NCBI RefSeq assembly: GCF_002154725.1
Contig: NZ_MTAW01000080.1
Location: forward strand, 1-64,000
DNA from: Nostoc sp. 106C
Lineage (GTDB): Bacteria; Cyanobacteriota; Cyanobacteriia; Cyanobacteriales; Nostocaceae
DNA length: 64,000 bases
Reading direction: 5' to 3'
Both the position numbers and the translations under genes were made by a program. The notes below the pieces were generated by a model. That model saw only the letters and a list, made by a program, of their open reading frames with translations, was not told the DNA's origin and did no database searches. The stretch's first letter is position 1; every line of letters begins with the position of its first letter. This document shows positions 1 through 64,000 of the stretch, one piece after another.

Positions 1-1
1 C

Positions 2-124
2 GTTTACGCACTTTATCTCCTTCACGATATGACTCGCGAAGCAACACGGCTGGAGTTGAACATCGATCCCATCAGCAAGGGGCAGAACAGTTGGTACGAG
101 ATCCTGTCCGACCTCGATCTTTAG
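2..124 (+). CDS. C-terminal end of an unidentified protein (partial)
   Basis: An open frame enters from the left edge and stops at TAG 122-124, giving the last 40 residues of a protein that ends ...SWYEILSDLDL. I do not recognise the family. The repeats just downstream (210-425) look like transposon-end protein-binding sites, so this may be the last gene of a mobile element, but nothing in the 40 residues proves it. Only the C-terminus is inside the window. Confidence 0.45.
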   Translation, partial: VYALYLLHDMTREATRLELNIDPISKGQNSWYEILSDLDL

Positions 125-813
125 AGCCAAGTTGGTGGCTTTCCCTGTACAGATCAGGTTCGCAATCGCGGCCATTGGTGAAACTTACTTCCAAAAACCT
201 GATTCATGATTAAATTTGGACGGATATCGTCCAGATTAAACTACAACATTCGGACATAAGTGTTTGGCTAATTGGTTCGTTTAATTTGGACACCTGGGTC
301 AGCGTAATCCCCTTAAAATGGCTCTGGATATGGCTTTCGGCTAGTTGTAATTATTGTGGTTTCAGAACACTTGATTGCAGTTTCGTTGCAATTATTGTGG
401 TTTAGTCCGCAATTATTGTGGTTTTGAGACTACCTCTAGTTGGCTTAGTTTTAGCAACGGAAAAATTCTGGTCGTTAAGGCTGAGATGCCCACCAGCTAA
501 ATCTTTTAGCGAGCGCTTTGATTGAATGCTTATCGGTTTGAACTGTCCCCTTTCATGGGGCGACTATTGTCGCCAAAGCAAGCCAGATAAAGGTTTAGAG
601 GGTAAAACCCCCTTGAAAAAATGGGCGGATATGGGGCGCTTATTGAGAATGAAGCTTACGGGTGTGGTGGATATGCGGCGGGATGAATAATACTGTTTGA
701 GCGATGCCTGCGGCGGTAAACTACGCTTTTGATTAGTTCTACCTGGGCGATAGCGAAGCGCTGTTGCTTTCCGCAGATCGCTCACACCTTTGTGAGCAAT
801 AACTTTAACTCAA
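125..813. other. Gene-free stretch with two families of short repeats, possible transposon end
   Basis: No convincing gene lies here. Family A, consensus TTWAATYTGGAC, occurs at 210-221 (+), 229-240 (inverted) and 280-291 (+); the first two form an imperfect palindrome. Family B, AATTATTGTGGTTT, occurs three times in direct orientation at about 349-362, 390-403 and 411-424. Several spaced copies of a short site near one end is the usual arrangement of transposase-binding sites in Tn7/Tn5053-like elements, and CGCAATTA-type motifs are known from cyanobacterial ones. The assignment is inference; no terminal inverted repeat was proven. The rest (430-813) shows no feature I can name. Confidence 0.4.
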
Positions 814-2379
814 TCACTTCCAGCAATCGAGTAAATGATCGCCCACTCGCAAGGCATTGGCGATAATGGTCAGCGTAGGATTGACCGCAGAACTAGATGG
901 AAAGAAGCTGCCATCGACAACATAGAGATTATCCACGTCATGGGTACGGCAATTCAAATCTAGTACCGAGGTTTTTGGGTCTTCTCCAAAACGACAAGTA
1001 CCGCATTGATGACCAACTGATTGCAGCGGCATCATATTGCGGGGATAGAGGCTGAAAGGGATGCAGTGTTCTGCCCGATCTACCTGCTTGAGAATGGCTA
1101 CCCAGCGTTTAGCTAGGCGATCGCTTGCTTCTAAGTTGTTGGGTTTATAGTCTAAGTAAAGGCGCTCTTTTTCTACCCGCACGCGATTCTCAGGATCGGG
1201 TAAGTCTTCTGTTTGCAACCACCAGCCAACTGTACGATCGGCAACTGTTTTCAGTTCTGCTCCTGGTCGCAGTTTTAATAGTGGAGCCAACAGTGCGGGA
1301 ACTTCGGCGGGTAGCATATCTGCCAAGACGTTGCCAGTATTTTGTACCAAGCCCATTGGGTAGGGAAAATCGGATTCGCCCCAGTAAAAATCACTAATGG
1401 CGATTGTTTTTTGGTAAACAGAAGGATTGAGTTTTGTGTTGAGTTGCACCATTGCCATGCAAATATGCTTCATCAGGTTGCGCCCTACCCGATCGGAACT
1501 ATTTGCTAATCCGTTGGGATGTTGGTCATTGTGCGATCGCAACAACAATGCTGCTGAGTTAATCGCGCCGCAAGCAACTACAACAATATCGCCTGTAAAG
1601 AATTGAGTTTCACCGTTAATCTCAGCTTCTACGCGGGTGACTTGTCGACCAGAGGGACTTGTATGTAACCGTGTGACTTTGGCTTCAGTCAATAAAGTAA
1701 TATTTTCATTATGGCGAATGTGTTGAATGCAGTTAACTTCAGCATCAGCTTTACCTTGAGTTAAACAAGGAAAGCCATCACAGGTATTGCAACGAATACA
1801 GTTTCCCACGCTCTGATCAACCTCGTTAAGTTTCAATCCTAACGGCAGATTAAAGGGATGCAAACCAGCTTGCCTCAAACCGTTAACAAGTTCCTGCATT
1901 CGGGGTTCATGCTGTATGGGAGGATGAGGATAAGGTAAACTCCTAGCTGCCTCGGTGGGATCGACACCCCCTTGACCGTGAACATCGTAAAGCTCCTCTG
2001 CTTGAGTGTAGTATGCTTCAAAATCTCGGTATTTCAATGGCCATTCTGGTGAAATACCGTCTTTGTGTTCCACCCGATCAAAATCGCGTTCCCGTAATCG
2101 CAACAATGCTGCACCGTAAACTTTGGTATTACCACCAACCCAGTAATTTGTTGCTGGACGGAAGGGTTTATGATTTACGTCGTACCACTGCTCTGGAGTG
2201 TGATACCGTTCTTTTTGGTAAACTTCCAGCGCACTCCAATTTTCCTTTTCTCGCGGTAAAAATTTACCTCGTTCCAGAATTAAAATTTTCTTGCCACTGG
2301 GTGCAAGATGATAGGCTAAAGTGCCACCACCTGCTCCAGTGCCGATGATAATCGCATCATAATGAATGTTGGTTGTCAT
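814..2379 (-). CDS. GMC-family FAD-dependent oxidoreductase
   Basis: 521 residues, normal length for the glucose-methanol-choline family of flavin alcohol oxidases and dehydrogenases. The N-terminus has the ADP-binding Rossmann motif (GTGAGGGTLA, about residues 13-22) ending in an acidic residue (LERG). The C-terminus has the family signature with the VDGSFFPSS segment and NPTLTI, where the catalytic His/Asn pair normally sits. A cysteine-rich stretch (CIRCNTCDGFPC, about residue 193) and HQCGTCRFG near 465 are typical of the bacterial choline-dehydrogenase-like subgroup. The ATG overlaps the aquaporin stop by 4 bases (2376-2379), so translation is probably coupled. It is the last gene of the SDR-glucosidase-aquaporin-GMC operon. 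A sugar or polyol substrate is an inference from the neighbours; no transmembrane segment is evident. Confidence 0.9.
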   Translation of the reverse strand: MTTNIHYDAIIIGTGAGGGTLAYHLAPSGKKILILERGKFLPREKENWSALEVYQKERYHTPEQWYDVNHKPFRPATNYWVGGNTKVYGAALLRLRERDFDRVEHKDGISPEWPLKYRDFEAYYTQAEELYDVHGQGGVDPTEAARSLPYPHPPIQHEPRMQELVNGLRQAGLHPFNLPLGLKLNEVDQSVGNCIRCNTCDGFPCLTQGKADAEVNCIQHIRHNENITLLTEAKVTRLHTSPSGRQVTRVEAEINGETQFFTGDIVVVACGAINSAALLLRSHNDQHPNGLANSSDRVGRNLMKHICMAMVQLNTKLNPSVYQKTIAISDFYWGESDFPYPMGLVQNTGNVLADMLPAEVPALLAPLLKLRPGAELKTVADRTVGWWLQTEDLPDPENRVRVEKERLYLDYKPNNLEASDRLAKRWVAILKQVDRAEHCIPFSLYPRNMMPLQSVGHQCGTCRFGEDPKTSVLDLNCRTHDVDNLYVVDGSFFPSSSAVNPTLTIIANALRVGDHLLDCWK

Positions 2380-3206
2380 GATTGTTCTTTGGGAATCGGT
2401 AGCTTGTCGCTTAAATCGATTTTGCCGTGACGATTGTAATCACAGCGAAAAATACAGCGTTTGTGATTGTCATGATGCAATTTGGCACACTTAACGGCAC
2501 GTTTGCCAAATAGATATTGATATACTCCCGATGCCAGCAACATCCCCACAGGTGGCACAATTACATATAACCAAAATGCTGTCCAAATGTGGGCAGGTAA
2601 GGCAGAAGCCAGGCTGCGGGCAGGATTCATGCCAAAGCCAGATAAAGGAGCTTCAAAAAAGACATAAAGCATTACCAACAATCCAGCAAATAGCCCTGTA
2701 AAGTGACTGAGTTTTTGGTTGTTACTACTGAGCAAAACTGTCATCATCATCATAAATGCAATGACTAGCTCGCCCAATAAAGCCACAAACCAACCTGATG
2801 TTCCTGGCACGGTGACGATGTAGTTTACAGGCGCTTTAGTGAACACCTGACCCAGCAATAGCGCTACCAAATAAACTCCTAATAATCCGCCTAAACATTG
2901 AAACAGAATGTAAAAAATAGCATCCTGACGTTTAACTTTGCCCAAACGATAGAAGGTGAGCGTGACAGCAGGATTCATGTGTGCGCCGGATTGCTTACCC
3001 CAAGGCGAATAAATCAGGGTAATTGCCGTCATCCCCATGATTGCGCCGATCAATAACCGACGCAAATCGCCATTGGGAATTGCTTGATGAATCGGAGAAC
3101 CAGGATACTCAAACACACAGGTAAATACTCCCGCAGCAATCAGAAATAATCCCAGTTCTGCTGCTTCCATTAAGTATTCTGGTAAATGCTTTCTAAATGT
3201 TTCCAT
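2376..3206 (-). CDS. Aquaporin / MIP-family channel
   Basis: A polytopic membrane protein with both NPA boxes of the major intrinsic protein family: HMNPAVT (about residue 76) and GMNPARS (about residue 193), separated by the usual three-helix spacing. It should conduct water or small neutral solutes such as glycerol. I start it at ATG 3206 ([11 protein letters not shown]), because the longer frame from 3236 only adds ten residues reaching into the upstream gene; even so it overlaps the glucosidase stop by 14 bases. An unusual C-terminal tail of about 35 residues contains Cys and His ([12 protein letters not shown], then FRC) and could bind metal. Substrate specificity cannot be read here; its place between carbohydrate enzymes suggests polyol or water transport linked to osmolyte metabolism. 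Confidence 0.9.
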
Positions 3207-5868
3207 GCTGTTGCTCTTGCGCTCGGTGTTCAGCATTTTGGAGAATCATTGCGGCGACTAATCCTGTCCAGCCTGTTTGATGACTGGCTCCAATACCCGC
3301 CCCTTTATCGCCATGAAAGTATTCATGGAACAAAATATAATTGCGCCAATAGGGATCGGATTGAAATATTTCTAGATTGCCATATACCGGACGACGACCG
3401 CCAGGATCTTGCTCAAAAATAGCAACTAAGCGATGAGAAAGGGCGATCGCCACTTCCTTTAATGTCATTTCTTGCCCAGAACCTGTAGGAAATTCCACCT
3501 TCAAGCTATCTCCAAAGTAGTCATGAAATCTCCAGAGTGCTTCAATAATTAAGTAGTTTACTGGGAACCAAATCGGGCCGCGCCAGTTAGAGTTACCGCC
3601 AAACAGACCTGTGGTAGATTCGGCGGGTTCGTAACGAACACAGTAATCATGTTCGCCTATATGTAAAGTGTAAGGATCTTTGAGGTGATGCTTGGAAATG
3701 GCGCGAATTCCGTGAGGACTCAAGAATTCATTTTCGTCCAGCATTCGTTGCAAAATACGTTGTAACTTTGTCTTGTAAGCGATCGCCAATAGCCTTCTTG
3801 CTCCTACCCCCGGTGTTTCCATGCAGGCGACATTATCCTTCAAGTCTGGACGGTTGCGGATGAACCATTCCATGCGACGCTTAAAGCCTGAAAAACGCTG
3901 TAAAGTTTCTAATTCTAAAACTGTGACAGCGTAGAGGGGAATTAACCCTACCATTGAGCGGATTTTGACGGGAAATTGCCGTCCATCAGGTAAATGCAGC
4001 GCATCGTAGTAAAAGCCGTCTTCTTCATTCCACAGTGCAATATCTGCATTACCAATGCCGTCAATGGCATCGGCAATGTAGAGAAAATGCTCGAAAAACT
4101 TGCTGGCAATGTCTTCATAGGTAGAATCTTCTTGGGCAAGTTCCAGGGCGATCGCTAGCATATTTAAACAGTACATTCCCATCCAACTTGTACCATCTGC
4201 TTGATTGAGATGGCCGCCTGTGGGTAGTTCCTTGCTGCGGTCAAATACTCCTATGTTGTCCAATCCCAAAAACCCACCCTGAAAGACGTTTTTACCTTCG
4301 ACATCTTTGCGATTTACCCACCAAGTAAAATTCAGCAACAGCTTGTGAAAGACCTTTTCTAGAAAAGCGCGATCGGCTTGTTTGTAAAACTTCTGCTCGA
4401 TTTGATAAACGCGCAAAGCTGCCCACGCCTGCACTGGTGGGTTAACATCACCAAATGCCCATTCGTAAGCAGGTAATTGACCATTGGGCTGCATATACCA
4501 TTCCCTTGTCAGGCGGTCTAGTTGCAACTTGGCAAAATTGGGATCGATGACAGCTAGAGGAATCAGGTGAAATGCTAGATCCCAAGCAGCAAACCAAGGG
4601 TATTCCCATTTGTCAGGCATGGATAGGATATCTTCACTGAACAGAGAAATCCACTCATGGTTGCGTCCAGTCTGGCGTTCCGGTGGAGGTGGCGGTTGTT
4701 GGGGATCGCCCTTGAGCCAGTCATGGACGACATAGTTATAGTATTGCTTGCTCCATAGCAAGCCGGCAAAGGCTTGGCGCTGAATATTGCGCTCATCTTC
4801 TGACATGGGGAAGGGAGTGATGCGCTGGTAAAATTCATCAGCTTCGGCAAGGCGTGTTTGGAAAATTCTATCAAAATCTTCGCCAAAAGGCTCTGCCAGT
4901 GTTTGCACGTCACTCAACCGCAGGCGCACAACTTTAGTTTCACCTGGATTGATTGTTAATGTGTAATGAGCCGCAAACTTTGTACCTAGACGGTGGGAAT
5001 TGACGGCTGCTCTTTTGCCATTCACCACATACTCATTAATGCCATCTTTGACATAAGGTGAGCCATTGCTATAACCAAATAATCGTTCGTAATTCGTTTC
5101 ATTATCAGTAAACAGGAGTTCTGTGTCTCCTTGGCAGTAAAGCCAGCGAGTTCCCAAGGTAGAATGCTCGGCTTCAATTAAACTGAAGTTAGGATCTGAG
5201 CTAACCACTTTCATAAAAGGTTTCTCAATTTCGGGATTCCAAACCCAGATATTGCGAAACCAGAGTGTTGGTAGTAAATGAAGTGTGCTGGCTTGGGAAC
5301 TGCGATTAGCGATCGCAATCTGAATTAAAATATCTTCTGGTGCGGCTTTGGCATACTCAACAAAAACATCAAAATAACGGTTCTCGGCAAAGATCCCCGT
5401 ATCAAGTAGCTCCAACTCCGGCTCAAATTTGCTTCTGCGCCGATTTTCTTCTACCAGTTGCGTGTAGGGAAATGCTTGTTAGGGATACTTGTACAAGCAT
5501 TTCATGTAAGAATGGGTGGGCGTATTGTCAAGATAAAAGTAATACTCTTTAACATCCTCACCGTGATTACCTTCTGTGCCGGTTAGTCCAAACAGTCGTT
5601 CTTTGAGAATGGGATCGTTGCCATTCCACAGAGCGATTGCAAAACACAAACGTTGCCGACTATCAGAAATACCAGCAATCCCATCTTCGCCCCAACGATA
5701 AACACGCGATCGGGCATGATCGTGAGGAAAATAATCCCAAGCTGAACCGTCGCGGCTGTAATCTTCCCGTACTGTTCCCCATTGGCGATCGCTGAGATAA
5801 GGGCCCCAGCGTTTCCAGTAGGCAACACGTTCTCGATCCTGCTGCAATCTTACTTCTTCTGGAGTCAC
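3193..5868 (-). pseudogene. MGH1-like / GH63-type glucosidase gene interrupted by an in-frame TAA
   Basis: One frame runs from GTG 5868 (GGAG eight bases upstream) to TAG 3193, about 890 codons, the length I expect for the cyanobacterial 'glucosidase' family with an MGH1-like catalytic domain. It is broken once, by TAA at 5481-5479, between ...CLYKYP and [12 protein letters not shown]; reading continues in the same frame, so this is a point change (CAA to TAA would do it), not an indel. The N-terminal part has [18 protein letters not shown] and the W-rich beginning; the C-terminal 740 residues have the (alpha/alpha)6 barrel segments [27 protein letters not shown] and [14 protein letters not shown]. 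The second part could restart at TTG 5415 but would lack about 150 residues. Expected role is hydrolysis of an alpha-glucoside. Sequencing error must be excluded. Confidence 0.85.
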
Positions 5869-5979
5869 GTCGCTTTGCTCCGAGTTCAAAATTTAAAATG
5901 GGCAATGGGCATTGGGAATAAGGCTCGGAACTCCATTAATGAGCTTTCTGAACTCCACTCCTCTGCCCCATGTCCCTCT

Positions 5980-6762
5980 CTATTGCTCTTGATAATTCCA
6001 GAGCAATCCACCATCAACAAAGAATGTCGTGCCTGTCACATAATCTGACTCAGAAGATGCGAGAAATGCCACTATAGAGGCAACATCTTCTGGTTGTCCT
6101 AATCTTCCTAAGGGAATATTTTTCAGGAGTGCCCCTAACTTCTGTGGATCGTTCAAAAGTTTAGTATTGATGGGAGTTTCAATTGCCCCTGGCGCAACAT
6201 TATTAATAGTGATCCCATGAGGAGCCAGTTCCACAGCTAAATTACGAGTGAGCATTTTCAAGCCACCTTTACTAGCACAATAGGCAGCAAAGTGGGGAAA
6301 GGGTAATTCTTCGTGTACAGAACTAATATTAATAATCTTGCCAGGTTGCTTTGTGTCTAGGCGGTGTTGCACAAATGCCTGTGTAGCAAAGAATATTCCT
6401 TTAAGATTCACATTCATCACAGCATCATAATCTGCTTCAGTGACATCCCAAAAGTTGGCATTTTTTTCAATACCTGCATTGTTAACTAAGATATCTAGCT
6501 TGCCAAAGTGAGAAATACTGTCTGCAATCATGCGTTGCACATCGGCAACTGTACCTGTATCGGCCTGAATGGTAAATCCGTCTACCATGTGGCACTCACC
6601 GCCAGCCGCAGTTACCTTAGATAAGGTTTCTTGGGCACCTTCGGGATGAGAGCGGTAGTTGATAACAATACTTGCTCCTTCTTGTGCTAGACGAATTGCG
6701 ATCGCCTGTCCTATCCCTTGGCTACTGCCTGTAACCAGTGCAATTTTCCCTGTTAGTTTCAT
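5980..6762 (-). CDS. Short-chain dehydrogenase/reductase, glucose 1-dehydrogenase-like
   Basis: 260 residues, classical SDR length. Visible motifs: the cofactor glycine motif GSSQGIGQA (about 11-19), NNAG (about 92-95), the catalytic Ser in INISSV and the YxxxK pair in AAYCASKGG. The C-terminal VTGTTFFVDGGL is the usual end of the family. The basic/hydroxyl residues after beta-2 (NYRSH) suggest NADP(H). Neighbours (glucosidase, aquaporin, GMC oxidoreductase on the same strand) make a sugar substrate likely, and the family is commonly annotated glucose 1-dehydrogenase, but specificity cannot be fixed from sequence. It is probably first in the operon; about 110 bases with CAATGGGC-type repeats separate it from the glucosidase. 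Confidence 0.9.
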   Translation of the reverse strand: MKLTGKIALVTGSSQGIGQAIAIRLAQEGASIVINYRSHPEGAQETLSKVTAAGGECHMVDGFTIQADTGTVADVQRMIADSISHFGKLDILVNNAGIEKNANFWDVTEADYDAVMNVNLKGIFFATQAFVQHRLDTKQPGKIINISSVHEELPFPHFAAYCASKGGLKMLTRNLAVELAPHGITINNVAPGAIETPINTKLLNDPQKLGALLKNIPLGRLGQPEDVASIVAFLASSESDYVTGTTFFVDGGLLWNYQEQ

Positions 6763-6941
6763 AAGTGTTCCAATGACTTTAATCTGGAAAGCGCTCTGTT
6801 ACTTCAAGTCTGGTTAATTAACGATGATTCGATATATCTGTGCAAGAATTGCTAACTCTTTTCCCCCTTGCTCTTTGCTCCCTCGGGTCTTAACGATCGC
6901 TCTTCCACTGAACATGATAGTACAACACCCTAAAATCCGAA

Positions 6942-8513
6942 ATGTCTCAGTATCTACGATCGACATCATCTGAAGTACTAGAATGCGTGCAACAGAATTG
7001 TCCCAGTTGCGGCAAACCCATGTGGAATGAGTACAACAATCTGCGACGCGTGAGGACTCTCACTCGTAGTAGTACAACTGCTGTTAAAAATTCGCCGTTG
7101 TCAGAATAAGTCTTGTGAGCGTTACAGAATTAAGTATCGACCAGAACAGGAAGGTTCTTGGGCATTACCACAACAGGAATTCGGGTTAGATGTGATTGCA
7201 TTGGTGGGAGCGTTGCGCTATCAAGAACACAGAAGCATACCTCAAGTTCATCAACAACTTCGTAATCGCGGTGTAGAAGTAAGCGAGCGAAGCGTTATTT
7301 ACTTGTTAGAAAGATATGACGAATTGGTCGCACTGTGGTTAAGTGACCACTCAAGACTTAAAGCCATCGCCAAACAACAAGGGGGATTGATATTAGCAAT
7401 TGATGGGATGCAACCGGATGTTGGACATGAAGTACTATGGGTGATTCGAGATTGTTTATCAGGAGAAATTTTACTAGCAAAAACCTTATTATCGTCAAGA
7501 AATGAGGATTTAGCCGCTTTGCTATTAGAGGTGAAAAATACTCTTGATGTCAAGATTGATGGGGTAATAAGTGACGGACAACAGTCAATTCGCAAAGCTG
7601 TGGAAGTGGCATTACCTAGAATAGCTCATGGTTTATGCCATTTTCACTATTTAAAGGAAGCAGCCAAGGTGATTTATGAAGCAGATAGGCACGCCAAGAA
7701 GGAACTAAAAAAGCAGGTTCGGGGCGTACGCCAGATTGAACGTAGTATTAATGAGTGTGACCAAGCTCAGTCTGAAGCTATACGTGGATATTGTTTAGCT
7801 GTACGTGGTTCCTTAACAAATGATGGTCGTCCACCGCTAGATGCTTCGGGATTAAAATTACAAGAACGCCTCAGTTTGATTGAAGCCAGCCTAGAAAAAG
7901 TAGCTCAAAAAGGGGGTTACCAAAACCCTTAATAAAGCTCAAACAAATTGTTTCCAAAGGACTGGAACAAACAGCATCTTTATTTGCTCCAATTACTGTT
8001 GCTTATAACTGGATTTATCAAGCCGCAGAGATTCTGAACAACGAAACTGGCCTTGATGCAATTGAAGTCAAACGAAGTTTTCAATCTTTACTCGATTCCA
8101 TGTCACATCAGAAAGGTAAAGCAGGTACTTTAGAGCCTGGTATTACTCATTTCTTAAAGATTACTCGTAGTTATTGGTCTGGACTTTTTCATTGTTATGA
8201 GATTGAAGGTTTACCTCGAACCAATAATGACCTTGAACAGGCTTTTGGTGTTTTACGACATCATCAACTTCGTTGTACTGGTCGTAAAGTCGCTGCTTCA
8301 TCAATTGTGATTCGAGGAACAGTTCAGTTAGCTTCAGCTATTGCTACTGCACTTCATTGTTTTACAGCCCAGGATTTGGCTCAGGTTTGCGTTCAGAATT
8401 GGCAACAATTACGCTCTGATTTACGCCAACATCAACTTCATCGCATTCAACAACTTCGATTCCGTCGAAATCCTGAAGCTTTCTTGGATACTCTTGAGAC
8501 GTTACTTCTCTAG
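6942..8513 (+). pseudogene. DDE-type transposase, disrupted by two frameshifts
   Basis: Three overlapping frames make one transposase-like protein. The N-terminal piece (from ATG 6942) carries CPSCGKPMW, the first half of a zinc finger; the frame then changes around 7060-7080 and continues as IRRCQNKSCERYR, the second half. The middle frame (to TAA 7932) has the first two catalytic acids, in LAIDGMQ and VISDGQQS. A -1 shift at an AAAAAGGGGG run near 7907-7916 leads into the last frame (PLIKLKQIV... to TAG 8513), with the Glu region in NNDLEQAFG. The second shift could be programmed, as in some insertion sequences, but the first is not at an obvious slippery site, so decay is more likely. Family not assigned; no clear terminal inverted repeats were found. 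Confidence 0.75.
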
Positions 8514-8585
8514 CAAACTTTGCGCTTCTAGGTTTTTTTTGGTTGACCTACTTAGCAGAACTTTGTAAGAATTACAAATAACAAA

Positions 8586-10217
8586 TTACCCCGACCTATT
8601 TACAGGTAATAAAAGTCGAGAATTCGCCTCACCGCCACAACTGACTGTTAAGGTAATAATCTGAGCATTCAATAAATCTTCGCTATTAATTACTGCACCA
8701 GTTCCAGAGTTCATCGGGTAGGCTGGAAAACAGGCTGCACTCAAACTCAGACGTATAGCATTACCTTGAGGGATACGCGCACAAGTCGCTTGCAGTTGAA
8801 TTTTAATTGGTGTAGAATTCGTCTCTGCTCGACAATGCACGTAACCCTGAGTCAAATTATACACTTGCCCATCAGGATAAACTTGCGAAAGTACAGCACA
8901 CAAATCATAACTCGGTTGATCAGCACTGCAAAAGATTTCCACGATCGCATCCCCTGCTAAATGCAAGTCGGCTGCTAGAGGTTGAGTAGTGTAAGTTAAT
9001 ATATCTGAGCGTAAATCAAGATGCGATCGCTCAAACACTCCCGCTGGAATCGCTGCATGGCCACCCAAAGCTGGAACTGGTCGCCAAGGGTCGTGAACTA
9101 ATACATCAGTAGTGCTGAGTTCTGAGTGTTGAGTGCTGAGTGTTCCAGAATCTTCCCGGATGCTAGCTAATCCGGTAGTTGACAAATAATAGGATTTTTG
9201 AGTTGATGTTGGTAACTTGGGGAAAGTGCGCCAAATATTACTTCCCATTTCAAATAAGCAGACAGGCTGTTCTTGCAATAAACCTGTATCTACATCTTTG
9301 AGAAACTGGTCAAACCAGCGAATTTGCATCCTATCTACAGGACTAGCTGCTTTCGGGCCAAAGTCAGCATTGCCAACTTTACGCCCCCAAGGCAAATGTG
9401 CCCAAGGCCCGACTAACAAATGTTGGGGTGTACTGCTACGGGCTGCCATATCTTTGTATAAATGCAGAGTACCCCGCAGGTAAGTATCAAACCATCCCCC
9501 AATGTGGAACATAGGCAAATCGACAGTTCGCAAGTGGCGTTTGGGCGAAAGTTCTTGCCAATAAGCTGCATCTGGTTGGGAATTAGCCAACCAATCGTGA
9601 TAAAAAGATTCAGGAGCTAGAGTTTGGAGAATTTCTGGATTAGTTAAAGGCAAATTACGAGCAGCAGCAAATAATGCTTGATAAGCTGCTTTATCTTGTC
9701 GCAAACGGGCAGTTTCAGTTGCTAATTGAATCGCCCAAGCAAGATTAGTTTGAAAACAGAATGCACCACCCTCATAAGCCCAATCTGTATACAAATCATA
9801 GCCAATCATTGCCGGGCAAATTGTTTTTAAAGCCGCTGGTTTAGTAGCAGCAGCATATAGTTGAGTCATCCCTTGATAGGAAAAGCCATACATCCCTACC
9901 TTGCCATTACTATAAGGAAGATTCGCCGCCCAATTTACAGTATCTTCGCCATCTGCAATTTCATGAACAAATAATTTAAATTCTCCCTCAGAAGTGCCTC
10001 TTCCCCGGACATCTTGAATAACTACAATGTAACCTTGGGCAGCATACCAGGTAGGATGAGCATAGACAACAGTAGATGCGATCGCTCTGCCATAAGGTTG
10101 TCGCATTAATAATATTGGAAAATCACCCTCAGCATCAGGACGATAAATATCTGCATCTAAACGCACTCCATCACGAGTATGCATGAAGGCTGTTTGTTTA
10201 GAAAGAACTTTGAGCAT
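8586..10217 (-). CDS. CocE/NonD-family hydrolase (X-Pro dipeptidyl-peptidase S15-like)
   Basis: 543 residues, the family length. The N-terminal alpha/beta-hydrolase domain contains the start typical for CocE/NonD proteins (RDGVRLDADIYRP), the nucleophile elbow GFSYQGMTQ (Ser near 114), the LPMFHIGGWFDTY segment with the catalytic Asp region, and GPWAHLPWG with the candidate catalytic His. The C-terminal part is the jelly-roll-like X-Pro_C domain. Likely a cytoplasmic serine hydrolase for acyl esters or N-terminal acyl-peptides; the real substrate is unknown. It stands alone, reading away from the GxxExxY gene across a gap of about 40 bases that must contain both promoters. Short TGAGTGTTGAGTGCTGAG repeats lie inside the coding region near 9116-9141, a repeat-derived insertion. 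Confidence 0.88.
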   Translation of the reverse strand: MLKVLSKQTAFMHTRDGVRLDADIYRPDAEGDFPILLMRQPYGRAIASTVVYAHPTWYAAQGYIVVIQDVRGRGTSEGEFKLFVHEIADGEDTVNWAANLPYSNGKVGMYGFSYQGMTQLYAAATKPAALKTICPAMIGYDLYTDWAYEGGAFCFQTNLAWAIQLATETARLRQDKAAYQALFAAARNLPLTNPEILQTLAPESFYHDWLANSQPDAAYWQELSPKRHLRTVDLPMFHIGGWFDTYLRGTLHLYKDMAARSSTPQHLLVGPWAHLPWGRKVGNADFGPKAASPVDRMQIRWFDQFLKDVDTGLLQEQPVCLFEMGSNIWRTFPKLPTSTQKSYYLSTTGLASIREDSGTLSTQHSELSTTDVLVHDPWRPVPALGGHAAIPAGVFERSHLDLRSDILTYTTQPLAADLHLAGDAIVEIFCSADQPSYDLCAVLSQVYPDGQVYNLTQGYVHCRAETNSTPIKIQLQATCARIPQGNAIRLSLSAACFPAYPMNSGTGAVINSEDLLNAQIITLTVSCGGEANSRLLLPVNRSG

Positions 10218-10253
10218 GAGTATGATGGGATAAATTTATAACTGAAACTATAG

Positions 10254-10625
10254 ATGTATACAGATAATTGCGATCGCGTAACTTCTAAGATTATTGGATG
10301 TGCGTATACTGTAAGTAATGTTTTAGGTTCTGGCTTTTTGGAAAAGGTGTATGAAAATTCTCTCGCCCATGAGTTGCGAAAAGCAGGTATGCGGGTAGAG
10401 CAACAGTACAGAATAGATATACTATATGATGGCATTGTAGTTGGAGAATACTTTGCCGATTTACTGGTAGAAAAATCTGTGCTGGTAGAACTTAAAGCAG
10501 TGAAAGCCTTGGATGGAATTCACCTTGCCCAGTGTTTGAACTACCTCAAAGTTACTCGCATTAAAGTCTGTTTGCTTTTGAATTTTGGTAATCCTAAAGT
10601 TGAAGTAAAGCGTGTTGTGCTATAA
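10254..10625 (+). CDS. GxxExxY protein
   Basis: 123 residues matching the small GxxExxY family: the defining motif is in GSGFLEKVYENSL (about residues 24-36), followed by a nuclease-like core with EYFADLLVE and VLVELKAVK, which resembles the D-(E)xK catalytic motif of PD-(D/E)XK nucleases. Molecular function in the family is unproven. The gene stands between a hydrolase on the opposite strand and a cluster of palindromic repeats; members of this family often sit next to such repeats in cyanobacterial genomes, which I recall but cannot test here. Confidence 0.85.
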   Translation: MYTDNCDRVTSKIIGCAYTVSNVLGSGFLEKVYENSLAHELRKAGMRVEQQYRIDILYDGIVVGEYFADLLVEKSVLVELKAVKALDGIHLAQCLNYLKVTRIKVCLLLNFGNPKVEVKRVVL

Positions 10626-10627
10626 AT

Positions 10628-10864
10628 TCAACCACAGATGCACACAGATAAACACAGCGAAAAGTCTGATCGGAGGTTTCCTCCGATCAGAACTTTTCAA
10701 GACAGATGAATTTATCGGTGTTCATCGGTGTTTATCTGTGGTTCCATATCCTCTAAATCCATTGGTGTACCACTAGAAAATAAGTTGAGAAAATTCAACC
10801 ACAGATGAACACAGATAAACACAGATGAATTTATTAGTGTGCATCTGTGTTCATCTATGGTTCC
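10628..10864. repeat. Two tandem palindromic elements built from ACCACAGATGNACACAGATA
   Basis: The sequence ACCACAGATGCACACAGATAAACACAG (10631-10657) returns inverted at 10722-10742, forming one long palindrome of about 112 bases; a second copy starts at 10798 and its inverted arm ends at about 10862. Inside the first lies a perfect 11-bp stem (10666-10676 / 10680-10690). The arrangement resembles a MITE-like or REP-like dispersed element. The spacer contains a duplicated piece of the cupin gene end (CTCTAAATCCATTGGTGTACCACTA near 10751, compare 10927-10951), so part of the unit seems to have been copied together with coding DNA. Confidence 0.7.
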
Positions 10865-10872
10865 ATAAAATT

Positions 10873-11328
10873 TTAACAAGGCATCAAAGCATCTAATCTC
10901 CCCAGCACCGCCATATCTTCTGCATCTAACTCCATTGGTGTACCACTACGAATTAGTTCCGAAAAATCTTCATTCGGCACCATAATTGTCAATGTATACA
11001 AGCGACTAGAACCTGTATTTTTAATTAAATGAGTGCCTGTAGGCGGTACTAATAAACTATCTCCTGCCTTAATAGGAACTTTCTTGCCATCACAAATAGC
11101 CATGCCTTCCCCTTTCAGAATAAAAAACATTTCCACTGCCCATTGATGACGATTAGGCGGTGTTTGCCCACCTACCTCAAAAATTTCTACGCAGCAAGTC
11201 AAGGAAGTATTAGCATTTGCCGTATCGAAGATAATCGCTAACCGATTAGAATCATGAGGACTAATTCGGTAAACTTGATAATCTTTGGGAGATTTAATAA
11301 CAGGAATCACACAACGAGTAGCGTGCAT
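10873..11328 (-). CDS. Cupin-domain protein
   Basis: 151 residues with a single cupin beta-barrel: NRHQWAVEMFFILKGEG supplies the first motif (His and Glu metal ligands), and DSLLVPPTGTHLIKNTG the second, with the last His. Likely a metal-binding enzyme or small-molecule sensor. It lies just downstream of, and on the same strand as, the cysteine hydrolase (37-base gap), and opposite the amidohydrolase, so it may work with these in degradation of a nitrogen compound; that is inference. The last residues are partly duplicated in the repeat region next door. Confidence 0.85.
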   Translation of the reverse strand: MHATRCVIPVIKSPKDYQVYRISPHDSNRLAIIFDTANANTSLTCCVEIFEVGGQTPPNRHQWAVEMFFILKGEGMAICDGKKVPIKAGDSLLVPPTGTHLIKNTGSSRLYTLTIMVPNEDFSELIRSGTPMELDAEDMAVLGRLDALMPC

Positions 11329-11365
11329 TTATGTATCTCCTCTGAATAATTACAAGATGCAAAAC

Positions 11366-12157
11366 TCAAGACTCAGCATTTTGCAATGCTGTTAAAATCT
11401 CTTGTGAGCCAGTAACAAAACCAAAGCATTGTTTTACGTTGTACAACGTCGCCAGCCAACAATAGTTGGGGGATGTTGTAGCGGTGCAATCTTTCACTAA
11501 AATGCAGTCATATCCTAAAAAATTGGCATCACATAAAGTAGCCATTACACATTGGTCGGCATTAACGCCAGCAAAAAATAGTGTCGTCTTTCCCAGGTTA
11601 CGCAAGATACTATCTAAGGGAGTATCCCAAAAGCCACTCATGCGGTATTTATCAACAAGAATATCTTCCGGTAACTGTTGGAGTTCATCTACTACTGCTG
11701 CTGCCCAACTACCTGCCATTAGTACCTTAGCACCATTGCTAGGTAGAGGAGCACCCAACCCCACGCCGTCGCCTGTAGGGTTATAGACGTGATGCAACCC
11801 AGCACTAATATTGAGCAAATCGGGACGATTACCCCAATTGAGCCAAATTACCGGGACACCAGCCCCACGCAGTTGTGGTAGTAAGTTTTGTAAAGGTTCG
11901 ATTGGCTTGCGGGCTGGAGTGACATCTACGCCAATATGCGCTAACCAGCCATCGGGGTGGCAAAAGTCATTTTGCATATCAATGACGATAATGGCAGCTT
12001 TTGCCAAGTCAAGTCGCAGAGTTTTAGTTTCAGTTGATAAGATAGCGGATTGTGGGGTCTTTTGTGGACGAGTAATGTCTGCGATCGCCTGATTCACTGT
12101 CCAAGCATTTGGTGCAACTCCCAATGACCGAAAAGGCTGATTCATAAATTGCAACAC
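11366..12157 (-). CDS. Isochorismatase-like cysteine hydrolase
   Basis: 263 residues. The catalytic triad of the isochorismatase-like amidase family is visible: Asp in VIDMQNDF (about 59), Lys in LVDKYRMSGF, and Cys in GVNADQCVMATLCDA preceded by the typical cis-peptide region. Members of this fold with a Cys hydrolyse amides such as N-carbamoylsarcosine, ureidoacrylate, biuret or nicotinamide. The first 45 residues are an extension relative to the minimal fold. Divergently transcribed from an amidohydrolase (70-base gap) and followed by a cupin gene, which fits a small ureide, pyrimidine or triazine breakdown unit; substrate unproven. Confidence 0.88.
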   Translation of the reverse strand: MLQFMNQPFRSLGVAPNAWTVNQAIADITRPQKTPQSAILSTETKTLRLDLAKAAIIVIDMQNDFCHPDGWLAHIGVDVTPARKPIEPLQNLLPQLRGAGVPVIWLNWGNRPDLLNISAGLHHVYNPTGDGVGLGAPLPSNGAKVLMAGSWAAAVVDELQQLPEDILVDKYRMSGFWDTPLDSILRNLGKTTLFFAGVNADQCVMATLCDANFLGYDCILVKDCTATTSPNYCWLATLYNVKQCFGFVTGSQEILTALQNAES

Positions 12158-12227
12158 CCAAGACCATGTTTTAATTTGTAACCCGAAATTCCCCCAGGCG
12201 TTCGATTACTTAATTAAGGTTAAAATC

Positions 12228-13631
12228 GTGAAGTTTACTATCCAGAACGTTTTAATTCCCACTGATAATGCTTATGCATTCGTTGATGTCCAGATTGTGG
12301 ACGGTAAAATTGCGGCGATCGCTCCTAATTTAGATGTGATTGGCACAGCAATTAATGGTACACATCAATTATTACTTCCTGGTTTCATCAACGCCCATAC
12401 CCATTCTTCAGAAATGTGGCAACGTGGAGCGATTCCACCCTTACCTTTAGAATTATGGCTGGCGGAACTCTACGATTTTACCCCCCTGGATTTAGAAAAA
12501 GTTTACCTCAGCGCTTTAGGAACGGCGGTAGAAACTCTCCTTTCTGGTGGTACGAGTGTTGTAGATCATTTGGTGTTAATTCCCGGACAAGAGTTTGAAA
12601 CCATTGCTACGGCTACTCGCGCCTACAGAGAAGTGGGAATTCGGGCTTTTATCGCCCCTTTAATTCAAGATGAATCCCTGACAGCAGGGATACCATCTGG
12701 GGAATCGCAACAAACTCATGAACCTTATTTTCGCTCAACTCAAGCAACTCTAGACATTATCGAAGCAGCAGTCAAGCAGTTGCATCGCCCCGATGAAGGT
12801 GTGAATATTTTAGTTGCACCTACAGGAATTCAATTATGTAGTGATGCTTTATTTACTGGCTGTATTGAATTAAGCGATCGCTATAATCTTTGTCGTCACT
12901 CTCACCTGCTGGAAACCAAAGCCCAGGAAAAACTCGCCCAAGAGAAATACGGTTGTTCTGCTGTGGAACATCTCAAGCGCATTGGCTATTTAAGCGATCG
13001 CACTTCTCTTGCTCATTGCGTCTGGTTGAGCGATGCTGATATTGCTATCCTCGCAGAAACTCAATCTACAGTCGTTCACAACCCCTTGAGTAATCTGCGT
13101 TTAGGTAGCGGTGTCGCCCCAATTTTAAAATATCGGCAAGCAGGTGTAAATGTCACCTTTGGTTGTGATGGCGCTTCTAGTAATGATTCACAAGATTTGT
13201 TAGAAGCGATTAAAATCGGGTCTATTTTGCACAACATTACAGACTTAGATTATCAGCACTGGATTACACCCAGGCAAGCTGTAGCAATGGCATCCTTGGG
13301 AGGTGCTAAGGGATTAAATCTTGCAGATCAACTCGGTACTTTATCTGTAGGGAAACAAGCCGATTTAGTACTTTACGATTTGACTAATTTATCTTTATTA
13401 CCCCGTACAGATCCCATTAGTTTGTTAGTTTTAGGACGCCCTACCAATGTTGTCACGAGTGCTTGGGTAAATGGCAAACAAATTGTCGCTGATGGCAAAG
13501 TTACTACAATCAACGTTGACGATTTGCGACAAGAAATATTTAAACACAGCCAGTGGCATAGTCAACGCCAGTCTCCAACTGTAGCCCAACTTGCAGCGCA
13601 TTATCGTACAGTTATGGGTTTGCCTGAGTGA
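12228..13631 (+). CDS. Amidohydrolase, cytosine/adenosine-deaminase-like (ATZ/TRZ type)
   Basis: 467 residues of the metal-dependent amidohydrolase superfamily. Motifs: NAHTHSSEMW (HxH metal ligands, about 56-65), HSHLLETK (His ligand and catalytic Glu, about 225), SLAHCVWLS, and FGCDGASSND (metal Asp, about 313). The order and spacing match the ATZ/TRZ and S-adenosylhomocysteine deaminase-like group that removes amino or chloro groups from purine, pyrimidine or triazine rings. Starts at GTG 12228 in a 70-base divergent promoter region shared with the cysteine hydrolase. Likely cytoplasmic. The exact ring substrate cannot be named. Confidence 0.9.
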   Translation: MKFTIQNVLIPTDNAYAFVDVQIVDGKIAAIAPNLDVIGTAINGTHQLLLPGFINAHTHSSEMWQRGAIPPLPLELWLAELYDFTPLDLEKVYLSALGTAVETLLSGGTSVVDHLVLIPGQEFETIATATRAYREVGIRAFIAPLIQDESLTAGIPSGESQQTHEPYFRSTQATLDIIEAAVKQLHRPDEGVNILVAPTGIQLCSDALFTGCIELSDRYNLCRHSHLLETKAQEKLAQEKYGCSAVEHLKRIGYLSDRTSLAHCVWLSDADIAILAETQSTVVHNPLSNLRLGSGVAPILKYRQAGVNVTFGCDGASSNDSQDLLEAIKIGSILHNITDLDYQHWITPRQAVAMASLGGAKGLNLADQLGTLSVGKQADLVLYDLTNLSLLPRTDPISLLVLGRPTNVVTSAWVNGKQIVADGKVTTINVDDLRQEIFKHSQWHSQRQSPTVAQLAAHYRTVMGLPE

Positions 13632-13979
13632 AAAGAATTGGGGATTGGGGAGATGAGGGGGCATAGGGGAATACAGTTCAGTTAAGAAAATTCATTGACA
13701 ACAAAGTTCACAAATAATTACTAAACAAAAAACCGAACAATTATTTTGGAGGGGGCTTGGGGGACGCAACCGTCCCCCAATCGGGGGTTTGGGGGATTCT
13801 CCCCCAAATCTTGGTTTTTGTTCGACAGATGAGAACACTTATCACCTTAACTGAACCGTATTGGGGCATAGGGGACAAGGAGAGAAGTCTGAGCGCCAGC
13901 TTCCGGCGCTCAGAACTTCGGGAAGACAAGGAGGATAAGGAAGATAAATCAGAAATGCCCCATGCCCCATGCCCAATAC
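13632..13979. repeat. Intergenic repeat region (G/C-rich hairpins and short tandem repeats)
   Basis: No gene. At 13748-13806 runs of GGGGG and CCCCC alternate (GGGGGACGCAACCGTCCCCC, then GGGGGATTCTCCCCC), giving two adjacent hairpins. At 13885-13920 a second hairpin, TCTGAGCGCC...GGCGCTCAGA, shares its outer arms (AAGTCTGA / TCAGAACTT) with the hairpin at 10662-10697. Around 13650-13680 and 13950-13975 there are GGGGCATAGGGG and CCCATGCCCCATGCCC strings, the usual Nostocales short tandem repeats. Confidence 0.65.
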
Positions 13980-14504
13980 TTATTTACACCCCAAACTCTC
14001 GCGTGTAGAAACACCAGTAACTGAATTGATCCCATCGGCGCGATCGCATAATAATGCCACTTGATAGCGATCAATCAACGCGTCTGTAAAATCAGCACCA
14101 GTAATCACCGCATCATAAAAGCGGCTATTGGTCAAAGTTGCTTCTGTAAAAATCGCATTTTTCAGGTTTGCACTATCAAAAGTTACCCGATCGACCAAAG
14201 CACCGCTGAGGTTTGCATCTTCTAAATTTGCTTTTAACAAAACGCCCTTAGTCAAAATAGCGTTGGTTAAATTTGCTCCTTGAAAATTTGCTTCCCGCAT
14301 TTCCGCTGCTACAAATTTCGCACCAGCTAAATCAGTGTAGGAAAAGTCACGATTTTCTAAATGGGTATTGTTATAGTTAATTGTCTTTGCTTGCGCAAAA
14401 GCTGGTTTAGGAGTAAAAATCACCCATAAACCAGCCAGGATCAAAATTAGTATTAAACTCAAAAAGCGTAGCCAAAACTTTTTCATAAATTTGACCTCGA
14501 TCAA
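13980..14504 (-). CDS. Exported pentapeptide-repeat protein
   Basis: A signal peptide is clear: basic start (KKFWLRF), a long leucine/isoleucine core, and a PAFAQA-type cleavage site near residue 37. The mature part is made of A(D/N)LxX pentapeptides ([38 protein letters not shown]) that should form a quadrilateral beta-helix, ending with a short tail with Cys (LLCDRADG... LGCK) that could form a disulfide. In cyanobacteria such proteins are often thylakoid lumenal or periplasmic. ATG 14504 and ATG 14486 are both possible starts; the second (MKKFWLRF) looks like the better signal-peptide start. Function unknown. A TAGTCAGTNGTTA repeat lies between it and the LCP gene. Confidence 0.85.
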
Positions 14505-14549
14505 TTGTCAGTAGTCAGTTGTTATTAGCTACTGACTACTAACGAATGA

Positions 14550-16061
14550 CTACTTCCAATCTTTACCAATTCGGATTGTCAAGTCAGATTCCAAATCACC
14601 AGTAGCTGAAACTTCGATTTGACCTAAACCAACAATTTGTTGCAGGTCAATTCCTAGTTCTCGCTTACCTTTTTGGACAATAATTTGAGTTTGGCGTTGA
14701 GTATCAGGCCAATCTGGCACTGCGTAAACACTGGTAAAACCTTTTTGTTTGAGATAATTGATAACTTTTTCAGTTAACTGAGGTTGATTAGAAGCATTTT
14801 GAATAGCAATTTTGAGTTTAGGCACTGGTCGCACATCGGGCTTAAGACCAGGTACATTTACCCCAACATAATCATTCAATAGGTTCTGTTGCCCAGTCAT
14901 ATTCAACCAATAACTATTGGGGTCTTGGCTGAAACGGCTGAAGCCACCAGGTAACACGGTCATTTGGAAATTATCTCTGTCTAGGTTTACAGAGAAATTC
15001 ACTAATGCCATCATTTCTTCGATTTTCAGGTTGGTATCAAAGTACTTCCGCATAATCCGAGTTAATTGCGGCAACCTGGGTAAGACAGTAGGACTATTGA
15101 GGCGTTCTAGTAACGCTTTCATGAGTGCTTGCTGCCGTTGTACTCTTGGTAAATCCCCCAAACCTGAGTCGCGGTAACGCACAAATAGTTCTGCTTGTTC
15201 GCCGTTGAGAGTTTGCCAGCCGCTAACTAAATTAACTGACTGTCGGCTAGAGGTGCCTTCATAAGACATAGCTTTGGGGACAAAGACCTCTACCCCACCC
15301 AACTGATCTACCAACTGGCGTAAGCCACTGGTGGAGATCCGCATATAGCGATCGATTGGGGCATTGTTTAAAGTCCGGCTGACTACCCGCGCTGCCAAAA
15401 CTGGGCCACCTTGGGCGTTAGCATCGGATACCTTTGTCAATCCCTTTTCTGGGATCGCAATCATCGTATCCCTAGGAATTGAAAGCACTTTGATCGATTT
15501 ATCGCCAGGGTTAAGCCTAACCATCAGCATGGTGTCGCTTTTGCCAGCAAAACTTTCAGGTGAGCCATCAACAGTACCTCTGACTGGTTCAATCCCCATA
15601 ATTAAAATATTCATGGGTCTTGAAAGCTGATACTCGGAGATTTTACCCCATAATTCCCCAGGCAGAGGGATTTTTTGCTGATCCTTAGTAGCTACTCCTG
15701 CGTCTTCATCGGTTTGATCCAGATTACTCCATAAAGGAGTCCACAACGCCAAGGTGGATACTAAAAGCCCAGATAGAACGACTCCCAAAACAACGGTTAA
15801 AATCCACAATAGCCATCGCGGCATGGTTAAGCCCAAGCGCTCATAAAGCTGATTGGGGATTTCACCTACAGACTCTACAACACCACGGGAAACATGAGCT
15901 GGTTCCTTTGGTGTAACTTCCGGCTCTGGTGCTGGTGCCTGTTGCGGTGTAACCTGATTTTCTGAGTGTTGTAATTGTTGAGGTTGAACTTCATCTAAAT
16001 CTAAAACTGGTACTTGCTGAGGCGTAACTTGATTTTCCGTCCATTGCATTTGTTTAATCAC
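14550..16061 (-). CDS. LytR-CpsA-Psr (LCP) family protein with LytR_C domain
   Basis: I start it at GTG 16061, which has GGGGAG six bases upstream, rather than at TTG 16079. A proline/glutamine-rich cytoplasmic region with repeated ENQVTPQQ comes first, then one transmembrane helix (about residues 85-110), then the LCP domain with LIMGIEP, SDTMLMVRLNP and the conserved Arg-rich IPRDTMIAIP and RYRDSGLGDLPRVQRQQ motifs, and a C-terminal LytR_C domain (LKIAIQNAS... onward). LCP enzymes transfer lipid-linked glycopolymers to peptidoglycan on the outer face of the membrane. Divergent neighbour is a GDP-mannose-forming enzyme, which fits a cell-surface polysaccharide role. Confidence 0.92.
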   Translation of the reverse strand: MIKQMQWTENQVTPQQVPVLDLDEVQPQQLQHSENQVTPQQAPAPEPEVTPKEPAHVSRGVVESVGEIPNQLYERLGLTMPRWLLWILTVVLGVVLSGLLVSTLALWTPLWSNLDQTDEDAGVATKDQQKIPLPGELWGKISEYQLSRPMNILIMGIEPVRGTVDGSPESFAGKSDTMLMVRLNPGDKSIKVLSIPRDTMIAIPEKGLTKVSDANAQGGPVLAARVVSRTLNNAPIDRYMRISTSGLRQLVDQLGGVEVFVPKAMSYEGTSSRQSVNLVSGWQTLNGEQAELFVRYRDSGLGDLPRVQRQQALMKALLERLNSPTVLPRLPQLTRIMRKYFDTNLKIEEMMALVNFSVNLDRDNFQMTVLPGGFSRFSQDPNSYWLNMTGQQNLLNDYVGVNVPGLKPDVRPVPKLKIAIQNASNQPQLTEKVINYLKQKGFTSVYAVPDWPDTQRQTQIIVQKGKRELGIDLQQIVGLGQIEVSATGDLESDLTIRIGKDWK

Positions 16062-16176
16062 AATTATCTCCCCACTCAACCACTCCCTAAAAGTATGTTA
16101 ATGCAAGCTACAAATCTTGCCAGTGGATAAGCCCACTGTAAACTTGTAGTGTTCTTTAGTAGGTGTGTATGACAAA

Positions 16177-17241
16177 ATGACTAATTCATTGTTCCCCGTG
16201 ATCCTTGCTGGTGGTAAAGGTGAGCGTTTTTGGCCATTGAGTCGTTCTGGGCGACCCAAGCAATTTTTAAGCCTTGATGGTAGCTCTAGGAGCCTACTAC
16301 AAGCAACCGCCGATCGACTGATAGAACTCGTAGGCGGATGGGATTCCTTGTTTGTCATAACTTCTAAACAAATAGCTGAAGGAGTGCGACAACAACTGCC
16401 ACAACTGCCGTCACAAAATTTATTGATCGAGTCAGAGGGAAGAGACACTGCCGCAGCTGTTGCTTGGACAAGTTTAGAAATCAAACAGCGTTATGGAGAA
16501 GACGCTATCATCGGCTTTTTCCCCGCTGACCACTGGATTGCCGATCAAAATGCATTCACAGACACTTTAAATGCTGCAAGCTCTTTGGCGGCAAGTACAG
16601 AAGCGATTGTCACTCTGGGGATCAAACCTACTTTCCCATCAACTGGTTACGGCTATATCGAACAAGGCGCAAAAATTGGTAACTTTAATGAGTTGCCAGC
16701 TTATCACGTCAACCGCTTTACTGAAAAGCCCAACCGAGAAACGGCTGAATCTTTTTTGTCAACGGGGCGTTTTAGCTGGAATAGTGGCATGTTCGTTTTT
16801 CGAGCTGGGGTGGTTCTGAAGGAACTTTATACCCATGCACCGGAAATTATTGAACCTCTAGCACAAAATGGTCCTGATATTTATCCGCAGTTGCCTAAAA
16901 AAAGTATAGACTATGCTCTCATGGAAAAGACCACTTTAGCATATGTCTTACCAGTGGCATTTGGTTGGGATGATCTAGGCGATTGGAATGCAATTGAGCG
17001 CTTACTAAAAACAGAAGAGAATCCCAATGTAGAACTTGCTACCCATGTTGGGCTGGATACCAACGGGGCACTGCTTTACGCCACCGATCCCGAAGACGTA
17101 ATTGTTACCATAGGCTTAGAGGATGTTGTGATTGTGCGCGATCGCAAAGTTACCCTCATAGTCAAAAAAGACCGTACCCAGGAAATTAAGCAGATTCTCA
17201 AAACACTCCAAAGCGATCCCCGATTCACCGACTTGCTATAG
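16177..17241 (+). CDS. Mannose-1-phosphate guanylyltransferase
   Basis: A single-domain nucleotidyltransferase of 354 residues: LAGGKGERFWPLSR signature at the N-terminus (about 10-23), PKQFLSL, SEGRDTAAAVAW, FFPADHWI, RFTEKPN, and the sugar-binding WNSGMF and DDLGDWNA segments. This set is diagnostic of the mannose-1-phosphate guanylyltransferase/isomerase family; here the isomerase domain is absent. It makes GDP-mannose for exopolysaccharide and glycan synthesis. ATG 16177 (MTNSLFPV) is preferred over the GTG at 16165, since the family begins a few residues before FPVILAGG. Confidence 0.92.
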   Translation: MTNSLFPVILAGGKGERFWPLSRSGRPKQFLSLDGSSRSLLQATADRLIELVGGWDSLFVITSKQIAEGVRQQLPQLPSQNLLIESEGRDTAAAVAWTSLEIKQRYGEDAIIGFFPADHWIADQNAFTDTLNAASSLAASTEAIVTLGIKPTFPSTGYGYIEQGAKIGNFNELPAYHVNRFTEKPNRETAESFLSTGRFSWNSGMFVFRAGVVLKELYTHAPEIIEPLAQNGPDIYPQLPKKSIDYALMEKTTLAYVLPVAFGWDDLGDWNAIERLLKTEENPNVELATHVGLDTNGALLYATDPEDVIVTIGLEDVVIVRDRKVTLIVKKDRTQEIKQILKTLQSDPRFTDLL

Positions 17242-17329
17242 CTGTAAAAGTTAAAACCCTTGGCAGAGGCTAAAATCCTGCTAGTTTCATTATAACTTGA
17301 TATAGGCGAGTGACTAGAGGCTAGGGACT

Positions 17330-17455
17330 GGGAAAAGGGATAAGGGGGACAAGGAGGACAAGGGGGCTACCATACCAATGCCCCATGCCCCTACCCCATA
17401 CCCCATGTCCCAATGCTCAATGCTCAATGCTCAATGCCCAATGCCCCATCTCCAA
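17330..17455. repeat. Short tandem repeats (GGACAAGG and CAATGCCC/CAATGCTC type)
   Basis: A run of AAGGGGGACAAGGAGGACAA units is followed by ATGCCCCATGCCCC and then CAATGCTCAATGCTCAATG. These are the dispersed short tandem repeats of heterocyst-forming cyanobacteria. The reading frame of the following kinase is open through the last part and would add 16 repeat-coded residues, so the apparent upstream ATG at 17413 should not be used. Confidence 0.75.
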
Positions 17456-17460
17456 AAAAA

Positions 17461-19104
17461 ATGTTCCTCACTCAAACAGTTCCGCGTCAACGAGAAATTA
17501 TCGAAGTAGTCCTGCGTAACGGTTGGGACTATATGCGTAGGCTACTTACTGGTGGCAAAGCTGATGAACCGCAGTTACCCACACCTGCGGTATTAAAAAA
17601 TATCTTGGTGGATTTGGGGCCAGTCTATGTCAAACTAGGTCAGCTACTTTCTACCCGTCCAGACTTACTTAGTGCTGGCTACATTGATGAACTATCTACG
17701 CTGCAAGATGAAGTTCCACCAGTTCCCTGGACAGAAATAGAAGTACTTTTGCGCCAACAGCTAAAAACCCCGCTGGAACAAACTTTCCAGAAAATTAATC
17801 CTGTGCCGGTCGCTGCGGGATCAATTGCCCAAACACATCGAGCTACATTAGCAGACGGTAGGGAAGTTGCTTTAAAAGTACAACGTCCGGGGATCGATAT
17901 TACAGTTGCCCAAGATATTGCTTTAATTCAAGGGATTGCCGATTTGGTAGCCCGAACTGATTTTGGCAAAACCTACGAAATTAAATCTACTGCCGAAGAA
18001 TTTACTAAAGCATTAGAAGCCGAGTTAGATTTCACACGGGAAGCGGGATATACAGACCAACTGCGCAAGAACTTATCTCATAGCCGCTGGTTTGATCCCC
18101 AACAAATAGTAGTTGCTGAAGTCTACTGGGAATTAACTACAGAAAAATTAATGGTAATGGAGTGGCTGGAGGGCGTACCGATACTCTCAGCCAACTTCAG
18201 TAGTAATAATGGTAAAGATCCCGTTATAGAACGCAAAGCGATCACGACTTTACTATTTCGAGCTTTTTTCCAACAACTATATATAGATGGGTTTTTTCAT
18301 GCCGATCCTCATCCAGGAAATTTGTTTTATCTCCAAGATGGGCGGATTGCCTTGTTAGATTGTGGTATGGTGGGCAGACTTGATCCCCGCACTCAGCAGA
18401 TATTAACAGAAATGCTGTTAGCGATCGTGGATTTAGATGCTCAACGATGTGCGCAGTTAACTTTACAATTAGCAGATTCCAGCCAGCCTGTAATTTTAGC
18501 TCGCCTGGAAAATGATTATGACCGGATGCTGCGCAAGTATCTCAACATCAATTTATCGGAAATTAATTTCAGTCAAGTTATTTACGAAATTTTGCAAGTT
18601 GCCCGCAATAATAAAATTCGCTTGCCTAGTAACATGGGCTTGTATGCCAAAACCTTGGCTAATTTAGAAGGATTGGCGCGGGGATTTAACCCAGAACTGA
18701 ACTTTATCGACGAAATTCAACCATTGCTCACAGACTTGTTTCGCCGCCAGTTAGTAGGAGCTAATCCTTTGCGATCGCTCTTAAGAACCGCATTGGATCT
18801 CAAAAGTCTGTCTTTACAATCGCCCCGCCAGATTGAATTGTTATTAGATCGAGTAACTTCGGAAACCTTGCAGTGGAATTTATCGCTACGGGGTTTAGAT
18901 GGTGTCAGGCGTACTATGGACGATGCTGCCAACCGTCTTTCTTTTAGCATCCTGGTAGGTTCACTGATTATGGGTGCAGCAACTATTTCCAACCACGCAC
19001 AGACAACTCAACTATCTTTTTTAAGCAGTGTCCTCTTTGCATTTGCTAGTTTGTTGGGGCTGTCACTCATTATTAGTATTTTGCGCTCAGGTCGTTTAAA
19101 ATGA
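17461..19104 (+). CDS. ABC1/AarF/UbiB-family atypical kinase
   Basis: 547 residues from ATG 17461 (MFLTQTVPRQ). The family hallmarks are present: the KxGQ motif in VKLGQLLSTRPDLL, the alanine-rich loop replacing the glycine loop (VAAGSIAQTH), LKVQRPG with the ATP-binding Lys, the ELDFTREA motif, HADPHPGN as catalytic loop and LLDCGMVG as metal-binding Asp segment. Two hydrophobic segments at the C-terminus (SILVGSLIMGAA; SVLFAFASLLGLSLI) should anchor it in a membrane. UbiB-type proteins support quinone biosynthesis or lipid homeostasis; cyanobacteria and plastids carry several paralogues, and I cannot say which this is. Its stop overlaps the next ATG by four bases. Confidence 0.92.
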   Translation: MFLTQTVPRQREIIEVVLRNGWDYMRRLLTGGKADEPQLPTPAVLKNILVDLGPVYVKLGQLLSTRPDLLSAGYIDELSTLQDEVPPVPWTEIEVLLRQQLKTPLEQTFQKINPVPVAAGSIAQTHRATLADGREVALKVQRPGIDITVAQDIALIQGIADLVARTDFGKTYEIKSTAEEFTKALEAELDFTREAGYTDQLRKNLSHSRWFDPQQIVVAEVYWELTTEKLMVMEWLEGVPILSANFSSNNGKDPVIERKAITTLLFRAFFQQLYIDGFFHADPHPGNLFYLQDGRIALLDCGMVGRLDPRTQQILTEMLLAIVDLDAQRCAQLTLQLADSSQPVILARLENDYDRMLRKYLNINLSEINFSQVIYEILQVARNNKIRLPSNMGLYAKTLANLEGLARGFNPELNFIDEIQPLLTDLFRRQLVGANPLRSLLRTALDLKSLSLQSPRQIELLLDRVTSETLQWNLSLRGLDGVRRTMDDAANRLSFSILVGSLIMGAATISNHAQTTQLSFLSSVLFAFASLLGLSLIISILRSGRLK

Positions 19105-20090
19105 GGCCTATGCCGATAATCGTGGCTGAAAACCTGAGCAAATTTTATCCAGTGGCGGTGAAAGAGCCAGGCATTAAAGGGACAATTACCCACTTTTTCC
19201 GCCGCACCTACCGTTCAATTAAAGCAGTTCAGAATGTTTCCTTTGAAATTGCTACTGGGGAAGTAGTAGGTTTTCTAGGCCCGAATGGTGCAGGTAAAAC
19301 GACCACCCTCAAAATGCTGACGGGACTGATTCATCCTTCTAGCGGTAGCGTTAGAGTAGCTGGACAGGTTCCCTTTGCTCGCCAAGAAGCATTTTTGCAA
19401 AAAATTACTTTGGTGATGGGGCAAAAGCAGCAGTTGATTTGGGATTTACCAGCCCTTGATTCTTTAAGAATTAACGCTGCTGTTTACAACATTTCTGATA
19501 ACGAGTTCCGGCGGCGGGTGGGTGAATTAGCCGAGATGCTTTCTCTAGAAAGCAAGCTTACCCAACCAGTACGAAAACTGTCTTTAGGTGAACGCATGAA
19601 GGCGGAACTTTTAGCCGCACTATTGCACCGTCCCCAGGTATTGTTTTTAGATGAACCCACCTTGGGGTTAGATGTGAATGCTCAAGCAGGAGTACGAGAT
19701 TTTTTACGCGAGTACAATCAGCGTTACCAAGCAACTGTGCTGTTAACTAGCCATTACATGGCTGATATTACAGCTTTATGTCAGCGAGTGCTGTTGATTC
19801 ATCAAGGAGAGCTAATGTACGATGGCAGCCTAGATGAACTGCTAGAACGCTTCGCACCTTATCGAGAAATTCACGTCGAGTTAGCCCAATGTTTGCCTAA
19901 AGAAAAACTCGCATTTTATGGTGAGATGCAACTTTTAGAAGGGCGGACTGTGCGTTTTTTAGTTCCCCAAGAAGTGCTCACCCAAACGGTGTCTCAGATT
20001 TTGGCTGATTTGGAGGTAGTCGATTTAAAAGTAACTGAACCGCCTGTAGAGGAAGTTATTGGCACAGTGTTTCAGGCGGGAGTTGTATAG
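19101..20090 (+). CDS. ABC-2 type exporter, ATP-binding subunit
   Basis: 329 residues. Walker A GPNGAGKTT (about 64-72), signature LSLGERMKAEL, Walker B VLFLDEPTLGLD and switch His in LTSHYM are intact, so it should hydrolyse ATP. The extended N-terminus (KFYPVAVKEPGIKGTITHFFRRTY) and the C-terminal 80-residue domain are typical of the group that pairs with DUF990/ABC-2 permeases. ATGA overlap with the kinase gene upstream and the permease 87 bases downstream support one transcription unit. Substrate unknown. Confidence 0.92.
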   Translation: MRPMPIIVAENLSKFYPVAVKEPGIKGTITHFFRRTYRSIKAVQNVSFEIATGEVVGFLGPNGAGKTTTLKMLTGLIHPSSGSVRVAGQVPFARQEAFLQKITLVMGQKQQLIWDLPALDSLRINAAVYNISDNEFRRRVGELAEMLSLESKLTQPVRKLSLGERMKAELLAALLHRPQVLFLDEPTLGLDVNAQAGVRDFLREYNQRYQATVLLTSHYMADITALCQRVLLIHQGELMYDGSLDELLERFAPYREIHVELAQCLPKEKLAFYGEMQLLEGRTVRFLVPQEVLTQTVSQILADLEVVDLKVTEPPVEEVIGTVFQAGVV

Positions 20091-20096
20091 TAAGTG

Positions 20097-20135
20097 CTGA
20101 GTACTAGTAAGGTGAGCAGTGCCCACCTTACTGAA
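20097..20135. repeat. Dispersed hairpin, TAAGGTGAGCAGTGCCCACCTTA
   Basis: An imperfect inverted repeat between the two ABC genes. Related hairpins (GGCGGGCATTGCCCAACC near 52797 and GAGGTGGGCAATGCCCACC near 59036) occur between genes of the injection-system operon, so this is a dispersed repeat that may influence transcript ends or stability. Confidence 0.55.
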
Positions 20136-20177
20136 TATGCATATTAATTGATAATACATTATTCCTAATTCTCATCA

Positions 20178-20966
20178 ATGAAGCGGATTATTAGAAAAGC
20201 CTTAACTTTGCTTTCAGTTTACTACGCCTATATCCTTGAGTACCGAGCAGAAATGATTTTCTGGGTTTTGTCTGGTTCTTTACCTATTATTTTTATGGGT
20301 ATTTGGATACAGGCAGCACAGAATGGACGTTTAAATTTAACACCTGTAGATTTTGCTCGTTACTTTCTAGCAGTTTTTATTATTAGGCAATTTACTGCTG
20401 TATGGGTAATTTGGGATTTTCAAAAAGAGGTAGTGGAAGGTAAATTGTCGCCCAAGCTTCTACAACCTCTCGATCCTGTATGGCATCATGTTGCAACCCA
20501 CGTTGCTGATCGAGTTGCTCGCCTTCAATTTACATTTTTATTAATACTATTATTTTTCATCCTTTATCCCCAAGCCTTTTGGTTGCCCAGCTTGGGTAAA
20601 TTTTTATTGTTTTTGTTATCAGTAACGTTAGCTTTTACTTTACGATTTATCATTCAATATACCTTTGCGATGTTAGCCTTTTGGACAGAACGGGCTACTG
20701 CTTTAGAAAATCTTTGGTTGTTATTTTATTTATTTTTATCTGGTTTAATTGCACCATTAGAAGTATTTCCTGAATCTGTAAGAATAGTACTTATGTGGAC
20801 ACCTTTTCCTTATTTAGTAGATTTCCCTGCGAGTATTTTGGTAGGTCTACCTGTAGATTTAGTCCGAGGATTTTTGTCCTTGGTAGGTTGGACGTTAATA
20901 TTTTTCTTTGTAAATCGCTGGTTGTGGCGTATGGGCTTGAAGCAGTATTCTGGAATGGGAGCGTAA
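20178..20966 (+). CDS. ABC-2 type transporter permease
   Basis: 262 residues, almost entirely hydrophobic with about six predicted membrane helices (for example FWVLSGSLPIIFMGIWI, FTFLLILLFFILYP, LLFLLSVTLAFTLRF, ENLWLLFYLFLSGLIAPLEVFP). The start KRIIRKALTLLSVYYAYILEYRAEMIFW matches the ABC-2 permease family that usually comes as two permease genes beside one ATPase. Only one permease is present here; the next gene is on the other strand. It may form homodimers or its partner may be elsewhere. Confidence 0.88.
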   Translation: MKRIIRKALTLLSVYYAYILEYRAEMIFWVLSGSLPIIFMGIWIQAAQNGRLNLTPVDFARYFLAVFIIRQFTAVWVIWDFQKEVVEGKLSPKLLQPLDPVWHHVATHVADRVARLQFTFLLILLFFILYPQAFWLPSLGKFLLFLLSVTLAFTLRFIIQYTFAMLAFWTERATALENLWLLFYLFLSGLIAPLEVFPESVRIVLMWTPFPYLVDFPASILVGLPVDLVRGFLSLVGWTLIFFFVNRWLWRMGLKQYSGMGA

Positions 20967-20987
20967 AATTTCACTCATACACATTGC

Positions 20988-22676
20988 CTACAAATTACTT
21001 GGTATTGTCTTAAACTTCTTCGCCGAACCCAAGGAATAATCTTCTAATCTAAAATCAGCAAAAGGTTTCTTCTCTAACCTATTTCTAAGCGCTTCATCCA
21101 GAATTACACCGTCTGATTTCTTCTTAACGCCAATAATAATAATACTTCTTTGATATGCAGTTAAATCTTGATTTGGCTGACAATCACTTCGTTGAAATTG
21201 CCCCATATTTAATAAGCGATAACCTTTAATACTGGGCGTATTACTGAATAATTTCTTGGCTAAAAGTTGGATTTGCTTTGAACGTTCTAGAGCACGGCGT
21301 TGTTCAACTGCTAGGTTACCCTCACAAGAAGCCGTACCTACAGAAATAATTTCGTTAGGATTTTCCATTATATTCTGTATACCTTCTTGTTCTAAATTTA
21401 ACTTTAAAACTTCCAGACTGATAGTTGTATCGTTATATTTAATTTGAAAATTACTACCTAAAAGCCATTTATATTCTACTGATAAAACAGCTATGTTAAA
21501 TTCTGCAATTCTCCCCTGACTATCCTTACCTTCTGCATAGGGAAAGTAATCTACTTTGCCTTTTCGTTCTGGTACTTGCCCATAATTAGGAACCAAAGGC
21601 AATTTTAAGGTTCCAAAAAATAAAGCTATTACACCCAGTAATCCTAATGATGCCAGGAGTGCTCCTAGTAATGCCAGCAGGGGCATTTTTTCTGGTTGCT
21701 TCTCTGGCGATGACAAAGTTTTGCTAGCTGGCGAAGCTAACTGTTCTGTTTGATGATTTCCTTGTATAGTTAGTTTTTCAATTTCTCCTAAACGCTGCAA
21801 AATTTCCTGGGCATTGGCGGGACGCTTTTCTATGTCCGGTGCCATTAACCAGTCGATTAAATTTAAGAGCAAGGTTGAGACATGAGTCGCACGATTCCGC
21901 CAGTGCAAAACATTATGCTGGATATCGTACATATCTAAGGGATGATATCCTGTCAGCAAAAATACAAAGGTGCGTCCCAAAGCAAAAAAATCGGATTGCG
22001 GTACAGCTTGGCCATGCATTTGTTCTGGGGCGCTATAGCCAGATGACATAATTGCATTCATCTTGGTTAAAGATTTTGCTACTTCTTTAGCTGTGCCAAA
22101 ATCAATCAAGACTAAATTCCCCCAATCTTCCTTACTAAGGGGATCAACAGAAGTGCGAAGCATAATATTACATGGCTTAATATCACGATGCAGGTATTGC
22201 TTGCCATGTAATACAACTAAAATCTCTACCAACTGTTTTAACCAGGCTATAGCTTGTGCTTGAGAAATGGGGAGATTGTCTTGCTGCTTTAGCCATTGGT
22301 CTAAGTTGAGTCCGTCGATTTTTTCCATTGCCAGACAGTGCAACAGCAAACCATTTCTGGTTTGATACTGGAAGTAACCATCGACTTTGGGTATACCAGG
22401 ATGATTTAACTGTTGCAGCACAGCTACCTCCTGCTGGAATAGTTCGACTACCTTAGCGTCTCCAGAAAGATCCTCCTGAAGCACCTTGAGGATTTTTGGT
22501 ATGTCTTGTTCGTATGCTTCATAAACCTTACTAAAGCCAGTTTTGTCACTTAACAGGCGCATCACTCGGTAGCGACCCAGCAATTCCAAGTTGGAACCAC
22601 AATTTAGGCAAAAGCGCTGTTCCTCTTGGTCTGATTGATTGGGTTGAGGACAAACGGGATTAATACAAAGGCTCAT
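20988..22676 (-). CDS. Membrane-anchored serine/threonine protein kinase with N-terminal zinc ribbon
   Basis: 562 residues. It begins with a four-cysteine zinc-ribbon (CINPVCPQP...FCLNCGSN), followed by the kinase domain: degenerate glycine loop (LSDKTGFSKVYEA), ILKVL with the ATP Lys, HRDIKPCNIML as catalytic loop, LIDFGTAKE as metal site, and SGYSAPEQ. One transmembrane helix lies at about residues 325-350. The last 170 residues are a separate domain with VGTASCEGN and a run resembling peptidoglycan-associated OmpA-like folds, probably extracytoplasmic. This is a common cyanobacterial Hanks-type kinase architecture. Targets are unknown. Confidence 0.9.
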   Translation of the reverse strand: MSLCINPVCPQPNQSDQEEQRFCLNCGSNLELLGRYRVMRLLSDKTGFSKVYEAYEQDIPKILKVLQEDLSGDAKVVELFQQEVAVLQQLNHPGIPKVDGYFQYQTRNGLLLHCLAMEKIDGLNLDQWLKQQDNLPISQAQAIAWLKQLVEILVVLHGKQYLHRDIKPCNIMLRTSVDPLSKEDWGNLVLIDFGTAKEVAKSLTKMNAIMSSGYSAPEQMHGQAVPQSDFFALGRTFVFLLTGYHPLDMYDIQHNVLHWRNRATHVSTLLLNLIDWLMAPDIEKRPANAQEILQRLGEIEKLTIQGNHQTEQLASPASKTLSSPEKQPEKMPLLALLGALLASLGLLGVIALFFGTLKLPLVPNYGQVPERKGKVDYFPYAEGKDSQGRIAEFNIAVLSVEYKWLLGSNFQIKYNDTTISLEVLKLNLEQEGIQNIMENPNEIISVGTASCEGNLAVEQRRALERSKQIQLLAKKLFSNTPSIKGYRLLNMGQFQRSDCQPNQDLTAYQRSIIIIGVKKKSDGVILDEALRNRLEKKPFADFRLEDYSLGSAKKFKTIPSNL

Positions 22677-22755
22677 GACTAGCTAATCGGTGATATAAGG
22701 GAAGCAATCTTGTATCTGACTTCTAGCGTTCCCGTCAATGATAAGGAGATTTCTC

Positions 22756-23595
22756 TCATTTGTGCTGTTTTAAGAAAGCTTCCACAGTCTGGTTAAATGC
22801 TTCCGGTTGTATCAAGAAGGGCCAATGATTGCCAGGAACTTGGCAGATGCTTAAGTTTTTAAGATGAGTTTTGTAGGGTTTAAGTTGCCAATCTTGACGG
22901 TTTACGCCTTTTTCTGGTTGCACGAAGAGAGTTGGTAGATAAATTGGCTGTGTTAACCCAGCTACTCGCATCACATCTTCAAAAATGCGATCGCGGGCGG
23001 CTATAGTAAATTTGCTTCCCCAACTACCATCGGGTTTTTGTTCAATTCCGGCTTGGAAGACTTGCTGGTGTAGGGGAGTCCATCCTTGATACTGGCTTAA
23101 CTGTTGCGCTTGTTGTTCAGCTTCCTCGTAACTAGCAAAAGGCCCCATGCTTTTGAGGAAAGGTAAGACGCGGTACAACATTGGAAATGTCAGCTTGAAG
23201 AAGCTGGGCATTTTCCAGATGAAGATGGGATCGACCAAAATAATACTCCGCAAACGTTCTGGATGCTGCCTTGCCCAGATAGCAGCTAGTTTACCTGTCC
23301 ATGAATGACTGACAACATGGGCACTAGACCATCCTAAACGATCCATGAGGGCTTCTAAATCCGCGATCGCACTCTCAAAACTATAATCCTGTTCCGGCTT
23401 GCTACTTTCGCCATGACCGCGCATATCTGGGGCAACTATATGATAATCTGCCGCTAGATAATCCCCTAAGCTAGACCACACAAGGGCATTGTCGGCTAGA
23501 CCATGTAACAGCAGTAAAGGTTCTTGACCTTGGTGCCACTCTAAGTAAGACAGTTGAAGATCAGATTTGGATAAGGTCTGACGTATAGGCATCAT
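22756..23595 (-). CDS. Alpha/beta hydrolase
   Basis: 279 residues. LLLHGLADNALVW gives the oxyanion-hole region, APDMRGHGES the strand-4 motif, and VVSHSWTGKLAA the nucleophile elbow, where the first Gly of GxSxG is Ser. The acid is probably in the FVQPEKG region and the catalytic His is in VPGNHWPF. Closest in style to haloalkane-dehalogenase/epoxide-hydrolase-like esterases. Substrate unknown. It is transcribed away from the carrier-protein cluster and may or may not belong to it. Confidence 0.88.
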   Translation of the reverse strand: MMPIRQTLSKSDLQLSYLEWHQGQEPLLLLHGLADNALVWSSLGDYLAADYHIVAPDMRGHGESSKPEQDYSFESAIADLEALMDRLGWSSAHVVSHSWTGKLAAIWARQHPERLRSIILVDPIFIWKMPSFFKLTFPMLYRVLPFLKSMGPFASYEEAEQQAQQLSQYQGWTPLHQQVFQAGIEQKPDGSWGSKFTIAARDRIFEDVMRVAGLTQPIYLPTLFVQPEKGVNRQDWQLKPYKTHLKNLSICQVPGNHWPFLIQPEAFNQTVEAFLKQHK

Positions 23596-23948
23596 TACAT
23601 ATCCACCTACAGATAGAGAGCTTTGCGCTTATATGTTATCGCGAAAAGCCTGTAAGCTAGAAGCCTTGTCATCAGACAGATTAACACTTCAAATTGGGCA
23701 GGCGAGCCTCTTTCGGAGGAGCTTCGCTAACGCTAATAATTTCAGATGCAAGTCCAGCCTTGTCATTAACCACATTTTTGTAACAGTACATGCGATGCGT
23801 TATGCCGTAGGCTAACGCACCTGACAACTGAGGGCGATTTGCTACTTAGTCTCGACTGCTGAGATTCTTCTCCCCTAGTTCTCCCCGATTGATCTCTAAT
23901 CTTTAGAGTATCAAAACAATCTTACTGACACTCAATTAGGTTTAGAAG
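23596..23948. other. Intergenic region with hairpin repeats, upstream of the carrier-protein cluster
   Basis: No gene. It holds CTCTTTCGGAGGAGCTTCGCTAACGC-like repeat DNA at about 23708-23735 and a hairpin at 23796-23819 (TGCGTTA...TAACGCA, a common cyanobacterial palindrome). Both promoters of the divergent genes on either side must lie here. Confidence 0.5.
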
Positions 23949-24263
23949 ATGGAAATGACCAGCAGCGCGATCGCAAATGATTCTTTAAACTCTCAAAAAT
24001 ATACTCTGAGTGCAGAGATAATTCAAGAGTCGATAGTTGCTTACATTGCCGAACTATTAGAAATTGAGCCACATCAAGTTAACGTTAAAGCTCGTTTTAA
24101 TGAATACGGATTAGATTCATTGTCATCAGTCAGTTTAATTTCTCATTTAGAAAATTTAATCGGACAGGATTTATCACCAACTTTATTATATGACTTACCT
24201 AGCATCGAAGTTTTGTCACAACGTTTAGCATCAGGCACAACAAAACTCGAAATTGCTCTCTAG
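23949..24263 (+). CDS. Acyl/peptidyl carrier protein
   Basis: 104 residues. The phosphopantetheine attachment site is EYGLDSLSSVSL, with the Ser to be modified at about residue 58; the surrounding helices match the PP-binding fold. The first 25 residues are an extension. A stand-alone carrier protein immediately before a methyltransferase, lipocalin-like protein, hydrolase and monooxygenase suggests an acyl group is processed while tethered. No ketosynthase or adenylation domain is in the window, so the loading enzyme must be elsewhere. Confidence 0.88.
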   Translation: MEMTSSAIANDSLNSQKYTLSAEIIQESIVAYIAELLEIEPHQVNVKARFNEYGLDSLSSVSLISHLENLIGQDLSPTLLYDLPSIEVLSQRLASGTTKLEIAL

Positions 24264-24309
24264 GTTTTTAGCAGAAAACATCAATTAATTAGTAATAGCA
24301 ATAAAACTC

Positions 24310-25194
24310 ATGAATAATACAAATACTGTGTCTCCTGGGGCTTCGCATCAAGCAATACAACACCATTACGATGTCGGAAATGATTTTTATCAACTTTGGT
24401 TAGATAGTACGATGACTTATTCCTGTGCTATTTGGGAAGAAGGCGAACCAGAAGCAGCGCTGGAATTAGCTCAAATTAGAAAGGTAGATTTTCATATTAA
24501 TCAAGCCAAAGCCAAAAATGCCAAGCGTGTTTTAGATATAGGTTGTGGTTGGGGAACAGTACTCAACCGTTTAGTAGACGTACATGGAGTTGAGCAAGCT
24601 GTAGGATTGACATTAAGTGAAGCTCAAAAAAATTGGATTGCTGCTAACAACCATCCTCAAATTGAGGTTAATTTAGAAAGTTGGTTGAATTACTCACCGC
24701 TACAGCCTTTTGATGCAATTATTTCTATTGGTGCGTTTGAACATTTTGTTAAACCAGAATTATCCAGCCATGAAAAAATTGATGTTTATCGTACCTTTTT
24801 TAATCGTTGTCATCAATGGTTAAATCCAGCTGGCTCGATGTCAATTCAAACTATTGCCTATGGTAAAAGAAAACCAGAAGAGGTGCAAAAAACTTTAGGT
24901 GCTCAGTTTGCCAACCAAGAAATATTTCCTGAGTCTGATTCCCCACGACTAGCAGAAATTACCGCCGCCGCAGAAGGTATTTTTGAAGTAATTACAATTC
25001 GCAACGATCGCCTAGATTATGTCCGCACTCTGCAAGCGTGGTTGACTAACTTAAAAAGCAAGCGTACAGAAATCATAAATTTGGTTGGCAAAACTGTCTT
25101 TGATCGCTATGAACGTTATCTATATCTGGCATTGCTGGGCTTTTTAACCGGAGATTTACTACTTTTACGGTTAACTTTTCGCCGTATTGATTAA
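24310..25194 (+). CDS. SAM-dependent methyltransferase, cyclopropane-fatty-acid synthase-like
   Basis: 294 residues. It opens with the CFAS/mycolic-acid-cyclopropane-synthase signature (QHHYDVGNDFYQLWLD, then TYSCAIW), has the SAM-binding glycine loop VLDIGCGWG at about 75-83, and ISIGAFEHF as post-II motif. It lacks the N-terminal lipid-binding domain of classical E. coli-type synthase (about 380 residues), like the carrier-protein or small-molecule methyltransferases of this family. Forty-six bases separate it from the carrier-protein gene. Methylation or cyclopropanation of an acyl chain is the likely reaction. Confidence 0.88.
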   Translation: MNNTNTVSPGASHQAIQHHYDVGNDFYQLWLDSTMTYSCAIWEEGEPEAALELAQIRKVDFHINQAKAKNAKRVLDIGCGWGTVLNRLVDVHGVEQAVGLTLSEAQKNWIAANNHPQIEVNLESWLNYSPLQPFDAIISIGAFEHFVKPELSSHEKIDVYRTFFNRCHQWLNPAGSMSIQTIAYGKRKPEEVQKTLGAQFANQEIFPESDSPRLAEITAAAEGIFEVITIRNDRLDYVRTLQAWLTNLKSKRTEIINLVGKTVFDRYERYLYLALLGFLTGDLLLLRLTFRRID

Positions 25195-25311
25195 AAGATT
25201 TAATTTGCAGATTTCTTTGTTTGGCTTGTCATTTTTTATTTGTAAGTTGAAATGACGGTAAACATCGAAATCATCTTCTATCAAAACATATCATGTAGGA
25301 CTTTCAAGAAC

Positions 25312-25785
25312 ATGACAAATAATCTGGTGGGTACTTGGAAACTTCTTAGCTGTGAAACTAGAACTGCAAATGGTCAAATTTTTTATCCTTTAGGAGACAA
25401 TCCCAGTGGCTACATTATTTATACAGATAATGGTTACGTTTCAGTAGCCATGATGAGAGCGAACCGTCCTCAATTTCAAGCAGGAGATATTGCTGCTGGA
25501 ACTGTTGAGGAAAAGGTGGCGGCGGCTGACAGTTATATTTCCTATTGTGGAACTTACGAATTCCAAGCTGATAAAGTTATTCATCATGTTGAAGTCAGCT
25601 TTTTCCCTAATTGGGTAGGTGCGAATCAAGTTCGTTTTGCACAATTTAATGGCGAACAACTTACTTTAAGAACACCTCCTATTCTCGTTAATGGTATTGA
25701 GATTGTCGGTAACTTAATATGGCAGCGTGTCGGTAGCATAAATTCGGAGAAAGAATTAGTTTCCTCTCATGCCAGAGTACATTGA
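25312..25785 (+). CDS. Lipocalin-like domain protein
   Basis: 157 residues from ATG 25312 (MTNNLVGTWKLLS); the frame is open to 25252 but the family starts just before the VGTWKL motif. Strand pattern and motifs (GYIIYTDNGYVSV, SYCGTYEFQ, VIHHVEVSFFPNW, QLTLRTPP) match the bacterial lipocalin-like family (Lipocalin_5). These are small beta-barrels that bind hydrophobic ligands; in biosynthetic clusters they can act as cyclases or isomerases. The 17-base overlap with the next gene supports an operon. Confidence 0.85.
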   Translation: MTNNLVGTWKLLSCETRTANGQIFYPLGDNPSGYIIYTDNGYVSVAMMRANRPQFQAGDIAAGTVEEKVAAADSYISYCGTYEFQADKVIHHVEVSFFPNWVGANQVRFAQFNGEQLTLRTPPILVNGIEIVGNLIWQRVGSINSEKELVSSHARVH

Positions 25786-26641
25786 AGTTGGCGAACAAGA
25801 GTTGATAGCAATAGCCGCAAATCAAAATCAATCAAGGATACCAATTATTTTCCTGCATGGGATAACGCTGTCTGTTAACTTTTGGACAGCCAACTTACCA
25901 CCCATAGTTAGAGAAAATCTGCCTTGGTATTCTCTCAGTTTACCTGGTCATTATCCAACCTACTATCAAACTGAGTTACTAAACGTAGATATGTTAGCTG
26001 AAGTCCTGATGAGTGCAATTCACAAGTTAGTAGGTAAGCAGCCAGTGGCTTTAGTTGGATACTCAGCAGGTGGCTTTGTAGCTTTAAACCTTGCGGCTCA
26101 TTTTCCAGATTACATCAAAGGTGTTTTCTGTATTTCTGGTTTTTCTCAAGGAAGATGGCAAGGTTTATTAGGATGGTTGCAAAAATTATCACAAAGCGGT
26201 GCAATGGGGAAGTTACTTTGTAAAATTCTTTGCAAAATGTTCATGCTCAATCAAGCCTTATACAAATTAGCGAGTAGTATGAACGCAGGCGATCGCCAAA
26301 CTTACTGGAATGCACCTACCCTACAAACAACAGTTGACGCCGTGTATCCAGATGTCATCAAACACAATCTCAACAATCTTGTTAACTTGTTTGAGTGCTT
26401 TGCAGATATGGATATTAGCCACCTCCTAGCCAATATTCGAGTCCCTACCCTCATTTTGAGTGGCGATCGCGATCCTATTATCCCTCTCGAACACGCAAAA
26501 TTCCTAGCTAGCCGTATTCCTGACGCTGAACTAATCGTATTACAAGGCATGGGTCATATGTTTTTTGCCGAGCGATCGCTTGCTTACCAAAATCTTTTGA
26601 CAAGTTGGATAGAAACAAAGCTATGCAATCCTAACCAATAA
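25769..26641 (+). CDS. Alpha/beta hydrolase
   Basis: 290 residues. Visible: IFLHGITLSVNFW (oxyanion region), VGYSAGGFVALNLA (GxSxG nucleophile, Ser about 96), LILSGDRDPIIP (catalytic Asp) and QGMGHMFFAE (catalytic His). A complete triad, so probably an active esterase or thioesterase-like enzyme. Its ATG lies inside the lipocalin gene. In a carrier-protein cluster a likely role is release or hydrolysis of the acyl product, but that is inference. Confidence 0.9.
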   Translation: MPEYIEVGEQELIAIAANQNQSRIPIIFLHGITLSVNFWTANLPPIVRENLPWYSLSLPGHYPTYYQTELLNVDMLAEVLMSAIHKLVGKQPVALVGYSAGGFVALNLAAHFPDYIKGVFCISGFSQGRWQGLLGWLQKLSQSGAMGKLLCKILCKMFMLNQALYKLASSMNAGDRQTYWNAPTLQTTVDAVYPDVIKHNLNNLVNLFECFADMDISHLLANIRVPTLILSGDRDPIIPLEHAKFLASRIPDAELIVLQGMGHMFFAERSLAYQNLLTSWIETKLCNPNQ

Positions 26642-26707
26642 AAATTCAGAAACTTTTAAATTAGATAAGTAATAAAAATAACAATTATCTTTCAAGGAAT
26701 TACTATC

Positions 26708-28069
26708 ATGGCTCTCGATCGCGTTTGTATTATCGGTGCTGGTTCATCTGGGATTGCTGCTGCTAAAATTTTGCACGAGCGCGGAATTGCTTTTGACTGC
26801 TTTGAAAAAGGTTCTGGGATTGGTGGTAACTGGCGTTACATGAATGATAACGGCATGTCGTCAGCTTATAAATCCTTGCATATCAATTCATCTAAGGGCC
26901 AGATGTCCTACTCTGATTTTCCCATGCCAGAGGACTACCCGCAGTATGCCAATCACAGCCAAGTTCTCAAATATTTCGAGTCTTATGTTGACCATTTTGG
27001 GTTTCGGGACAAAATCACCTTCAAAACTGAAGTTAGTCGCGTTGCGCCAGTTGGCGATGGTACTTACGATGTCACTATTAAAAACGCCAACGGGGAACGC
27101 ACACAGCGCTATGGAGCAGTAATCGTTGCTAATGGTCATCACTGGTGCCCAAATTTGCCTAAATTCCCTGGAGAATTTACAGGAAAGACAATGCACACTC
27201 ACGATTATAAAACTCCTGACGGAATGGCTGACAAAAATATCTTGGTTGTAGGTGTTGGTAATTCAGCCTGTGATATCGCCTGTGAGACTTCACGGGTTGC
27301 AAATCAAACTTATCTCTCTACTCGTCGCAGCGCCTATGTTTTACCAAAGTACATTTTAGGTAAAACTCTTGATAGTTACCTCACACCTTTATTTTTTGCG
27401 TTGCCATTACCTTTGAGACGATTATATGGTCAATTCCTTTTATATCTAGCTCGCGGCCCTCAATCTGCTTATGGTTTTCCCAATCCCACTCATAAGTTCT
27501 TGAGTGAACATCCCACCATCTCCTCAGAGTTACTAAATTTTGTTGGCTACGGTAAAGTAAAAATCAAACCAAACATCAAAGAACTTGCAGGCGATCGCGT
27601 GCGTTTTGAAGATGGAACAGAACAGCCAATAGACATTATTATTTACGGTACAGGTTATAAAATAGCTTTTCCGTTTTTTGACAAAAATTTTATTAATCCC
27701 CAGGACAATGAATTTCCTTTGTACAAGCGAGTTGTACACCCAGAACATCCAAATCTCTACTTTCTTGGTCTGTTGCAACCCATAGGTGCAATTATGCCTT
27801 TAGCTGAGTGGCAATCTAAGTGGATTGCTGAAGTAATAGCCAAAAATGTCAGTTTACCCAACAAAGCAGAGATGTTGCAGGGTATAGAAAAAGAACGACG
27901 ACTGTTGCAAAAACAATATGTCAATTCCAAACGACACACAATGCAGGTAGATTTTTGTCCTTACATCGATGAAATTAAAAAAGAGATGAAAAGAGGACGC
28001 AAACGCAAGAATTATAATTTTTTATCTCTATTTTCTGGCGATCGCACTGTAGCAGAACGCTTGGCATAA
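26708..28069 (+). CDS. Flavin-containing monooxygenase
   Basis: 453 residues. The FAD motif GAGSSGIAAAK is at about 9-19, the FMO/BVMO fingerprint FPGEFTGKTMHTHDY (FxGxxxHxxxY type) about 151-165, the NADPH motif GVGNSACDIA about 180, and the C-terminal IYGTGYK motif about 317. It resembles flavin monooxygenases oxidising soft nucleophiles or ketones (N-oxygenation or Baeyer-Villiger). Last gene of the cluster; 66 bases after the hydrolase. A decayed duplicate of its IDIIIYGTGYK region is found at 28807-28894. Confidence 0.92.
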   Translation: MALDRVCIIGAGSSGIAAAKILHERGIAFDCFEKGSGIGGNWRYMNDNGMSSAYKSLHINSSKGQMSYSDFPMPEDYPQYANHSQVLKYFESYVDHFGFRDKITFKTEVSRVAPVGDGTYDVTIKNANGERTQRYGAVIVANGHHWCPNLPKFPGEFTGKTMHTHDYKTPDGMADKNILVVGVGNSACDIACETSRVANQTYLSTRRSAYVLPKYILGKTLDSYLTPLFFALPLPLRRLYGQFLLYLARGPQSAYGFPNPTHKFLSEHPTISSELLNFVGYGKVKIKPNIKELAGDRVRFEDGTEQPIDIIIYGTGYKIAFPFFDKNFINPQDNEFPLYKRVVHPEHPNLYFLGLLQPIGAIMPLAEWQSKWIAEVIAKNVSLPNKAEMLQGIEKERRLLQKQYVNSKRHTMQVDFCPYIDEIKKEMKRGRKRKNYNFLSLFSGDRTVAERLA

Positions 28070-28237
28070 GGTCAATTTTTAAATATTAACTTTGGAGAGC
28101 GGAATTAAAAATAAGTAGAACGTTGTGGAAAAACAAAACTATGTTAATAAAAATCAAATAGGCTTAAACCCTATTCCCTAGTGCCTCCTGCCTTCTGCCT
28201 CATCCCAACGATAAATATTCACGCCGACCTACTTAGT

Positions 28238-28288
28238 AGCAATATAAAGGTTGATGATTTTATTCACAAACCTGTTGAACTAATCTAC
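28238..28288 (+). pseudogene. Remnant of a response-regulator C-terminus
   Basis: The plus strand can be read as SNIKVDDFIHKPVELI, matching the end of the neighbouring response regulator on the minus strand (TNIKVNGVLHKPVNSDDLV). There is no start, and the matching part is only about 17 codons, so this looks like a leftover of an inverted partial duplicate. Confidence 0.5.
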
Positions 28289-28290
28289 AG

Positions 28291-28671
28291 CTATTCGTTG
28301 TTGTCAGCTTGTAGAATCTCGTGAACTATTTCAACTAGGTCATCACTATTAACAGGTTTGTGGAGAACTCCATTAACTTTTATATTGGTTAACTCTGGTA
28401 CAATCATTTCTTTATACGCTGTAATCAGCAAAATAGGTAGAGTTTGCAAATGTTTAACTTGCCGTATAAGCCTAACTACTTCAAAACCATTCATTTCTGG
28501 TAGCATTACATCTAGCAGTAGCAGATCTGGTTTATGGAATTTAATTTTATTGATTGCTTCTACTCCAGATGTGACAAACTCAACTTTATATCCTTCTGTT
28601 TCTAAAATTACTTGCAGGAGAATACAATTATCAACCAGATCATCACAAATAAGGATGTGTTTCCTTAACAT
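28291..28671 (-). CDS. Single-domain response regulator
   Basis: 126 residues, a lone receiver domain: acidic pair in ILICDDLVDN, phospho-acceptor Asp in LLLLDVMLPEMNG (about 54), Thr in LLITAYK and the Lys in LHKPVN. It probably relays phosphate from a histidine kinase to a partner by protein contact. No kinase lies beside it. Confidence 0.92.
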   Translation of the reverse strand: MLRKHILICDDLVDNCILLQVILETEGYKVEFVTSGVEAINKIKFHKPDLLLLDVMLPEMNGFEVVRLIRQVKHLQTLPILLITAYKEMIVPELTNIKVNGVLHKPVNSDDLVEIVHEILQADNNE

Positions 28672-28806
28672 TACTTGGTATTACTCCTTCATGCTCTATT
28701 TCATATTTGACCTAGAAGATTTTCTTTAGTTACCATATTTTTGACCTAATTCCAATATTTACTATTGCAATCTTTAGATTTACACGTCATTCATAACGTG
28801 TTATTA

Positions 28807-28894
28807 AACATTAAAAAACTGCAAGCGATCGCCTACGCTATAAAGATGGTACAAACGAACCAATAGATATTATTATTGACGATACAGGTCATAG
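28807..28894 (+). pseudogene. Fragment duplicated from a flavin monooxygenase gene
   Basis: Nucleotides here align with 27577-27665 inside the monooxygenase gene: both contain AACATYAAA, GCGATCGC, AAGATGG(A/T)ACA, CCAATAGAYATTATTATT and ACAGGTYAT in the same order and spacing with one missing base. It reads KDGTNEPIDIIIDDTGH against EDGTEQPIDIIIYGTGY. It has a frameshift and no start; it is a decayed remnant. Confidence 0.65.
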
Positions 28895-28945
28895 GTGCAT
28901 CGAAAAACAAGACGGTAACTCAAGTTATTGAAGACTACTTTAGTA

Positions 28946-31258
28946 ATGAAAATCTTGCTAATCGAAGATGACGAAGTTTTAGTCAGTATCTTATTACATT
29001 CTCTGACTCAACAACATTATGTGGTTGACATCGCACAAGATGGATACGTTGGTTGGGAATACACTCAAAGTTATAACTATGATTTGATATTAATTGATGT
29101 GGGATTGCCGAAACTGGATGGGATTACGTTATGTCAACGCTTACGCTCCCACGGTTGTTCTACTCCGATTTTGTTAATTACAGCCAAAGATGCAACTAGC
29201 GATCGCATTCGTGGACTCGATGCTGGCGCAGATGATTATCTAATTAAACCTTTAGATTTGGGCGAACTCCAAGCAAGGGTAAGGGCGCTATTACGTCGGG
29301 GTGATGCTCCTCGTTCCTTAGTACTAGAAATTGGAGGCTTGCGGCTCGATCCAAGTAGCTGTCAAGTAATATTTAACAATCACTTACTTGATTTAACACC
29401 CAAAGAATACAGTCTTCTAGAGCTATTTATCCGCAACCCTTCAAGGGTTTTCAGCCGGGGGAATATTATCGAGCATCTCTGGACTTTTGATGATCCACCT
29501 CAAGAAGAAAGTGTAAAATCGCACATTAAAGGCTTACGACAAAAGTTGAAAGCAGCCGGAGCCGTAGATTGGATCGAAAACGTTTATGGTTTGGGATATC
29601 GGTTGAACCCGTCTGTGAAAGAAGAAAAGCAGAAGGGGAGCACGGGAGAAAAAGAAAAATCCTCAGTCTCTAATTATAGTATTGAACAGCAGTTCAACCA
29701 GGCAATGAGTGGGTTGTGGAATCAATATCAGGGGCTGATGCAGCAACGGATGTTAGTACTGCAACAAGCCGCCGCCGCACTCTCTAGCAATCTTACTCAA
29801 GAGTTACGCCAATCCGCACAAAAAGAGGCGCACAAGCTAGCTGGTGTCTTGGGAATGTTTGAGCAAGAAACTGGTACTCAAATAGCGCGGGAAATTGAAC
29901 GGATTCTTAGCAAAGATGGTAACTTGTCTCCAGCCCAAAAAAGTCAGTTGCGATCGCAAATTCAAGAGTTGGGTAACTTAATCAACTTGATGGGGCAAAA
30001 GGTCGATAATTCAACTGCCAACTCGATTGCAGAAGAAATTAGTACGCGATTACTACTAATTGACCCCAATCCCCAACTGGGTTTTCAGTTGCAACAACTC
30101 GTTGAGAACTTAGGAATGTGTTGGCAGCAAATTACCAACTTAGAGGATGCAAAAAACTTACTACAAACTACATCACCAGATTTAGTGGTGCTCAATGTAG
30201 GTGAGGTGGGGTGTAGGGAAAAATGTTTGGTACTTCTATCAGAGTTAGCAACTCGTACTCCTCCTATACCCGTGCTGGTGCTGGCTGCTGCTGATGAGCT
30301 AGTAGAGCGCGTAACTTTGGCTCAGTATGGGGCAAGAGGTTTTTTAGCCAAGCCTGTAACAGCTGCTCAAGTCTGGGATATTTCATCTCAACTATTACAG
30401 CGTACCCATTCTCTGCGGGTAAATGTATTAGTAGTGGATGACGATCCTGTGGTTTTAACCGCATTGCGCCCAATGTTAGAACCTTGGGGTATGCGAATTA
30501 CAGGATTAGACGAGCCGCTGCGTTTCTGGGAGGTACTGCAATCTACCACACCAGATTTGTTGATTTTGGATGTGGAAATGCCGCAAATAAGCGGCATAGA
30601 ACTGTGCCAAGCAGTTCGCATCGATCCGCAATGGCAGGAATTACCGATTGTGTTTCTTACCGCACACCGGGAAATAGAAACCGTGCAGCAAGTGTTTGCA
30701 GTTGGTGGAGATGACTATGTAGTTAAACCTGTTGTCGGGGCAGAACTTTTAGCAAGAATTACCCATCGCCTAGAACGCAGTCGCTTACTCCAGTCCCTCG
30801 CTACCAAAGATCCCCTAACCGGATTAGCAAATCAGTTACAGTCTAGCCGTGACTTACAACGGTTGATCGTTCAAGCTCAGAAGCATCAACACTCGGTTTG
30901 CTTAGCGATATTAACTGTAACTGATTTACGCCAAATAAATAGCAAGTATGGGCATGAAACTGGTAACCAAGTATTGCAACGATGGAGTCGTCTATTTCAA
31001 TTGGCATTTTATAGTGGTGAAGTACTAGGTTATTGGGGCAATGGGGAATTTATGGTAGGAGTTGCTGGGTTAACAAAAATAGAAGTAAAAGACCGCCTCG
31101 GTAATATTTTAACTACCCTCCGCCAGCAAATCTTCACAGCCCCCGCAGGCGATCGCTTTCAAGTAGGATGTAATTTTGCTGTGGTTGAGTACCCCCATGA
31201 TGGACTAACGATCCAATCTTTATACCAAGTTGCTAATACCTCGGAGCGGAATTTGTAA
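28946..31258 (+). CDS. Multidomain hybrid response regulator: REC-DNA-binding-Hpt-REC-REC-GGDEF
   Basis: About 770 residues from ATG 28946. Order: receiver 1 (LIEDDEVL; phospho-Asp in LILIDVGLPKLDG, about 51); OmpR/PhoB winged helix (about 125-220, LTPKEYSLLELFIRNP and GLGYRLNP); basic linker; Hpt-like helical domain (EAHKLAGVLGMFE, His about 296); receiver 2, in which the Asp position reads LVVLNVGEV, so it is probably not phosphorylated; receiver 3 (LLILDVEMPQISG); and a GGDEF-type domain whose signature is GNGEF, so probably not a working diguanylate cyclase. Such architectures are seen in cyanobacteria. The target genes are unknown. Confidence 0.9.
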   Translation: MKILLIEDDEVLVSILLHSLTQQHYVVDIAQDGYVGWEYTQSYNYDLILIDVGLPKLDGITLCQRLRSHGCSTPILLITAKDATSDRIRGLDAGADDYLIKPLDLGELQARVRALLRRGDAPRSLVLEIGGLRLDPSSCQVIFNNHLLDLTPKEYSLLELFIRNPSRVFSRGNIIEHLWTFDDPPQEESVKSHIKGLRQKLKAAGAVDWIENVYGLGYRLNPSVKEEKQKGSTGEKEKSSVSNYSIEQQFNQAMSGLWNQYQGLMQQRMLVLQQAAAALSSNLTQELRQSAQKEAHKLAGVLGMFEQETGTQIAREIERILSKDGNLSPAQKSQLRSQIQELGNLINLMGQKVDNSTANSIAEEISTRLLLIDPNPQLGFQLQQLVENLGMCWQQITNLEDAKNLLQTTSPDLVVLNVGEVGCREKCLVLLSELATRTPPIPVLVLAAADELVERVTLAQYGARGFLAKPVTAAQVWDISSQLLQRTHSLRVNVLVVDDDPVVLTALRPMLEPWGMRITGLDEPLRFWEVLQSTTPDLLILDVEMPQISGIELCQAVRIDPQWQELPIVFLTAHREIETVQQVFAVGGDDYVVKPVVGAELLARITHRLERSRLLQSLATKDPLTGLANQLQSSRDLQRLIVQAQKHQHSVCLAILTVTDLRQINSKYGHETGNQVLQRWSRLFQLAFYSGEVLGYWGNGEFMVGVAGLTKIEVKDRLGNILTTLRQQIFTAPAGDRFQVGCNFAVVEYPHDGLTIQSLYQVANTSERNL

Positions 31259-31501
31259 TTAGCTTTTTGCAAGAGTTTCAGACATTGCCAATGGGTGGTT
31301 TATTCACCTCGTGCTGTACTATTTTTATTTTCTCACTCTCAGCAGAGTAAACATATAACCCACCCCAAATGCTTCAATTATCCAAAAAATATTTTTAGGA
31401 TATAGGTAACGAGTGCGACCAAGCAATAGAAAAGCATCCAGATCTAGCTAGGATGCCTTTGCTAAACAGTACTATGAAAGCGAGATTAATACTTTAGTTA
31501 C

Positions 31502-31918
31502 CTATCTGTCATTTCTATAATATCTGTCGTCGTATCTGTCGTTTCTATAGTATCTGTCATCGTATCTGTCGTTGCTATCGTATCTGTCGTTATATCGGTC
31601 ATTTCTGTTGTATCTATCGTATCTGTTGTTTCTGTTGTTTCTGCGATCGCCAACTGAGAACTGAGCTCGGCAACCATTTCTTACCCAAATACGATTTCTG
31701 TTAGCTCCCCAATTGTCTCTACAACTGGCGCTAGATAATTGCCTGATCAGGCGCACTCGACCTGTCGTAGATACCGCACAACTAGTGCGCCGATTATTCT
31801 GGCTTTCACAAGTTATTACCTGCTGAGCTGAAGCTGGGCTAGCAATGCTTAAAAGGGTACCTATACTAAGGCTGGCAACCATGAAGGTGGCAGCAATTGC
31901 TGGAAAGCGGATAATCAT
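31502..31918 (-). CDS. Secreted DUF3011-domain protein with Asn-Asp-Arg-Tyr repeat tail
   Basis: 138 residues. The signal peptide ends at SPASAQQ (about 31). Then comes a DUF3011-like domain with four to six cysteines (CESQNNRRTSC, SCRDNWG, GCRAQF) likely forming disulfides. From about residue 93 the protein consists of NDRYDDRYYR-type repeats, rich in Tyr, Arg and Asp; repeats at DNA level are visible from 31502 to 31640. Probably periplasmic or wall-associated; function unknown. Confidence 0.85.
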   Translation of the reverse strand: MIIRFPAIAATFMVASLSIGTLLSIASPASAQQVITCESQNNRRTSCAVSTTGRVRLIRQLSSASCRDNWGANRNRIWVRNGCRAQFSVGDRRNNRNNRYDRYNRNDRYNDRYDSNDRYDDRYYRNDRYDDRYYRNDR

Positions 31919-32109
31919 ATTAAATGTTAGATGGTTTCAAAAAATATTTAGTTGGCTACTATTTTAATCTATATTTTGCAACAGTAAATCTACCCTAAGA
32001 TTATGTTCTTAGAGGATTATTTTTTGTTGTCGTAAATTAATTACGGGAAAATAAGGCTTTAAGGGAGCCATCGGCCGCTTTGGGCTAACGCACTCCCAAC
32101 TTCTATTGA

Positions 32110-32676
32110 CTACTTATCTTTTGAATTCCTAACAATTACCAAACACTCGTTTTGTACCTTAGCAAGCATATCAGTGAAGGCGGGAGTATAGCGACTATTT
32201 TCATCGACAATTTTACGCAGTGTATAATCACCAAGCCCTGGAATAACTCCAAACCAAACGTTCTTGCGTTGCCAGATCTCTCCATTTTGAGAATTTTCGT
32301 CTTGATTCATTGTGAAATCTGCAATCCACTTAGGAATCGGCAGCCCAAAGGCAAAGGGTAGAATTTGCGATCGCCGCAAGGTTTCATCTTCAAACTGAAT
32401 TTTGTAAGTAAACCGAGCCAATTGAGCACCAACAAGTAATAGCCATCCCAGAATCGAGTTATGAAAAGTCCACTGCACAGGGGCAAAGACAGGTAAAACC
32501 AAACTCAGGTTTTGCGTGTCCCATTCTAAGTTGTACATTGTGATGCAAGTATCAGGCAGCGGATTGCCATCCATAAAGAATACACCCTTGAGAGGTGTTG
32601 GTAAGTTTGTTTGCGTGATCGGGAGCATCCAGGTTGCAATATTGTCGAGTTGCTTTTTCTTGATTGATTCAATCAT
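32110..32676 (-). CDS. Hypothetical protein downstream of P450 and lipoxygenase
   Basis: 188 residues if started at ATG 32676 (MIESIKKKQ), or 195 from 32697. I do not recognise the family. It has a hydrophobic stretch (SILGWLLLVGAQLARFTY, about 95-112) and many aromatic residues but no signal peptide or catalytic motif I can name. It lies 47-60 bases after the P450 gene on the same strand, so it is probably co-transcribed and part of the same pathway, perhaps binding a lipid; this is inference. Confidence 0.75.
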   Translation of the reverse strand: MIESIKKKQLDNIATWMLPITQTNLPTPLKGVFFMDGNPLPDTCITMYNLEWDTQNLSLVLPVFAPVQWTFHNSILGWLLLVGAQLARFTYKIQFEDETLRRSQILPFAFGLPIPKWIADFTMNQDENSQNGEIWQRKNVWFGVIPGLGDYTLRKIVDENSRYTPAFTDMLAKVQNECLVIVRNSKDK

Positions 32677-32721
32677 TACCTTTTTCCTGTTTTGCAAGTC
32701 ATGTCAAATCTTCTCTAGTAC

Positions 32722-34080
32722 TCACCGTCTTTGAGAAAAGCCTTGTAACACTAAATTATTGGGAGTAACAGCAGTGACTTTTTCAAAATCCCACTTTACT
32801 TCTGTAAATGAGTTCCATTGATAATTTTTCAGCAGATATAGACAAAACATTTGAATTAAGCCAATCGATAAAGATTTGCCAGGACAAACCCGCTCATGCC
32901 CCTCACCATTCCAAGATAAGATATCAGAGAAATCCCGCGTCACGTCAAAATTATCTGGATGTTTGTATCTGTTTGCATCTCGATTAGCTGTAAAGATAGA
33001 GCCAAGTAAACGAGTTCCCCTTTGGAATGGACAACGCTGCGCGCCAATTTCAACTTCACCCTTTTCAGTGGTAAGTTGACTAACAAATCGCACCGGTGGA
33101 TAAAGACGAGCTGTTTCTAGAATTACTTTATTAATCAGTTTTGACTGCTCTAAAGCATATCCGTTGCGAGTATTGTTTCCATCCCAGATAGCATTAATCT
33201 CTGAAATTGCGTCATTTCTTAAGGCATTATCCAAGCATAAAACACCAATAACAGATCCCAAAAGCGCACTCGTGCCAGCAGTACCAGCAATATGAATCAT
33301 ATCGAATAGACTATTAGCAATTTGGTGTTCGTTCAACTGATACTGGGCACCTGTGGCTAGATATGATGACCATTTTGGCGATTGTTTGTATCGCTCAATT
33401 AAACGTTGGCGATGACGAATATTTGCTGCTGTTTTGGAAGCCAGCACATACTTGCTAATGAAATTTGGTAAGGATGCCAGAGCCAGACCTTTAATGTAAG
33501 CACCCGATGCAGTAATTTCTTCCTCAGATAATGAAATTTGGAAAACAAGTTCGTGCAAAATTGCCAGCATCATCCTGGGCAAATCGTTACCGATATGTAA
33601 TTGATTTTGTGCCGCAGCTTTTGACAGCGATTTATTAACTAACTGCCCTAAAGTCTCTGCCTCTTCAAAGGGATCTGGCAAAGCTTGCAAGAACACAGCA
33701 CGAACTCCTGTATGTTCATTACCGTTCATTCCCAAGCTCAGCGGATTGTCGAGCATGTAGCTAGGGGCTAAAATTCTAATAATGCCTAAATCATTTCCCC
33801 TTACTTGAGGTTCAATCTGCATCAGTTTCCTCACTTGAGAATGAGAGGAATGCATAATTGCCTGGTCTACAGCAAAAAATTTATCTCCGATATTGTCCTT
33901 GCGGATGTAGAGAAAGTCCCTCCATGCGTTGAGCATGATCGCAGCATCCATATAATAGAGACCTAAGCGCAGCAACTTGCCAATGGGAGTGTTATAACCA
34001 ACTTTGGCTAGAATACGTGAAAACCGGATTTGGCGGCTGTGGGCTTTGAGGACTTTATCTTTGAGTTCCATAATGTTCAA
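32722..34080 (-). CDS. Cytochrome P450, possibly acting on fatty-acid hydroperoxides
   Basis: 452 residues. The ExxR motif is in LETARLYPPVRF (about 322-326), and the heme-thiolate Cys is in WNGEGHERVCPGKSL (about 398). The usual FxxGxxxC pattern is altered, and the I-helix (HIAGTAGTSALLG) has no acidic-Thr pair for oxygen activation. Both features recall CYP74-clan enzymes, which rearrange lipid hydroperoxides without oxygen. Neighbouring lipoxygenase would provide such hydroperoxides. Assignment to that clan is inference; it could also be a peroxygenase or ordinary monooxygenase. Gap to the lipoxygenase stop is about 60 bases. Confidence 0.88.
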   Translation of the reverse strand: MNIMELKDKVLKAHSRQIRFSRILAKVGYNTPIGKLLRLGLYYMDAAIMLNAWRDFLYIRKDNIGDKFFAVDQAIMHSSHSQVRKLMQIEPQVRGNDLGIIRILAPSYMLDNPLSLGMNGNEHTGVRAVFLQALPDPFEEAETLGQLVNKSLSKAAAQNQLHIGNDLPRMMLAILHELVFQISLSEEEITASGAYIKGLALASLPNFISKYVLASKTAANIRHRQRLIERYKQSPKWSSYLATGAQYQLNEHQIANSLFDMIHIAGTAGTSALLGSVIGVLCLDNALRNDAISEINAIWDGNNTRNGYALEQSKLINKVILETARLYPPVRFVSQLTTEKGEVEIGAQRCPFQRGTRLLGSIFTANRDANRYKHPDNFDVTRDFSDILSWNGEGHERVCPGKSLSIGLIQMFCLYLLKNYQWNSFTEVKWDFEKVTAVTPNNLVLQGFSQRR

Positions 34081-34139
34081 TAAAGGGGACTAGGGACGCG
34101 GAGAATAACAAATGACTCTTGATTCTTGACTCTTGACGT

Positions 34140-36032
34140 TTAAATATTAATGCTTTGCGGAATTCTAGAAGGGAGCAGATACTCATAGGTTGGACGGCTC
34201 AAGTTGCGCTGATTGATCTTATGTTCAACCTGCTGGAGATTGTTTTGGAATGTCTGCAAAAAGGATAGTACACGCTGATCGCTAAAGTATCTCTGCGGAT
34301 ATTCGCCAAGCTTGTTGTAATATACAGAACCTAATAAACCGAGTAGGTTATATTGCCGTTGTGCCTGATTTAGAGGTGAAAGTAAATTCAGGTAGTCTTG
34401 CTCACTAATTTCTTCTTTGAGCGTTGAGGCTGGCAAATAACCAGCTAATGGCATGGCAGCAGCATAGCCCATGAGATCTTTCTGGGGAAAGTTAACCGCA
34501 GCGTGTTGTGCGCTGGCTGTGAAAATAATCAACGTAGCCGCATCTACTAAATATTCTCGCGTCTGGATACGTCCATCTTCACCAAAATCGCTGATGCGTC
34601 CACCATCGTAAGCTTGGACTTCAGTTGCCCACGCCTGGAGGGCTGCATCATTCTGAATATCCTTATCTGTAGCGTAGTAAAGGTTGAGGTAGTCCGAAAC
34701 CCACCGATGAATGGCATCCCATACTAACAGTGCATCATCTCGGTAAGGATAAACAGGTAGCAAATTAGGATCATCTACGCCGCGCTGCTGGAATTGCTTC
34801 CGTAACATGGCACTATTAAAGCCATAGCTTTGCAACCCGCGCACTGCTAAAACCCGAGAGTTATCGATTGTCGATGAGAGCAATCTATCGACCCCACCGC
34901 CAGGAGCGATTAAAATTCGTTGGGCTGCATCGTTAATTGCTAAGGTGCCTTCAAAATGGGGGCGTAGCAATAACCTGAGTGGATGAGTAGCTGGTAGTTG
35001 CCGATAGGTAGCCATCACAAAAGCACCAACGAACAGGTGCGTTCTGGCTAGGTGAGTGACTGGTTCGTGGAAGTTGGCATCTGCTATTTGAACAATAGTT
35101 TTGGCAAACAGCCAAGCGTACTTACCAGAGTTAGGAGTAATAATTGGGTAATCGGGACCTGGAGTTTGGCCGCCTTGAATGGCTACTGGACGCAGTAGAC
35201 GTGTGGGGTTTGAGCCTTTGGGTAAGGCAAACAGTGCTAGGGGCGCATAGACATATTTTTGCTCGTAAGGGTATGTACCGTTGATTGCACCCTCGAAAAT
35301 TCCATAATCTGCTAGGTAAAGCCTTCCTTCTTCCCCTGCGGCTTGTAATGAATCGTCACTTCCCATCACTCCTTGGTAATGTTCGTCCGTGACTGGGAAG
35401 CAATCGCTCAGGCTGGTTACTCGCTCAATCATCACCGGATTGTAGCCAGCTACTCGCATGTAAGCAAAGACTTCATCTTCTTGGAAAGTTTTGCCAATTC
35501 TCGGCACTCCAATCACCGGAAACAACTTTTCATAATCATTCAGGTTGGTCACATGACCTGTAGGATGTCCTTCATACAGCAGCTCAATAACCTGATTTAG
35601 GGCATCTCTGAGAATTACAAGTCCGTTTTCCTTAAGAATAGAAAATAACAAATCGTCGAGTTCTCTAAAATCTTTAGATATTCCTTTAATTAAAAACTGA
35701 GGAACAATTTGCAGCAGCCTAGCAATAATACTGATATTGAAAGGTATCGCCCCCTTGAGCAACGCTTCCCAGATAAACATTTTGACATCGTCGCGGATCG
35801 ACTTGGAACCGCGATTGCCTCGGTTGGTAATTAAGGTATTGATGAAAATATCTCGTAACTGCTGGGCTAACAAAAAATACCAGTTAGTAGTGAACCGTTC
35901 CGCCGGAGGAAGCTCATCCACCATAGCAATTGGTGGAATATGGGTGTAGTTATATTGATATTCCTGCCTAGTAACCTCCAGAGTCGTAGTAACGGGGAGA
36001 CTTATTAAATTATTTGGTGATGAAGCAGTCAT
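34140..36032 (-). CDS. Lipoxygenase
   Basis: 630 residues, the length of a lipoxygenase catalytic domain without the PLAT domain. The iron ligands can be read: HX4H in VTHLARTHL (about 325 and 330), His and Asn in SAQHAAVN (about 509 and 513), and the C-terminal isoleucine (SINI at the end). It should oxygenate polyunsaturated fatty acids to hydroperoxides. The next two genes (P450 and an unknown) probably process the product. The ATG overlaps the stop of a 67-codon ORF by four bases. Position specificity (9-, 10- or 13-) cannot be decided by eye. Confidence 0.93.
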   Translation of the reverse strand: MTASSPNNLISLPVTTTLEVTRQEYQYNYTHIPPIAMVDELPPAERFTTNWYFLLAQQLRDIFINTLITNRGNRGSKSIRDDVKMFIWEALLKGAIPFNISIIARLLQIVPQFLIKGISKDFRELDDLLFSILKENGLVILRDALNQVIELLYEGHPTGHVTNLNDYEKLFPVIGVPRIGKTFQEDEVFAYMRVAGYNPVMIERVTSLSDCFPVTDEHYQGVMGSDDSLQAAGEEGRLYLADYGIFEGAINGTYPYEQKYVYAPLALFALPKGSNPTRLLRPVAIQGGQTPGPDYPIITPNSGKYAWLFAKTIVQIADANFHEPVTHLARTHLFVGAFVMATYRQLPATHPLRLLLRPHFEGTLAINDAAQRILIAPGGGVDRLLSSTIDNSRVLAVRGLQSYGFNSAMLRKQFQQRGVDDPNLLPVYPYRDDALLVWDAIHRWVSDYLNLYYATDKDIQNDAALQAWATEVQAYDGGRISDFGEDGRIQTREYLVDAATLIIFTASAQHAAVNFPQKDLMGYAAAMPLAGYLPASTLKEEISEQDYLNLLSPLNQAQRQYNLLGLLGSVYYNKLGEYPQRYFSDQRVLSFLQTFQNNLQQVEHKINQRNLSRPTYEYLLPSRIPQSINI

Positions 36033-36232
36033 GGATCTTCTTGCATGTATTGTTCAAAGAGAACTTCAAAACTCAGCCGAAAAAACACTCCTTTAATTTT
36101 TTCGTTGATGAGGTTTATGGGATGTCTTAGCTCTGTCTCGTAGAGCTTATCGAATATTCTGCCCAAGTGGTCATCATTGAGAGGTTGCGTTGCAAAAATT
36201 TGTAGGAGAGAAAACAGCTGTATAAATTTCAA
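36029..36232 (-). CDS. Small ORF overlapping the lipoxygenase start, hypothetical
   Basis: Up to 67 codons, starting at TTG directly after a stop and ending in an ATGA overlap with the lipoxygenase gene. There is no internal Met until near the end. The composition (LGRIFDKLYETELRHP...FEVLFEQYMQED) looks protein-like, not random. It could be a short leader protein coupled to lipoxygenase translation, or the remaining tail of a longer gene whose 5' part is lost. Not recognised. Confidence 0.4.
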   Translation of the reverse strand: MKFIQLFSLLQIFATQPLNDDHLGRIFDKLYETELRHPINLINEKIKGVFFRLSFEVLFEQYMQEDP

Positions 36233-36438
36233 CTAATTATGCAGGCATTGCCAAAATTTTGGCAAGAAACTTAAAATTATGCTTTACCAAAGATTAACGC
36301 TCTGTTAACCTTGCTTGTTTTACCCTAGCTTGTACTCCAGTCATTGTATCTGACAGAGAGCATCGCAGCTAGCTGCTATACATCCTAGTACCTATGCAAA
36401 ACATAGGTGGAAAAACAATCATTTGCGGGGCAGTTTTC

Positions 36439-36822
36439 ATGTTAAATCCTGTACAAACTCTCGGTATCTTTCAAAAACAACCAGATCCTAAAGTATTTTC
36501 CGCAGGACAAGTCATATTTGAAGCAGGAGAGCTTGGTGATTGTATGTATGGCATTATAGAAGGAGAGGTTGATATATTAGTCAATGACAAAGTTGTAGAA
36601 ACGATCGCATCTGGTGAAGTTTTTGCTATAGGGGCCTTAGTAGGGGTAAAAAATAGAACTTATACAGCTATTGCTAAAACAGATTGTCAACTTGCTTTTC
36701 TGGATGAACAAAGGTTTCTATTTGTAGTGCAAGAAACTCCTATGTTCGCCCTGCAAGTGATGAAAAACTACTCAGAGCGTCTGACTCGTGTTGAGCATCA
36801 GCTTTCCAGCCTTACAGTCTGA
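36439..36822 (+). CDS. Cyclic-nucleotide-binding-domain protein
   Basis: 127 residues from ATG 36439 (MLNPVQTLGIF); the frame is open to 36394. A single cNMP-binding barrel: FSAGQVIFEAGELGDCMYGIIEGEVDI, ASGEVFAIGALVG, and DEQRFLFVV. The phosphate-binding cassette lacks the canonical Arg, so it may not bind cAMP. There is no DNA-binding domain. Divergent from the lipoxygenase operon. Confidence 0.85.
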   Translation: MLNPVQTLGIFQKQPDPKVFSAGQVIFEAGELGDCMYGIIEGEVDILVNDKVVETIASGEVFAIGALVGVKNRTYTAIAKTDCQLAFLDEQRFLFVVQETPMFALQVMKNYSERLTRVEHQLSSLTV

Positions 36823-36903
36823 TCCATAGTTGGTATTATTTAGATATTTTGTGCGATCGCCTGGGTAACGTGCTAGATCATGCGATCGCCAGATACGCTG
36901 ATA

Positions 36904-36938
36904 TAAAATAAAAGAAACCACTGTTTAACAATGGTTTC
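36904..36938 (-). terminator. Probable intrinsic terminator of the methyltransferase gene
   Basis: On the minus strand a 12-bp stem (GGAAACCATTGTT... / ...AACAGTGGTTTC; 36914-36938, one mismatch) is followed by TTTTATTTTAT, 35 bases after the stop of the gene at 36973. Confidence 0.6.
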
Positions 36939-36972
36939 CATATAATTAAGGATATTCTAGATATTTTCTCGT

Positions 36973-37875
36973 TTATTCAAGTGGATTGCTGTAGGCACTA
37001 AATCCATAAGCTAAAGTTTCTTTCCAAGCATCTGAAGGCTTAAGACTTCTGTTAATTGCTTTAGCAAACGGTACTGGAATCCCTTTGATAGTTTCCGGTA
37101 AGATTGCATATTCTGTTGTTGGTTCCACTATATATTGCGGACACTTGGTTTTTACGCCAGCAGCATTCAACATTTCCTGAATTTCAACGGCTGAATATTG
37201 CTTGAGATAAATCGGGTTTTTACTAAATATATTTATATTTCTAATAAAATTATGGATAATGTGAGAAGGGCAAGACTTGTTATGAAAAGAATGATTAAAA
37301 ACGAAACTACCACCAGGCTTTAGCACACGAAATATCTCTGTTAATAAATTTCTTAACTGTGCATCTGGTATATGCATAAATACGCAGTTAGAAATTACTA
37401 AATCTATCGAATTATCTTCTAAAGGTAGTATTTCTGCTGAATTGCAAATTATATTGAATTGCGCTTCTGGGAAAAAATCATATTCTTGTTTAACCCTGAT
37501 CAAGCGTCGCAATAAAGATTCAGAAATATCAATTGCAAAATACTTTTGGCATTTTAGATTTTTCTCTTTTGAAAGATGTAATGGAGCGCGACCGTAGCCA
37601 CAACCAATCTCCAGAATAGAATCAACAGATTTATTGGTCGGAAATTTATTCCAAGTTCCACCAGGCCTTCCACCTAATAAAGTGTAATCTTGTTTAATAG
37701 GTGATGTTTCTGCAACCTGCTCAATTTTTTGGGAACCATAGTAAGTCTTACCAATTTCATCCCATTTTTGTTTATGCTCAGTACTGTTTAGCTGGTCGTA
37801 GTTTTTAGGAAAATAAATGCCATCCCGAAGCTGAAACTCACTCAAGCTACTTCTGGATTTTTCTAATTGAGTCAT
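36973..37875 (-). CDS. Class I SAM-dependent methyltransferase
   Basis: 300 residues. Motif I is ILEIGCGYGRAPLHLS (about 89-104), motif II region YFAIDISESLLRR, then LEDNSIDLVISNCVFMHIPD and VLKPGGSFVF, the Methyltransf_11/25 pattern. The N-terminal 80 residues and C-terminal region are probably substrate-specific. Substrate not known; monocistronic with its own terminator. Confidence 0.9.
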   Translation of the reverse strand: MTQLEKSRSSLSEFQLRDGIYFPKNYDQLNSTEHKQKWDEIGKTYYGSQKIEQVAETSPIKQDYTLLGGRPGGTWNKFPTNKSVDSILEIGCGYGRAPLHLSKEKNLKCQKYFAIDISESLLRRLIRVKQEYDFFPEAQFNIICNSAEILPLEDNSIDLVISNCVFMHIPDAQLRNLLTEIFRVLKPGGSFVFNHSFHNKSCPSHIIHNFIRNINIFSKNPIYLKQYSAVEIQEMLNAAGVKTKCPQYIVEPTTEYAILPETIKGIPVPFAKAINRSLKPSDAWKETLAYGFSAYSNPLE

Positions 37876-38187
37876 AGGAGTATTTTTGATATATAGCTAG
37901 CTATTTTTCTTGTTATACTCTTAACTCTTCATTAAGTGCAAGCGTCATTTTATCTATATGTATTAATCAAAAATACATAAACTAATTATAAAATTACCTC
38001 TAGCTTGAACAATTACTCAAAAACGCGGTGGTCTGCTGATATTAAATTTGGTAAAAAACAATATTTGCTCAATAATATAAAATAAAATAATTGGCGATTC
38101 TCAGTAGATTTACGCTCAAAGGCTTAAATCGGTTTACAAATACTTTAAATTTAATTATAGATTGCAATTCTTGGAGACTGTGCTGGA
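37876..38187. other. AT-rich intergenic region
   Basis: No gene seen. A perfect palindrome ATAGCTAGCTAT lies at 37893-37904, 18 bases from the methyltransferase start, and could be an operator or chance. The rest must contain the promoters of the two divergent genes. Confidence 0.35.
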
Positions 38188-39699
38188 ATGAATGAAGAGT
38201 CACAGAAACAACGGGTAGTAGTGGTAGGTGCAGGTTGGGCTGGTTTAGGCGCAACCTACCACTTGGCAAAACAAGGATATGATGTGACGCTTCTAGAAGC
38301 AGGGTCTTATCCTGGCGGACTGGTGGCTGGTTGGAAAACATCCGCAGGACGTTCTGTAGAAGCAGGTATACATGGCTTTTGGTATCCTTATAGAAACATT
38401 TTTGCACTGATCAATGAATTAGAAATTAATCCTTTTACATCTTGGACTCGTTCTGCCCAATATTCCCCTGCGGGGTTGGAAGTAGAATCGCCAATTTTTC
38501 AAGATTTACCGCGACTCCCCTCACCGCTAGGAACTTTTCTCTATACTCAGTTTCAGCGTCTACCATTAATTGACCGTCTGAGTGCCTTACCTTTACTTTA
38601 CTCTGTGGTTGATTTTGATAATTCTCATGATGCTTGGCGGCGTTACGATTTTGTAACGGCGCGGGAATTATTCAAAGATTTTGGTGTTTCGGCGCGACTG
38701 TATAAAGAAGCGTTTGAACCAATGTTATTGGTAGGCTTGTTTGCTCCTGGCGAACAGTGTTCAGCCGCAGCAACTTTAGGGATGTTGTACTTTTTTATTC
38801 TGGCTCACCAGCCTGATTTTGATGTAGTTTGGTGTCGGGGAACTGTGGGAGAAAAAATATTTCGTCCTTGGGTAGAACGTATTGAAAAAGCTGGTGCCAA
38901 GGTTTTATCTAAGCGGCGAGTAACTGACTTAATTGTTGATAGTAACAATCGTGCAACAGGTGTAGTTTGTGATGATGAAGTGTTTAACGCTGACGCTGTA
39001 ATTTTTGCAGTTGGCATCACTGGTATGAAAAAAATTGTTGCCAATAGTCCTAGCTTACAAAGTCGTCAAGAGTTTCGCAATTTAAATAATTTAGGCGCAA
39101 TTGATGTTTTAGCAACTCGGTTATGGTTTGACCGCAAAATTAATATTCCTCGTCCTTCTAATGCTTGTTTTGGATTTGATGCCACTACAGGATGGACATT
39201 TTTTGATTTAAATACACTTCATGATGAATATAAAAATGAAGCAGGAACGGTAATTGAAGCTGATTTCTATCATGCAAATCAGTTTCTCAATTTAAGTGAT
39301 GAAGAAATTGTGCCAATAGTCCAGCGTTATTTAACAACTTGCATACCAGGGTTTCAAGAAGCAAAGGTAATCGACAGTAGTGTAATTCGTTTAGCAAATG
39401 CGGTAACGCATTTTGCACCTGGAAGTTATCGTTATATGTTGCCAGCCAAGACAAGTTTGGTAAATGTGTTTATGAGTGGAGATTGGATTGTCAACCGTCA
39501 CGGCTCATGGTCGCAGGAAAAGGCTTATGTTACTGGTTTGGAAGCAGCAAACTTGGTAGTGTCTTATTTAGGCAAGGGTCAGCCATGTAAGATTTTACCT
39601 GTAGAAGCAGATGAAGCGCATATAGAAGTAGCGCGATCGCTCAATCAAACAGTCCGTCACTTGAGCAAATCTATTCTGCCTGACTTTTGGTTGCCTTAG
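38188..39699 (+). CDS. FAD-dependent oxidoreductase, carotene-desaturase-like
   Basis: 503 residues. VVVVGAGWAGLGATYHLAK (about 10-28) plus VTLLEAGSYPGG is the dinucleotide-binding signature of the amine-oxidase/phytoene-desaturase family; VEAGIHGFWYPYRNIF resembles zeta-carotene desaturase. The C-terminal MSGDWIVNRHGSWSQEKAYVTGLEAAN is the FAD-binding end. It may desaturate or isomerise an isoprenoid, but it does not match CrtP or CrtQ closely enough by eye to give a name. Confidence 0.88.
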   Translation: MNEESQKQRVVVVGAGWAGLGATYHLAKQGYDVTLLEAGSYPGGLVAGWKTSAGRSVEAGIHGFWYPYRNIFALINELEINPFTSWTRSAQYSPAGLEVESPIFQDLPRLPSPLGTFLYTQFQRLPLIDRLSALPLLYSVVDFDNSHDAWRRYDFVTARELFKDFGVSARLYKEAFEPMLLVGLFAPGEQCSAAATLGMLYFFILAHQPDFDVVWCRGTVGEKIFRPWVERIEKAGAKVLSKRRVTDLIVDSNNRATGVVCDDEVFNADAVIFAVGITGMKKIVANSPSLQSRQEFRNLNNLGAIDVLATRLWFDRKINIPRPSNACFGFDATTGWTFFDLNTLHDEYKNEAGTVIEADFYHANQFLNLSDEEIVPIVQRYLTTCIPGFQEAKVIDSSVIRLANAVTHFAPGSYRYMLPAKTSLVNVFMSGDWIVNRHGSWSQEKAYVTGLEAANLVVSYLGKGQPCKILPVEADEAHIEVARSLNQTVRHLSKSILPDFWLP

Positions 39700-39775
39700 G
39701 GCCTAGCTCAAAAATTCCGTATCTTTTAAATTATCCTCTCTACTGCTTAATTTTTGAATACCTACTGAGGCATCT

Positions 39776-40228
39776 GTGATGACTACCTATCAAGATGTAC
39801 CAATACTTATGCAAAATAGACTGCTTGCTAAATTAGCTCCTGATGAGTTAAAACGCTTGCATCCTCATCTAGAGATAGTTTCGCTCTCACTGGGCCAGGT
39901 GATCATCTCGCCTAATGAGCCGATCTCTTTTGTCTATTTTCCTATTAACTCATTGCTCTCTGTGGTCACGGTGATGGAGAACGGCTCAACAGTCGAATCC
40001 GGCTGTATCGGGCGTGAGGGGATGGCAGGTGTGTCAATACTTTTAGATACAAACACAACACCGATGCAGACTTTGGCACAAATCCCAGGACAAGCCGTGC
40101 GTGTCAAAGCTTCTATCATCAGACAGGCCTTCGACACTGGCGGCTCGCTGCACAAGCTTCTCCACCGTTACATACATACATTTAGGACTTACGCATTGAC
40201 AGGAAATGGACTATGTGAATTGCCTTAA
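39776..40228 (+). pseudogene. Crp/Fnr-family regulator, N-terminal half (split gene)
   Basis: The first 137 codons are a typical cyanobacterial Crp/Fnr sensor domain (LAPDELKRLHPHLE, SLGQVI, VYFPINSLLSVV, GCIGREGMAGVS, GSLHKLLHRYIHTF). At 40184 homology ends and 15 foreign codons follow to TAA at 40228. The missing helix-turn-helix half is found at 44314-44621. The junction sequence CATTTA (40179-40184) is repeated at 44308-44313 in the same phase. Confidence 0.85.
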
Positions 40229-40708
40229 AGGGAAGTGAAGCGGGATAAATTAGCATAGGTCAAAGCCTCATGCTGGGAAGCCTACTCCCAGTATACTTTG
40301 CCTAAAAGAAGACATTCTCAGCAAAGTTAAGCATCTAAAAATCCTTGAGTGAAACACTTGTCTAGTTATGTTTGAATGTCTAGATTGCAATAGGTGACAG
40401 CTTCCCTAGCATGACGCCAAGATACAAGCGAGAACTAACTAACTTAACACCAACCTCATTCTTTAGTTAGAGGTTAGGTTTAGTTGAAAGCTTTAAGGTT
40501 CAGGTATTCATTTGTAGTAGTTAATTTTTTTAGTAGTCTAGAAGGCTGATACGAAGGGTAAATTTTTTCAAGAGACTTCTACATACCTCTCGCTAATAAG
40601 CTTTTATCCTACACTGTTCTCCGCTCCTGGTATTAGGGTTTGGACAAATTTGTTTGTCCAAACTGCGATAAACAAAGCACCATACAGCAAGCACGGGAGA
40701 CAATAGAC
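40229..40708. other. Gene-free left part of the insertion
   Basis: About 480 bases with no gene I can support. It starts with an insertion-sequence-like terminus and contains several short inverted repeats (for example GGGAAGCCTACTCCC near 40274 and AACTAACTAAC/TTAGTTAGAGGTTAG near 40434-40475), consistent with remnants of a mobile element and the promoter of the SRPBCC gene. Confidence 0.4.
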
Positions 40709-41212
40709 ATGAGCCAACCAATTAAAGTTGAAAAAACGGTAACGATTAACAAACCAGCAGAGGAACTCTACCGCTTTTGGCATAACTTTGGGAACTTGCC
40801 GCGCTTCATGAAGCATCTCAAAGACGTAAAAGTACACGATAACAAGCGAGAGTCCTCCGGACACGCTACGCGAACGCACTGGACGACCAGTGGGGTGTTA
40901 GGTGGAAGTGTTGAATGGGATGCAGACATCATTGAAGATCGGGAAAACGAATTGATTGCTTGGGCTTCGGTTGAAGGTGCAGATGTTGATAACTCTGGTT
41001 CTGTCCGCTTTCAGCCAGCACCCGCCAATCGCGGTACACAGGTAAAGGTCGTCACGGAATATAACCCGCCTGGTGGTGCGATTGCATCTGTGTTTGCCAA
41101 ACTCTTCGGCGAAGAACCAGAACAGCAGATTGGAGATGATTTACGCCGCTTCAAAATGCTGATGGAAGCAGGCGAGATTGCAACAACAGAAGGTCAACCA
41201 AAGGGAGGTTAA
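40709..41212 (+). CDS. SRPBCC-family (START-like) protein
   Basis: 167 residues from ATG 40709, which has GGGAGA eight bases upstream; the longer frame from 40640 has no such site. [30 protein letters not shown] is the usual beginning of the polyketide-cyclase/dehydrase-like SRPBCC fold, and the C-terminal amphipathic helix ([14 protein letters not shown]) closes the hydrophobic pocket. Ligand unknown. Five bases before the alcohol-dehydrogenase gene, so co-translated. Such proteins often precede zinc alcohol dehydrogenases in stress-related islands. Confidence 0.88.
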
Positions 41213-41217
41213 AGATT

Positions 41218-42396
41218 ATGAAAGCAGTTTGCTGGCACGGCGCTAACGATGTACAAGTTGATACAGTACCCGATCCAAAAATCATTAACCCGCGTGATGC
41301 GATTGTTAAAATCACGTCAACGGCGATTTGCGGTTCTGATTTACATCTTTATGATGGTTACATCCCCACGATGGAAAAGGGCGACATCCTTGGTCATGAA
41401 TTTATGGGGGAGGTCGTCGAGCTAGGTAGTGCCGTCAAGAATGTAAAGATAGGCGATCGCGTTGTCGTACCTTTTACCATTTCCTGCGGCTCGTGTTTCT
41501 TCTGCAAAAAGGATTTATGGTCGCTGTGCGATAACTCCAACCCTAACGCTTGGATACCGGAAAAACTCATGGGTCATTCTCCATCTGGTCTTTTCGGCTA
41601 CTCCCATATGATGGGTGGCTATGCTGGAGGTCAAGCTGAATATGCCCGCGTTCCCTTTGCCGATGTCGGTTTATTCAAGATTCCTGATGGACTAGCAGAC
41701 GAACAAGTCCTGTTTCTGACGGATATCTTCCCCACTGGCTATATGGCAGCGGAAAACTGCGATATCGAGCCAGGAGATACTGTAGCGATCTGGGGCTGCG
41801 GTCCAGTCGGACAGTTTGCCATTAGAAGTGCATATATGCTAGGTGCCGAGCGCGTCATTGCAATCGATCGAGTTCCCGAACGCCTACAGATGGCGAAAGA
41901 CGGCAAGGCAGAAGTCCTTAACTATGAGGAAGTTGATGTTGGTGAAGCATTGAAAGAAATGACGGGTGGTCGCGGCCCCGATGCTTGCATGGATGCTGTG
42001 GGAATGGAAGCCCACGGTACGGGCCCTGATGCGTTTTACGACCAGGTAAAGCAAGCCGTGCGTATGGAAACCGACCGACCCACTGCCCTAAGGCAAGTGA
42101 TTGTTGCCTGTCGCAAAGGTGGCACTGTTTCAATTCCTGGTGTTTACGGCGGCTTTGTAGACAAGATACCGATGGGTGCTGCCATGAACAAAGCTTTGAC
42201 GTTTAAAACCGGACAAACGCACGTTCATCGTTACCTGCGCCCGCTACTTGAGCGCGTCCAAAATGGCGATATCGACCCATCTTTTGTAATCACTCACCGT
42301 TTACCGCTAGAGCAAGCACCGCACGGCTACGAAATTTTCAAGCACAAGAAGGACAACTGTATCAAGATCGTGCTCAAGCCAGGTCAGGCTGCCTAA
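41218..42396 (+). CDS. Zinc-dependent alcohol dehydrogenase, formaldehyde-dehydrogenase-like
   Basis: 392 residues of the medium-chain dehydrogenase family. Catalytic zinc ligands: Cys in TAICGSDLH (about 38) and HEFMGEVVE (about 61-62). Structural zinc cysteines are partly visible ([18 protein letters not shown]). The coenzyme motif is [10 protein letters not shown] (about 197). The long insert after residue 255 ([19 protein letters not shown]) is typical of the glutathione-independent formaldehyde dehydrogenase-like subgroup. Probably detoxifies an aldehyde or alcohol under stress. Confidence 0.92.
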
Positions 42397-42450
42397 AACC
42401 CCACAAGAACACGAAAAAACCAAGTCTAGCCAACACTTTAGGAGGTAGAG

Positions 42451-43014
42451 ATGACAGAAGAACTCACAAATAAGAAAGTTGCCATTCTGGTTACAGATGG
42501 CTTTGAGCAAGTTGAAATGACTCAACCAAAGCTTGCCCTTGAGTCAGCAGGTGCTCAAACCCACATTATTTCACCGAAGAGCGATCGCGTTCAGGGCTGG
42601 AACCATTATGACAAGGGGGATTTTTTCCCAGTAGATGTCCCCCTCGATCAAGTAAATTCAGCCGACTATGATGCCCTCCTGCTTCCCGGTGGTGTTGCCA
42701 ATCCAGATCAACTTCGGACTCAAGCTAAGGCGATCGAGTTTATAAAGTCTTTCTTCGATACTGACAAGCCGGTAGCGGTGATCTGCCACGGACCTTGGAC
42801 TCTGATCGAGGCAGATGTGGTGCGCGGACGGCGGCTCACCTCGTGGCCGTCGCTCAAGACCGATCTCCAGAACGCAGGTGCCCAGTGGGTAGATCAGGAA
42901 GTTGTAGTTGATAGCAACCTCGTGTCGAGCCGCAAGCCAGACGACATCCCAGCCTTCAATCGGGAAATGATCGAGCTGTTCAGCCATGCAGGGCAGGTAC
43001 GGCAGATGGTGTGA
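42451..43014 (+). CDS. DJ-1/PfpI-family protein (YhbO-like)
   Basis: 187 residues. VAILVTDGFEQVEM has the conserved Glu, VAVICHGPWTLIEA the nucleophilic Cys (about 114) with neighbouring His, and the last helices match. Family members are general stress proteins; glyoxalase or deglycase activity has been proposed. AGGAGG-like ribosome site (TTAGGAGGTAG) is nine bases before ATG 42451. Part of the insertion cargo. Confidence 0.92.
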   Translation: MTEELTNKKVAILVTDGFEQVEMTQPKLALESAGAQTHIISPKSDRVQGWNHYDKGDFFPVDVPLDQVNSADYDALLLPGGVANPDQLRTQAKAIEFIKSFFDTDKPVAVICHGPWTLIEADVVRGRRLTSWPSLKTDLQNAGAQWVDQEVVVDSNLVSSRKPDDIPAFNREMIELFSHAGQVRQMV

Positions 43015-43178
43015 GGACTCGGAGCGTTAGGAGGATAGGTATGGAACAAGCAGGGGGAGTACAGAATGTCTTTTCTCCCTCTGCCTTAAGAGCTTCCTCA
43101 GCCCAAGGTGCTTGCCACCATGCAAAGTTTGCTTGGTGGACTACTAGGTCTAGTTGTATACATCCTGAGGAGAGCATT

Positions 43179-44249
43179 ATGCGAATCGCTCAAGTTGCTC
43201 CATTGTGGCAACAAGTACCGCCTCCTGCTTATGGAGGAATTGAGTTGGTGGTTAGTCTCTTGGCTGAAGAACTCATTCGTCGTGGTCATGAAGTGACTCT
43301 GTTTGCATCGGGTGATTCGAGTAGTTTTGCCAAGATAGAATCTGTTCACTCACAGGCATTGAACTTAGACCCTACCGTTAAGGAACCAAGCGTTTACGAA
43401 ACACTGCAGCTAATGCGAGTGTACGAACAGGCGCACAAGTTTGATGTCATTCACTCTCACGTTGGCTACCCTGCACTACCCTACGCCAGATTGGTGGAGG
43501 CACCGACCATTCATACGCTGCATGGCATCTTGACACCAGATAATGAAAAGGTGTTCAAGTATGCTCGCTCTCAGCCGTTTGTCAGCATTTCCAACGCGCA
43601 GCGAGAACCAAGAGTGGGACTCAATTACGTTGCCACTGTCTACAACGGCATTAATCCAATGACTTACAAGTTTTACCCGCAGGCAGAGTCGTCTCCCTAT
43701 CTTGCATTTCTGGGTCGAATCTCACCTGAGAAGGGGGTGCATTTAGCGATCGAAATTGCTAAACGTTCGGGCTGGCACTTAAAGATAGCAGGTAAAGTCG
43801 ATGTAGTTGATGTGGATTATTTCGTGCAACAGATCAAACCTTACATTGATGGAACGCAGATTGAATACCTGGGAGAAGCTAACCATGCCCAAAAGAGCCT
43901 CCTGATGGGAGGAGCAGTTGCGACTTTATTCCCGATTACCTGGCGTGAACCCTTTGGACTGGTGATGATTGAGTCGATGGTAACAGGTACACCTGTGATT
44001 GCTATGAATTTGGGCTCCACCTCTGAAGTGATTGTTCACGGTAAGACAGGATTCTTGTGTCGCTCAGTCAAAGACTGTCTCTCTGCCATTGATAGAGTGC
44101 CTGAGCTAAACCGCTACGCCTGCCAAGAGCATGTGCTGAGAAACTTCACGATTAAGCAGATGACAGATGGCTACGAAGCTGTCTACAGCAAGTTTGCTAG
44201 TCTTACAACCCAGGACCTTTGTATGATGTACCCCGAAACCTGGACATAG
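43179..44249 (+). CDS. Glycosyltransferase family 4-like protein
   Basis: 356 residues from ATG 43179 (MRIAQVAPLW), with TGAGGAG at 43165-43171; the 56 codons before it, which overlap the DJ-1 gene end, look untranslated. PPPAYGGIELVV is the GT4 N-terminal loop, FDVIHSHVGYPALPY and LHGIL follow, then FLGRISPEKGVHLAIEIAKR in the nucleotide-sugar domain, and EPFGLVMIESMVTGTPVIA is the E-x7-E motif. Retaining transferase of unknown acceptor. Last gene in the insertion. Confidence 0.9.
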   Translation: MRIAQVAPLWQQVPPPAYGGIELVVSLLAEELIRRGHEVTLFASGDSSSFAKIESVHSQALNLDPTVKEPSVYETLQLMRVYEQAHKFDVIHSHVGYPALPYARLVEAPTIHTLHGILTPDNEKVFKYARSQPFVSISNAQREPRVGLNYVATVYNGINPMTYKFYPQAESSPYLAFLGRISPEKGVHLAIEIAKRSGWHLKIAGKVDVVDVDYFVQQIKPYIDGTQIEYLGEANHAQKSLLMGGAVATLFPITWREPFGLVMIESMVTGTPVIAMNLGSTSEVIVHGKTGFLCRSVKDCLSAIDRVPELNRYACQEHVLRNFTIKQMTDGYEAVYSKFASLTTQDLCMMYPETWT

Positions 44250-44313
44250 GCGTAAATGGAAGGTTCGCGCAACCAGGGGCAACCTTGTAAAATTTAGTAA
44301 AAATAACCATTTA

Positions 44314-44621
44314 TTGTCTTTACTTCACAAAGCACAGCCTGCAACCGTCTTCATCATATAGAAGCAAGGCTGAGCCGCTGGTTGTTAATGAGCAGTGACG
44401 GTATAAATTCAGACACACTTGCTCTCACGCAAGAATTTATGTCCACAATGCTTGGCGTTCGCCGTTCTGGAGTCAGCGAAACTGCTAGTAAACTTCAGAG
44501 CAGAGGCTTAATCTCTTACCAGCGCGGGCAGATACAGATTGTTGACAGAAAAAGCTTGGAAAAAACCGCTTGCGAATGTTATGGCATAGTTAAGGCAGAA
44601 TACAAGCGCTTGTTTGATTGA
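44314..44621 (+). pseudogene. Crp/Fnr-family regulator, C-terminal half (split gene)
   Basis: From 44314 the frame reads IVFTSQSTACNRLHHIEARLSRWLLMSSDG, the dimer helix and hinge, then TQEFMSTMLGVRRSGVSETASKLQSRGLI, the helix-turn-helix, and ends IVDRKSLE...RLFD. It completes the N-terminal half at 39776-40184. It could be translated alone from TTG 44382 or ATG 44388 as a DNA-binding domain without sensor, but a good ribosome site is not visible. Confidence 0.85.
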
Positions 44622-44696
44622 AGTACAACTCAGTTTCTTCAATGCCGCTGATTGCCAAGATGCGCAGAGATGAAATTCTAAAATATAGGATTTCGT

Positions 44697-44711
44697 TATC
44701 GAATTTCGATA
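44697..44711. promoter_or_regulatory. Palindrome TATCGAATTTCGATA upstream of chrA, candidate operator
   Basis: A 15-base inverted repeat (TATCGAA / TTCGATA) sits 43 bases before the ChrA start, a suitable place for a repressor site. No regulator gene of a matching type is adjacent, except the split Crp/Fnr, whose family binds different sites. Confidence 0.35.
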
Positions 44712-44753
44712 TATTATTTCTGTCAATGCCTTGACAGAATCAGGAGAATCACA

Positions 44754-45962
44754 GTGACGCAGGAAACTGAGGGTATCCAAGGAGAGCCTTCCTATAACGC
44801 TCTGACTCGCAGTCAGCAGCAGCAGCGATTAATCCAATTGGCAAGGGTGTTTTTGCGACTCGGAACGATCGCCTTTGGTGGCCCTGCTGCTCACATCGCC
44901 ATGATGGACAATGAGGTGGTAAATCGTCGTCAGTGGATGAGCCGAGAGAAACTGCTAGACCTGCTGGGGATTACAAATTTGATTCCAGGGCCCAACTCGA
45001 CAGAATTAGCCATTCACATTGGTTACGAACGAGGCGGATGGCGTGGTTTACTAATTGCAGGAAGCTGCTTTATTCTGCCTGCTATGCTCATTGTTTGGAC
45101 GCTAGCAGCAATTTACGATCGCTACCAGACAGTGCCGCAGGTGGAATGGCTGCTTTATGGGATCAAGCCTGTGATTATTGCGATCGTGCTGCAAGCTGTG
45201 TGGAATTTAGGTAAAAAGGCAGCCAAGGACTTGCCAACAATTATTGCAGGGATGACAGCGATCGCTGCCTACTTTGCGGGATTGAATGAAATTTTGGTGC
45301 TGATTTTGCTAGGTATCGCCGTCATGCTAGTAAAGAATTGGCATAGAGGACACACAACTGGGGCATTCCTCTTACCTTTCTCAGGTGTTTTGGCACAGGT
45401 TGGTAGTACGGCCGCCGCAGTCACGTCAGTCAGTTGGGTCAGCGTCTTTCTATTCTTTCTCAAGATTGGGTGTGTTCTTTATGGTAGTGGTTATGTGTTA
45501 CTGGCATTCCTACAACGGGATTTAGTCGAGCGTAATCATTGGCTGACCTCACAGCAGTTATTGGATGCTGTAGCAATTGGGCAGTTTACACCTGGCCCTG
45601 TTTTCACCACCGCAACATTCATTGGATATTTGCTGGCAGGAAATGCTGGGGCGATCGCTGGTACAATTGGGATTTTCTTACCAGCTTTTGTGTTGGTATG
45701 GGTAGTTAACCCTTGGGTTTCTAAGTTGCGTCAATCTCCTTGGGCTAGCGGATTTTTGGATGGTGTGAATGCGGCTTCTATGGGATTAATGGCAGGAGTC
45801 ACCTACACCTTGGGACGAGCTGCACTGCTAGATTGGTTAACAATTATCGTGGCAATTGTCAGTGCGATCGCAGTGTTCCGATTCAAAATCAATTCTGCTT
45901 GGTTAGTGTTGGCAGGAGGAACACTCGGACTAGCCTCACATATATTAGGATTCATTGGCTGA
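44754..45962 (+). CDS. chrA: Chromate efflux transporter ChrA
   Basis: 402 residues, the two-domain (long) ChrA form with internal duplication. Each half has the CHR motif: FGGPAAHIAMM and NLIPGPNSTELAIHIGYERGG in the first, YGSGYVLLAFLQ and GQFTPGPVFTTATFIGYLLAG in the second; ten or more hydrophobic helices. GTG 44754 has CAGGAGA seven bases upstream. Expels chromate using the proton or sulfate gradient, from established knowledge of the family. Confidence 0.92.
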   Translation: MTQETEGIQGEPSYNALTRSQQQQRLIQLARVFLRLGTIAFGGPAAHIAMMDNEVVNRRQWMSREKLLDLLGITNLIPGPNSTELAIHIGYERGGWRGLLIAGSCFILPAMLIVWTLAAIYDRYQTVPQVEWLLYGIKPVIIAIVLQAVWNLGKKAAKDLPTIIAGMTAIAAYFAGLNEILVLILLGIAVMLVKNWHRGHTTGAFLLPFSGVLAQVGSTAAAVTSVSWVSVFLFFLKIGCVLYGSGYVLLAFLQRDLVERNHWLTSQQLLDAVAIGQFTPGPVFTTATFIGYLLAGNAGAIAGTIGIFLPAFVLVWVVNPWVSKLRQSPWASGFLDGVNAASMGLMAGVTYTLGRAALLDWLTIIVAIVSAIAVFRFKINSAWLVLAGGTLGLASHILGFIG

Positions 45963-45965
45963 TTG

Positions 45966-47990
45966 CTAAATTATGTAAGCCTGCACTTGAGATTTACTCA
46001 ATTCACTGACCAGACGATGAGCTTGGTGCTTGTAGAGTGGGTACTGTAAAGTTTTTGGCAGTTGGCTCATGAGTATTCTGGCTGTATGTATATCACAACC
46101 AGAAATTCGCGCAATTACTGCTGCGCCTTCAAACGCGGCTTCTGATGAAAACGCAGATTCGACTCTTACCAGTAATTGTGCAGATGCGATCGCTCCCCGT
46201 TCGACTCTTTGCAATCCTTCAATAGTTGCCAAAACCACCAGGCGATCGCCTACAGCCAGCTTGATATCATCGGAGGGCATAAACTTAGAAGTTGATTGAC
46301 TAGCTTTGGCGTGAAGAATTGGCACTATCCCATAACCGTAAGCAATCTCAGCCAGCAATTTGCCGTTGAGGGTATCATCAGCTTCAATTTGATATTCAGT
46401 CACTAGTGTAGTTTGGTTATTTAGACGAAATAGATTGAGGACATTTTCACCAAACGCCGCCGCCGCAAATGCTTCAGCAGCAAGAGCATAAACACCCAAA
46501 ACTCTGGCATAGGGTAGCAGTCGCGCCACATTCTCGCTAAAACGGGGGTCGAAGGTGCGGATTATCAAATTGGCTGTAGGATTGCTAGCATGAGTCATCA
46601 ATCCAATTTCTAAATTAGTTACCTCATCATCAGTTACGACAATAACGCTTTTAGCAGTGGCAAGATTGACTTGGCTGAGGGCATTTTTGATATTTCCTAT
46701 AATGAGAGGCATTGTGGACAATATGTCTGAGTCAAGTTCAGTGGCATGAACGCCTACCAAAGGTTGCTTAAGTTCTTGCAATAGCTGGGCCACACGCTTA
46801 CCTACTCTCCCCAAGCCAATTAGCACTACATGGTCTGCTTTTGGTATTGGTAGACGACGCCGAGAAAACTGGAATTTAGCAGCTAAGACGCGTTCAGTCA
46901 TGATGGCATAAAGAATACCAACAAAAACTGTACCCGCCACAGTCTGACTGATGCTGAATAGATGCAGCCACCAAGGAATTTCAAAAGGCAGTTGTAGCTG
47001 TCCAAATAGGTTGTCGTAGCCACCGATGCTTAAAACTAGGGAGACATTCAGAGCATCTTGGAAGCTGATTTTAGGATATTGCAACTTGTATAGCAAAGTC
47101 CCACAGAAAAACCAACTCACCATAAAAATCCCGCCGACTAAGGCTACGCGACTGGTTTGGCTACCTTCTTGCCAAAACTGAGTCAGCTGGTGTCGCAGAT
47201 TTTGCCACCTCATACCAGAGATCCTTGCACCCCACAATTGCCTGCGACTAGTAACGGGTTGTACTGTGCGAGTAGCAAGGTGATCGGTTACTTCAATATA
47301 AGCAACAGTGTCTCCAGGAAAGATTTGAGTGTGGGGTTCCCATTGATAAAATGCTTTGGGTAGAGGATTTCCAGCTCTAGCGTGAGCAAAAACTCGTCGG
47401 TGAGCAGTATTAATTTCGTGAATTTGGGGATGCGTACCCCAACGATGGGAAACATCTACGGGTGCTCTAAACACTCGTAGTAAACGGTTTTCTAGAGTGA
47501 AAAATCCTCTAGTTTCACTGCTGAGAGCTGCAAGGGCAAAGCTTTTGGCTGGTAATTGCGTAGCTTCAAAAGCGACAAAATTTCCTAGATTTTGACTGAG
47601 TAATTCATTGAGATTTTCTTGTGCTGAGCGAATAACTAACCGAACATTGGGATTGAGCGATCGCGCGGCAAATGCTGCGGCAATATTCACGCGTTCATCA
47701 CTAGTTACAATCAGAATTGCCCGACACTGCCGAATTCCCGCCTGTTCTAATGTTTTGGGTTGACAACAGTCACCAATTACTAGTTTGTCTACTAAATCAG
47801 GTAATTCTGGAACTTCCCATCTTTGAATATTTGCAACTTCAATAGCATTTACCTTGACGCCAAACTCTTTCAGCACAGACACACAATACTGCCCCAGGTT
47901 GCCAAGCCCACAAACTAAAAAGAAGTTTGTATCTATAGTTGCATTTTGTCCCATAATTAATGCTGATTTGTTTTGGACATTTAATATCAT
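45966..47990 (-). CDS. RCK/TrkA-domain protein with a central two-helix channel-like segment
   Basis: 674 residues. First TrkA-N domain: LVCGLGNLGQYCV (about 25-37). Then a TrkA-C-like part, and at about 275-365 two strongly hydrophobic helices (ALVGGIFMVSWFFCGTLLY; TVAGTVFVGILYAIM) around a loop with SIGGYDNLFG, which resembles a potassium-channel pore filter (TxGYG) but is altered. A second TrkA-N domain (VLIGLGRVGKRVAQ, about 390) and C-terminal TrkA-C follow. Likely a nucleotide-gated potassium channel or regulator. ATG 47954 (MGQNATID) is a possible alternative start. Converges with chrA, three bases between stops. Confidence 0.85.
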   Translation of the reverse strand: MILNVQNKSALIMGQNATIDTNFFLVCGLGNLGQYCVSVLKEFGVKVNAIEVANIQRWEVPELPDLVDKLVIGDCCQPKTLEQAGIRQCRAILIVTSDERVNIAAAFAARSLNPNVRLVIRSAQENLNELLSQNLGNFVAFEATQLPAKSFALAALSSETRGFFTLENRLLRVFRAPVDVSHRWGTHPQIHEINTAHRRVFAHARAGNPLPKAFYQWEPHTQIFPGDTVAYIEVTDHLATRTVQPVTSRRQLWGARISGMRWQNLRHQLTQFWQEGSQTSRVALVGGIFMVSWFFCGTLLYKLQYPKISFQDALNVSLVLSIGGYDNLFGQLQLPFEIPWWLHLFSISQTVAGTVFVGILYAIMTERVLAAKFQFSRRRLPIPKADHVVLIGLGRVGKRVAQLLQELKQPLVGVHATELDSDILSTMPLIIGNIKNALSQVNLATAKSVIVVTDDEVTNLEIGLMTHASNPTANLIIRTFDPRFSENVARLLPYARVLGVYALAAEAFAAAAFGENVLNLFRLNNQTTLVTEYQIEADDTLNGKLLAEIAYGYGIVPILHAKASQSTSKFMPSDDIKLAVGDRLVVLATIEGLQRVERGAIASAQLLVRVESAFSSEAAFEGAAVIARISGCDIHTARILMSQLPKTLQYPLYKHQAHRLVSELSKSQVQAYII

Positions 47991-48329
47991 GTCCAGCTAA
48001 ATAATTGTCATTACGAACGCAGTGATATTCGGCTAATGTCATGACTGAGGGGTTGACTGTGAGATTGTACCTCAGTCACAGCTTGGGGCGAAGCTTCAGA
48101 CGATTGTAAACCGAAGCCACGTTTTGATTGCCTGAGAGTAGGTATTGACACAGGCGTGGTGTCACCTTTCTGGCTCCCAAAGGGTAGGGCTTGTCGTAGA
48201 CATCGCATTTATCAAAACTATTCTGCCAAAGTCTAAATTAGGCGAAACTTAAGTTCGACTTTTGGCTAGTGTTGATTCTGATGCACTACCTTTAGCCTTG
48301 ATTTTAGGATGAATTTTTATTTTTAAGTT
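47991..48329. other. Intergenic region before the injection-system operon
   Basis: No gene. A dispersed repeat with GGGCTTGTCGTAGACATCGC at about 48187-48206 is related to DNA found inside the baseplate J gene (57010-57055). The operon promoter should lie between 48210 and 48329 but I cannot point to the boxes. Confidence 0.45.
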
Positions 48330-48569
48330 ATGGACTCGCAAGGAAAGCAAACTTTTTTTACACCTGTTGGCGAAGTTGGAGGTAGTGTTGGTTACGCGGG
48401 GCTGTCAGTCACCTCTAACGCTAGCCAAACAGCTAAAGCGGCCGATAAGTACCTCAAAGACTCATTGCTTTTGAACAAGCTCACCGAGCGCGTATATGAA
48501 CTGTTAAATGAAGATCTGCGTTATCAGCGTGAAAGGTTCAATAACTATAGTCATCAAAGGTGGTTGTAA
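48330..48569 (+). CDS. Small protein at the head of the injection-system operon
   Basis: 79 residues, hydrophilic; the C-terminal half (LLNKLTERVYELLNEDLRYQRERF) is a predicted amphipathic helix, the first half is Gly/Ser/Thr-rich. The stop codon overlaps the tube ATG (TAATG), so the two are coupled. eCIS operons commonly have a small conserved protein near the tube genes; I cannot assign it to a particular Afp homologue. Confidence 0.75.
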   Translation: MDSQGKQTFFTPVGEVGGSVGYAGLSVTSNASQTAKAADKYLKDSLLLNKLTERVYELLNEDLRYQRERFNNYSHQRWL

Positions 48570-49093
48570 TGGCTGAAAGTAATAATAACGGCAACATTTC
48601 TCACGAGTTAAAGTATGTCACTACCAATCATTTTTACGTAGAAATAGATAGTTCTATTGCTGCGTCTTTTACTGAATGCTCTGGATTAAGTTTGCAAATG
48701 AAGAAAAATGTTTTTTTTGAAGGAGGTGTTAACGATCAGCAAAGAATTTATTTAGGGCATACAGAATTTGCCGATGTCACTCTTAAACGTGGTGTGACCG
48801 ACCACCCTGGTTTTTGGAACTGGATTAATGCAGTATTTGATGAAAATAAAGCCACATCTCGACGTAATGTCAATATTCTGGTTTTTAATCAAGGTGGCGA
48901 AACAATGATGAGTTGGACATTGATTGGTGCTATTCCTATATCTTGGAAAACACCAACATTACAAGCTGATGGTAATGCAGTTGCTATAGAGGAATTAACT
49001 TTAGCCTATGAAGGTTTGCAATTAGGCAAAGCAAAAGGAGGAGGCAATCCACAAACACGAGAGATGAAGACGGGATTCTTCTTGTCTCATTAA
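48569..49093 (+). CDS. Contractile injection system inner-tube protein (gp19/Hcp-like)
   Basis: 174 residues from ATG 48569, with AAAGGTGG six bases upstream. NHFYVEIDSSIAASFTECSGLSLQ is the characteristic start of the phage T4 gp19-like tail-tube family, and KRGVTDHPGFWNWI, PISWKTPTLQADGNAVAIEELTLAYEGL are its later motifs. It polymerises into the tube that is driven through the target membrane, or caps its baseplate end. No sheath gene follows it, which is unusual. Confidence 0.9.
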   Translation: MAESNNNGNISHELKYVTTNHFYVEIDSSIAASFTECSGLSLQMKKNVFFEGGVNDQQRIYLGHTEFADVTLKRGVTDHPGFWNWINAVFDENKATSRRNVNILVFNQGGETMMSWTLIGAIPISWKTPTLQADGNAVAIEELTLAYEGLQLGKAKGGGNPQTREMKTGFFLSH

Positions 49094-49116
49094 TTTAAAA
49101 TCTTCCAACTATAACT

Positions 49117-52100
49117 ATGCACATCATTCAACCATTACTAGGAACTAAAGTAAAACCACTTGGGGTAAGACAGCCTCTAGGTTATTCTCATAGACTTTTA
49201 TCCAGAAAAGAGTCTAGTTCTCTGCATGGGCATAGCAGTACGATCAAGCCTTTAGTAAATCATATACCATTAGTCACCTACTCACAATTTTTAGCACCTC
49301 ATGAAAATCAAGCATTTAACGACTCATTAATAGAAGTTAATAGTCCTGAACCTGAGTTGCCATTAATTCAATTTAATACACTTGATTCATTTATAGAAGA
49401 TAGTAATCACTATACTAATGAAGATATACAAGGTGATATCCCAAATATATTACCTGGTGAAATTATAAGTAATACAAATAATATTACGCCTGAATTAAAT
49501 ATTACAGCTAAATTTAGTAGTTCTCAGGCGAAATCAAAAGCTAAGTCTAAAAACAAAAAAGATGTCAATAAGCAGGTTGATAAAATTCATATTATTAGTT
49601 TAAACGATGTCGATTTACTCACACAAGATGAGCCTCAAGTTGCTAATTTTGAAAACCATCAAGCCCATAAATCACAACCAAATATTATTTTAGATAACAG
49701 TAGAGATGATAATGATTCTATCAATATTACTCCTATTGAGAGTTTGGTAAGTTCGCCGATTATTAATGATCGAGCTGTCTTAATTGATAATTTTGCTAGT
49801 GATGAAACACAAGCAATTAGTGATTCAGCAACAATAGTCTATACTGCTAATCTCCCTGAAAGCATGATGCTACAGCCACAAAATACGGACTTAGAAACTA
49901 TTGCTAGTGTCTCACCCAGAATTTCATCGCTAGAACCTCATGGAACAAATAATGATGTTAAATTTACTCTTTTGAGTAACTTAAATAATAGCGAACAGAC
50001 TGTGATACATGAAGGATTACAAGCTGTTGATAACTCAAATATTTCAATTAGCCCAAATTCACAAAAACAAGAGGTAGTTACTAATTCAAATATTCTCAGA
50101 AAACATGAGGAATTCTCTCCACAACAGCATGAGGTTTTACTGAATAATAATAATGATGATGAAGGAATTACAGACATTGCAACCGACTTAATATCTAACA
50201 GTCTTCCAAATAGCAATTATTTGTTAACAACTACTCCACCTGGCATTGATGACGCGCCTAATTTATTTCGCGATTTGGCAAATCAAGAACAGCCTCTAGT
50301 CTCCGAAATATCATCTGCTATACCTAGCCTTGAATCTTCAACCACAGTTAATTCTTTAGGTGCGGGAAATATTACAACTGTAAGCACACCTGAGATTATT
50401 AACAGTCAGGCTATAGCAAATGTACCTGTTCAATTAGCACCTATCTCACCTGTAATTGCAGATAACTCGATAGTTGTTTCAGAACAACAATCTGCTGAAG
50501 CAGTTAATTTTGTGGATGCGTCAGAAAATATGACTCTCTTGCAAACTGATAGCGCCAGCAATATACCTGTTGAGTTAACGCCAACCTCACCTGTAATTGC
50601 AGATAACTCCATAGTTGCTTCAGAATCACACTCTACTAACTCGGTTAATTTTGTGGATGCGTCAGAAAATTTGCCTTCCAGACAAACTGACAGTACCAAA
50701 AGTGTACCCGTTGAGTTAGCGTCAACCTCATCTGTAATTGTAGATAACTCGATAGTTGCTTCAGAATCACACTCTACTAACTCGGTTAATTTTGTGAATG
50801 CGTCAGAAAACGTGACTCTGCTACAAACTGACAGCAGCAACAATGTAGCAGTTGAGTTAGCGCCAACCCCACCTGTAATAGCAGATAACCCAATAGTTAC
50901 TTCAAAATTACAGCCTGCTGAAGCGGTTAATTTTTTGGATGTACCAGAAAGTGTGCTTTCATCGCCAGATAACAGCCAACCAAACACAGATATTCAGACT
51001 GTTGTAACGCTGCCTATATTGCCCGAAACTAAGGAAGTGGCTAGATTAGATGGGGATGCGATGTCTGATCTCCAGCCACTCCGTGTCTACGCATCTGCTA
51101 CATCACCAAATTTTACAAAAACATCGAGCATTTTTCGGGACGTTGTTAATCTCGAACAAAGTGTAGAACAAGATTTTCCATCTGCGGTTACAAACTTTAT
51201 TGATACCTCCTATACTTCGGAGAGCCAAACTTTCCTAGAAAATCAGGCAGAAACCTTAGATAATTTACCTGCACCCCAAGGTTTCGCTACGGGGGGACAA
51301 GTAACACAGTCTTCAGTCGAAAATCCGCAGATAGCATCTTCGGATACTGTACCTGCTATGCTCACACCTGGAGAGTTTGTAGTTAATGCTAATGATGCGC
51401 AGAAAAATCTTCACATACTCCGGCATATCAATATAGGTGGGACACCAGAAGATATCATTCTTCCCAGTTTAGAAATATCTACTGAACAGACTCCGACTAA
51501 AGTCGATTCTTTTGATGGCATTTCATTACAGCGTCAAAACTCTGATAGTCGTGCAGCTGAAGAATCTAACTCCTTAATTCCTTCTTCATTAGGGGCAGAA
51601 ATTGGTAAGCAAAGGCTTTTATCACACAGTTCTTTGCAACTTAATACTGTGGAAAATAAAACCACTACGGGGAATGAATCCTCTGCTCATTACTCATTAC
51701 CCAGATTAATTTTCCGCAAACCGAGTTTTAATACTAACGCATCTTACGACACACCCACCCAATGGTCGAGTGTAGAAGAATTACTAAATGGGAATAACGA
51801 TTCATTTACATCTGTTAATTTTAGTAGTGGAGAATCTAACTCGCAAAATTCAGAATATTCTCAAGTTTCACTATCATCAGAATCGCCACAAGTTTTTACT
51901 AAAAGCCTAAGTTCACCGAGAGGCTTTGCTAATGGTGGAGAAGTCACAGCACCTGATATAGCTAGTGATATCCAGCCAATAAAGGAAACCATACAAAGTC
52001 CATCTGCTGCTATTCCAGAAGCTGATGAATCTGGAAATCTGGAAGCTTTAGCTTATGAAATATATAACAGATTACGACAACGAATAGAAGTTGAGCGAGA

Positions 52101-52137
52101 GCGTCAAGGTATCTATTTAGGTCGCTTACCTTGGTAA
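49117..52137 (+). CDS. Large disordered injection-system protein with tape-measure-like motif and 47-residue repeats
   Basis: 1006 residues, rich in Ser, Asn, Thr, Gln and acidic residues, with few hydrophobic helices. Residues about 436-620 contain four copies of a 47-residue repeat (PVELxPTSPVIADNSIV...VNFVDASEN). Near residue 720 GFATGGQV...SSDTVPAMLTPGEFVVNANDAQKN resembles the 'GEFVIN' motif found in the C-terminal parts of phage tape-measure proteins; a second GFANGGEV is near 945. The last 30 residues are a charged helix (EIYNRLRQRIEVERERQG). It lies between tube and LysM adaptor genes. Role could be tape measure, fibre, or tethering; not proven. Confidence 0.75.
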   Translation: MHIIQPLLGTKVKPLGVRQPLGYSHRLLSRKESSSLHGHSSTIKPLVNHIPLVTYSQFLAPHENQAFNDSLIEVNSPEPELPLIQFNTLDSFIEDSNHYTNEDIQGDIPNILPGEIISNTNNITPELNITAKFSSSQAKSKAKSKNKKDVNKQVDKIHIISLNDVDLLTQDEPQVANFENHQAHKSQPNIILDNSRDDNDSINITPIESLVSSPIINDRAVLIDNFASDETQAISDSATIVYTANLPESMMLQPQNTDLETIASVSPRISSLEPHGTNNDVKFTLLSNLNNSEQTVIHEGLQAVDNSNISISPNSQKQEVVTNSNILRKHEEFSPQQHEVLLNNNNDDEGITDIATDLISNSLPNSNYLLTTTPPGIDDAPNLFRDLANQEQPLVSEISSAIPSLESSTTVNSLGAGNITTVSTPEIINSQAIANVPVQLAPISPVIADNSIVVSEQQSAEAVNFVDASENMTLLQTDSASNIPVELTPTSPVIADNSIVASESHSTNSVNFVDASENLPSRQTDSTKSVPVELASTSSVIVDNSIVASESHSTNSVNFVNASENVTLLQTDSSNNVAVELAPTPPVIADNPIVTSKLQPAEAVNFLDVPESVLSSPDNSQPNTDIQTVVTLPILPETKEVARLDGDAMSDLQPLRVYASATSPNFTKTSSIFRDVVNLEQSVEQDFPSAVTNFIDTSYTSESQTFLENQAETLDNLPAPQGFATGGQVTQSSVENPQIASSDTVPAMLTPGEFVVNANDAQKNLHILRHINIGGTPEDIILPSLEISTEQTPTKVDSFDGISLQRQNSDSRAAEESNSLIPSSLGAEIGKQRLLSHSSLQLNTVENKTTTGNESSAHYSLPRLIFRKPSFNTNASYDTPTQWSSVEELLNGNNDSFTSVNFSSGESNSQNSEYSQVSLSSESPQVFTKSLSSPRGFANGGEVTAPDIASDIQPIKETIQSPSAAIPEADESGNLEALAYEIYNRLRQRIEVERERQGIYLGRLPW
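50422..50985. repeat. Four tandem 141-bp repeats within the 1006-codon gene
   Basis: The phrase GTACCTGTT...TTAGC begins at 50422, 50563, 50704 and 50845, exactly 141 bases apart, so the unit is 47 codons. Copies 2 and 3 are most alike (TCACACTCTACTAACTCGG occurs in both). The number of copies could vary between strains. Confidence 0.85.
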
Positions 52138-52222
52138 ATTATTTTTCAACGAAAACCAACCACAAATTTTATTTTTATACTCTTTGCGTGAACTTTCAAT
52201 CTAGTAATTTCATAATAATCAA

Positions 52223-52771
52223 ATGGCTAGTCAAACAATTGTTATCCCTCAAAAGAAAAATCCTCAACTTGAGAAAGCTAAACTCGTAGCCTATAACAGT
52301 GAAGCACCTGATATCGAATTAATGTTTAATCCTACAGAAATTAGTTTTTCTCGCACTGTTAGTTGGAAAAGTGACCCAGGTAATAGAGGAACTACTCTAC
52401 TACCTAAAGTGAATTTTTCTGGTGTAGAACCTTATAAATTCACCCTAAAACAACTACTCTTCGATACTTATGAAACCAAACAATCAGTAATGAAATATAT
52501 AGACATCATCAAGAAAGGGGTAGAAACTATTGAGCAAAATCCAGATAAACGTCCACCTGTTTACATATTTACCTGGGGAAGAGAATATTTTCATTGTGTA
52601 ATCACCAGTCTTACCTACAATTTAAATATGTTTCTGACTGATGGTACACCAGTCAGAGCAATGGTTGATATATCTTTACAAGAAGTAGATAAAAATAACC
52701 TTCCTGGCGGACGAGAATCAGCTTCTAAAGGCAGCAATCGTCAACCACATCCTAGCCTAGGAGGTACTTAA
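52223..52771 (+). CDS. Contractile injection system tube-adaptor (LysM-type, Afp7-like)
   Basis: 182 residues. KLVAYNSEAPDIELMFNPTEISFSRTVSW is the conserved beginning of the CIS tube/LysM family, followed by GVEPYKFTLKQLLFDTYET and VYIFTWGREYFHCVITSLTYN. The C-terminal LysM domain of longer homologues seems absent or short (ends SNRQPHPSLGGT). Connects the tube to the spike complex in eCIS particles. Confidence 0.88.
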   Translation: MASQTIVIPQKKNPQLEKAKLVAYNSEAPDIELMFNPTEISFSRTVSWKSDPGNRGTTLLPKVNFSGVEPYKFTLKQLLFDTYETKQSVMKYIDIIKKGVETIEQNPDKRPPVYIFTWGREYFHCVITSLTYNLNMFLTDGTPVRAMVDISLQEVDKNNLPGGRESASKGSNRQPHPSLGGT

Positions 52772-52789
52772 AAATTCGTAATTAAATTT

Positions 52790-52830
52790 GAAATATGGCG
52801 GGCATTGCCCAACCTACATTTATTTGTTAA
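52790..52830. repeat. Dispersed GGCGGGCATTGCCCAACCTACATT hairpin
   Basis: Short inverted repeat (GGGCATTGCCC) in the 77-base gap before the spike gene, of the same type as at 20103 and 59036. Confidence 0.55.
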
Positions 52831-52848
52831 TTACGAATTAGTTTTATT

Positions 52849-54588
52849 ATGTCAGACCAAAGTCTTTATTTAAGCCAACCTAAACTTGAATTAGGAGGAC
52901 AAGCCGCTTCTCCTGAGCTAATCAAGGATTTATTACAAATAACTATAGAAGAAAGTTTGCATTTACCAGCAATGTTTACACTGGTAGTACATAATAGCTA
53001 TATTCCTACCGTTGACCGTGCAGAATACAAACCTTGGCGGCATGAAAAGCTGTTTGAAATAGGTAAAAAAGTAAGGTTGGGTTTTGTTTCTAGCACTACT
53101 CAAGATGCTGATTTTGACGATAGATTAGAAGATTTGCTGATTGAAGGTGAAATTACAGCAATGGAAGTTCACTTCAATGAAAAATCTGAAGCTCATATGA
53201 TTATTCGTGGTTATGATATCTCTCATCGGCTTCACAGAGGTCGTTATAATCGTTCCTTCTTGAATAAAACTGATAGCGATATAGTTAAACAAATAGCTTC
53301 AGAAGTAGGAATAAAAATTGGCAAAATAGACCCAAGCGGTGAAGTGCATGAGTATGTATTTCAAGAAAACCAAAGTAATATGGAGTTTTTGCGAGAACGG
53401 GCGGCTCGGATTGGGTTTGAACTATTTATTCAGAATGACAAGTTATATTTTCGGAAACCTGAAAGTCAGGAATCTATACAACTAAAATGGCTAGTTGATA
53501 TTAGTAAATTTAGTACCCGCGTGACGAGTGCGGAACAGGTGAGTGCTGTAGAAGTCCGTGGCTGGGACTATACCCAGAAAAAAGCGATCGCTTCTACAGC
53601 CAATGCAGAAACGGTAATAACTGACACAGGTAATAAAAAAGGTAGCAGTAGTAGTACTAAATTCTCCAATTTAAAGCCACCGAAAATGACGGTTGTAGAT
53701 CAACCAATTGCTAGCACAACACAAGCACAGAAAATGGCGCAGGCTTTGTGTGATGAACTGGGAGGAGAATTTGTGTATGCAGATGCTAAAGCGGTAGGTA
53801 ATCCCAAAGTCAGACCAGGGAAAGTGATTACGCTTACAGGTATGGGCGATCGCTATAGTGGTAAATATTATGTGACCGAAACTCGCCATTTCTACACTCA
53901 GCGAATTTATACCACAGAGTTCAGCATCCGAGGGTTACGGGCTGGTAATTTATTCACAACTCTCTCTACCCAAACCCGCCTCCAACCCGGTCAAACTTTC
54001 TTAGTCGGAATTGTCACTGATATCAAAGACCCCAAGGGATGGGGACGAGTGAAAGTTAAATTTCCCACCCTCACAGAAGAACACGCTAGCAACTGGGCCA
54101 GAGTTGTGGCTTTAGGTGCAGCAAATCAACGGGGATTTGATTGTTTACCAGAAATAAACGATGAAGTCTTAGTCGGTTTTGAACATGGTGATATCCATCG
54201 TCCTTATGTACTGGGCGGTGTTTGGAACGGTAAAGACGCGCCACCAGAAGCAGTAGATGATACTGTTGTGGGTGGTAAAGTGCGATTACGCACTGTCAAA
54301 ACCCGTACAGGACATACCTTGCAGTTTGTTGAAGAAGATAAAGGTAGCAGTAAAGCCGGGGTACGCGTTCAAACAAAAGGCGGTCACAAAATTTATCTTA
54401 ATGATAGCGATCGCTGTATTGAAATTGAAACCAACGGCGGTCATAAAATCAAAATGGACGATCAAGGTAGAGCTAAAATTTCAGTGGAATCCACAGGCGA
54501 TCTATCATTAGATGCTCCCAGTGGTAACATCGATATTACAGCAGGCATGAATGTGACAGTCAAAGGTACACTGATTCGTTTGAATTAA
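52849..54588 (+). CDS. VgrG-like spike / baseplate protein V (Afp8-like)
   Basis: 579 residues. The N-terminal gpD/VgrG-like region (LLQITIEESLHLPAMFTLVVHN; GYDISHRLHRGRYNRSF; MEFLRERAARIGFELFI) is followed by an OB-fold (IVTDIKDPKGWGRVKVKFPT...EHASNWARVV) with the ADINDEVLVGFEHGD-type segment, and a C-terminal repeated beta-helix (GGHKIYLNDSD, GGHKIKMDD) tapering toward the tip. This is the eCIS spike that carries PAAR. No extra effector domain is fused. Confidence 0.93.
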   Translation: MSDQSLYLSQPKLELGGQAASPELIKDLLQITIEESLHLPAMFTLVVHNSYIPTVDRAEYKPWRHEKLFEIGKKVRLGFVSSTTQDADFDDRLEDLLIEGEITAMEVHFNEKSEAHMIIRGYDISHRLHRGRYNRSFLNKTDSDIVKQIASEVGIKIGKIDPSGEVHEYVFQENQSNMEFLRERAARIGFELFIQNDKLYFRKPESQESIQLKWLVDISKFSTRVTSAEQVSAVEVRGWDYTQKKAIASTANAETVITDTGNKKGSSSSTKFSNLKPPKMTVVDQPIASTTQAQKMAQALCDELGGEFVYADAKAVGNPKVRPGKVITLTGMGDRYSGKYYVTETRHFYTQRIYTTEFSIRGLRAGNLFTTLSTQTRLQPGQTFLVGIVTDIKDPKGWGRVKVKFPTLTEEHASNWARVVALGAANQRGFDCLPEINDEVLVGFEHGDIHRPYVLGGVWNGKDAPPEAVDDTVVGGKVRLRTVKTRTGHTLQFVEEDKGSSKAGVRVQTKGGHKIYLNDSDRCIEIETNGGHKIKMDDQGRAKISVESTGDLSLDAPSGNIDITAGMNVTVKGTLIRLN

Positions 54589-54628
54589 GATTTATATCTC
54601 ACGCAAAGGCGCAAAGGCGCAAAGAAGA

Positions 54629-55141
54629 ATGACTGGAAGACCAGCAGCAAGAATTACTGACTCTGTGGCACACCCCTTACCGCCAGTTTTAACACCAGGC
54701 CTGGGTAGTAACAATGTGTTAATTGGAAATTTACCAGCGTGGCGGGGTATACCGGCGGCGGCGGTACCTGCTTTGCAGACTGCTAAAAAAGCGGCTGATA
54801 CGGCTATTCAAGTGGCTGAGGCTGCTTCTAAAGCGGCAGCGGGGACACCAGGCGCACCAGCTGCGATCGCAGCTGAACAAGCTACAAAAGCATCTATGGG
54901 AGCTAGTATGAGTAGCATGATCTCCGCTGCTGCTGCGGCTGCTATCCCTGGTGCTGATATTCATCAATGTACGACACCCTTACCCCTACCTCCCCACGGG
55001 CCTGGGGTTGTGATTGACGGGAGTCAGACAGTATTGATTAACGGGCTACCCGCTTGTCGGATGGGTGACACTGTTTTGGAGGCATTAGGCCCACCTAATA
55101 AAATTACCAAAGGTGAAATGACTGTTTTGATTGGTGGCTGA
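54629..55141 (+). CDS. PAAR-like spike-tip protein
   Basis: 170 residues. The PAAR elements are GRPAARITDSVAHPLPPVL at the N-terminus and GPGVVIDGSQTVLINGLPACRMGDTV near the C-terminus, with zinc ligands His and Cys. Between them, about residues 45-105 form an Ala-rich helical insertion (AAAVPALQTAKKAADTAI...), which splits the PAAR fold. It should cap the spike; the insertion may be structural or bind cargo. Preceded by GCAAAGGCGCAAAG repeats at 54604-54621. Confidence 0.9.
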   Translation: MTGRPAARITDSVAHPLPPVLTPGLGSNNVLIGNLPAWRGIPAAAVPALQTAKKAADTAIQVAEAASKAAAGTPGAPAAIAAEQATKASMGASMSSMISAAAAAAIPGADIHQCTTPLPLPPHGPGVVIDGSQTVLINGLPACRMGDTVLEALGPPNKITKGEMTVLIGG

Positions 55142-55350
55142 GGGAAGAGACGCAAAGAGAGGGAGAGGCGGGGACGCGGAGATAGAAAGACGGAAAATGA
55201 CAATTTTCTAATGTCCTCGCTTCCGCACGTCCTCATGTCTTTGCGTCCCAATCTCTCCGTGTCCTCTTCAACCTCGACCTTTGGCGAATAGGCTTAAATC
55301 TGCTGTGCCGATATCTTTGAAAGTATAGATATCACAGCCATATAGCAATT

Positions 55351-55758
55351 ATGGTTTATGGTCAGCAACGAGATTATTTAGGAACAGGTTGGGCTTTCCC
55401 CTTGCGTTTGAGTTTGCAAGGCGGAATACAACTCAGCAGTGAAGCGCAAAAAGTTAAAGAATCTATTTGGATTATTCTCCGCACTGGAGTGGGTGAACGA
55501 GTTTATCGCCCTAATTTTGGGTCGCGCTTGTCGGAATTGGCATTCGCACCGATGAATAACGACACTCTACTGCGAATTCGTATTTATGTTTTAGAAGCGT
55601 TGGAAGTTTGGGAACCACGCATTATTGTCGATCAAGTAATAACTGAACCCGACCCAGTCCGTGGCCGAGTGGACATCAATATTAATTATCGACTTAAAGA
55701 CAATCCTGATATTCACAGCTTTGTTTATCCTTTCTATTTAATGTCGGGTGGAGAGTAA
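55351..55758 (+). CDS. gp25/GPW-like baseplate wedge protein (Afp9-like)
   Basis: 135 residues. GERVYRPNFGSRLSELAFAPMNN is the gp25 signature, and the EPR-type core (WEPRIIVDQVITEPD) follows. gp25 connects baseplate and sheath in contractile tails. Two bases before the GTG of the next gene. The 209-base gap upstream is full of inverted ACGCGGAG/CTCCGCGT-like repeats. Confidence 0.92.
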   Translation: MVYGQQRDYLGTGWAFPLRLSLQGGIQLSSEAQKVKESIWIILRTGVGERVYRPNFGSRLSELAFAPMNNDTLLRIRIYVLEALEVWEPRIIVDQVITEPDPVRGRVDININYRLKDNPDIHSFVYPFYLMSGGE

Positions 55759-55760
55759 CT

Positions 55761-57986
55761 GTGAAATTTGACTTTTTACCGCAATTACCATCTTCCAACT
55801 TAGACGATCGCACTTTTGATGATCTGGTCGAAGAGTGTACGATGCGTATCCCGCGCTACTGTCCTGAGTGGACTGACCACAACCTCAGCGACCCAGGGAT
55901 GACGCTAATTGAGTTATTTGCTTGGTTAACTGACCAGATGTTGCTCAGATTTAACCAAGTACCACGAAAAAATTATGTAGCTTTTTTAGAATTATTGGGC
56001 ATTCGCCTCCAACCCCCCGCCCCAGCCCATACAGAATTAACTTTTTATTTAAGTTCTGACCTACCTGAAGCTTATACGATTCCTACAGGCATTGAAGTCT
56101 CAACTATCCGCACCGAAACAACACCAGCGATTACTTTTAGTACAGATTCGCCTTTAATTATTGGTAAACCTCGGTTACAGCATTTCCTTACAGCCCAAAC
56201 TGTCGAAGATATTCCCCAATCTCTGCGCGAACGCCTCTCGAATATCTGGACTCGTCAGCCTAATGGTTACTGGACTGGTAGTGAACAACCTGTATTTAAC
56301 GAACAACCGCAAGCGGGAAATTGCTTTTATTTAGTTATTAATTCCGATGATCCTCTAGATGGTAATGTCCTAGAAGTCACGATCCAAGGGGCTGCGGCTA
56401 CCCCTACAGGTATTGACCCCAATCATCCACCCCGAAAATGGGAAGCTTGGGATGGACAAGATTGGCAACCTGTGTTAGCGAAAGAGTCTGACGACCAAAC
56501 ACGGGGTTTCAGTTTTTACGAAATTAACCAACAGGGAGGGAATCCGGCGCAAGGTGCAGATGTGCGGCTACATTTACCGCAATCTTGGCCTGTGACTACG
56601 TTTACTGCTTATCGAGGACGTTGGTTGCGTTGTAGCTTTACTACCCCAGAAGCCAATCAAGAAGGTTATAGCCGTCCGCCACGCATTACTGGTTTAGCGG
56701 TGCGGTCAATTGGCGGTACAGTTAGAGCGAGTCACAGTACCTTGCTGCAAGATGAACGCTTAGGGATTAGTAACGGTACACCCGGACAAACCTTTCAATT
56801 ACAAGCACCCCCAGTTTTAGAACGCCGCGAAACTGAGTACATCATCGTCACTCCCCCTGGTGGCTTACCGCAAACTTGGCATGAGGTGCGAGATTTTGCC
56901 GATTCTACACCCCAAGACCGTCACTATATTATTGATTCGCTCACTGGTGTAGTCCAGTTTGGGCCGTTAATTCGGGAACCAGGTCAACTGCAACGCCAAA
57001 CACAAGTGCGTAGAAGCTCTGCTTCTTGTCGTCAGACATCGCGTATCCAGCAACCGAGAACCGAAGACACCGTTGTGCAAGTAAGCGATATTGAAAACCA
57101 ACTCGAACACCAATACGGGGCAGTTCCTCCACGTGGCTCCGAGATTAGAATCCTCGCTTACCGCACAGGAGGAGGCAGAGAAGGTAATGTACAGATTGGC
57201 TCACTCCAGTTTTTGAAGTCAGCTGTTCCCTACGTAGCCAGTGTCACAAATTACAAACCTGCCATTAACGGTGCAGATGCCGAATCTCTAGAACAAGCGG
57301 TGATGAAGGCTCCCCGAATTCTTCGCACCCGCGATCGCGCGGTGACTGCGGAAGACTTTGAGGTATTAGCGCAGCAAGCTGGTGCAGGTGCGATCGCGCG
57401 TGTGCGGTGTTTATCTGCGCTTTCCAGTGCCCAAGCGGGTACAGTGAGTTTATTGGTAGTTCCGCAAGCCAATACAGATGCGATTTTTCAAGGCGAAGGT
57501 ATCGCACCAACACAATTCGCCCTCAGTCCCGCACTGCAAGAGCAAGTTTTACAATACTTAGACGAAAGAAAGTTATTAGGAGTGCAAGTCAGACTCTTAG
57601 AACCGGATTACATTGGTGTTTCCGTCCAAACAGAAGTCATCCTCGAACCCGCTTATGACAACCCTTTAGCTAGGGCAGAAATTCTCCGCAACTTAAGAAT
57701 CTCCCTGTATAAATATTTAAATCCCCTCACTGGAGGCAATGAAGGTAAAGGTTGGCCCTTTGGGCGACCCGTTTATACCTCAGATATTATCGCTTTAATG
57801 CAACAAACCTCAGGCGTGCGTTATTTAGGCCCAGTCCTACTATTTCCCATCCGCAAGCAAGGAGAAACCTGGAGGCGACAACCATCACCAGAACAATTGA
57901 TTGACCCAGGAGTGCAAGGTTTAGTTTGTTCCTGGTTTGACTCCAATCTGCGTTCCGGTCATGACATCCAAATCATCACTCGCTGA
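55761..57986 (+). CDS. Baseplate assembly protein J (Afp11-like)
   Basis: 741 residues, GTG start at 55761. The N-terminus (DLVEECTMRIPRYCPEWTDHNLSDPGMTLIELFAWLTDQML) and the C-terminal gpJ domain (APRILRTRDRAVTAEDFEVLAQQA ... YKYLNPLTGGNEGKGWPFGRPVYTSDI) match the putative baseplate protein family of eCIS. Between about residues 416 and 440 there is an unusual basic stretch (RRSSASCRQTSRIQQPRTED) whose DNA looks like a dispersed repeat inserted in frame. Forms the wedge of the baseplate. Confidence 0.92.
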   Translation: MKFDFLPQLPSSNLDDRTFDDLVEECTMRIPRYCPEWTDHNLSDPGMTLIELFAWLTDQMLLRFNQVPRKNYVAFLELLGIRLQPPAPAHTELTFYLSSDLPEAYTIPTGIEVSTIRTETTPAITFSTDSPLIIGKPRLQHFLTAQTVEDIPQSLRERLSNIWTRQPNGYWTGSEQPVFNEQPQAGNCFYLVINSDDPLDGNVLEVTIQGAAATPTGIDPNHPPRKWEAWDGQDWQPVLAKESDDQTRGFSFYEINQQGGNPAQGADVRLHLPQSWPVTTFTAYRGRWLRCSFTTPEANQEGYSRPPRITGLAVRSIGGTVRASHSTLLQDERLGISNGTPGQTFQLQAPPVLERRETEYIIVTPPGGLPQTWHEVRDFADSTPQDRHYIIDSLTGVVQFGPLIREPGQLQRQTQVRRSSASCRQTSRIQQPRTEDTVVQVSDIENQLEHQYGAVPPRGSEIRILAYRTGGGREGNVQIGSLQFLKSAVPYVASVTNYKPAINGADAESLEQAVMKAPRILRTRDRAVTAEDFEVLAQQAGAGAIARVRCLSALSSAQAGTVSLLVVPQANTDAIFQGEGIAPTQFALSPALQEQVLQYLDERKLLGVQVRLLEPDYIGVSVQTEVILEPAYDNPLARAEILRNLRISLYKYLNPLTGGNEGKGWPFGRPVYTSDIIALMQQTSGVRYLGPVLLFPIRKQGETWRRQPSPEQLIDPGVQGLVCSWFDSNLRSGHDIQIITR

Positions 57987-57997
57987 AGGAAAAGTTT

Positions 57998-59032
57998 ATG
58001 GTTCAAAGCCGTTATAGCCCAGCCATCGGCATTCAATTAACCCCAATGCAAATTCCCGAAGCTGTACCTGGGGCAGGTTTAGCATTTGCTGGGCCAGAGG
58101 GTATAGATGAAGCAGGGCATAGTTTGCTTTTGCATCCAGGGCAACCCAGCGAGATGATTGTCCAAATAAAAAACTTGGCAGAACGTCCCTTAAGACTAAG
58201 TTTAAAAGTAGAAGGTGAATTTCCAGCCCATTGGTGCCAAATTGGTGGTACAGAAGGTAGCGAAATTCCGCCAGGGGGGCAGATGAATGCAGTGTTATAT
58301 TTCACTGTTCCCGCGACATTTTTTGAAGATCAGCAAGCTATTCTCCCAGGGAAAAAAGATAAATTAACTCTCAACTTTCGCAGTCTAGTACTTGTCAATA
58401 TCGACCCTGGTACAGAACGAGAACAAATCCAGCAAAGTGAGACATTTAATTTATATATTCGTCCTTACAGTGCCTACATGGAGTTCTTACCCTTTCTATA
58501 TCGAGAAGTAGACTTTATTGGTCGCTTCATCAAGGTATTTGAACAAGCTTATCAACCTGCAATTGATAGCTTTAACGTCATGTGGGCAAACCTCGACCCC
58601 TTGACAGCACCAAGGGCAATATTACCCTTTTTAGCTCATTGGGTTGGTTGGCAAGTAGATTCCGTTTGGAATCTCGACCAACAACGTCGTTTAATTAGCC
58701 GTGCAGTAGAAATTTATCGCTGGCGAGGAACTCGTAAAGGATTGCGTCTTTACTTGCATCTTTATACAGGTCTACCTTTAGACGATAATCTACCTAACGA
58801 AGCCGATAAACATATTAGTATTACAGAACCTTTTGGACCCAGTTTTATCTTAGGCGATGCCCAAATTGGTAGTGCAGTTTTAGCAGGCGGACAAGCATAT
58901 AACTTTGTTGTACGCTTGCGTACAACAGGCTCTGATAACAATATAAATGAACAACTAGTAAAAAAAATTATTGAACAAGAAAAACCTGCATTTTGTACAT
59001 ATGAATTATTGATAGAAAATCAAAATAATTAA
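57998..59032 (+). CDS. Phage tail protein I-like baseplate protein (Afp12-like)
   Basis: 344 residues. N-terminal beta domain (about 1-150, with PLRLSLKVEGEFPAHWC), then the tail-protein domain: YMEFLPFLYREVDFIGRFIKVFEQAYQP, FLAHWVGWQVDSVWNLDQQRRLI and YRWRGTRKGLRLYLHLYTG. ATG 57998 with AAGGAAAAG upstream. Works with protein J in the baseplate wedge. Confidence 0.9.
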   Translation: MVQSRYSPAIGIQLTPMQIPEAVPGAGLAFAGPEGIDEAGHSLLLHPGQPSEMIVQIKNLAERPLRLSLKVEGEFPAHWCQIGGTEGSEIPPGGQMNAVLYFTVPATFFEDQQAILPGKKDKLTLNFRSLVLVNIDPGTEREQIQQSETFNLYIRPYSAYMEFLPFLYREVDFIGRFIKVFEQAYQPAIDSFNVMWANLDPLTAPRAILPFLAHWVGWQVDSVWNLDQQRRLISRAVEIYRWRGTRKGLRLYLHLYTGLPLDDNLPNEADKHISITEPFGPSFILGDAQIGSAVLAGGQAYNFVVRLRTTGSDNNINEQLVKKIIEQEKPAFCTYELLIENQNN

Positions 59033-59035
59033 AAC

Positions 59036-59112
59036 GAGGTGGGCAATGCCCACCCGACAAATTTTTAAATTTATTTTCACAATCTAAAATCCAAAATCTA
59101 AAATCTAAAATT
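59036..59112. repeat. GTGGGCAATGCCCAC hairpin and AATCTAAAATCC tandem repeats
   Basis: The hairpin GGTGGGCAATGCCCACC (about 59039-59055) followed by ACAAATTTTT could also end transcripts in part. It is followed at 59082-59111 by AATCTAAAATCCAAAATCTAAAATC, a heptamer-type tandem repeat typical for Nostocales. Confidence 0.65.
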
Positions 59113-59115
59113 GAG

Positions 59116-60315
59116 ATGACACATCCATTCCCACCACCAAATATTAAATCCTTTGAACGCCTGCAAGCATCAGATGGGCTGCTAATAAATGCAGAACGCT
59201 GGAGTAAAGCTCATGATTACCACCGACTGCGACAAAATACGCACTATCAATGCTTAAACCAACCAGGAATTGTCTGCGGTTTAGGCGTTAGAGTCATTCC
59301 TGCGCCTCGCCAAGTAGAAGCCAAATATCGAGATGGGCGCTGGGTACAAATTCAACCAGGAATTGCCATTGATGTAGCAGGAAATCTAATTGTCGTGCCT
59401 CAAGCGTATGACTTTCCCATTGATTTAGAAGTAGCAAGTTCTGAACCAGCTACCATTTATTTAGTAGTAAGTTATGTAGATCCTGATGAATTGCGACGTG
59501 GACAACCAAGAGATATTGTCCAAGAAACATATCGCATTGACCAAAAAAATTCCACACTAGAAGGTTCAGAAATAGAACTGTGTCGGATACTTTTACAACC
59601 AGGACAAAATGCTATTAGCCAACCAGCGGATGTTTTTTTTCCTGGTTATCAAAATATTGATTTACGTTACCGCCGTCATGCACAAGCACGACCGCAAACA
59701 AATGTAGCGATCGCACAGGTAAATCATAGTGATTCTGAATGTGCCCGGAATTTTTTCAACCTTTCATATTTGCTGCAATCAATAGAGCCTCTATACCCTG
59801 CTTTACGCGGAATTGATGAGCCAGGACAAGTTTCCTTAGGAGAAAATATTCAGGACTATGACTTACTTTATTTAACAGGTCAGCAGGCACTATCTTTTAA
59901 TAGTATTGAATTTGAATCGCTAAAAAATTATTTAAATGCTGGTGGGATACTATTAGTTGATGCACCCCAAGATGCTAATTCTCTGATTGATAGTACTCAC
60001 GCATTAGCACAACAACTAGAAAATCCCTTAAGACCTTTAGAAGAGTTGCAAAGAAGTCATCCTTTAAGAACAAAACCCTTCTTGTTTGCTGCTTTGCCAA
60101 TTATCAATCAACATTCAATTCGATTGTTAATTGGAGGTGGAATTATTTTAGTAATTGGTGATTTAGCCACTGCTTGGGGATTAGATAGAGAATTAAATTT
60201 GCCTAGATTGACCATTCGTACAGCCCAGGAATTAGGCATTAATATTCTGCACTATGCTTGGAAGCGGCGACAGTTCATTGGTTTGCAGCAAGAAGATGAT
60301 TTCGGAAAGTGGTAA
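59116..60315 (+). CDS. Injection-system-associated protein with C-terminal DUF4159-like domain
   Basis: 399 residues. The N-terminal half (FERLQASDGLLINAERWSKAHDYHRLRQNTHYQ ... VQIQPGIAIDVAGNLIVVP) is a conserved region I associate with eCIS operons of cyanobacteria. The C-terminal half (ARNFFNLSYLLQSIEPLYP ... LKNYLNAGGILLVDAP) resembles DUF4159, a flavodoxin-like or glutamine-amidotransferase-like fold. No signal peptide. Could be a baseplate accessory or an assembly factor. Last recognised gene in the operon. Confidence 0.75.
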   Translation: MTHPFPPPNIKSFERLQASDGLLINAERWSKAHDYHRLRQNTHYQCLNQPGIVCGLGVRVIPAPRQVEAKYRDGRWVQIQPGIAIDVAGNLIVVPQAYDFPIDLEVASSEPATIYLVVSYVDPDELRRGQPRDIVQETYRIDQKNSTLEGSEIELCRILLQPGQNAISQPADVFFPGYQNIDLRYRRHAQARPQTNVAIAQVNHSDSECARNFFNLSYLLQSIEPLYPALRGIDEPGQVSLGENIQDYDLLYLTGQQALSFNSIEFESLKNYLNAGGILLVDAPQDANSLIDSTHALAQQLENPLRPLEELQRSHPLRTKPFLFAALPIINQHSIRLLIGGGIILVIGDLATAWGLDRELNLPRLTIRTAQELGINILHYAWKRRQFIGLQQEDDFGKW

Positions 60316-60358
60316 TTAGTAGGTGACAAGGTACAAGAAAGATCTGAATCTTCCTACT
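60314..60358. terminator. Inverted repeat between convergent genes
   Basis: TTAGTAGG and CCTACTAA enclose the short space between the two stop codons, with an inner AGATCTGAATCT palindrome. Could act as a bidirectional terminator; T-runs are weak. Confidence 0.35.
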
Positions 60359-61325
60359 AACCAACAATCACCCAGTACGTCCCATCAGGTGATACCAACC
60401 CAAAAGAAGGCTCTCCAAACTCATTGGGTACGATGGGAGTTACAGATGTAGCGTTGCTAGCAAGAATGCGATCGCGGACTTCTAAAATATCCTCAACTTG
60501 ATAAGTAAATAGACTCAATCCCAGCGAACCTGGTTGTGCAAATTCACGTTTATCTGGGGTAGGGTAAAGTGGACTATAGACTTGCAAAACTCCTGCGATC
60601 ACTTTGGGTGAAGAAAAAGCAGAAATATAAAACTCTTGCCCATCTTCTAACATCAAAGTTTGACGAGTCGAAGGATTTTGATAGCCAGATTGCTTTCCAT
60701 TCTCCTCTATTGCTACAAGTCCGAAAACCTCGGTATAGAAAGAACTTAAGCTGTGATTAGCAGTAACTATACTAGAGTGAGTTCCCTCGCTTACACCTAA
60801 CAGTGAACTTGAATCAATCGTACCGTAACCAGGGCGGTTGTAGTTGTAGCGTTGGAAAAATGCTTGTCGTGTCTCGGAACCAATGACAAACATTTCCCGC
60901 ACTCCAACAAAACGGTTATACAAACCTTTTCCTTGATTACCGATAACTTCTATGGCGCGGATTGGTTCTGTATATATCCAGTCTCCTCCATTAGACTTAT
61001 CATCAGTAAAAGCATCAGCGATCGTATAAATATCTTTCGTCAACGAAGCAAACCAACGACTACCCACCACCATTGGTAAGGTACTGCCTAAACCTTGATT
61101 ACGTGGTTCAGACCACCACATCAGCCGTAGCAGTCCGTGCTGTGATGAGTTGCCATTTTGTAATCTCAGTGATGTCAAATTTGATGCATAACCATAGAGC
61201 AATTTTGCTTGTGCTGCTGCTAATTGTCCTCCATTGACCTGTTTGTAGCCCAACTCTGCCCAATATTTGAGGCTAGTTTCAACATCATTCGACCCGATGC
61301 AATTCTCAAAAATTCCACTAATCAT
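60357..61325 (-). CDS. Two-domain VOC-superfamily (glyoxalase-like) protein
   Basis: 322 residues with two glyoxalase/bleomycin-resistance/dioxygenase-type modules: the first has FENCIGSNDVETSLKYWAELGYK, the second THSSIVTANHSLSSFYTEVFGLVAIEENG and ends FGLVSPDGTYWVIVG. These folds bind a metal and act as lyases, epimerases, dioxygenases or binding proteins. Metal ligands cannot be given with confidence. Convergent with the injection-system operon and probably unrelated. Confidence 0.8.
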   Translation of the reverse strand: MISGIFENCIGSNDVETSLKYWAELGYKQVNGGQLAAAQAKLLYGYASNLTSLRLQNGNSSQHGLLRLMWWSEPRNQGLGSTLPMVVGSRWFASLTKDIYTIADAFTDDKSNGGDWIYTEPIRAIEVIGNQGKGLYNRFVGVREMFVIGSETRQAFFQRYNYNRPGYGTIDSSSLLGVSEGTHSSIVTANHSLSSFYTEVFGLVAIEENGKQSGYQNPSTRQTLMLEDGQEFYISAFSSPKVIAGVLQVYSPLYPTPDKREFAQPGSLGLSLFTYQVEDILEVRDRILASNATSVTPIVPNEFGEPSFGLVSPDGTYWVIVG

Positions 61326-61473
61326 AGTTTTCTTTTAGTTATTACAGTAGCGATTTACGAGGATAGAATTGCATTAATAATTTTGTCGTAATATTTGTGT
61401 AGTTAGGGCATCGACTGTTAAGTTAGGTGATGTAAATTAGTACGAAACTGCTATTGCTGTTTGAGTTTATAAT

Positions 61474-61494
61474 CCCCGCAATTCAATTGCGGGG
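61474..61494. repeat. Perfect palindrome CCCCGCAATT-C-AATTGCGGGG
   Basis: A ten-base inverted repeat with a single central base, just after the stop of the GST fragment. No T-run follows on the minus strand, so it is more likely a dispersed palindrome than a terminator. Confidence 0.6.
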
Positions 61495-61505
61495 AGTATG
61501 TCAAT

Positions 61506-61790
61506 CTATTTTTGAGTCGCACCGACTGCGGTAGGTTCACCAAGCACTTTAGTAAATCTTTCTATGTAGAAGTTAACAAGATTTTCCACTGCCCGAATTG
61601 ATTCGCGATCGCGCAATGTGTTCCACCATTGTTGTATGCGAGGTGTTTCCGATGGCAAAGTGAATTTGCGCAAGTGTTCTAAAACTGGCAAGCGTTCAAA
61701 CCAAGGATAGAAGCTGATATCAACTAAACTTACCTTGTCTCCTAACCAGTACGGCCCATTACCAGACAGCTTACCTAATCCTTCTTGTGC
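61506..61790 (-). pseudogene. Glutathione S-transferase, C-terminal fragment
   Basis: The frame reads [36 protein letters not shown]..., the typical C-terminal helical domain of a GST, to TGA/TAG at 61506. The N-terminal thioredoxin-like domain with the glutathione site is missing: homology stops at about 61790, three bases from the stop of the next gene. A truncated gene, not expected to be active. Confidence 0.8.
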
Positions 61791-61792
61791 AT

Positions 61793-62500
61793 TTATTGAT
61801 TAAACTTATTTTCTTGGCTAACAACTCTACCCGCGTACTTAATTTTTTCTAAACCTTTTTTGAATTCTGCATAATCATCTCTTTCTATAATTTTATACAT
61901 ATCTTTTTCAAGTTGGTAAGTATGCCGTAAATTTTGAATTTGTTTTTTTATTATTTCAGTTTCGTCTGTTTCCTCTAATAGTAAATCTTCTATTGTTACT
62001 AACAGATTTCTTGCATCTTCGCGTCTAGTCGATAGTGGATTATCTCTGAAAAAACGTCGTTTATATCGCTCTACTCTGTCTGAGATACTCTCATCAGTTA
62101 GCTTTTCTTTAGCTTTACGTATTTTATCGTTTAAATATTTAAACAAAAATTTGAAATTAATTTCAAATATTTCTAGTTCCCTAAAAAGTCTATTTTCTTT
62201 CTCCCCATTTTTTCGAGATAAATTAAGTATATTAATTAAATGAATTACACTTCTTGATAAACTTATTTTATCAATATATATTTCTTTAGAAATTAGCTTT
62301 TCTTGAAAGTAAGCCTCTATAGCATCAAATATTGTCTCGCCAGTTGTAATTTTCTTTAAAACAGTGTCTTCTTTGATGAGGGCAACATCTTTATCGGTTG
62401 CTCCATATACTTCCCTTGCATGTCTTCGAGCTGCTTCTACACAAATTGGCAGAGGAATTAAATCCTCTAAGTCTGTCAATGTAATACCGTGAGATAACAA
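61793..62500 (-). CDS. Helical protein of the trypco1/trypsin module (overlapping or frameshifted C-terminal part)
   Basis: 235 codons, TTG start at 62500, overlapping the protease gene by 110 bases in another frame. The first 70 residues ([33 protein letters not shown]) look like a compact helical domain; the rest is charged, rich in Lys/Glu, probably coiled. I do not recognise the family. Either it is the downstream partner with a weak start, or a -1 frameshift near 62490-62500 has separated it from the protease, whose last 30 residues ([14 protein letters not shown]...) look like out-of-frame sequence. Confidence 0.65.
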
Positions 62501-63296
62501 TCTCAGTTTCTTGATTTGCTTCTTTCCATTTTTCTGTTGCTAGTAGTTTTTGTAGTTTGGTATAATCAACTAACGCAATTTTTTCGGAGTTCAACGACTG
62601 TGTGATACTCTTTTTTGATGCTTCTTGTTGGTTAATTACAGTATTTCTCAATTCTAAATTCTGAGTTTTTTGCTCACTTAGCGTAGACAACACTTTACTC
62701 AACACTTGCATAGGAATCATAAACGCAACTTTAGTTTCTGGGCGCTCCATTTCTGCTGCTACGGCCATTCCGACTACACCCTCTAATTTGTCATCCCAGA
62801 TAGGCGCACCACTAAAACCAGCTTCTAGCTTATAGCCTGATTGTTTCAAATCCTCCAACTGCACCCAACCGTTAGCTGCTCGTCCTCGCAAAACCCCAGA
62901 AGCCCAGACCCCATTAGATTGTCCTGCAGGAAACCCGAATACGCGAAAAGGATGTCCCCACAAGTTATCTAATGTAATTAGTGTTGCAGATTGAACTTCT
63001 CGCGGAGAATTATTTTCTAGCTTTAATACTGCAATGTCTTCTAGTTCTTCATTAGGATTTACAGGTTGCCAAAAAACCACCTTAGCTTTTAGGTATTGTT
63101 TAGCTGCTACTAACGGAAAGTCTAAGGTGACAAGTTCGTTGGGTTTTTCTATAGTTGTTCTACTAATTCCTAAACTATCGCACACCACATGAGCGCAAGT
63201 AAGGATATGCTTTTGAAAAATTAGAAAGCCAGCACCAGTAACTCTGCTGCTGTTAGAGATAATTCTGATAATAGATGGCTCAAGCGGCATTACCAT
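62391..63296 (-). CDS. Trypsin-like serine protease of a conflict-type module
   Basis: 301 residues. The triad is visible: His in LTCAHVVCDS (about 35), Asp in LEDIAVLKLE (about 87), Ser in EAGFSGAPIWD (about 165). After the protease domain comes a coiled region (VLSKVLSTLSEQKTQNLELRNTV) and TKLQKLLATEKWKEANQET, which resembles the beginning of a GUN4 domain but is cut short. The ATG lies inside the trypco1 gene (17-base overlap). In established domain analyses trypsin-like proteases next to trypco1 belong to predicted prokaryotic conflict systems. The C-terminus may be damaged by a frameshift. Confidence 0.85.
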   Translation of the reverse strand: MVMPLEPSIIRIISNSSRVTGAGFLIFQKHILTCAHVVCDSLGISRTTIEKPNELVTLDFPLVAAKQYLKAKVVFWQPVNPNEELEDIAVLKLENNSPREVQSATLITLDNLWGHPFRVFGFPAGQSNGVWASGVLRGRAANGWVQLEDLKQSGYKLEAGFSGAPIWDDKLEGVVGMAVAAEMERPETKVAFMIPMQVLSKVLSTLSEQKTQNLELRNTVINQQEASKKSITQSLNSEKIALVDYTKLQKLLATEKWKEANQETEIVISRYYIDRLRGFNSSANLCRSSSKTCKGSIWSNR

Positions 63297-63618
63297 ACCC
63301 TGAATCCTGTTTCCACTTCAGGGTAATTTCATAGTTTACCTCACCACTACCAGAAGCAACTACTGCTCCCAGTTCAGCACTAATTTTGATACCAAACTTG
63401 ACTTCTATTTCATCCGCAGGTTGGGGAAGGCTACGCACCTTGGTTATTATGGCATTAGCTACAGGTTTTACTTTATCAAGTGCAGACTCAAAAGTTTGAG
63501 TAGCTTTTTGGACAATTTCATCTCGCAAACCGATACGCTGATCTACTGGTGCTGGTTCATCGACTTCTATTAAGACGGTATCACCGTTTTCGAGAGAAAA
63601 TGCCACGATGCGTTTCAC
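63280..63618 (-). CDS. Trypco1-domain protein (CU044_2847 family)
   Basis: 112 residues. MKRIVAFSLENGDTVLIEVDEP and the ending FGIKISAELGAVVASGSGEVNYEITLKWK match the trypsin-co-occurring domain 1 family, small beta-rich proteins encoded beside trypsin-like proteases. Overlap of 17 bases with the protease gene indicates coupled translation. Function is not known experimentally; thought to sense or present a signal to the protease. Confidence 0.85.
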   Translation of the reverse strand: MKRIVAFSLENGDTVLIEVDEPAPVDQRIGLRDEIVQKATQTFESALDKVKPVANAIITKVRSLPQPADEIEVKFGIKISAELGAVVASGSGEVNYEITLKWKQDSGYGNAA

Positions 63619-63855
63619 GATATGACCTCAGATCAAAATAAGAAAGCGTGTATTCAACCCAATTTGTAGCATTTGGCACAAAAAAATTGTAAGCATAGCC
63701 AAAACCACAAGTTGGTTAATCTTAGCATTCTTTATTGATAGGAGTGTATTCTAGAGAACTTCTCATTTACTTAAAGCAAAGCAGAAGGCAGAAAATAAAT
63801 GTGTGCAAAGCGCCATAATTAAAGTAATTAAAGCTAACGTTCTTACATTAAGCAG

Positions 63856-64000
63856 TCATGTTATAAAAAAACTCTGCTTTTGCGCTAACAACGCTGCATC
63901 CCGATAAACTTGCTGAAAACGCCCAAGGCTTATTAATGCGATCGCTTGACGAGCCGTCTTTTCTGCTGCTTTAAGTTGGTGAAATTGTTCTAAACCAAAT
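63856..64000 (-). CDS. C-terminal part of an unidentified protein (partial)
   Basis: A frame enters from the right edge and stops at TGA 63858-63856; the 47 visible residues (FGLEQFHQLKAAEKTARQAIALISLGRFQQVYRDAAL...) look helical, TPR-like perhaps. Too short to name. The 240 bases between it and the trypco1 gene hold no gene. Confidence 0.5.
   Translation of the reverse strand, partial: FGLEQFHQLKAAEKTARQAIALISLGRFQQVYRDAALLAQKQSFFIT

Follow-up and report, generated by a model that had tools for sequence, protein, structure and literature searches.

A Crp/Fnr-type regulator gene of Nostoc sp. 106C split by a probable remnant of an IS701-type cargo transposon

In the 64,000-bp stretch of the Nostoc sp. 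106C genome analyzed here (contig NZ_MTAW01000080.1, positions 1 to 64,000; the window), a Crp/Fnr-type gene is split by a net 4,129 bp compared with the uninterrupted gene of another genome of the genus (G006). The most plausible reading of the insert is a truncated IS701-type cargo transposon of which the left part survives; such elements occur in several filamentous cyanobacteria. With a probability of roughly 0.9, a transposon of this kind inserted at ACATT, a Tn3-family element inserted later, and deletions followed, leaving a regulator gene that is now broken and an insert that cannot move by itself. Because the element has lost its own transposase and one of its ends, the event has the appearance of an ordinary insertion that breaks a gene, not of one that is reversed during development. 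The split regulator would be explained as the wreck of a transposon and not as a new excision element. Coordinates are collected in Table 1.

Table 1. Features of the interrupted gene and its insert (positions within the window)
Feature	Position	Strand	Remarks
Sensor half of the interrupted Crp/Fnr-type gene	39776..40184	+	Start GTG 39776 or ATG 39779; 95.8% to G006 over 38001-40184
Left copy of putative 5-bp target duplication, ACATT	40178..40182	+	5-bp rule from other family members; empty site in G006
Left outer end of cargo transposon	40183..40221	+	These 39 bp are nearly identical to the right end of fuller copies
Cargo: SRPBCC / polyketide cyclase-dehydrase family protein	40709..41212	+	Pfam PF03364, E 4.4e-16
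Cargo: zinc alcohol dehydrogenase	41218..42396	+	Counterpart of the second of two alcohol dehydrogenase genes in fuller copies
Cargo: DJ-1/PfpI family protein	42451..43014	+	TIGR01382, above cutoff
Cargo: GT4-type glycosyltransferase	43179..44249	+	Pfam PF00534, E 2e-23
Outermost 59 bp of a Tn3-family transposon, or of a miniature element sharing its ends	44249..44307	+	Outer end faces left; interior cut at the regulator junction
Putative right target duplication remnant, CATT	44308..44311	+	TA after CATT belongs to the gene
Helix-turn-helix half of the interrupted gene	44312..44621	+	HTH_Crp_2, E 2.4e-15; intact in G006 and G001

The interrupted gene and its empty site

The geometry described in the earlier note, a Crp/Fnr gene split by 4,129 bp between boundaries at 40184 and 44314 with CATTTA at both junctions, was reproduced. 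CATTTA occupies 40179-40184 and 44308-44313, and joining 39776-40184 to 44314-44621 gives 717 nt, the expected frame of 239 codons including the stop. The sensor half matched the Pfam cNMP_binding model with an E value of 4.7e-6 and 26.9 bits, slightly below the cutoff of 27.5.

In G006, the DNA corresponding to 38001-40184 (95.8% identity) and 44308-45997 (96.4%) forms one continuous stretch with a single CATTTA, and no flank bases were lost at the insertion relative to this genome. The regulator gene is also whole in a second genome of the genus (G001), with 79% and 82% identity to the two sides. Since both genomes carry the gene unbroken across both sides, the two halves belong to one gene, and both genomes provide the intact homologue lacking the insert for which the earlier note had proposed a search. 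Among 58 genomes searched with the sensor half, the window's own genome (G000) included, only four gave a match: G000 itself, G006, G001, and G053, the last with a 25-bp scrap only. The insertion is thus absent in G006, the nearest relative having the gene. A diverged paralogue on contig C126 of the own genome has a frame open across both halves, with DNA identities of 71% and 69%.

On the branch leading to the window, the regulator halves have acquired 8 synonymous and 5 replacing changes, against 4 synonymous and 9 replacing changes on the branch leading to G006; 2 further sites were unpolarized. This absence of decay fits a recent insertion and is equally compatible with excision.

The left border and fuller relatives of the insert

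The terminal end TAGGACTTACGCA is present at the left border, at position 40183, and the sequence immediately past it, TAGGACTTACGCATTGACAGGAAATGGACTATGTG, is also found at element borders in other cyanobacterial genomes. Element starts matching 40183 were found in loci of Nostoc HK-01, Nostoc CHAB 5824, Scytonema NIES-4073, Fischerella 9431, Amazonocrinis, and Chlorogloeopsis. When the genome collection was scanned for the exact pattern of the left end, 10 stretches were returned (three in Scytonema, two each in Fischerella and Nostoc CHAB 5824, and one each in Chlorogloeopsis, Calothrix, and Amazonocrinis). Members of this element family in other genomes adjoin unrelated flanks. The left border was also considered as an independent miniature element, a reading rejected because the same end bounds the entire cargo unit in other genomes. 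Elsewhere in the own genome, no exact copy of the 19-base left end was found. Twenty-five other loci of that genome carry repeats resembling the terminal end.

A 7,964-bp copy in Nostoc CHAB 5824 consists, in order, of the left end, an SRPBCC gene, two alcohol dehydrogenase (ADH) genes, PfpI, glycosyltransferase, and aldo/keto reductase genes, a transposase gene, and the right end; copies of this fuller kind bear TAGGACTTACGCA ends. Positions 40183-44250 of the window align with the CHAB 5824 copy (loci L050 and L052) in pieces of 92-97% identity, and plasmid1 of HK-01 covers window positions 40183-43048 in segments with 95-96% identity. Compared with CHAB 5824, Chlorogloeopsis, and HK-01, the window insert lacks one of the two ADH genes. 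The chromosome of Scytonema NIES-4073 carries a copy of ~8.5 kb in which the left end is followed by a cargo lacking the glycosyltransferase, then by an uninterrupted frame for the transposase and by the right end, and its plasmid3 carries a 4,259-bp version without transposase. The glycosyltransferase gene is present in CHAB 5824, in Chlorogloeopsis (as far as the contig end), and in G095, but none was found in the loci of HK-01, NIES-4073, Calothrix 4105, and Fischerella 9431, which makes it an optional module.

The fuller copies encode a DDE (IS701-type) transposase, not a site-specific recombinase. A partial Calothrix transposase (224 aa) matched the NF049921 model (IS701_2) with an E value of 3e-72, its score of 243.7 bits falling slightly short of the model's cutoff of 250. 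The transposase frame of CHAB 5824 contains two stops. When seven genomes were searched together, the transposase query found its target in five; this transposase was not found in the own genome or in G006. Two end types occur in the element family, with the opening 39 bp identical or nearly so and the sequence past that point differing. The IS has a distinct left end of its own beside the transposase, while the cargo unit is bounded on its outer left side by a copy of the right end, so the cargo would move between two right-type ends. A search of the window for the terminal end with up to 6 mismatches gave one match on the positive strand and none on the negative. Since the inverted right terminal end is absent, the window insert is a remnant.

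Eleven ORFs of at least 60 aa were found in the insert. Profile matches for four of them bore out the SRPBCC, zinc alcohol dehydrogenase, DJ-1/PfpI, and glycosyltransferase (GT4) identities proposed earlier; the remaining seven matched no Pfam family at an E value of ≤0.001. No recognizable transposase or recombinase was among the 11, in agreement with the earlier reading of the insert. The best NCBIfam model for the window ADH was fdhA_non_GSH, with a score far under the model cutoff; the protein is only distantly like glutathione-independent formaldehyde dehydrogenase. Going by family names, the cargo gene set suggests a role in aldehyde or glycation stress.

Among the matches listed for the PfpI/glycosyltransferase part of the cargo DNA, at least 8 of the 144 other genomes of the same taxonomic family had matches of ≥94%, five of them being the Chlorogloeopsis, HK-01, NIES-4073, Fischerella 9431, and Calothrix 4105 copies. 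Matches of any kind occurred in 137 of 145 genomes, mostly glycosyltransferase homologues of 66-73% identity among the matches listed. We consider it somewhat more likely than not that these elements form an IS701-type transposon group of filamentous cyanobacteria, undescribed so far, that captured a stress-type cassette by means of a solitary right-end copy on the far side and disseminates it among chromosomes and plasmids. The cassette would comprise the SRPBCC gene, formaldehyde-dehydrogenase-like ADHs, DJ-1/PfpI, the aldo/keto reductase, and, in some copies, the glycosyltransferase. Such a group, with its recognizable ends and target duplications, would be a traceable vehicle for a possible carbonyl-stress gene set among filamentous cyanobacteria. 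No description of the cargo element was found in the literature searched, which lay mostly outside subscription papers, or in the available portions of PMC2266710 and PMC8944449.

The right border and the target duplication

Homology to the CHAB 5824 copy ends at 44250, where the glycosyltransferase gene has its stop codon. In place of the aldo/keto reductase gene, the transposase gene, and the right end, all absent here, the window has 59 bp of a Tn3-family terminus. This repeat (44249-44307) had matches at an E value of ≤0.001 in 17 of 145 genomes of the taxonomic family, the own genome included, where no other match reached this threshold. In several loci, it forms inverted pairs ~200-400 bp apart. 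In Nostoc NIES-3756 (pNOS3756_1), inverted 36-bp copies of this repeat, with 0 and 1 mismatch, flank 4 kb encoding a Tn3 transposase and a tyrosine recombinase (locus L120, with the repeat at 1851 on the positive strand and at 5869 on the negative strand and the annotated Tn3 transposase between them). By-eye comparison of the flanks of this copy revealed no identical 5-mers that would mark a target duplication.

The loci examined contained 34 distinct copies of the Tn3-type repeat. Nineteen have the long form seen in the window, 18 of which continue into a common sequence, and the closest copies read AACCCTTTATTTAG where the window has AACCATTTATTGTC. Because the outer end faces left, the Tn3 interior pointed at the regulator gene. 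The presence of this terminus in place of the missing modules suggests a second insertion followed by a deletion. Because its 67-bp repeat also occurs in plasmids, the right border was considered as the end of the cargo transposon itself or as an IS200/IS605-type end; both readings were dropped in view of the Tn3-family terminus, which continues inward elsewhere.

Flanking duplications were sought at nine end pairs of cargo-bearing and plain IS copies. Identical 5-bp flanks were present in five, comprising three cargo-bearing copies (CHAB 5824, NIES-4073 plasmid3, and the NIES-4073 chromosome, where the duplication is GATAC) and two plain IS copies (L105 and L112). The four pairs with no matching duplication were those of Fischerella 9431, the IS within the Calothrix 4105 cluster, whose left IS end is internal, and L113 and L117, which are two of the three G001 IS copies compared (out of four).

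A 5-bp duplication predicts ACATT twice in the window, and TA is part of the element end in other copies (CA in the G001 IS). CATTTA is therefore read as the CATT of the duplication followed by a coincidental TA, which belongs to the element on the left and to the gene on the right. The right copy reads CCATT against the expected ACATT, a match at 4 of 5 bases. The simpler view offered in the earlier note, a one-off insertion with target duplication, is supported, with the change that the duplication would be the 5-bp ACATT: CATTTA as a true 6-bp duplication was rejected, given the TA in the element end of other copies and the 5-bp duplications seen there.

The truncated unit might instead have transposed itself in one step, an outside IS701-type transposase acting on the left end and on a surrogate right end within the Tn3 remnant, with duplication of ACATT and a later single base change from ACATT to CCATT. 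This would account for CATT lying exactly at both borders and for the intact flanks relative to G006. The right border, however, is unlike the TAGGACTTACGCA end, a substitution within the 5-bp repeat is needed, and all but one of the 19 other long-form copies of this terminus run on with shared sequence beyond the border, which leaves this route improbable. An artificial join is scarcely credible: the window does lie on one of 240 contigs (C173) of a draft assembly of 8.66 Mb, but other genomes have the same element end that forms its left border, part of the duplication remains, and both flanks follow the order found in G006.

The nifD, fdxN, and hupL elements of heterocyst-forming cyanobacteria sit in genes, encode their own site-specific recombinases, and excise in differentiating cells. 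The resemblance that had led to a proposal of precise excision is an insertion in a cyanobacterial gene that would be whole without it; joining the halves gives an open frame that agrees with the G006 and G001 genes, and neither half has decayed (8 synonymous and 5 replacing changes, with 2 unpolarized), an observation that a recent insertion explains equally well. In contrast to those elements, the insert has no recognizable recombinase among its ORFs of at least 60 aa and does not recur at this gene in G006 or G001. Its fuller relatives carry a DDE transposase, members of the family adjoin unrelated flanks elsewhere, and the window copy lacks both the right end and the transposase, the latter not being found in the own genome either. 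The repeat available for recombination is only 6 bp long and is accounted for by duplication and chance. Precise excision is thus very unlikely, and there is next to no prospect that the gene is made whole during development by programmed recombination of its CATTTA copies.

Proposed history and comparison with known systems

In the history that we favor, a cargo-bearing IS701-type transposon would have inserted into the Crp/Fnr gene at ACATT with a 5-bp target duplication, and a Tn3-family element, or a miniature derivative, would later have entered the glycosyltransferase stop codon. A deletion would then have taken the remainder of the Tn3 element together with the aldo/keto reductase gene, the gene for the IS701-type transposase, and the right end, with its endpoint at the second base of the duplication's right copy; one of the two ADH genes would have been lost through another deletion. 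An endpoint inside the duplication would be a coincidence unless guided by a short repeat. A candidate is the direct repeat TTTATT, which occurs in both the Tn3 interior and the gene and would probably have provided the deletion route. We infer the order of these events and the former presence of the lost modules at this site. The four of nine end pairs without duplication, the imperfect right copy in the window, and the 4-bp, not 5-bp, duplications reported for IS701 members count against this history, and we found no intermediate stage and no genome with a full element at the same site.

In PMC2266710, IS701 is separated from IS4, 4-bp duplications are given for almost all IS701 elements, IS701 lengths are tabulated as 1,400-1,550 bp, and passenger genes are reported for the IS231 subgroup of IS4. 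The elements described here resemble the IS701 family in their transposase, for which a partial query scored slightly below the model cutoff, in short duplications, and in imperfect terminal repeats. They differ from that description in the 5-bp duplications of five of nine pairs, in the length of the plain IS copies (1,191-1,269 bp), and in having cargo forms of 4.3-8.5 kb in which the cargo lies outside the IS proper. As in the passenger-bearing IS231 subgroup, extra genes without a role in transposition separate the transposase gene from one of the outer terminal repeats; here, however, a 39-bp copy of the right end forms the far left end, and the IS keeps its own left end beside the transposase. 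The terminal 59 bp at 44249-44307 resemble those of the NIES-3756 Tn3-family transposon with its tyrosine recombinase, of which the window keeps one terminus only.

Glycosyltransferase module and downstream gene

In the fuller cargo transposon copy of Nostoc CHAB 5824 (L052), a ~75-bp stretch from the PfpI end is present twice, flanking the optional glycosyltransferase module. This arrangement suggests that the module was captured in a separate event. The product of the ORF beyond the interrupted regulator gene, its sequence judged by eye, looks like a chromate-transporter-type membrane protein.

Positions of features in the window and at L015, the locus of the Scytonema plasmid copy
Feature	Location	Remark
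PfpI-end stretch	window 42978-43048	~75 bp; duplicated in L052
ORF directly downstream of interrupted regulator gene	window 44754-45962	by-eye reading
Remnant, annotated transposase	L015 5706-5984	adjoins left end of Scytonema plasmid copy

Tn3-type ends and other repeats

Tn3-type terminal repeats form the borders of miniature elements at L053, L055, L056, L060, L061, and L063, where they occur as inverted pairs spaced roughly 200 to 400 bp apart. These look like Tn3-derived miniature elements, some of which lie in plasmid records (Nostoc CENA543, Nostoc HK-01, and Crinalium). Judged by eye from its motif, the L015 remnant resembles the C-terminus of an IS110-type transposase. Two further repeats similar to the terminal end of the cargo transposon, AGGCTTTACGCAATGACA and AGGACTTACGCAAGGACT, were present in the Nostoc sp. 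106C genome in nine and twelve copies, respectively.
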